Below are positions 1-20,040 of a stretch of DNA of 20,040 nucleotides, piece after piece. The translations under genes were made by a program, and so were the position numbers. Position 1 is the first letter of the stretch. The number at the start of each line of letters is the position of its first letter. The DNA lies in IMG/VR virus record IMGVR_UViG_3300020430_001445, positions 1-20,040 of that record. One strand, 5' to 3'. A model generated the notes under the pieces. It was not told the origin of the DNA. It saw only the letters and a list, made by a program, of their open reading frames with translations, and did no database searches. This DNA comes from a virus.

Positions 1-611
1 GTGGTAAGGTGTCTGCTGCTGCGTTGCGCGTTCTAGAAGGTCTTAGACACGTTGATATGAAGGTTGTTTATGTTGTTCCGGATTTAGAATACTCATCACG
101 TGATGAAAAAATAAGACATCGTGTACACTACAATATTTTACAAGAGTTTTGTAGGTCTGGATTGATATCTGAAATGATAATATTTGAAAACAAATGCTTG
201 TTGGAAATTGCTGGCCATGGAACGATATACAAATATTACGAGAAAGCAAATTATTTAATTTATTCTGCAATTCATACCTTAAATTATTGCGCGCATACGA
301 AGCCTGAGTTTGGTTCACTTCACACTCCAAAACAAATCAGTCGAATTTGTACCCTAGGTTATGGCGAAATAGAAGAAAATGATGAAAAAATGTTTTTTTC
401 CCTTGACAACATAACGGAAACAAGTTATATTATTAATATAAATGAGGATGATTTAGCTAACGACATTGATCTCCTACCAAACATTAAAGCAATGGTTGGA
501 GAAAACAAACAACTTGAACGCGAAACTTCATTTGCGATTTGGTCCACAACTGAGGATACAAATTATTATTACACAAAACATTACACACACTTTATTCAAG
601 AAAAAACTTGA
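1..611 (+). CDS. Possible FtsZ/tubulin-like protein, 5' end outside the window
   Basis: The frame is open from the window edge (first full codon at base 3), so the true start lies upstream; the GTG at 9 is probably internal. About 202 residues are visible. The order of elements resembles FtsZ/tubulin: a GK-turn followed by a helix (residues 1-15, possibly the end of the GTP-binding T4 loop); a hydrophobic strand VVYVVPD; a charged helix RDEKIRHRV; a strand and turn like the FtsZ 'IPND.LL' part (MIIFENKCLLEI); the helix YYEKANYLIYSAIHTL; a segment ending TLGYGEI; then a C-terminal part (SYIININEDDL...FAIWSTTE) like the activation domain. The catalytic acid of the T7 loop is not evident. This is judged by eye from fold pattern. 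A conserved phage protein of unknown function is the alternative. A promoter lies within the gene, and the TGA stop overlaps the next promoter. Confidence 0.4.
   Translation, partial: GKVSAAALRVLEGLRHVDMKVVYVVPDLEYSSRDEKIRHRVHYNILQEFCRSGLISEMIIFENKCLLEIAGHGTIYKYYEKANYLIYSAIHTLNYCAHTKPEFGSLHTPKQISRICTLGYGEIEENDEKMFFSLDNITETSYIININEDDLANDIDLLPNIKAMVGENKQLERETSFAIWSTTEDTNYYYTKHYTHFIQEKT
403..431 (+). promoter_or_regulatory. Sigma-70-type promoter inside the first gene
   Basis: TTGACA (403-408), 17 bases, then TATATT (426-431) preceded by GT, as in the other promoters of this window. It lies within the coding frame of the tubulin-like gene and no ORF of useful size starts just downstream. It could give an mRNA for the lipoprotein gene at 665 or be a relic of promoter duplication. 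Confidence 0.5.
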
Positions 612-636
612 CAACATAACCATAACAGGTTATATT
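608..636 (+). promoter_or_regulatory. Promoter for the 30-aa lipoprotein gene
   Basis: TTGACA at 608-613, 17-base spacer, TATATT at 631-636 preceded by GGT. The -35 box overlaps the TGA stop (609-611) of the preceding gene. The predicted start site near 643 leaves a leader of about 20 bases with an AAGGAG ribosome binding site. Confidence 0.75.
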
Positions 637-664
637 ATTATATAATACAAAGCAAGGAGATAAA

Positions 665-757
665 ATGCTTAGTTTAATGTTGCTCACCATTATTGGTTGC
701 GGCGAAAAAGAAGATGATACAGCAGAGGCTGTCGTCGAAAACTCTTCCGAGAGTTAA
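665..757 (+). CDS. 30-aa predicted lipoprotein
   Basis: ATG at 665 follows AAGGAG with good spacing and its own promoter. The product starts with a short hydrophobic segment (MLSLMLLTIIGC) whose IIGC fits a lipobox, so Cys12 would be lipidated by Lgt and cleaved by signal peptidase II. Only an acidic tail follows (EKEDDTAEAVVENSSES). The signal peptide is very short. The 'DDTAE' tail resembles the start of linkers in surface lipoproteins of marine Deltaproteobacteria. It may be a genuine micro-lipoprotein, for example for superinfection exclusion, or the 5' remnant of a larger lipoprotein gene. The dedicated promoter and ribosome binding site favour real expression; the function is unknown. 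Confidence 0.5.
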   Translation: MLSLMLLTIIGCGEKEDDTAEAVVENSSES

Positions 758-773
758 AAAATAAAAAAAATAT

Positions 774-802
774 TTGACAACATAACCATAACAGGTTATA
801 TT
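774..802 (+). promoter_or_regulatory. Promoter for the 82-aa gene
   Basis: TTGACA at 774-779, 17-base spacer, TATATT at 797-802 preceded by GGT. It is the second copy of the 36-bp repeat. AAGGAG and an ATG at 831 follow. Confidence 0.75.
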
Positions 803-830
803 ATTATATGTTCAACAAAAAGGAGTTATT

Positions 831-1079
831 ATGAGCATTACACAACAATTTCCAGTATATACTGGCACATTCACCACACAAAAAGGTGAAAAACGTACGA
901 TGAACTTTATCAAAGTTTCAGATCTTCCGACATCCTTCACTAGTGTTTCTAGTCGTGCACGAAAATTGCAACCGGGTTTTGAAACAGTCTATGATGTAGA
1001 TAAAAGTCAGTATAGAACTTTCAATTATAACTCATTGATTGGGTCTGTACAGATGTCACATCGTACAATTACAATTTAA
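831..1079 (+). CDS. Small phage protein, SH3/WYL_2-like fold suspected
   Basis: 82 residues, ATG preceded by AAAAGGAG and a dedicated promoter, ended by an intrinsic terminator overlapping the stop codon, so this is a one-gene transcript. The order of motifs (TGTFTTQKGEKRTMNFIKVSDLP, then ETVYDVDKSQYRTFNYNSLIG) matches what I remember of small phage beta-barrel proteins grouped as DUF2693/WYL_2: a K-[DE]-G-x-x-R-x-M turn, a strand, then 'YD.....YR.FN'. No catalytic motif is visible. A regulatory or nucleic-acid-binding role is possible for this fold but is not shown. The family assignment is from memory and moderate at best; that the gene is real is near certain. Confidence 0.7.
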   Translation: MSITQQFPVYTGTFTTQKGEKRTMNFIKVSDLPTSFTSVSSRARKLQPGFETVYDVDKSQYRTFNYNSLIGSVQMSHRTITI

Positions 1080-1100
1080 GGGTAGTCCCTTGGGTTTTTT
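1078..1100 (+). terminator. Intrinsic terminator after the 82-aa gene
   Basis: Stem AAGGG (1078-1082) with CCCTT (1087-1091), loop TAGT, then GGG and six T. A second T-run follows at 1106-1112. The stem overlaps the TAA stop codon. The short stem makes it moderate in strength. Confidence 0.6.
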
Positions 1101-1137
1101 GTCTGTTTTTTTCCTCAAAAAAACTTTCACTTTTTTC

Positions 1138-1166
1138 TTGACAAAGTTTAAAATATATGTTATATT
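1138..1166 (+). promoter_or_regulatory. Promoter of the gp32-like gene
   Basis: TTGACA at 1138-1143, 17 bases, TATATT at 1161-1166 preceded by GT. A TATAAATA (1166-1173), identical to the T4 late promoter box, overlaps it; in this AT-rich DNA that may be chance. The predicted start site near 1173 gives an 84-base leader, longer than for the other promoters here. Confidence 0.75.
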
Positions 1167-1203
1167 ATAAATATAAGCTAAGTCTTAAAACACAAAAAAT
1201 CTA

Positions 1204-1227
1204 ACGGTAAGGTTGAAACCCTGCCGT
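1204..1227 (+). promoter_or_regulatory. Leader hairpin ahead of the gp32-like gene
   Basis: ACGGTAAGG (1204-1212) pairs with CCCTGCCGT (1219-1227) around a six-base loop: eight of nine positions pair, with one A/C mismatch and one G-T pair. It sits 15-20 bases upstream of the AAAAGGAG ribosome binding site. T4 gene 32 is autogenously repressed through a structured leader bound by gp32. The same arrangement here is suggestive only; no pseudoknot was demonstrated. Confidence 0.45.
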
Positions 1228-1256
1228 ATATGATAGCAACAAAAGGAGAACTAATC

Positions 1257-2027
1257 ATGGCTATTAATATCGAAGCGATGCGAGCCAAACTTAACGCATC
1301 TAAAAATGGCAACAAAGGTCAAACAAACAATACGAAATGGCGACCAACTCAAGGAGACCAAACCATTCGTATACTTCCTACAGAAGATGGTGACCCGTTT
1401 AAGGAATTTCACTTTCATTATAATGTAGGCAAAAATCCCGGAATTCTATGCCCAAAGAAAAACCACGGAGAGGATTGTCCAATCTGTGAGTTCGCATCTA
1501 CATTGTGGAGACAAGGTGTTGAAAATGACGACACAGCTCTTAAGAATGAAGCTAAAAAACTTTTTGTTCGTAAGCGTTATTACTCTCCAATCATTGTACG
1601 TGGCAAAGAATCCGAAGGAGTAAAAGTTTGGTCTTATGGAAAGCAAGCCTATGAAACCCTTCTAGGGTATGTTCTGGATCCCGATTATGGTGATATCACA
1701 GATTCCGAAACCGGTACTGATATTGTTCTTAATTATGATGTTCCGGGTACCCCCGGCTCTTTCCCTAAGACTACCCTAAAACCCCGTCGACGTCCGAGCG
1801 TTTTGTGTGATGATGCTATTAGCGATTGTGATGCATTGCTCGACTCAGTCCCAGATATTGGTGGTCTTTTTGATAGAAAAACTACTGAGGATATTCAAGC
1901 TCTGCTAGATGATTTCCTGTCTACCGACACGTCCTCCGAAAGTAGATCTAGTGAAACTACAAAGTATAATACATCATCCACCTCGGACGTCGATAAGGAG
2001 TTCCAAAAATTCATGAACGATGAGTAA
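1257..2027 (+). CDS. Single-stranded DNA-binding protein, T4 gp32-like
   Basis: 256 residues from ATG 1257, chosen because AAAAGGAG sits about 10 bases upstream; the in-frame ATG at 1230 has none and would add nine residues. A basic N-terminus (residues 1-30) fits the cooperativity region. The zinc-ligand pattern of T4 gp32 is present: His52, Cys65, Cys74 and Cys77, with H-C spacing 13 and CxxC as in T4 (His64, Cys77, Cys87, Cys90). Aromatic and basic residues in the middle fit an OB-fold core. The C-terminal 60 residues are Ser/Thr/Asp/Glu-rich and end in DKEFQKFMNDE, like the acidic tail through which gp32 contacts replication partners. The protein coats ssDNA at forks and in recombination, partnering UvsX and the helicase encoded downstream. 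Confidence 0.85.
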   Translation: MAINIEAMRAKLNASKNGNKGQTNNTKWRPTQGDQTIRILPTEDGDPFKEFHFHYNVGKNPGILCPKKNHGEDCPICEFASTLWRQGVENDDTALKNEAKKLFVRKRYYSPIIVRGKESEGVKVWSYGKQAYETLLGYVLDPDYGDITDSETGTDIVLNYDVPGTPGSFPKTTLKPRRRPSVLCDDAISDCDALLDSVPDIGGLFDRKTTEDIQALLDDFLSTDTSSESRSSETTKYNTSSTSDVDKEFQKFMNDE

Positions 2028-2055
2028 GTCGTAGTCCTCCTGTGTTGAAGGGTTT

Positions 2056-2091
2056 ACCGCCCACCCTAGAATAAAAGTGGCGGTTTCTTTT
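2056..2091 (+). terminator. Intrinsic terminator after the gp32-like gene
   Basis: ACCGCCCAC (2056-2064) pairs with GTGGCGGT (2077-2084) with one bulged C, followed by TTCTTTT. I see no TTGACA-type promoter between this and the FKBP gene, so FKBP and UvsX probably depend on read-through. That would give excess gp32 over UvsX. Confidence 0.7.
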
Positions 2092-2103
2092 AAACAAAGC
2101 AGC

Positions 2104-2126
2104 GGGGGAAGGCTTAAAGATCCCCC
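2104..2126 (+). other. Hairpin in the leader of the FKBP gene
   Basis: GGGGGA (2104-2109) pairs perfectly with TCCCCC (2121-2126) around an 11-base loop. It ends nine bases before the AAAAGGAG of the FKBP gene. No T-run of terminator type follows. It could be an RNA processing or stability element protecting the downstream message. Confidence 0.4.
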
Positions 2127-2146
2127 TTATATAAAAGGAGAGTGAA

Positions 2147-2638
2147 ATGACTTATAATTATAATCCCAAGCCCAAAAATATTGTCACTGTACACTATGTT
2201 GGTACCTTGGATGATGGTCAAGAGTTTGATAATTCTCACAAAAGAGGTGAGCCGTTAACATTCACGATAGGTAGTGGACAAATGATCCCGGGTTTCGAAG
2301 CGAATGTTATAGGAATGAAAAAAGGAGAGAGTAAAAATTTTACGCTATCTCCGGATGAAGCATATGGACAAGTCAGAGAAAACCTATTTCAGACTTTTCA
2401 GAGAACTCAGTTTCCACCAGATTTTGAGATACAAGTGGGGTCGATGATAAACGTCCCAACCAACGATGGCCAAATATTTCCTGCAACCATTAATTTTGCT
2501 GATGAAGAAAATGTGGTATTGGATTTTAATCACCCAATGGCTGGAAAAAACTTGAACTTCGATATTGAAGTTATTAATATTATAAACGAAAAAGGAGAAA
2601 CACTTGGGGAAGTTGATACAAATGAAGAAACCGGGTAA
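2147..2638 (+). CDS. FKBP-type peptidyl-prolyl cis-trans isomerase, SlyD-like
   Basis: 163 residues, ATG with AAAAGGAG seven bases upstream. FKBP elements are clear: VTVHYVGTLDDGQEFDNS (residues about 13-30), PLTFTIGSGQMIPGFEANVIGMKKGE (38-63), then LSPDEAYG (69-76), the point where SlyD proteins insert the chaperone 'insert-in-flap' domain. Residues about 77-125 make up such an insert, and the chain returns with the FKBP strand LNFDIEVINI. The protein would speed prolyl isomerisation and act as a holdase in the cytoplasm. It lacks SlyD's His/Cys-rich metal tail. It sits between the gp32-like gene and uvsX and overlaps the latter by 35 bases, suggesting translational coupling. Its position in a replication operon is unusual. 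Confidence 0.88.
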   Translation: MTYNYNPKPKNIVTVHYVGTLDDGQEFDNSHKRGEPLTFTIGSGQMIPGFEANVIGMKKGESKNFTLSPDEAYGQVRENLFQTFQRTQFPPDFEIQVGSMINVPTNDGQIFPATINFADEENVVLDFNHPMAGKNLNFDIEVINIINEKGETLGEVDTNEETG

Positions 2639-3716
2639 AATTGACATTTCAGCGATGAAAAAATTTGTTAACAAACAAGTTGGAATAGATATCGCACACG
2701 ATCTCCGTCAGGATAATCCTACGGAAGTTAAAACTTGGATCCCTACTGGATCTAGGTGGCTTGACTCTATAACTTGTAGAGGAAGGTATGGTGGTATTCC
2801 CGTTGGGAAGATTACCGAGATTGCTGGTTTAAGCTCAGCCGGCAAATCTTTTATGGCTGTTCAGATAGCCGCCAATGCTCAGAAGATGGGTCACACTGTG
2901 GTCTACTTCGATGCTGAAAGCGCTATCGATCCACAGTTTCTTACAACTGCGGGAGTCAATACGGATGAACTTCTGTATATTCAGGCTCTTTCTGTGGAGA
3001 AAGTTCTCGAAACAATTGAGGACTTAATGGGAGAATATCCTGAAACTCAATTCCTTTTCATTTGGGATAGCATTGCTGCTACTTCTTCTGAAAAAGAAAT
3101 AGAATCAGACTTCAACCCTCAATCCACTATGGCAGTCAAGCCTCGCATTTTTGCTAAGGCTTTTCCGAAACTTACAATCCCTCTTGCCAATCAACAGTGT
3201 ACGTTGATCTTGATTAATCAATTAAAGACCAACATCACTAGTAATGTAGCCGAAGCAATGACAACCCCATTTATTGCTCCCGGTGGTAAGGCGATTGAAT
3301 ATTTCTGCTCCCAGCGTATTTGGTTAACAAAGCGAAAGGCAAAAGCAGGATATGTCACAGACCAATCTGGTTTGCGAATTGGTTCGGAAGTAAAGGTCAA
3401 GATTGAAAAATCTAGATTTGGAACGGAAGGAAGAACTTGTGGGTTCAAAATCCTGTGGGGTGGCGAGGCACGAATTCAAGATGAAGAATCGTGGCTTGAA
3501 GCCCTGCGTTTATCCCAATCAGACCGTTTTCGGGTAGGAGGTGGATGGTACTACCTTACCGACTCTAAGGGTAAGGAGATAAAATTCCGATCCTCCTCTT
3601 GGTTGGATAAACTAAAAGATCAAAAATTTAAGTCTCTGGTCTTTGAAATTATGGATGAAGAGATAATTAAGAAGTTCGATACTGAAGGCAAGAATTTCAA
3701 TGTCGACAAAGAATAG
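2604..3716 (+). CDS. uvsX: UvsX/RecA-like recombinase
   Basis: 370 residues from TTG 2604, or 364 from ATG 2622. TTG has the better ribosome binding site (AAAGGAG 6-7 bases upstream); the ATG has only GGGGA at longer spacing, so the start is open. Walker A GLSSAGKS is at residues 75-82; the strand LFIWD (151-155) is Walker B. A segment INQLKTNI matches the RecA/UvsX loop 1-adjacent 'NQ.r..i' signature, followed by TPFIAPGGKAIEYFCSQRIWL, as in UvsX where RecA has 'GGnALkFYaS'. The enzyme forms ATP-dependent filaments on ssDNA and drives strand exchange, in T4-like phages initiating recombination-dependent replication with gp32. I saw no uvsY-type mediator in this window. A strong terminator follows. 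Confidence 0.9.
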   Translation: MGKLIQMKKPGKIDISAMKKFVNKQVGIDIAHDLRQDNPTEVKTWIPTGSRWLDSITCRGRYGGIPVGKITEIAGLSSAGKSFMAVQIAANAQKMGHTVVYFDAESAIDPQFLTTAGVNTDELLYIQALSVEKVLETIEDLMGEYPETQFLFIWDSIAATSSEKEIESDFNPQSTMAVKPRIFAKAFPKLTIPLANQQCTLILINQLKTNITSNVAEAMTTPFIAPGGKAIEYFCSQRIWLTKRKAKAGYVTDQSGLRIGSEVKVKIEKSRFGTEGRTCGFKILWGGEARIQDEESWLEALRLSQSDRFRVGGGWYYLTDSKGKEIKFRSSSWLDKLKDQKFKSLVFEIMDEEIIKKFDTEGKNFNVDKE

Positions 3717-3749
3717 TGATTTGATACATCATTGTTTTTCTCCATGTAG

Positions 3750-3784
3750 CCCTCACCTTGTAATACAGGTGAGGGTTTTTTATT
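3750..3784 (+). terminator. Strong intrinsic terminator after uvsX
   Basis: A perfect 9-bp stem: CCCTCACCT (3750-3758) with AGGTGAGGG (3767-3775), an 8-base loop, then TTTTTTATTT. It closes the gp32-FKBP-uvsX transcript just before the next promoter. Confidence 0.92.
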
Positions 3785-3791
3785 TATTTAC

Positions 3792-3820
3792 TTGACAAAC
3801 TAAACACAACAGGTTATATT
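3792..3820 (+). promoter_or_regulatory. Promoter for the small ORF and exonuclease gene
   Basis: TTGACA at 3792-3797, 17 bases, TATATT at 3815-3820 preceded by GGT. GGAGG and an ATG follow within 25 bases. Confidence 0.8.
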
Positions 3821-3843
3821 ATTAATATAATACGGAGGACAGT

Positions 3844-3996
3844 ATGAAAAAAATATTAATTAAACACGAAGGTATTCAATTTTACGGATATCTAGTCGAG
3901 GACAAGAAAACAAAGTTTATTGCTCTCAATGAATCAAAAGTAGTAACTTGGCATTACCCTAAGGTAGCGTACTCGTACACAATCGTGGAGGGGTAA
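3844..3996 (+). CDS. 50-aa hypothetical protein
   Basis: ATG at 3844 follows GGAGGA with good spacing and lies right behind a promoter. The product starts MKKILIKHEGIQFYGYLVEDKKTKF and ends YSYTIVEG, with alternating hydrophobic residues that suggest a small all-beta protein. Its stop TAA overlaps the ATG of the exonuclease gene (TAATG), and its last codons supply that gene's GGAGGGG ribosome binding site. The arrangement strongly suggests that translation of the exonuclease is coupled to this ORF. I do not recognise the family. Confidence 0.7.
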   Translation: MKKILIKHEGIQFYGYLVEDKKTKFIALNESKVVTWHYPKVAYSYTIVEG

Positions 3997-4946
3997 TGAA
4001 TAAAGTTATGTTTATCGATGGACTGAATATGTTTATCCGCAGCTACATCGTAAACCCAACTTTGGATAAGCATGGCAACCCCATAGGCGGTTGTATAGGT
4101 TTCTTAAAATCCTTGCAAAAGGTTACTAGGAAATTTCAACCTGACGAAGTAATAGTTGCTTGGGATGGTCACGAAGGTTCACAGCGCAAAAGAGCTTTGA
4201 ACAAACAGTATAAAGAGGGTCGAGGCCCGATAAGGTTTAACCGTAGGTTAATTGAGTTGTCACCAGAAGAACAAACAAAAAACAAAGCCTATCAACTTAT
4301 TAGGCTGATGGAGTACTTAAATGAATTACCAGTCATTCAAATCACTATCGACTTTGTTGAGGCCGATGATGTTATCGCTTATGGAGCACGGCACCCTTAT
4401 TACGGAGGGTGGAATAAAATCATTGTTTCTTCCGATAAAGACTTCTTTCAACTCTGCGATAAGCAGACATCTATCTATCGACCTATCCAAGATAAAGTGG
4501 TTACACAGCAAAGCATTCTTGATGAGTTTAAAATTCATCCCAATAATTTTGCCGTTGCTCGTGCAATTGCAGGAGACACGAGCGATAACCTTCCCGGTGT
4601 GCCTGGGGTTGGGCTTAAAACAATTGCAAAGCGCTTTCCTTTCTTGGCTTTCGAAGAAGAATCAGACTGCCAAAAGATTGTTACAAATTGTGCAATGCAA
4701 ACAAAAAAGCTTAAATTACACGAAAACATTATCAAGTCTGCTGATTTGGTAAAAAACAATTATAGAATCATGCAACTGTATTCACCAAACATCAGACCGG
4801 TGAATAGAATTTTTATTGACAATACGATAATCCAGTTTGAACCTGAGTTTTCAAAACTAAATTTTACGAAAATGCTGTTTGAAGATGACTGCGGCTATAT
4901 CAAATTTGATGAACTAACTATGGTCATGAAAAAAATAAAAAGATAA
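3996..4946 (+). CDS. 5'-3' exonuclease / RNase H of the T4 type (FEN-like)
   Basis: 316 residues. The acidic metal-binding sites of flap-type nucleases are all present: Asp8 (VMFIDGLN), Asp57 (VAWDG), Glu122/Asp124/Asp125 (VEADDV), Asp147/Asp149 (SSDKDF) and Asp194/Asp197 (GDTSDN). These are followed by the helix-hairpin-helix stretch LPGVPGVGLKTI (199-210). The length matches T4 RNase H (305 aa). It would remove RNA primers and flaps from lagging-strand fragments in the cytoplasm, working with gp32 and the helicase encoded next door. It starts by one-base overlap with the 50-aa ORF. I see no sign of a linked polymerase domain. Confidence 0.9.
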   Translation: MNKVMFIDGLNMFIRSYIVNPTLDKHGNPIGGCIGFLKSLQKVTRKFQPDEVIVAWDGHEGSQRKRALNKQYKEGRGPIRFNRRLIELSPEEQTKNKAYQLIRLMEYLNELPVIQITIDFVEADDVIAYGARHPYYGGWNKIIVSSDKDFFQLCDKQTSIYRPIQDKVVTQQSILDEFKIHPNNFAVARAIAGDTSDNLPGVPGVGLKTIAKRFPFLAFEEESDCQKIVTNCAMQTKKLKLHENIIKSADLVKNNYRIMQLYSPNIRPVNRIFIDNTIIQFEPEFSKLNFTKMLFEDDCGYIKFDELTMVMKKIKR

Positions 4947-4955
4947 AAAACAAAA

Positions 4956-4983
4956 TTGACAAATGAAAATTATATGTTATAAT
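4956..4983 (+). promoter_or_regulatory. Promoter for helicase, nrdJ and the Hc1-like gene
   Basis: TTGACA at 4956-4961, TATAAT at 4978-4983 preceded by GT. The spacer is 16 bases, the only one here not 17, paired with the only consensus TATAAT. GGAGGA and ATG 5005 follow. No terminator is visible until after 8422. Confidence 0.78.
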
Positions 4984-5004
4984 TAATAACACATTGGAGG
5001 ACAA

Positions 5005-6360
5005 ATGTATAATAATGATCAAGACACTTTCTCACGTTTTGGGAAAAAATTTCAAGAAAATATGTGCCAACTTATGTTGGAAGACCGGCCATTTTATGAC
5101 CAAATCTCAGAAGTTATCGATATCAATTTCTTTGAAAAAAAATATCTGCAAATATTTATAGAAACACTGATGAAGCATAGAGAGAAATACTCTACTCATC
5201 CAAATTTTGAGGTAATGATGTCTCTATTGAGAACTGAATTGAACCACCATGATAGAGCAACCGCCAAAGCAGTAAGGGATTTTTTTGCTAGAATAAAATC
5301 TTCGGATGGTATCGAAGAAGCCGCTTGGATAAAAGATAAGGCTATCGATTTCTGTCGAAAACAAGTGCTCAAAGCAGCAATGCTCAAATCAGTTAAATTA
5401 TTGAAGTCCTCCTCGTTTGACGAGATTGAAAAAGTTATTCAGGACGCTTTGAAGCTAGGTACAGATAATAATTTCGGACACGAGTATCACAAGGATGCCC
5501 TTGCAAGATTCGAGATCGTCAATCGTAACCCAATCACAACTGGTTGGGATCGTATGGATGAAATATGCAAAGGAGGCCTAGGAAAAAATGAACTTGGCGT
5601 TGTTATTGCTCCTACTGGCGCTGGAAAGTCAATGGTTCTTGTCCACCTCGCCACAGAAGCACTCAAAAAAGGAAAAACAGTAGTGTATTACACACTGGAA
5701 CTTAAAGACACGGTAGTAGGAAGTAGGTTTGACTCTTGCTTGACCGGAATTCCTCTCAATGAACTGAGGGATCGAAAAGAAGAGGTCTTGGATAAGATTG
5801 AAAACGTCGACGGCTCTTTGATAATCAAAGAATATCCAACCAAGTCCGCTTCGGTTCAGACAATCAAAAATCACATTGAGAAATTGAAAAAGAGAGGCAT
5901 AGAACCAGATATTGTGTTGGTTGATTATGCTGATCTACTTAGACCACCTCGCGTTTCTGGTGAAAAACGTCATGAGTTAGAGGAAATTTATGAAAACCTC
6001 AGAGCCATTGCTCAGATTTATGAAATACCAGTCTGGACCGCCTCACAAACAAACCGCGGAGGCTTGAATGCTGAGGTCATAACAATGGAAGCTATCTCGG
6101 AGGCATTCAACAAATGTTTTGTAGCCGATTTTATCTTTTCGTTGTCAAGAACTGTCCAAGACAAACAGGCGAACAAAGGAAGAGTCTTTATCGCCAAAAA
6201 TAGAAATGGCCCTGACGGCATGGTGTTCCAATCGTTCGTAGATTGGTCAGATGTCACAATTAAAATATTAGATAGGGATGAAGATGTCGATGCTATGCAA
6301 TCTACCGCGGAAGCTCTGACTCTTCTTAAAAAGAAATATCAAGAAATATCAGCGAAATAG
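5005..6360 (+). CDS. Replicative DNA helicase, DnaB / T4 gp41-like
   Basis: 451 residues. The N-terminal 150 residues are helical, as in the gp41 N-domain. The RecA-like ATPase core follows: TTGWDRMDEICKGGLGKNELGVV, Walker A APTGAGKS (202-209), a conserved acidic turn YYTLEL, Walker B VLVDYADLL (Asp307), and later AKNRNGPDG, equivalent to the arginine-finger strand of DnaB helicases ('.KnR.G..g'). The hexamer would travel 5'-3' on the lagging strand. It sits between the exonuclease and nrdJ genes, its ATG 12 bases after GGAGGA. No primase domain is attached and no separate primase or loader is visible in this window. Confidence 0.9.
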   Translation: MYNNDQDTFSRFGKKFQENMCQLMLEDRPFYDQISEVIDINFFEKKYLQIFIETLMKHREKYSTHPNFEVMMSLLRTELNHHDRATAKAVRDFFARIKSSDGIEEAAWIKDKAIDFCRKQVLKAAMLKSVKLLKSSSFDEIEKVIQDALKLGTDNNFGHEYHKDALARFEIVNRNPITTGWDRMDEICKGGLGKNELGVVIAPTGAGKSMVLVHLATEALKKGKTVVYYTLELKDTVVGSRFDSCLTGIPLNELRDRKEEVLDKIENVDGSLIIKEYPTKSASVQTIKNHIEKLKKRGIEPDIVLVDYADLLRPPRVSGEKRHELEEIYENLRAIAQIYEIPVWTASQTNRGGLNAEVITMEAISEAFNKCFVADFIFSLSRTVQDKQANKGRVFIAKNRNGPDGMVFQSFVDWSDVTIKILDRDEDVDAMQSTAEALTLLKKKYQEISAK

Positions 6361-6370
6361 GAGAGCAAGT

Positions 6371-8224
6371 ATGGAACTAGAAAAAAAAATCTTGTCGGAC
6401 ATAACTGTGCATATGAAATATGCTCGGTACTTGGAAGACGAAAACCGTAGAGAAAACTGGAACGAATTAGTAACGAGGAACATGAATATGCACCTCAAAA
6501 AATTCCCTAGTTTAGAAAGAGAAATAAAAAATGCTTATCAATATGTTTTTGATAAGAAAGTGCTACCTTCAATGAGAAGCATGCAATTTGGAGGAAAACC
6601 TATCGAGGTCTCCCCAAATCGTATATTCAATTGTGCTTTCGCTCCTGTCGATAATTATCATGTTTTTTCTGAAATCATGTTTCTCCTCCTAGGAGGCACA
6701 GGCGTAGGGTTTTCAGTACAAAAACATCACGTCAATAAACTACCAGAGATCAGAAGACCTTCAAATAGAAGCCGTAGGTTTTTAGTTGGAGATTCAATTG
6801 AAGGTTGGGCAGATTCTGTAAAAGCATTAATCCAATCCTACTTCAAAGGCACTTCAAAGTTGCGTTTTGATTTTAGCGACATCCGTCCAAAGGGCGCAAG
6901 ACTAGTTACATCAGGTGGAAAAGCTCCCGGACCACAACCACTCAAAGAGTGTTTAGTAAAAATAGAAGGAATATTAGATGAAAAAGACGACGGAGAACAA
7001 CTTACACCCATTGAAGTTCATGATATCATCTGCTATATTGCGGATGCAGTTCTTGCGGGAGGTATTCGTAGGGCTGCCCTTATATCTTTATTCTCTGCTG
7101 ACGACGAAGAAATGCTGTCAGCAAAAACTGGAAACTGGTGGGAACTCAATCCACAACGTGGCCGTGCTAACAATTCTGCTGTCCTTATGCGGCATCGTAT
7201 TGACCGTAGCACTTTTATGTCTATATGGGATCGAGTACGTGAATCAGGTAGTGGAGAGCCGGGATTCTATTTCTCCAACGACAAAGATTGGGGAACAAAT
7301 CCCTGTTGTGAAATAGGTTTAAGACCATATCAGTTTTGTAATTTAACAGAAGTAAATGTCAGTGACGTTTCAACCCAAGAACAACTAGAAGAAAGAGTTC
7401 GCGCTGCGACCTTCATAGGTACCCTTCAAGCGTCTTACACGGACTTCCACTACCTAAGACCTATCTGGAAGCGAAACACGGAAAAGGATGCCCTTATCGG
7501 CGTTTCTATGACCGGTATTGCATCCGGCGGTGTTCTCAAACTGGATATGCAAGAGGCCTCCTTGATTGTCAAAAGAGAAAACAGAAGAATAGCCTTTCAG
7601 ATTGGGATAAAACCAGCAGCCAGAACCACATGTGTTAAGCCGGCTGGTACAACATCGCTAACCCTAGGTACATCCAGTGGTATTCATGCATGGCACAACG
7701 ACTATTATATACGTAGAATTCGTGTGGGAAAAAACGAATCAATATATTCATACTTGGTTAATAACATTCCAGAATTAGTGGAAGATGATAAGTTCCGCCC
7801 TCATGATACAGCAATCATCATGATACCTCAGAAAGCACCACAAGGCTCCATAACGCGTCATGAAAGCGCTTTGGATTTATTAAGAAGGGTAAAGACCATA
7901 AGTGATACTTGGATCCAAGGAGGGCACCAAAATGGACACAATACTCATAATGTTTCGGCCACTGTTACTATAAAACCTGACGAATGGAAATGTGTTGGAG
8001 AGTGGATGTGGTTGAATCGTAAATGCTATAACGGATTATCTGTCTTACCTCACTCAGATCACACTTATGTACAGGCGCCTTTCGAGGATTGCACCCGAGA
8101 AGAGTACGAAAATTTACTTCCAAAGCTAAAAAGTATTAACTTGGATCTAATTATAGAAGAGCAGGACGAAACAAATTTATCCGGTGAACTAGCATGTGCC
8201 GGTGGATCTTGCGAACTATTTTAG
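6371..8224 (+). CDS. nrdJ: Adenosylcobalamin-dependent ribonucleotide reductase (class II)
   Basis: 617 residues. The catalytic residues match the monomeric class II enzyme of Lactobacillus leichmannii: Cys88 (FNCAFAP, equivalent to Cys119), NPC-x-E at 310-314 with thiyl-radical Cys312 and Glu314 (Cys408, Glu410), Cys323 exactly 11 residues on (Cys419), and the C-terminal reducing pair CAGGSC (Cys609, Cys614). LLLGGTGVGFSVQKHHV is typical of this family. Residue 313 is Cys where Gly is usual in the NPCGE motif. At 617 residues it is shorter than the 739-residue reference. The enzyme reduces ribonucleotides without oxygen or a second subunit but needs B12 from the host. No thioredoxin or glutaredoxin gene is visible here. 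ThyX downstream completes dTMP supply. Confidence 0.93.
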   Translation: MELEKKILSDITVHMKYARYLEDENRRENWNELVTRNMNMHLKKFPSLEREIKNAYQYVFDKKVLPSMRSMQFGGKPIEVSPNRIFNCAFAPVDNYHVFSEIMFLLLGGTGVGFSVQKHHVNKLPEIRRPSNRSRRFLVGDSIEGWADSVKALIQSYFKGTSKLRFDFSDIRPKGARLVTSGGKAPGPQPLKECLVKIEGILDEKDDGEQLTPIEVHDIICYIADAVLAGGIRRAALISLFSADDEEMLSAKTGNWWELNPQRGRANNSAVLMRHRIDRSTFMSIWDRVRESGSGEPGFYFSNDKDWGTNPCCEIGLRPYQFCNLTEVNVSDVSTQEQLEERVRAATFIGTLQASYTDFHYLRPIWKRNTEKDALIGVSMTGIASGGVLKLDMQEASLIVKRENRRIAFQIGIKPAARTTCVKPAGTTSLTLGTSSGIHAWHNDYYIRRIRVGKNESIYSYLVNNIPELVEDDKFRPHDTAIIMIPQKAPQGSITRHESALDLLRRVKTISDTWIQGGHQNGHNTHNVSATVTIKPDEWKCVGEWMWLNRKCYNGLSVLPHSDHTYVQAPFEDCTREEYENLLPKLKSINLDLIIEEQDETNLSGELACAGGSCELF

Positions 8225-8233
8225 GAGAATAAA

Positions 8234-8422
8234 ATGAGAGAACGTTTGGAAATAATTATAGAAGAACTCCGTGCTGCAATGGCCGATGTTGATAAAGTCG
8301 AATCTGGAACCTATGGGTACAAAGCGGCTGCACCTAGGGCTCGCAAAGCAGCTCTTACGGCTATTAAAGAACTTAAAGAGTTGAGAGTTGAAATCCAAGA
8401 AAAAAAGAATTCTCACAATTAA
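8234..8422 (+). CDS. Small histone H1/Hc1-like DNA-binding protein
   Basis: 62 residues, ATG after TAGGAG, nine bases behind nrdJ and presumably co-transcribed. The layout is an N-terminal helix (RERLEIIIEELRAAM), a turn with YGYKAAAPRARKAAL, then a long basic/acidic helix. This matches the N-domain of bacterial histone H1-like proteins (chlamydial Hc1 and short relatives in other bacteria and phages), whose hallmark is 'gnKaAg.RaRKa...ik...qeiR.eI'. The lysine-rich tail of Hc1 is absent. It could bind and compact phage or host DNA. Assigned by eye; a short coiled-coil protein of other function is the alternative. Confidence 0.6.
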   Translation: MRERLEIIIEELRAAMADVDKVESGTYGYKAAAPRARKAALTAIKELKELRVEIQEKKNSHN

Positions 8423-8425
8423 TAC

Positions 8426-8454
8426 TTGACAAACGCCTTTTAATGTGTTATATT
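8426..8454 (+). promoter_or_regulatory. Promoter for the groES-thyX-dnaJ operon
   Basis: TTGACA at 8426-8431, 17 bases, TATATT at 8449-8454 preceded by TGT. The spacer contains the left arm of a 14-bp inverted repeat and the right arm covers +5 to +18, so access by RNA polymerase is probably controlled. Confidence 0.8.
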
Positions 8455-8478
8455 ATTTAATATGTTAAAAGGCGTTTG
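8430..8478 (+). repeat. Perfect 14-bp inverted repeat around a promoter -10 box
   Basis: CAAACGCCTTTTAA (8430-8443) and TTAAAAGGCGTTTG (8465-8478) are exact reverse complements separated by 21 bases holding the -10 box. Equivalent arm positions are 35 bp apart, between three and three and a half helical turns. Only the right arm is in the transcript from this promoter, so the palindrome must act as DNA (operator half-sites or looping) or as a hairpin in read-through RNA from upstream. It is not the CIRCE sequence of HrcA-regulated chaperone genes. Confidence 0.75.
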
Positions 8479-8500
8479 CTATATTTACAGCGGAGGTAAT

Positions 8501-8776
8501 ATGTATTTAGAGCCACATAATCGTCACCTTTTGGTGCACCCCTTAGATGATAAGGAAGAGAAAAAAGGCTTTGTCCTTCCGGAGGGTTACAAGACTCCCC
8601 AAACACCACATGTTATATGTGACGTTCTAGGAAAAGCAGAAGATTGCAAGGTAACAGTGAACATAGGAGATCGAATTGTAGTAGAAAGAACTATGTTGCA
8701 CGAGATAAAAGCAATGGGAGAAACTAATTATCTAGTGCTAGAAAATTATGTTTATGGGAGACTACAAGATGAATAA
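8501..8776 (+). CDS. GroES-like co-chaperonin (gp31-like role)
   Basis: 91 residues from ATG 8501, chosen for the GGAGG six bases upstream; the upstream in-frame ATG at 8462 overlaps the promoter start region and has no such site. The pattern follows GroES: an initial strand with a basic residue (EPHNRHLLVHPL), a loop with GFVLPEG where GroES has GGivLP, V.G.a, then the strand NIGDRIVVER (GroES 'vGD.V.f') and a final LVLENYVYGRL. In T4, gp31 replaces GroES so that GroEL can fold the larger capsid protein. A similar role is plausible but inferred. It overlaps the next gene by 8 bases. No GroEL gene is visible. Confidence 0.75.
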   Translation: MYLEPHNRHLLVHPLDDKEEKKGFVLPEGYKTPQTPHVICDVLGKAEDCKVTVNIGDRIVVERTMLHEIKAMGETNYLVLENYVYGRLQDE

Positions 8777-9596
8777 GAAACAACTAAAAGAAATGATCAA
8801 ACAGGTTATACTTGAAAACAGAAAGAAATCTGTTCTCTTGGAGACCCCTCAATTACATGAAGCAACTTTTGCAAAAGCAGCAGATTATATAGACAACAAG
8901 AAACTACCATTCTTTATTGTGTCTGCTTTTCGTGGAGAACGCGGAACAAAATACAGTAGAAAAAACATATCAGCCGCTGGTGATGTTAAAGATTTCTTAA
9001 AATCTAAGGGATTGTCATATACCATAGTGGATGGTGGCTATACTGAGAAAAAGAGAGACAAAATAACGAAAGAGCCACTTAAAAACCCTGAAACAGGTGA
9101 TCCGGTTTACAGTGTTGAGGAAGAAGAGAGTTATTTGGTGTTTGGGGATGTACCTCATTACGGAGACACATCAGCAGCAGTTACCGATGTACAAGAACTT
9201 TTTGAGATTGCCAAAGAAGCCTGTCTTATTGATCCTGAGAATCCCCAAGAAACTTTCAGTTTCGGATATCCAGTCGATATAATAGAACCGGGTTCAAAAG
9301 AACCTGTTCGCGAAATGCGCATAGCTTTATATGAAAACGATGCTCCGAGTTATGCACGGGAACATATGTTTACCGAATGGGGTGGTCCTTGGAATTCTTT
9401 CGCAAAGATGATGAGTGATGTTGGAGCTTACACTAAGATCAGAGGCACAAAAGGTGCTTTCGCTGAAGAAAAACTTGAAGAAGCTAGGAACATGAAAGTC
9501 AACAGTGTCATGGATGGATACAAAAAACAACATTATGTTGATTACTGGACAAAAATGAAGGCCCGATGGGATCACGAAAACAAAAAGAGGTCTTAA
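8769..9596 (+). CDS. Hypothetical protein with capsid-targeting-like N-terminus
   Basis: 275 residues from ATG 8769, overlapping the GroES-like gene by 8 bases (ATGAATAA) with GGGAG just upstream. The first 30 residues (MNKKQLKEMIKQVILEN, then a second LLETP) look like the amphipathic helix plus L/I-x-E cleavage site of T4 internal head proteins. The body contains FFIVSAFRGERG, a helix KDFLKSKG, a strand SYTIVDGGYTE, and ESYLVFGDVP followed by a helix, which resembles DUF3293-type proteins in order of elements (a weak match from memory). The C-terminal 60 residues are charged and aromatic. It may be packaged in the head and injected; that rests on the N-terminal motif only. Confidence 0.75.
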   Translation: MNKKQLKEMIKQVILENRKKSVLLETPQLHEATFAKAADYIDNKKLPFFIVSAFRGERGTKYSRKNISAAGDVKDFLKSKGLSYTIVDGGYTEKKRDKITKEPLKNPETGDPVYSVEEEESYLVFGDVPHYGDTSAAVTDVQELFEIAKEACLIDPENPQETFSFGYPVDIIEPGSKEPVREMRIALYENDAPSYAREHMFTEWGGPWNSFAKMMSDVGAYTKIRGTKGAFAEEKLEEARNMKVNSVMDGYKKQHYVDYWTKMKARWDHENKKRS

Positions 9597-10310
9597 ATGT
9601 CGTACGAGAATTCAATTAATCTATACGGAGATGGTATAGGTAAAGTTCAATATATTGACCATATGGGCACTGATCTCACAATCGTGAACAGTGCTCGTGT
9701 TTCATTTGGAGTAGAAAAGGAGGAACTAGATGATAGAGATAAGAAGCTTGTTAATTACCTTGTTAAACACAGACACACGAGTACGTTCGAGCACAATGTG
9801 GTTACCTTTAAGTTTGTCGTTCCTCTTTTTGTGCGCTCTCAACATATGCGACACAGGACTTGGAGTTACAACGAGATTTCCAGAAGATATACAGATAAAG
9901 ATCTTGCTTTTTATTGCCCAATGTCATTCCGTACTCAGCATAAGTCCAACAGGCAGTCTTCTAACAAGGATAGAATAGACCCAATACTATTTCCGGACTT
10001 ATCTGATCCTAAATTTGGATTGACTTGTTCGGACTACCTCAGGCAACACACAAAAAGATCAGTGGAATTATTTAATCATTTGATGACTGCGGGAGTGTGC
10101 AGAGAACAAGCACGAATGGTGTTGCCACAAAATATGTATACAGAATATTATGGTACCTGTAACTTAAACAACCTATTGAAGTTCATAGACCTCAGAACCC
10201 ATGAGGGTGCTCAACAAGAGATACAGAACGTGGCGAAAGCATGCTTGATGATAGCATCAGATCTTTGGCCGGAAGCTGTTGGGGCGTATAGGAACCTAAG
10301 ATGTGTTTAA
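9597..10310 (+). CDS. thyX: Flavin-dependent thymidylate synthase
   Basis: 237 residues; ATG abuts the preceding stop with AGAGG upstream. The ThyX signature RHRx7S is intact at residues 85-95 (RHRTWSYNEIS), followed by RRY. The N-terminal NSARVSFG, the HTSTFEHNVVTFKF block, and REQARMVLPQNMYTEYYGTCNLNNLLKFIDLR near the C-terminus are all standard. The enzyme methylates dUMP to dTMP using methylenetetrahydrofolate as carbon donor and FADH2 as reductant, as a homotetramer. Together with NrdJ it gives the phage its own thymidylate route. The last 8 bases overlap the next ORF. Confidence 0.96.
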   Translation: MSYENSINLYGDGIGKVQYIDHMGTDLTIVNSARVSFGVEKEELDDRDKKLVNYLVKHRHTSTFEHNVVTFKFVVPLFVRSQHMRHRTWSYNEISRRYTDKDLAFYCPMSFRTQHKSNRQSSNKDRIDPILFPDLSDPKFGLTCSDYLRQHTKRSVELFNHLMTAGVCREQARMVLPQNMYTEYYGTCNLNNLLKFIDLRTHEGAQQEIQNVAKACLMIASDLWPEAVGAYRNLRCV

Positions 10311-10548
10311 GAAAGGGGACCTGTTCAAGTTCAACCAGTGCGGAACAGATTTGTTCTGTCATATATCGGGTTCCGTAGCCCTGATTGTTACTGATCCCGT
10401 GAAGATGTATGAATATGATTTTCATGAAATACCTGAGAAAAGAGAATATTATGTATACGATATAATAGTTTGTGGGCAACTATTTATGGAGATCCCGGAA
10501 GAGTTTTTAAAAAGGATAGCGTTAAATGATGAAGAAGATACTAAATGA
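10303..10548 (+). CDS. Small hypothetical protein, SH3/KOW-like barrel suspected
   Basis: 81 residues, starting within the last codons of thyX and ending within the next gene, so coupled translation is likely. FKKGDLFKFNQCG, SVALIVTDP, YYVYDIIVCGQL and EEFLKRI follow the same order (x-x-G-D-L, a strand with I-V, an edge strand, a final helical turn) as the three tandem small proteins at 16307-16989. A small beta-barrel is the best guess. Function unknown. Confidence 0.75.
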   Translation: MFKKGDLFKFNQCGTDLFCHISGSVALIVTDPVKMYEYDFHEIPEKREYYVYDIIVCGQLFMEIPEEFLKRIALNDEEDTK

Positions 10549-11047
10549 ATGGAAAAAATATTTGAAAGAAGGAACAGAATTTAATTACGAAGCCTTCATT
10601 AAAGAGTTTAATGAAATAATTGGTAATTCCGTTTCTTATGATTCGTCCTTTTTCCGACTAGTACAAAAGAAGTACAATCCGTCTTCTCTAGAATCACTAT
10701 CAGGACTGAAGCCTAGGAAAAAAAATAAAATCATCGGCCAACTTAATGCTGGCATGACTTACACTTGGCTGGAATATGTTGGTATACAAGGGGTGAAATT
10801 TGTAATTGAATACAAAGTCTCCAAATATCTGAGTGAAGCGAAACCTGAAAATGTTGAATACCTGAAAAATAATTTTGAACAATTTTTCGAGATTTTGGCC
10901 CAATCATCTGCAACAAGACCAGATATAGAGTTTAACACTAGACATGTGGCTCTTGCTGGCCAATTAGGAGATTGGTGGATAGCCAATGATGGCTTGGAAA
11001 TGTTTAAAGATGTGTTCGCAGCAAAACTAAACATATCAGAGGTGTAA
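10526..11047 (+). CDS. Hypothetical protein with capsid-targeting-like N-terminus
   Basis: 173 residues; two adjacent ATGs (10526, 10529), either possible. The start MKKILNEWKKYLKEGTEF is a short amphipathic helix ending in L-K-E, the pattern of T4 internal proteins cleaved by the gp21 prohead protease; 'W[KR]KYLxE' starts are common in marine T4-like phages as far as I recall. The rest is helical, with paired aromatics (FEQFFEIL, LGDWWIANDGLEMF) and no enzyme motif that I recognise. It overlaps the preceding gene by 23 bases and abuts the next. Possibly a head-packaged protein, with low certainty. Confidence 0.75.
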   Translation: MMKKILNEWKKYLKEGTEFNYEAFIKEFNEIIGNSVSYDSSFFRLVQKKYNPSSLESLSGLKPRKKNKIIGQLNAGMTYTWLEYVGIQGVKFVIEYKVSKYLSEAKPENVEYLKNNFEQFFEILAQSSATRPDIEFNTRHVALAGQLGDWWIANDGLEMFKDVFAAKLNISEV

Positions 11048-11845
11048 GTGCAGGAAATAAATTTATATTATAATAATTTAAACATCGGAAGAACTCTAAC
11101 TTGCCTTCTGCATTCTTTTAAAACAGAGACTCCTTGTATATTAACGCGGCCAACCCCACCATTTAAGTTTGACGAACATATATCACAATACGATTTTACT
11201 TTTCTAGGTATTGAGGGGTCAAACCCACAGCAGGCTTGGGACAGGTTGTGTTTTTTGTTAAGCATGTCTGGACTCTTGTTGTTCCCAAATAATATTTCTA
11301 ATGCACGAATGAACGAGAACATAGTTGATATTGTGACCAACAACAACCAGAGAATAAAAATTGAATGTGAAAATATTAATGTATTTGATAATGACGAAAC
11401 CGGCTGGTATTATGTATATGATTATTTTGATTGGAAATCAGGGTCCCTACATGATCTTGAATTGATCAATGATAATGACGATAATTTTATAAAAAAAATT
11501 ATTTTCTACTCCTCTGAGAGAGAACGTGTTAACAATAATGTCAAAGATTTAGTCGGTGTTTCATATTTAAGGGAGGACGAACTTGAAAATCTTGAATCGT
11601 CATCTGTCTATTCTAGGCTTAAAGTTTTAAGAATGATGAAGGAAGCCGGAATAAAAGGTAGAATAACTGGCTATAACAAAAAGGGCATTGGCTCCTATAC
11701 CGCTCCTGTTATTGAATTTAACAGAAGAATTGTAAAGCCGGATTTCAAGCCAACGATATCACTGAAAGAAGTATATGATATGCCAACAGAACAAGGGTAC
11801 ACATGGAAGTTACTAGAGAAGATAATACAAAGTACTTCCATTTAG
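11048..11845 (+). CDS. Conserved-looking phage protein of unknown function
   Basis: 265 residues from GTG 11048, which abuts the preceding TAA and has GAGG six bases upstream. The N-terminus (NIGRTLTCLLHSFKTETPCIL) has the beta-turn-helix-beta look of the first part of a Rossmann or FAD-binding fold, but the glycine pattern GxGxxG is not present. Later blocks YDYFDW, KDLVGVSYLREDEL, SRLKVLRMMKEAGIKG and YTAPVIEFNRR suggest a structured single-domain protein. It overlaps the nucleotidyltransferase-like gene by 43 bases, so the two are probably made together. I recall similar gene pairs in marine T4-like phages but cannot name the family. Confidence 0.7.
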   Translation: MQEINLYYNNLNIGRTLTCLLHSFKTETPCILTRPTPPFKFDEHISQYDFTFLGIEGSNPQQAWDRLCFLLSMSGLLLFPNNISNARMNENIVDIVTNNNQRIKIECENINVFDNDETGWYYVYDYFDWKSGSLHDLELINDNDDNFIKKIIFYSSERERVNNNVKDLVGVSYLREDELENLESSSVYSRLKVLRMMKEAGIKGRITGYNKKGIGSYTAPVIEFNRRIVKPDFKPTISLKEVYDMPTEQGYTWKLLEKIIQSTSI

Positions 11846-12720
11846 CTGGCATCGTTCCAGTTGCGGGACAATCTCTGGACTTTGATCAACCTTGGCCTGA
11901 CTGCATGATGCCAATTGCTCCTGATTTTAGTTTGTTGGAAGCCGCTGTTGCTGAGTGTGCTTGGGCCGGCTGTGATACAATTTGGATAATTTGCAACGAT
12001 AATATAGCAGCTCTAATAAAAAAGAAAATTGGAGATTTCGTCGGTGATCCCGTGTGGGCTTATCGTAAATTCGATAAGTATCCCAACGAAAGTAAGCGTC
12101 AAATACCTGTTTATTATGTTCCGGTGCATCCAAAAGACAGAGACAAGAGGGATTGCCTAGCTTGGAGTGTCTTGCATGGGTCTTTAACAGCATTCAAAGT
12201 ATCAGACGAGTTGTCTAAGTGGGTTATACCAAACAAATATTATGTTAGCTTCCCTTATGGTTATTTTCCAGCCTATCAACTTCGAGAATATAGAAAAATT
12301 ATTTCGTCCTCAAAGAACGTGTATATAACATCTGACGACAAGTCAATGAAAGATAATTATTATTGCTCTTTTTCTTTTGGAAAGGACGAATTTATAGAAT
12401 TTAGAAGGATAATCAGATCTGGTACAGGCCGTTGGAGACCCGGAGTTGACTATAAAGAGTATGACGCTTTACCAATTGAAGAAAGATGGTCAGCTAGGTT
12501 TTTTGAATTAGAACAAGTGTTTGAGCCATTTGACACCGATCGAGCACAAAAAATACCAGTTGAAAATTTTTATAATATTGGCTCTTGGAAACAGTATAAA
12601 CTCTTTATGTCCGAGAATCTCGATAATGAAATAAAAAGGCCATCAAAAACAATTTTGTTAAATCAAGCTTACAAACCGATTGGGAAAAACTACTTAGAGG
12701 GTGATGCGGAAGAAACTTAA
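11803..12720 (+). CDS. Nucleotidyltransferase-like protein
   Basis: 305 residues; ATG at 11803 lies inside the preceding gene. The first 70 residues read like a nucleotidyltransferase Rossmann start: FHLAGIVPVAGQSLDF.QPWPDCMMPI, then a helix LLEAAVAECAWAGCDTIWIICND, as in sugar-phosphate nucleotidyltransferases ('iiPaaG.g.....p.PK.m.pi...p.ie..i......g...i.iv'). The strict GxGTRxxP motif is altered. QIPVYYVPVHPKDRDKRDCLAWSVLHG (about 105-130) fits the part approaching the metal site. The remainder carries KYYVSFPYGYFPAYQLREYRK and a Tyr/Arg-rich tail. It may modify nucleotides, sugars or DNA of the phage; the substrate cannot be told. Confidence 0.65.
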   Translation: MEVTREDNTKYFHLAGIVPVAGQSLDFDQPWPDCMMPIAPDFSLLEAAVAECAWAGCDTIWIICNDNIAALIKKKIGDFVGDPVWAYRKFDKYPNESKRQIPVYYVPVHPKDRDKRDCLAWSVLHGSLTAFKVSDELSKWVIPNKYYVSFPYGYFPAYQLREYRKIISSSKNVYITSDDKSMKDNYYCSFSFGKDEFIEFRRIIRSGTGRWRPGVDYKEYDALPIEERWSARFFELEQVFEPFDTDRAQKIPVENFYNIGSWKQYKLFMSENLDNEIKRPSKTILLNQAYKPIGKNYLEGDAEET

Positions 12721-13309
12721 ATTTAAAAAATTATTAAATCATTATCGATCTCTCCAATATGAAGAAGAATACGTCAAAGAGGTTCTAAAAGAAGCTCATA
12801 TTGAATTTGACGAATATTATAGGGAATTTTGTAGAATATATCTTGTCAACATAGAGAGGTTGGAAAAAAAGAAAAATGATAGACTCAAAGCAGCCTACGA
12901 ACAGAGTGAAAAACCATCCATGAAAGGCGTTGACGAAAAATTGAGAGCAAAAGATTATGATCATAAAAATGTTTTCAAGCAAATAGCCAGAAAACTCCAT
13001 CCAGACAAATTAAGTGAGGACGATCCGAGACTTAAGGAATTTGAAGATGATTTCAAAACTGCTGCCGCCGGCATCAATGACGGAAACTGGGGTGACTTGT
13101 TTAATATTGCAGAGAAACACGATATTGACATCAAGGATTATGACACAGTTAATGAATCAATTAAGGATTCAATCAAAGTTCTAGTTAAAAAAATAACAGA
13201 ATTAAAAAATCAATATTCTTACATGTTTTACGAGTGTGAAGATGACAAGAACTGTAAAGATAATATAATAAAAAACTTTTTAAGACAAGTATTTGGACAT
13301 AATTTATAA
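12704..13309 (+). CDS. J-domain (DnaJ-like) protein
   Basis: 201 residues from ATG 12704 (a GTG lies one codon earlier), overlapping the previous gene by 17 bases. The first 80 residues form a highly charged, probably coiled-coil helix. The J-domain core follows: VFKQIARKLHPDKLSEDDPRL, with the HPD tripeptide near residue 100, and the third-helix stretch FKTAAAGINDGNWGDLFNIAE, where ordinary J domains have 'f..i..AYe.L.d...r..yD'. This is a shortened J domain with an N-terminal helix, as in small phage J-proteins. It could recruit host DnaK. The C-terminal 60 residues are helical (KVLVKKITELKNQYSYMFYE). It is the last gene of the operon starting at 8426. Confidence 0.78.
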   Translation: MRKKLKFKKLLNHYRSLQYEEEYVKEVLKEAHIEFDEYYREFCRIYLVNIERLEKKKNDRLKAAYEQSEKPSMKGVDEKLRAKDYDHKNVFKQIARKLHPDKLSEDDPRLKEFEDDFKTAAAGINDGNWGDLFNIAEKHDIDIKDYDTVNESIKDSIKVLVKKITELKNQYSYMFYECEDDKNCKDNIIKNFLRQVFGHNL

Positions 13310-13316
13310 TTTATAC

Positions 13317-13345
13317 TTGACAAATGATACTAATTAGGTTATCTT
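13317..13345 (+). promoter_or_regulatory. Promoter for the gene at 13366 and probably the tmRNA region
   Basis: TTGACA at 13317-13322, 17 bases, TATCTT at 13340-13345 preceded by GGT. The -10 deviates by one base from the TATATT of the others. GAGGA and ATG 13366 follow. No promoter of this type or terminator is visible between here and 16969, so tmRNA, tRNA and clpS may be cut from this transcript. Confidence 0.7.
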
Positions 13346-13365
13346 ATATATGTGAGGATAAAAAT

Positions 13366-14316
13366 ATGAAAGAAGTTATGAATCATTGGCGAGGCTTTAT
13401 CAACCCAGATTTGAGCCCAATTATAAAAAAGAGACTGGAAGAGGCTCTCACCCGACGTCAGTTTTTAGCCGGCACTGCTGCTGTTGCTTTACTTTATGCG
13501 ATCATGAATAGTGATTATTTTAAGGCATTAACTGATCAACAGCAAGATGAATTAATTCAGGCTTCACCAGAGGAGTTAGCCTCATTGGGCCTTGAAGACC
13601 CTGCTTATATTAAAGCTGTTCGTGAATACGAGAGGGAAGAGACTGAATCCCCACGTGATAAGTATGAAGGTCTAAGTTCACGGGAAATTAAAGATCTGCA
13701 ATTCTCTACGATTGGAAAGCTAATGATAGCACCAACAAAACTACCAGATGATAGAGAATGGCGCCTAGCACCCACATCACAAAGCCAAGTCAGTGGTTAT
13801 TATGCTTATGCAACAGAGTTGGATTTGGATCTTATAGCAGAAACAAACCCAGAGATAACAAAAGCCATGGATCTCGCATACGATTTTTATAAGGGGTTTG
13901 GTCTAACTAGATTGATGAAGTATGTATATGGACAACCGGAGTTTTTTAGCTATACTACAATGGAAAAAGCGAACGAAGGTCAGTTGTTTGACACCATTGA
14001 AACCGAGGCTACACAAACCAACTACTTGACCGGCAAGACAGAAAACATAAAAGTTAGGAAACTTCCATTAGCTTGGACAGTAGCTAATCGAGTGCTTATA
14101 GACCAAGTTTCTTTTTTAGAATCGGAACTGCAAGAAGCAAAGACAGATGAAGAGATCGATGCTGTTCTAGAAAGGTATGGCGTAGGTACAGAATATGGTA
14201 GTGGTTATTCAAAAACATCGAAATATGATGTGGTTAAAAAATTAAAAAGAATTGCCGGCAATTCTTTGAGTAGAATTGAAGATGACAGCAGGGTTGTTGG
14301 AAAACATAGTAATTAA
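13366..14316 (+). CDS. Hypothetical protein with twin-arginine motif
   Basis: 316 residues from ATG 13366, chosen for the GAGGA upstream; the in-frame ATG at 13327 lies inside the promoter. The start (MKEVMNHWRGFINPDL) resembles the amphipathic N-termini of other proteins here. Residues 27-44 read LTRRQFLAGTAAVALLYA: an S/T-R-R-x-F-L twin-arginine motif followed by a moderately hydrophobic stretch, as in Tat export signals, but with no clear AxA cleavage site. The body is acidic and helical, with KAMDLAYDFYKGFGLTRLMKYVYG and a C-terminal coiled-coil-like region. No enzyme motif is recognised. Membrane anchoring through an uncleaved Tat-like segment is possible. Confidence 0.8.
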   Translation: MKEVMNHWRGFINPDLSPIIKKRLEEALTRRQFLAGTAAVALLYAIMNSDYFKALTDQQQDELIQASPEELASLGLEDPAYIKAVREYEREETESPRDKYEGLSSREIKDLQFSTIGKLMIAPTKLPDDREWRLAPTSQSQVSGYYAYATELDLDLIAETNPEITKAMDLAYDFYKGFGLTRLMKYVYGQPEFFSYTTMEKANEGQLFDTIETEATQTNYLTGKTENIKVRKLPLAWTVANRVLIDQVSFLESELQEAKTDEEIDAVLERYGVGTEYGSGYSKTSKYDVVKKLKRIAGNSLSRIEDDSRVVGKHSN

Positions 14317-14327
14317 TTGGAGGAAAA

Positions 14328-14507
14328 ATGTTAAGAATTGTGAACGTTATTTTATTTATATCAGTGGTCTTGGGTATATATCTCACCACAGAGGTTGATG
14401 ATAAATCAGAAAAACAAGAAGTGGTTGAAATCTATCCGGGTGATACCGCTGATGAGTATGAAAAAATAAAGGAGATTTTAGGGTCCGAAAAGGCTTCGAC
14501 GGAGTAG
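14328..14507 (+). CDS. 59-aa membrane protein whose end overlaps the tmRNA gene
   Basis: ATG at 14328 follows TTGGAGGA. The product has one membrane segment (residues 5-21, VNVILFISVVLGIYLTT) and an acidic tail ending EILGSEKASTE. Its last nine codons and stop (14481-14507) coincide with the first 27 bases of the tmRNA, including the invariant GGCTTCGACGG element, here read as KASTE. Translation of this ORF and formation of mature tmRNA from the same transcript are therefore mutually exclusive at this segment. No family recognised. Confidence 0.6.
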   Translation: MLRIVNVILFISVVLGIYLTTEVDDKSEKQEVVEIYPGDTADEYEKIKEILGSEKASTE

Positions 14508-14812
14508 AATCAAGGGGAGAGTGCATGCAGGGAAGATACGCCCTTAACAGTTCAAGTTTTATAAACGCAAACAATAATTTGTATTTCGAAGAAGCCCTAG
14601 CGGCTTAATCGGGTGGCTGCTCCGAGCCATCTATCCAAGAGGAGCAAAACAACAGGACAGTTGTAAAAATCAAAACAACTCAACGCAACAGGACGGTAAG
14701 CGTTGTTTTATGACCGTCTATCTTTCTGGTTGGAGAAATAATCAGATAAGCATGTGAACGACTCAAACTAAGACTATTGCGGACGCGGGTTCAACTCCCG
14801 CCGGATCCACCA
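14481..14812 (+). ncRNA. ssrA: tmRNA (transfer-messenger RNA), one-piece
   Basis: 332 bases. The tRNA-like ends pair: GGGTCCG (14481-14487) with CGGATCC (14802-14808), including the G3-U70 pair that alanyl-tRNA synthetase recognises, then discriminator A and an encoded CCA. The 5' part has the signature GGCTTCGACGG; the 3' part has a T arm with loop TTCAACT between GCGGG and CCCGC. The reading frame starts at the resume codon GCA (14567) and ends with TAA (14606-14608), coding the tag ANNNLYFEEALAA. A 7-bp hairpin (GGTGGCT/AGCCATC) follows the stop, as in other tmRNAs, and further inverted segments fit the pseudoknot region. It rescues stalled ribosomes and tags products for ClpXP/ClpAP-type proteases. 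All parts needed for function appear intact. Confidence 0.96.
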
Positions 14813-14818
14813 AACATT

Positions 14819-14890
14819 GCGGGTGTGGCTCAGTGGTAGAGCATCGCGTTGCCAACGCGAGGGTCGTGGGTTCGAATCCCATCACCCGCT
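14819..14890 (+). tRNA. tRNA-Gly, anticodon GCC
   Basis: 72 bases. The acceptor GCGGGTG pairs with CACCCGC (14883-14889), with discriminator T as in bacterial tRNA-Gly. The anticodon stem TCGCG/CGCGA encloses loop TTGCCAA (anticodon GCC, reading GGC and GGT). The T arm is GTGGG-TTCGAAT-CCCAT. CCA is not encoded, unlike the adjacent tmRNA, so it must be added by the host enzyme. It starts six bases after the tmRNA end, so the two are probably processed from one precursor. Confidence 0.96.
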
Positions 14891-14912
14891 TATTTTTAAC
14901 TTGGAGGAAAAA

Positions 14913-15077
14913 ATGAAATATTTAAACAGTAAATGGTTTACATTCTTTTGTGTATGCCTTAATTTTTATTTTGCCGTGCAATCCTTTTTCTTAGGAAATT
15001 GGCTTGTGTTTGGCATATGCAGCTTGTTTGCAGCAATCTGTGGTTATAGTTTTTGGTACCAAATGGAGGAAAAATGA
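14913..15077 (+). CDS. 54-aa small membrane protein
   Basis: ATG at 14913 follows TTGGAGGA. The reading frame also stays open upstream across the tRNA, but that part is not coding. There are two hydrophobic, aromatic-rich segments (about residues 8-25 and 28-48) with a short turn, then a charged end WYQMEEK; this predicts a two-helix inner-membrane protein. The stop overlaps the ATG of the following lipoprotein gene. No family is recognised. A role in lysis or superinfection exclusion would suit such a protein but is not shown. Confidence 0.65.
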   Translation: MKYLNSKWFTFFCVCLNFYFAVQSFFLGNWLVFGICSLFAAICGYSFWYQMEEK

Positions 15078-15955
15078 AATATCTATTACCTTTTTTATTA
15101 GCTTGCACGGAAGTGTCTATTAACAAAATACCAACAGATCCTGTTGATACATCGAAACCCATAGCGGATACCACAGAACCTTCACAGCCGGCCTCTGAGC
15201 CCTCTGTGGAGCCTATGGAAGGTATCGGAGGGTATGTACACTACTATCTTCGTCAAGTGGCTTGTCCGGCTTGTATGGGCGAATCAAATGAGATTACGGT
15301 TGAGTTTGATGCAAGGTTTCACGATAGAACTTTTGATACCTACACAAGGCACATTCCCGAACAAGGTCAGTGCACCCAAAGTATAACTCAGATATGGCCA
15401 AACTTACCCCTAATAGATATGGGATCAGAAATAAAAGCCAGAGCTAACAATTCGACTATTCATGCGTACCGAACAAGCCAAAATAATTATTTTTATGCTT
15501 GGTATACAGATGCCTCTTATATAAGAGACACTGTACACTCTATATCTCGCGAGGATAACTATGAATTTGCAGAGTTCACATCGTTTCATGGTTTCGATTA
15601 CATTGAGCCTTATGAGTTACGCTTTGTAGATCCTTCGTATGCTTTTGCTGCTCCGATATACCGTTCTGGTGCGACTTTCTGGTGGGCTCCCTATGGTACC
15701 AACACTACCTTTACAATAACGCTAGCAGTATATACTCCTGACGGCTCATCGTTGTTAGGTTATGTTGCCTGTTCAGGTGGTGACTCTGGCATGATGACCG
15801 TTCCCGGACAATATTTGTCCTCTTATCCCTATGGGGCTCTTGTCGCTGTGCATATGGCTCGGCACAAAGTTGAGCTAGTACCATGGGAAGAACAAAACAC
15901 TTTCCTTGAAACACATATGGAGTGGGAAGTAATAGGAACAGGACATATAGAATGA
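15074..15955 (+). CDS. Predicted secreted lipoprotein
   Basis: 293 residues from ATG 15074, chosen for GGAGG seven bases upstream and the start MKYLLPFLLAC, a very short signal peptide whose LLAC is a lipobox (lipidation at Cys11). A 35-residue linker rich in Pro, Ser, Thr and acidic residues follows (about 15-50, with DTTEPSQPASEPSVEP), then a globular part with a CPAC motif (about residues 62-65), many Tyr/Trp/Phe residues and alternating beta-type segments. Such linkers are typical of surface lipoproteins of Deltaproteobacteria and Myxococcota, so the gene may derive from the host. A lipoprotein on the infected cell could block receptors. It overlaps clpS by 4 bases (ATGA). Confidence 0.75.
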   Translation: MKYLLPFLLACTEVSINKIPTDPVDTSKPIADTTEPSQPASEPSVEPMEGIGGYVHYYLRQVACPACMGESNEITVEFDARFHDRTFDTYTRHIPEQGQCTQSITQIWPNLPLIDMGSEIKARANNSTIHAYRTSQNNYFYAWYTDASYIRDTVHSISREDNYEFAEFTSFHGFDYIEPYELRFVDPSYAFAAPIYRSGATFWWAPYGTNTTFTITLAVYTPDGSSLLGYVACSGGDSGMMTVPGQYLSSYPYGALVAVHMARHKVELVPWEEQNTFLETHMEWEVIGTGHIE

Positions 15956-16254
15956 CAAAGAAGCAAAAAGACATATTAATAAAAGATAGACAGAAGATCG
16001 GAAGACCAAAGAAATACAAAGTTGTTTTCTACAATGACGACTATACTCCTATGTTCTTGGTCACTTCGATATTGATAGAAGTATTTAATAAAGGATTACC
16101 CGAAGCACAATCGATTATGATGAGGGTACACAAACAAGGAAAAGGAGTAGCAGGTGTCTATTCAAAAGAAATCGCACAAACAAAAGTTGAAACAACAAAA
16201 ATGTATGCAAGAGAAGCAGGATACCCGCTCCACGCCGAAGCAGAACCAGAGTAG
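15952..16254 (+). CDS. clpS: ClpS, adaptor of the ClpAP protease
   Basis: 100 residues from ATG 15952, overlapping the preceding stop by 4 bases. After a basic N-terminal extension (1-20), the fold matches ClpS from end to end: KYKVVFYNDDYTPM (21-34) with the N-degron pocket residues Asn28 and Asp29, then ILIEVF, VHKQGKGVAGVYSKEIAQTKV with pocket His60, and YAREAGYPLHAEAEPE. E. coli ClpS has 106 residues and the same NDDYTPM and VH.QGK..cGv motifs. ClpS delivers N-end-rule substrates to ClpA and is known to hinder ClpAP degradation of ssrA-tagged proteins. Here it lies 1.1 kb from a tmRNA gene. No clpA or clpP is seen, so it would act on the host protease. Confidence 0.95.
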   Translation: MTKKQKDILIKDRQKIGRPKKYKVVFYNDDYTPMFLVTSILIEVFNKGLPEAQSIMMRVHKQGKGVAGVYSKEIAQTKVETTKMYAREAGYPLHAEAEPE

Positions 16255-16306
16255 TTGCCCCTGTTGTGAATGTGATCCATGTGATTGCGGTTGGGGGTCT
16301 TATTAG
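16205..16306 (+). CDS. 33-aa Cys-rich ORF overlapping the clpS end
   Basis: An ATG inside clpS (16205, another frame) opens a 33-residue frame whose second half reads SSCPCCECDPCDCGWGSY: six Cys in eleven residues. No good ribosome binding site precedes it, so it would need coupling to clpS or a frameshift from it. Its TAG (16304-16306) abuts the TTG start of the next gene, which fits a translated chain of ORFs. Cys spacing of this kind binds metal in metallothionein-like peptides. It may also be chance. Confidence 0.3.
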   Translation: MQEKQDTRSTPKQNQSSCPCCECDPCDCGWGSY

Positions 16307-16555
16307 TTGTTATCTTCTTACCCTTTTGACGTTGACTATGAGGTTGGTGACCTAGTGATGCTAGCCCACCCAGTTGAATTCATGGGGGACTTCGTCGACC
16401 GAGGCGAGGTAGGAATAATAGTTAAATTATACGATCGTACATATGGATCACATATCATATATGATTGTAGAATTCTTCTGGGCTGCGGGAGCCATTTGGA
16501 CTGTTGGTTTTCTGAGTTGATCAATGTAACAAGGTTGTCAAATGGCAATCTTTAA
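16307..16555 (+). CDS. Small protein, first of three tandem SH3/KOW-like proteins
   Basis: 82 residues if started at TTG 16307 (GTTGGGGG about ten bases upstream); no better start precedes the conserved part. The order YEVGDLVMLAHP, then RGEVGIIVKLYDR, a strand HIIYDCRILL and a final FSELINV matches its two neighbours and points to a small beta-barrel. Cysteines 54 and 60 lie in the loop LLGCGSH and a third follows at 66 (LDCW). Overlaps the next gene by 14 bases. Function unknown. Confidence 0.6.
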   Translation: MLSSYPFDVDYEVGDLVMLAHPVEFMGDFVDRGEVGIIVKLYDRTYGSHIIYDCRILLGCGSHLDCWFSELINVTRLSNGNL

Positions 16556-16769
16556 AGAAAAATTTGATGTAGGAGACTTAGTTATACTTAACACCTCATT
16601 CCCTAGTGTTTTGAAAAATCAACTGGGGATTATTATTCAAATCGGAGTAAACACGGTATATCAGTTAGAAGAAAACATACAGGAAAATTGGTATGTCGCG
16701 CAGTTTGGCTCAATCAGATTAATAGTTAGTGTTGATATGATTATAAAAGTTGAAACAAAAAATGAGTGA
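16542..16769 (+). CDS. Small protein, second of three tandem SH3/KOW-like proteins
   Basis: 75 residues, ATG inside the end of the previous gene. FDVGDLVILNTSF, QLGIIIQIGVN, a strand WYVAQFGSIRLIV and the ending VDMIIKVE follow the same plan as the flanking proteins: G-D-L-V, then G-I-I, then an edge strand and a terminal I-K-V. Overlap with the next gene is 8 bases, so expression is likely coupled. Function unknown. Confidence 0.65.
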   Translation: MAIFKEKFDVGDLVILNTSFPSVLKNQLGIIIQIGVNTVYQLEENIQENWYVAQFGSIRLIVSVDMIIKVETKNE

Positions 16770-16989
16770 CATAAACATCGGCGATTTGGTTCGCTTAAAG
16801 AAGGAGCATGACCCAGAGGGCAAGATAGGAATAGTCACAGACATTAGCCCAAGATATTCTCACCTAGTTTCACATGGAAAGACAAAGGTTATAAGAATAT
16901 ATTGGCCAACCATCGATACAATCGATTGGGAATATGATTTTTTTCTAGAAAAAATTGACCCAAAGGACTTGACAGAAGATAAAGAATAG
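16762..16989 (+). CDS. Small protein, third of three tandem SH3/KOW-like proteins
   Basis: 75 residues from ATG 16762 (a TTG at 16750 is the alternative). INIGDLVRLKKEHDPEGKIGIVTDI is close to the KOW-like pattern of RNA- and ribosome-binding barrels ('.GD.V.l........iGiV.di'), then a strand KVIRIYWP and the end FFLEKIDP. The promoter for the protease-methyltransferase gene overlaps its last codons. KOW/SH3 folds often bind nucleic acid or RNA polymerase, but nothing here shows the partner. Confidence 0.7.
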   Translation: MSDINIGDLVRLKKEHDPEGKIGIVTDISPRYSHLVSHGKTKVIRIYWPTIDTIDWEYDFFLEKIDPKDLTEDKE

Positions 16990-16997
16990 GTTATATT
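16969..16997 (+). promoter_or_regulatory. Promoter for the protease-methyltransferase gene
   Basis: TTGACA at 16969-16974, 17 bases, TATATT at 16992-16997 preceded by GGT. The -35 and spacer lie in the 3' end of the preceding gene. The leader is only about 13 bases, almost all ribosome binding site (GGAGGA). Confidence 0.78.
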
Positions 16998-17016
16998 ATA
17001 TAAAATTGGAGGATAA

Positions 17017-18099
17017 ATGATTTTTATATGGAACTATGCCTTTAGGCATTTAATGAAAAAATATTGGGGAAACAGGTACAGATCGATACCAGTTTTCCAT
17101 ATGGAACTGGCAGGAGATATGCTGGGTAATTTTAGACATGATAAGAATGGTTTCAACACTATTTGTTTAGCCAACAACCAAGGACTTACAGATAGGCAAT
17201 TGATGGGTGTTCTATTGCACGAAATGTGCCACCACGTTGCTTATGAGAAGCATGGAATGGATATTGATGCTCATGGGGCCGAATGGGAAACCGAGATGAA
17301 ATTTGTAGGGTTTGAATATCCCATAGACCAAGACACAGATGGCACAGAATTCTTTTCCGAAGAAGAGTATCAAGAGATACTTCGGTTATTACCCGGAGAA
17401 CAAGAGACCTTTGAGTGGACTGACTCTTTGACTTTTATGAAAAAAATGGAAAAGAATTGTGTTGACTTAGTTTTAACCGACCCGCCATATATCATAAGTA
17501 AACCTTCGGGATTCAAAAGTGTTAAAGAAGGAGTGGAGCGTTTTGCTGTGTCGACCGAACATGGAGAATGGGACAAAGAGGAAAATTTTTCTCTGAAAGA
17601 TTTGCGAGATTCCGTAAAAGAGTATTATCGTGTATTAAAGAAGCACGGTACTGCTATTGTCTTTTGCGATCTCTGGAAGATCACAGACGTAAAGCGTATA
17701 ATGGAAGAAGTAGGCTTTAAGCAAATTCGCTTCATAGAGTGGCTCAAAACAAATCCGGTCCCTCTCAATTCGAGCAGGAACTATCTTACAAACGCCAGAG
17801 AGGTCGCTCTCCTAGGCGTAAAGGTCAGCAAGCCCACGTTTCATTCGAGCTATGATAATGGGATTTATCAATTACCGATTTGCCACGAGAAAGGTAGGTT
17901 TCACCCAACACAAAAGCCTCTTATGCTGATGCAACTGTTAATAGAAAAACATAGTAACCCGGGAGACGTGGTATTGGACACATTCGCCGGAGCAGCGACC
18001 ACGCTGCTCGCCGCCAAAAATTTAGGCCGTGGATTCCTTGGTTGTGAACTTGACGAAGAATTCTTTGTTAAAGCAGAGAAACGACTCTTCGATCTCTAA
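17017..18099 (+). CDS. Fusion of SprT-like metalloprotease domain and DNA methyltransferase
   Basis: 360 residues in one frame. Residues 1-100: a SprT-like zinc metallopeptidase with HEMCH at 68-72 (His68, Glu69, His72) and a third ligand His86 in AHGAEW, the SprT/Spartan pattern 'HE..H......H...W'. Residues about 130-360: a beta-class amino-methyltransferase with catalytic motif IV DPPY (155-158) before the AdoMet-binding motif I DTFAGA (321-326), and HPTQKP (296-301) just ahead, as in N6-adenine and N4-cytosine enzymes. FEWTDSLTFMKKM at 132-144 is the usual methyltransferase beginning, so the junction is near residue 120-130. SprT-type enzymes cut proteins crosslinked to DNA; the other domain methylates DNA. 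No restriction gene is next to it, so methylation may protect phage DNA. Confidence 0.88.
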   Translation: MIFIWNYAFRHLMKKYWGNRYRSIPVFHMELAGDMLGNFRHDKNGFNTICLANNQGLTDRQLMGVLLHEMCHHVAYEKHGMDIDAHGAEWETEMKFVGFEYPIDQDTDGTEFFSEEEYQEILRLLPGEQETFEWTDSLTFMKKMEKNCVDLVLTDPPYIISKPSGFKSVKEGVERFAVSTEHGEWDKEENFSLKDLRDSVKEYYRVLKKHGTAIVFCDLWKITDVKRIMEEVGFKQIRFIEWLKTNPVPLNSSRNYLTNAREVALLGVKVSKPTFHSSYDNGIYQLPICHEKGRFHPTQKPLMLMQLLIEKHSNPGDVVLDTFAGAATTLLAAKNLGRGFLGCELDEEFFVKAEKRLFDL

Positions 18100-18129
18100 T
18101 TATTAAAGCAATATTAGGAGGGATTATGA

Positions 18130-18405
18130 ATGGAGGCGATAATTGAGGGCTTGGCCCAATATGGACCATTGGGTCTTTGGACTGCATCTTTGCTTTGGAT
18201 GAACTGGCAGCAACGCAAAGATCAAAAAGAAGATGAAGAAAGAGCAGCCGATCGATTGCGGTATTACCAAGAAAACATCATAACAAGACTTGAAAATCAA
18301 GAAAAAATGCTCGAAAGGGCACTAATTAAGTTGGACGACGGTCTTAGTGCTATGCGTGAAAAATATGCCGAAGATCGTATAATGCGAATGAAGGGTGACA
18401 AATGA
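18130..18405 (+). CDS. Holin-like small membrane protein with coiled-coil tail
   Basis: 91 residues from ATG 18130, seven bases after AGGAGGG; another ATG at 18126 opens only a few codons. One N-terminal membrane segment (IIEGLAQYGPLGLWTASLLWM) is followed by a strongly charged helix from residue 30 to the end with heptad-like spacing (LRYYQENIITRLENQEKMLERALIKL). This plan, one membrane helix plus a cytoplasmic coiled coil, is that of BhlA/UviB-type holin-like proteins; a structural tether is the alternative. No endolysin is visible in the window. It overlaps the next gene by 4 bases (ATGA). Confidence 0.65.
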   Translation: MEAIIEGLAQYGPLGLWTASLLWMNWQQRKDQKEDEERAADRLRYYQENIITRLENQEKMLERALIKLDDGLSAMREKYAEDRIMRMKGDK

Positions 18406-19979
18406 AAAAAAAGACATTATATAAATTAATCGAACAAGTCTTAAATGAGGCTGAAATTAAAGAACTAATGGCATCGGCAGACCCAGATTATATTGCGCAA
18501 GCTGTCGACATTGCCGTTATGCTTGGAGACGAAGAAAAACAACAAGTCATTGATGGATTTTTGCAGTTAAAGGCAGAAGATTTTTTATACAGTGCACACA
18601 CCTTAATGGAAGAAGACGATGAATTCTCAGTAAGGCAGATGATGCCGATTTACGATACAGTCAAATACACACTCCTTAGTGTCTTTAGAAAACGCAGAAT
18701 GCCTACTATCACTAGAAACCAAGACGCGTCACCATGGCTGTTGGAGCAAGCTTATTTGTTTCTGAATAGACTACATCAGAAAAAAGCGGCAGACAGAGAC
18801 ATGCTGTATTTAGCAAAAAACCCAGCAACACCAGTTAAAGTATTGAATAGATTGAAAACATACTGGATGGCCGAGGTTAGAAAATCTGCCGAGAATAACT
18901 TATCATCACGTGATCCATTAGAAGAAAAAAAGAAGCGCAAGAAGAAAGAAAAGACCAAGAAGGATGCTTGCTATCATAAGGTGAAGTCGCGTTATGATGT
19001 TTGGCCGTCTGCTTATGCTTCCGGCGCTCTTGTTAAATGTCGCAAAGTCGGAGCAAAGAATTGGGGTAACTCAAAGAAAGAATCTTTGGGCGAAGCAGAA
19101 ATTACCGACGACGAAAAAGAAGAACTGAAAGATATTTCAAAGCAACTAAAAGGCGCCGTTAAGGCTCACGGTAAGCAGGCAAAGACAATTGACAAAGCAA
19201 TTAAAAAAGAAGGCAAGAAAAACTGCGGCTGCGGTCAAGATCCCTGTAAGACATATGGTATTCAAGAACAAAAAACTGAGGAACTTGAAGAGCGATGCCA
19301 AAAGGGATATAAGACCCACGACACGCAAAAAACAAAAGAAATGTTTGGAAGAACATATCGTAATTGTGTAAAAGCCGAAGAGGGCCAACTAGACGAAGAG
19401 GGATTGAAGGCTTGGTTTGATGATGCCGATGGTGATGGACAAAGCGGCTGGGAGCAAATTGGCGGTAAATACGATGGTAAACCGTGTGCCAAGCAGCCCG
19501 GACAAAAAACCAAGCCAAAATGTGCATCCCCAGAAAAAGCAGCATCAATGACCAAAAAAGAAAGAGATAGTGCTGCTAGAAGAAAAAGAAAAAAAGATCC
19601 GAATCCAAATCGCAAAGGTAAAGCAAAAAACGTTAACACAGACCCAAAGAAAGAATCTCTATATAGAATCATCGAAGCGGTCATCGAAGAAATGAATAAC
19701 GAACTTGCCGAGGCGGAACTGGAAGAAAAGAAAAATTCAAAGTGCACCAAGGCTACAAAGAAAGCATCATCCACCCGCAAAGGAAAGAAGTGGATGAAGT
19801 GTGTAAAGAGCGACAGTGGTGGATACAAAAGAATTCACTGGGGTCAAAAGGGCGTAAGAGTTACAGGTAAATCTGGTAACACAAAAAGAAAGAAATCATT
19901 TAAGGCTAGACACAATTGTTCCAAGGCAAAATCGAATACACCACAAGGCCAAGCGTGTAAAGATTGGGCGGAAGAATAA
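18402..19979 (+). CDS. Large basic mosaic protein, probably head-associated
   Basis: 525 residues, very rich in Lys. It starts MKKKTLYKLIEQVLNEAE, a capsid-targeting-like helix ending L-N-E. Residues about 188-225 (DACYHKVKSRYDVWPSAYAS and onward to CRKVGAKNWGN) are a block I recall from many marine phage proteins. A Cys/Gly segment (NCGCGQDPC) follows near residue 275, then GLKAWFDDADGDGQSGW with KYDGKPCAKQPGQKTKPKCA and SMTKKERDSAARRKRKKDPN (about 334-410), another recurrent marine-phage block. A second copy of the starting motif (ESLYRIIEAVIEE, 418-430) precedes a last basic Cys-containing part. It reads like several small basic DNA-binding modules strung together, perhaps cut apart in the prohead. 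The function is inferred. Confidence 0.75.
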   Translation: MKKKTLYKLIEQVLNEAEIKELMASADPDYIAQAVDIAVMLGDEEKQQVIDGFLQLKAEDFLYSAHTLMEEDDEFSVRQMMPIYDTVKYTLLSVFRKRRMPTITRNQDASPWLLEQAYLFLNRLHQKKAADRDMLYLAKNPATPVKVLNRLKTYWMAEVRKSAENNLSSRDPLEEKKKRKKKEKTKKDACYHKVKSRYDVWPSAYASGALVKCRKVGAKNWGNSKKESLGEAEITDDEKEELKDISKQLKGAVKAHGKQAKTIDKAIKKEGKKNCGCGQDPCKTYGIQEQKTEELEERCQKGYKTHDTQKTKEMFGRTYRNCVKAEEGQLDEEGLKAWFDDADGDGQSGWEQIGGKYDGKPCAKQPGQKTKPKCASPEKAASMTKKERDSAARRKRKKDPNPNRKGKAKNVNTDPKKESLYRIIEAVIEEMNNELAEAELEEKKNSKCTKATKKASSTRKGKKWMKCVKSDSGGYKRIHWGQKGVRVTGKSGNTKRKKSFKARHNCSKAKSNTPQGQACKDWAEE

Positions 19980-19997
19980 AAAACTTCACCAAAAAAC

Positions 19998-20026
19998 TTG
20001 ACAAACATCCTCCAACCAGTTATATT
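19998..20026 (+). promoter_or_regulatory. Promoter for a gene beyond the window
   Basis: TTGACA at 19998-20003, 17 bases, TATATT at 20021-20026 preceded by AGT. The gene it serves starts after the window end. Confidence 0.75.
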
Positions 20027-20040
20027 ATATACATAACACA

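Follow-up and report, generated by a model that had tools for sequence, protein, structure and literature searches.

A viral DNA of 20,040 bases (an IMG/VR virus record, analyzed over its whole length and called the window below) encodes a one-piece tmRNA and a ClpS adaptor, and both are conserved, intact and under selection in the phage family to which the window belongs. The two genes are probably separate parts of a broader kit of phage genes for protein quality control, acting in one pathway without forming a dedicated two-gene device. Phage tmRNA and phage ClpS have each been published before; what is new is their linked combination with ClpP and GroEL, and with no ClpA or ClpX of the phage's own.

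The window is a fragment of a large uncultured phage. Of 14,089 bases compared with G001, a contig of 187,355 bases, 14,086 were identical, and the two therefore represent the same phage, for which the longer contig gives about 187 kb; all of the IMG/VR contigs that we compared are fragments. Bacterial contamination was rejected on account of the gp32, UvsX and phage-type replication genes in the window, and the clpA gene that follows ClpS in bacterial contigs is absent from it. We also rejected chance matches as the source of the tmRNA and ClpS assignments, on the basis of the ARAGORN call and the RF00023 and PF02617 scores. Two matches labeled “Acinetobacter phage MD-2021a” (H1 and H2) were discarded as evidence for phage ClpS because they are flanked by clpA, argC, rpiA and other bacterial genes. 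To approach the host through the tmRNA tag, two tag patterns were scanned against a genome collection, and each gave zero matches.

Table 1. Features of the window, with the basis on which each was assigned.
Feature	Position	Strand	Basis
FKBP-type peptidyl-prolyl isomerase	2147..2638	+	PF00254, E 5.7e-24
GroES-like co-chaperonin	8462..8776	+	profile match to chaperonin chain 7ekq_P, E 2.4e-7
J-domain-like protein, HPD motif	12701..13309	+	weak profile match to DnaJ chains, best E 0.0017
One-piece tmRNA (ssrA)	14481..14812	+	ARAGORN; Rfam RF00023
tmRNA tag frame, ANNNLYFEEALAA and stop	14567..14608	+	ARAGORN, coding region at gene positions 87-128
tRNA-Gly (gcc), CCA not encoded	14819..14890	+	74.5 bits
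Small hydrophobic protein	14913..15077	+	no match to a family below E 0.15
Predicted lipoprotein adjoining ClpS	15074..15955	+	LLAC box, judged by eye
ClpS adaptor, 100 aa	15952..16254	+	Pfam PF02617

The earlier note on this DNA had claimed a complete tmRNA with its tag, and this was borne out by ARAGORN and by a match of 103.3 bits to RF00023 (gathering score 47, E 9.2e-40) that spans model positions 1-374. The tag frame is open, terminated by a stop codon and hydrophobic at its C-terminus, and the tags that ARAGORN called across the family read ANNNLYFEEALAA, ANNNLFFDEVALAA or ANNNLFFEEVALAA. We aligned 11 family tmRNAs, leaving out G015 and G001 (the latter being the same as the window). 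Compensatory changes on both sides were found at 21 of the 70 predicted pairs, a count made over the predicted helices other than pseudoknots. The G3-U70 pair of the tRNA-like domain was invariant in all 11 sequences. The window and 10 of the 11 rows carry a gene-encoded 3' CCA, whereas G004 ends in TCA. When the tmRNA was searched by blastn in a phage collection, 57 records matched and none reached 80% query coverage; among the matches listed (20 of the 57), 14% of the tmRNA was covered and all were from mycobacteriophages.

Similarly, the ClpS assignment was strong, with a score of 96.6 bits to PF02617 (cut-off 23, E 7.6e-28) and matches to ClpS chains in the PDB (E 4.5e-18). The protein aligns with E. 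coli ClpS without gaps, residue numbers in the window being those of E. coli minus 6. Eleven of 11 compared positions, which we take to be the residues of the N-degron pocket, are identical (N34, D35, D36, T38, P39, M40, V43, M62, V65, H66 and L99 in E. coli numbering), in agreement with the intact pocket that had been claimed for this protein. A pocket census over 80 loci is biased at N34-M40, where the scan pattern itself contains those letters. E79 and K84, presumably contacts for docking on ClpA, are kept as E73 and K78. The N-terminal extension is about 18 residues long, and of the two prolines expected at its junction one is retained (P19, present in all 13 alignment rows) and the other is replaced by Arg; in E. 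coli ClpS the corresponding proline junction is Pro24-Pro25 (PMC9663308). Mean pN/pS was 0.20 over 45 pairs from ten family sequences and, by this measure, the family ClpS is under purifying selection. Judged by their sequences, both the tmRNA and ClpS look functional.

The end of the tmRNA and the start of ClpS are separated by 1,139 nt, which matches the spacing of about 1.1 kb given in the earlier note. Homologues of the small hydrophobic protein in this interval adjoin the lipoprotein gene in L005, L006, L007 and L090. The lipoprotein gene itself overlaps the start of ClpS with its stop codon (ATGA), and its homologues precede ClpS in the loci of the main clade (L002-L007 and L087-L090) and in the sister loci L091, L092, L095, L107 and L108, and lie downstream of it in G012 and G016. 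The same note had described the interval as lacking a TTGACA-type promoter or a terminator. This was only roughly right: one promoter-like site (15575-15604, + strand, 9/12 match) and one terminator-like site (15737-15759, + strand) do occur there. Over the 5 kb that were scanned, promoter-like sites numbered 17 against 13.5 +/- 3.7 expected and terminator-like sites 6 against 3.5 +/- 2.1; the sigma-70 and terminator scan is thus at or little above chance and decides nothing. The T4-type late promoter TATAAATA was found three times in the window, with 1.6 expected.

If the two genes formed a dedicated module, in which the phage would put its own tag on broken products and ClpS would shield these from ClpAP, their mutual action would be expected to keep them together. 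Among 15 tag-bearing IMG/VR contigs, ClpS is encoded in all 10 that reach its place and the other five stop short, so the co-occurrence check proposed for related phages found the pair to be conserved. In seven of these 10 contigs the genes lie within 3 kb of one another, in one they are 7.4 kb apart, and in two (G012 and G016) the distance is about 23 kb, with the tmRNA downstream of ClpP and GroEL. The family tmRNA is found either in the stretch that holds the J-domain-like, lipoprotein and ClpS genes or beside ClpP, amidase and GroEL. It has been relocated in G012, G015 and G016, and in this branch the distance to GroEL is about 2-4 kb and that to ClpP 5-7 kb. The genes that separate it from ClpS differ among relatives, and the sister phage G019 keeps ClpS, ClpP, GroEL, GroES-like and J-like genes and is without tmRNA. 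Adjacency is therefore not maintained in the family, and the conserved core of the kit consists of ClpS, ClpP, GroEL, the GroES-like and the J-like proteins, with the tmRNA as its variable part.

A variable tmRNA beside a constant ClpS could also be produced by hitch-hiking, that is, by a mobile island of tmRNA and tRNA genes that landed by an older ClpS locus. The tmRNA would then be spare or serve in tmRNA-poor hosts, and its closeness to ClpS would be meaningless. Consistent with such an island, the stretch from the J-like gene to ClpS holds tRNA-Gly, tRNA-Ala, tRNA-Asp or tRNA-Met in different relatives, and tRNA-Gly adjoins the tmRNA in G008, G010 and the same-species contig G001 as it does in the window. 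We nevertheless consider this explanation unlikely, as the 11 aligned tmRNAs have been kept with compensatory changes and the relocated tmRNA still lies near GroEL and ClpP.

The dedicated module was further assessed outside the family, using the best 80 of 271 ClpS loci, the best 80 of at least 552 ClpX loci and the best 80 of at least 528 ThyX loci. Near-copies were merged before counting (80 to 69 groups for ClpS, 80 to 69 for ClpX and 80 to 63 for ThyX), and the window family was taken out with hand-made lists of 10 ClpS and 11 ThyX loci. A tmRNA was present within 10 kb in 3 of 59 ClpS loci, 6 of 69 ClpX loci and 1 of 52 ThyX loci; it is no more frequent around ClpS than around ClpX, and the ClpS and ThyX numbers are too small to exclude a weak association. 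The ClpX and ClpS sets overlap, with ClpS present in 56 of the 80 ClpX loci, and among these best 80 the tmRNA was as rare with ClpS (4/56) as without it (2/24). For the ClpS loci, whole contigs were searched for tmRNA in 50 of the 80 and, separately, in ten more; the scan was confined to the locus in the remaining 20, including L108, and six records only were searched with the model for two-piece tmRNA, RF01849.

On the other side, four ClpX loci have a two-piece tmRNA and ClpS separated by 9-13 kb, and in L106 the two genes are 1.2 kb apart. No match to L106 (20 kb) was obtained at E 1e-5 with 22 window proteins and six Clp and chaperone queries, and by this search it is one close, unrelated tmRNA-ClpS pair. 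Together with the seven family pairs within 3 kb, L106 would allow for the two genes being more tightly linked in function. The earlier note had also stated that ClpS hinders ssrA-tagged substrates, as a shielding role would need, and this is established for E. coli, where ClpS is described as a switch that disfavors them (PMC9663308). Given the separation of about 23 kb in one branch, the sister phage with ClpS and no tmRNA, the changing intervening genes and the counts outside the family, we regard a dedicated tmRNA-ClpS module as improbable.

A quality-control kit of wider scope is what the remaining genes point to. Within the window it includes, besides the tmRNA and ClpS, the J-domain-like protein, the GroES-like co-chaperonin and the FKBP isomerase. 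In G001 we found GroEL (PF00118, E 4.3e-65), ClpP (PF00574, E 2.3e-37) and a trypsin-like protease (E 2.8e-20). The J-domain and GroES assignments are weak by sequence. The HPD motif is present in 10 of 10 aligned J-domain-like homologues, and as a single sequence the GroES-like protein matched Cpn10 at E 0.04, below the cut-off. ClpP occurs in 7 of 13 family contigs. All seven sequences (six of them checked by eye) have Asn in place of the catalytic Asp, and this ClpP may therefore be inactive or a protease of head maturation. A lone TAG that seemed to lie inside the family ClpP was merely the gene's own stop codon. AAA_2 unfoldases of the ClpA/ClpX type were found in none of the 13 family contigs, which are fragmentary, such that a gene could lie outside them; SmpB was found in none of 18 records searched; and PA5oct queries for ClpX and the small heat-shock protein, which represent the ClpX/small heat-shock/ClpS cluster of jumbo phages, gave no match in L002-L007 and L087-L090.

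The missing unfoldase is also compatible with ClpS as a decoy that would occupy the N-domain of ClpA to switch ClpAP off for host substrates, or that would mark specific host proteins for removal, the tmRNA being unrelated. The pocket and the presumed ClpA contacts E79 and K84 are both kept, as such a protein would require, and ClpS that brings targets to host ClpAP has been suggested for jumbo phages (PMC7824862). We give the decoy only a small chance of being correct, since a protein that only blocked ClpA would hardly need its substrate pocket, and the intact pocket thus points to substrate delivery.

Compared to known phages, the window phage shares single elements with several. Phages with tmRNA number 402 of 18,146 in one survey, where the RNA is suggested to maintain the machinery that the phage has taken over, or to tag proteins of the host (PMC9004378). 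The methylophage Melnitz and mycobacteriophages likewise carry a complete ssrA gene, but the tmRNA of Melnitz is a two-piece molecule under a glutamine riboswitch (PMC9004378), whereas that of the window is one-piece and has another tag. The term ClpS does not occur in the text of the Melnitz paper (PMC9004378). The jumbo phages PA5oct, Atu_ph07, SCTP-2, Phosso and Vibrio phage 2.275.O encode ClpS proteins 31-33% identical to that of the window, and in Atu_ph07 it is one of seven Clp-type proteins (PMC6102473). All five have AAA_2 unfoldases (ClpA/ClpB/ClpX kind), in contrast to 0 of 13 window-family contigs; in four of the five ClpS stands beside ClpX or a small heat-shock protein, and in none did a one-piece tmRNA exceed the cut-off. 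Sinorhizobium phage Phosso, like the window phage, has ClpS and tmRNA in one genome, so an isolated phage already combines the two, but its tmRNA is of the two-piece alpha type and lies about 48 kb from ClpS. Jumbo phage AP-J-162 is described as having a tmRNA and six Clp-type ORFs (PMC11242549). Pseudomonas phage pf16 also encodes an adaptor of the ssrA-degradation pathway, although this is SspB rather than ClpS and its authors report having found no tmRNA (PMC5587285). None of the papers retrieved in a literature search dealt with a phage tmRNA-ClpS pair, going by titles and the beginnings of abstracts.

For the kit of separate parts that we favor, we infer the following mechanism from the sequences. 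Infection would cut many mRNAs, and ribosomes would stall on the broken messages as a consequence. The phage tmRNA, charged with alanine by a host enzyme through G3-U70, would act with host SmpB to free these ribosomes, and the broken products would receive a tag ending in ...ALAA that directs them to host Clp proteases. Phage ClpS would dock on host ClpA, whose presence is presumed, and make host ClpAP favor N-degron and aggregated proteins over ssrA-tagged ones, which would then be left mainly to ClpXP. In this way the tmRNA and ClpS may keep host translation and proteolysis in a state that serves the production of virus. Host SmpB and host ClpAP are invoked because phage counterparts were not found in the contigs searched. 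The steering of host ClpAP by a ClpS that brings it targets has already been proposed for jumbo phages (PMC7824862).

It could be speculated that disposal runs in two channels on host unfoldases, with the tmRNA feeding broken products to ClpX, ClpS turning ClpA from tagged products to N-degron and aggregated host proteins, and phage ClpP joining host ClpP to change its output. A Ser-His-Asn ClpP resembles ClpP paralogues that are active only in mixed rings. We attach very little probability to this extension; if true, the virus would have captured the entire Clp pathway while encoding no unfoldase of its own.

These data provide a clear natural case of one virus that combines an RNA for ribosome rescue with a protease adaptor known to act against the tag of that RNA, while the unfoldase that links them is, as far as the contigs show, absent from it. 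A tmRNA and ClpS without an unfoldase turn the reason why phages carry tmRNA into a testable question: whether it is for ribosome rescue, for amino-acid recycling or for steering host proteolysis.

The window is a complete IMG/VR virus record, and this record and the replication-type genes of the window (gp32-like SSB, UvsX and others) point to a phage as its source. It encodes a gp32-like SSB, an FKBP isomerase, UvsX/RecA, a 5'-3' exonuclease, a DnaB-like helicase, a B12-type ribonucleotide reductase and ThyX. At 14,086 of 14,089 compared positions it is identical to contig G001 (187,355 bases), which further along carries UvdE, a DNA polymerase III alpha-like protein, ClpP, GroEL, an amidase and a trypsin-like protease. 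The two are almost one phage and not independent.

An earlier note had described a complete tmRNA, a tRNA-Gly and a ClpS with intact N-degron pocket residues, the tmRNA and ClpS 1.1 kb apart. All of these elements proved to be real: the tmRNA is a one-piece gene, and ClpS starts 1,139 bases beyond its end. In a gapless alignment, window ClpS has the same residue as E. coli ClpS at 11 of 11 substrate-pocket positions compared, and also at E79 and K84 (E. coli numbering), which face ClpA. Promoter and terminator scans of the tmRNA-ClpS region gave counts at or slightly over chance, which decide nothing. In the window, the stop codon of the preceding lipoprotein gene and the start codon of ClpS share bases (ATGA), an arrangement suggesting that the two genes are translationally coupled.

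Features of the window and of related or compared phage loci
Feature	Record	Coordinates	Remarks
59-aa ORF	window	14328-14507	overlaps tmRNA gene by 27 bases, same strand
One-piece tmRNA	window	14481-14812	RF00023, 103.3 bits
tRNA-Gly(gcc)	window	14819-14890	
ClpS	window	15952-16254	PF02617, E 7.6e-28
Three consecutive small ORFs	window	16307-16989	downstream of ClpS; GDLV motif near start of each; no firm family match
SprT-like zincin fused to N6/N4 DNA methyltransferase domain	window	17017-18096	single ORF; E 1.8e-8 and E 8.5e-36
Family ClpP	L075	11368-12009	
Genes resembling acyl-CoA thioesterase and glutamine synthetase	L004	937-2357	between lipoprotein gene and ClpS; by eye
tmRNA	L106	8392-8802	tag ANNNYYYESARLAA
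ClpS	L106	9980-10300	
ORF resembling small heat-shock protein	L106	11145-11609	by eye
One-piece tmRNA	L326	11884-12222	ANNN-type tag ANNNYYYEEVRLAA
One-piece tmRNA	L327	8472-8819	ANNN-type tag ANNNKHFEAAAIAA
One-piece tmRNA	L320	16357-16742	ANNN-type tag ANNNNYFEVAQAA

A piece 64% similar to the 59-aa ORF sits ahead of the tmRNA in the main-clade locus L006, and homologues of the SprT-like/methyltransferase ORF lie downstream of ClpS in main-clade relatives.

Relatives came from two scans, one for ClpS (seven loci) and one for the tag pattern (15 viral contigs). ClpS is present in 10 of the 15 tag-bearing contigs (G001, G002, G004, G005, G006, G009, G010, G012, G013 and G016). The other five terminate ahead of the ClpS place (G011, G014 and G017 within the tmRNA, G008 within the lipoprotein gene, and G015 just beyond the polymerase gene), so both genes occur in 10 of 10 contigs that can be scored. 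The ClpS contigs L004 and L087, which begin inside or just ahead of the lipoprotein gene, were left out of the tmRNA score. Seven contigs have the tmRNA and ClpS 1.0-2.6 kb apart; the distance is 7.4 kb in G013 and rises to about 23 kb in both G012 and G016. In these last two and in G015, the moved-tmRNA branch, the tmRNA lies instead downstream of ClpP, amidase and GroEL.

The family tmRNAs (n = 11) have a mean column identity of 87%, and 21 of the 70 pairs of their consensus fold show changes on both sides that preserve pairing. Their third acceptor pair is G-U, the alanine identity element, in 11 of 11. For the family ClpS genes (n = 10), mean pN/pS is 0.20 and the maximum 0.32 over 45 pairs. 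The compensatory changes and constant G-U in the one and the low pN/pS in the other indicate that both genes are maintained by selection. Tags starting ANNN are also encoded in three other phage contigs (L326, L327 and L320); two patterns, which fit only part of these three tags, gave no match to this tag type in the genome collection.

One possibility is that tmRNA and ClpS, together in all ten scorable contigs, are a dedicated pair. We consider this improbable, and less likely than that they are separate parts of a larger kit. Among the best 80 of 271 ClpS loci, a tmRNA lies no more than 10 kb off in 14: eight belong to the window family, and the rest are L106, L135 and a set of four near-copies (L139, L141-L143). 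With near-copies merged and the window family removed, the counts are 3 of 59 ClpS, 6 of 69 ClpX and 1 of 52 ThyX loci (from the best 80 of 271, of at least 552 and of at least 528, respectively). Of the six tmRNA-bearing ClpX loci, four contain ClpS as well, at a distance of 9-13 kb. Since the ClpS rate is not above that of ClpX, and tmRNA is equally rare in ClpX loci with ClpS (4/56) and without it (2/24; best 80 of at least 552), nothing points to a general tmRNA-ClpS association, at counts too small to tell ClpS from ThyX.

A whole-contig search of 50 ClpS loci gave a one-piece tmRNA above cut-off in four, 1.2 kb from ClpS in the L106 contig and at least 36 kb away in the other three, one at a contig end. 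In L106 (20 kb) the tmRNA is upstream of ClpS with one gene between; 22 window proteins and six Clp/chaperone queries found no match there at E 1e-5. The isolate Phosso likewise has both genes, about 48 kb apart.

ClpS lies within 10 kb in 56 of 80 phage ClpX loci (best 80 of at least 552), and among the 69 dereplicated phage ClpS loci from the best 80 of 271, 14 have a small heat-shock protein gene that starts upstream of ClpS at a distance of at most 1.2 kb (L101, L105, L113, L118, L121, L128, L130, L135, L139, L146, L148, L150, L155 and L158). ClpX, small heat-shock protein and ClpS are thus a recurrent phage neighbourhood, commoner than the tmRNA link. Loci L009 and L010, labelled Acinetobacter phage MD-2021a, resemble contigs of a bacterial chromosome that carry clpS-clpA.

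The gene order ThyX, two unnamed proteins, J-like, lipoprotein, ClpS is common to the sister loci L091, L092, L095, L107 and L108 (in L091, ThyX falls outside the locus). No tmRNA was found within these five loci, nor above cut-off in whole searches of the contigs of the first four (G018, G019, G020 and G029). Of these sister contigs only G019 covers both possible tmRNA places, and GroEL and ClpP are there with tmRNA absent; the remaining contigs stop within GroEL or close to it. Because the sister clade keeps ClpS and the chaperones without a tmRNA, gene content identifies ClpS and the chaperones as the constant part and tmRNA as the variable part.

SmpB was found in none of 18 records, and an AAA_2 unfoldase (ClpA, ClpB or ClpX type) in none of 13 family contigs, including two of 187 and 192 kb. 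In contrast, five of five jumbo phages with ClpS have at least one such unfoldase. Because the searched contigs hold neither gene, phage ClpS and tmRNA must depend on host ClpA, ClpX and SmpB, if they are active and nothing lies outside the contigs. Seven of the 13 family contigs encode ClpP. This protein retains the catalytic Ser and His, with Asn in place of the Asp in 7 of 7 (G001 aligned, the other six compared by eye); if active, it may serve quality control or head maturation. The J-domain-like (HPD in 10 of 10; best PDB match E 0.0017) and GroES-like (E 2.4e-7) assignments are weaker.

Phage tmRNA and phage ClpS are each already known. A tmRNA is reported in 402 of 18,146 phages, with machinery upkeep or host-protein tagging as proposed roles (PMC9004378), and phage ClpS is proposed to carry targets to host ClpAP (PMC7824862). 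Also described are seven Clp-type proteins, ClpS among them, in Atu_ph07 (PMC6102473), a phage-borne SspB (PMC5587285), one phage with tmRNA and six Clp-type ORFs (PMC11242549), and an E. coli ClpS that promotes N-degron substrates and inhibits ssrA-tagged ones (PMC9663308). The literature searched, which lacked most subscription papers, yielded no account of a phage with tmRNA and ClpS as a linked pair. We favor, with some confidence, the reading that the phage carries a proteostasis kit with tmRNA and ClpS as separate components, both of which would act on a single host pathway.
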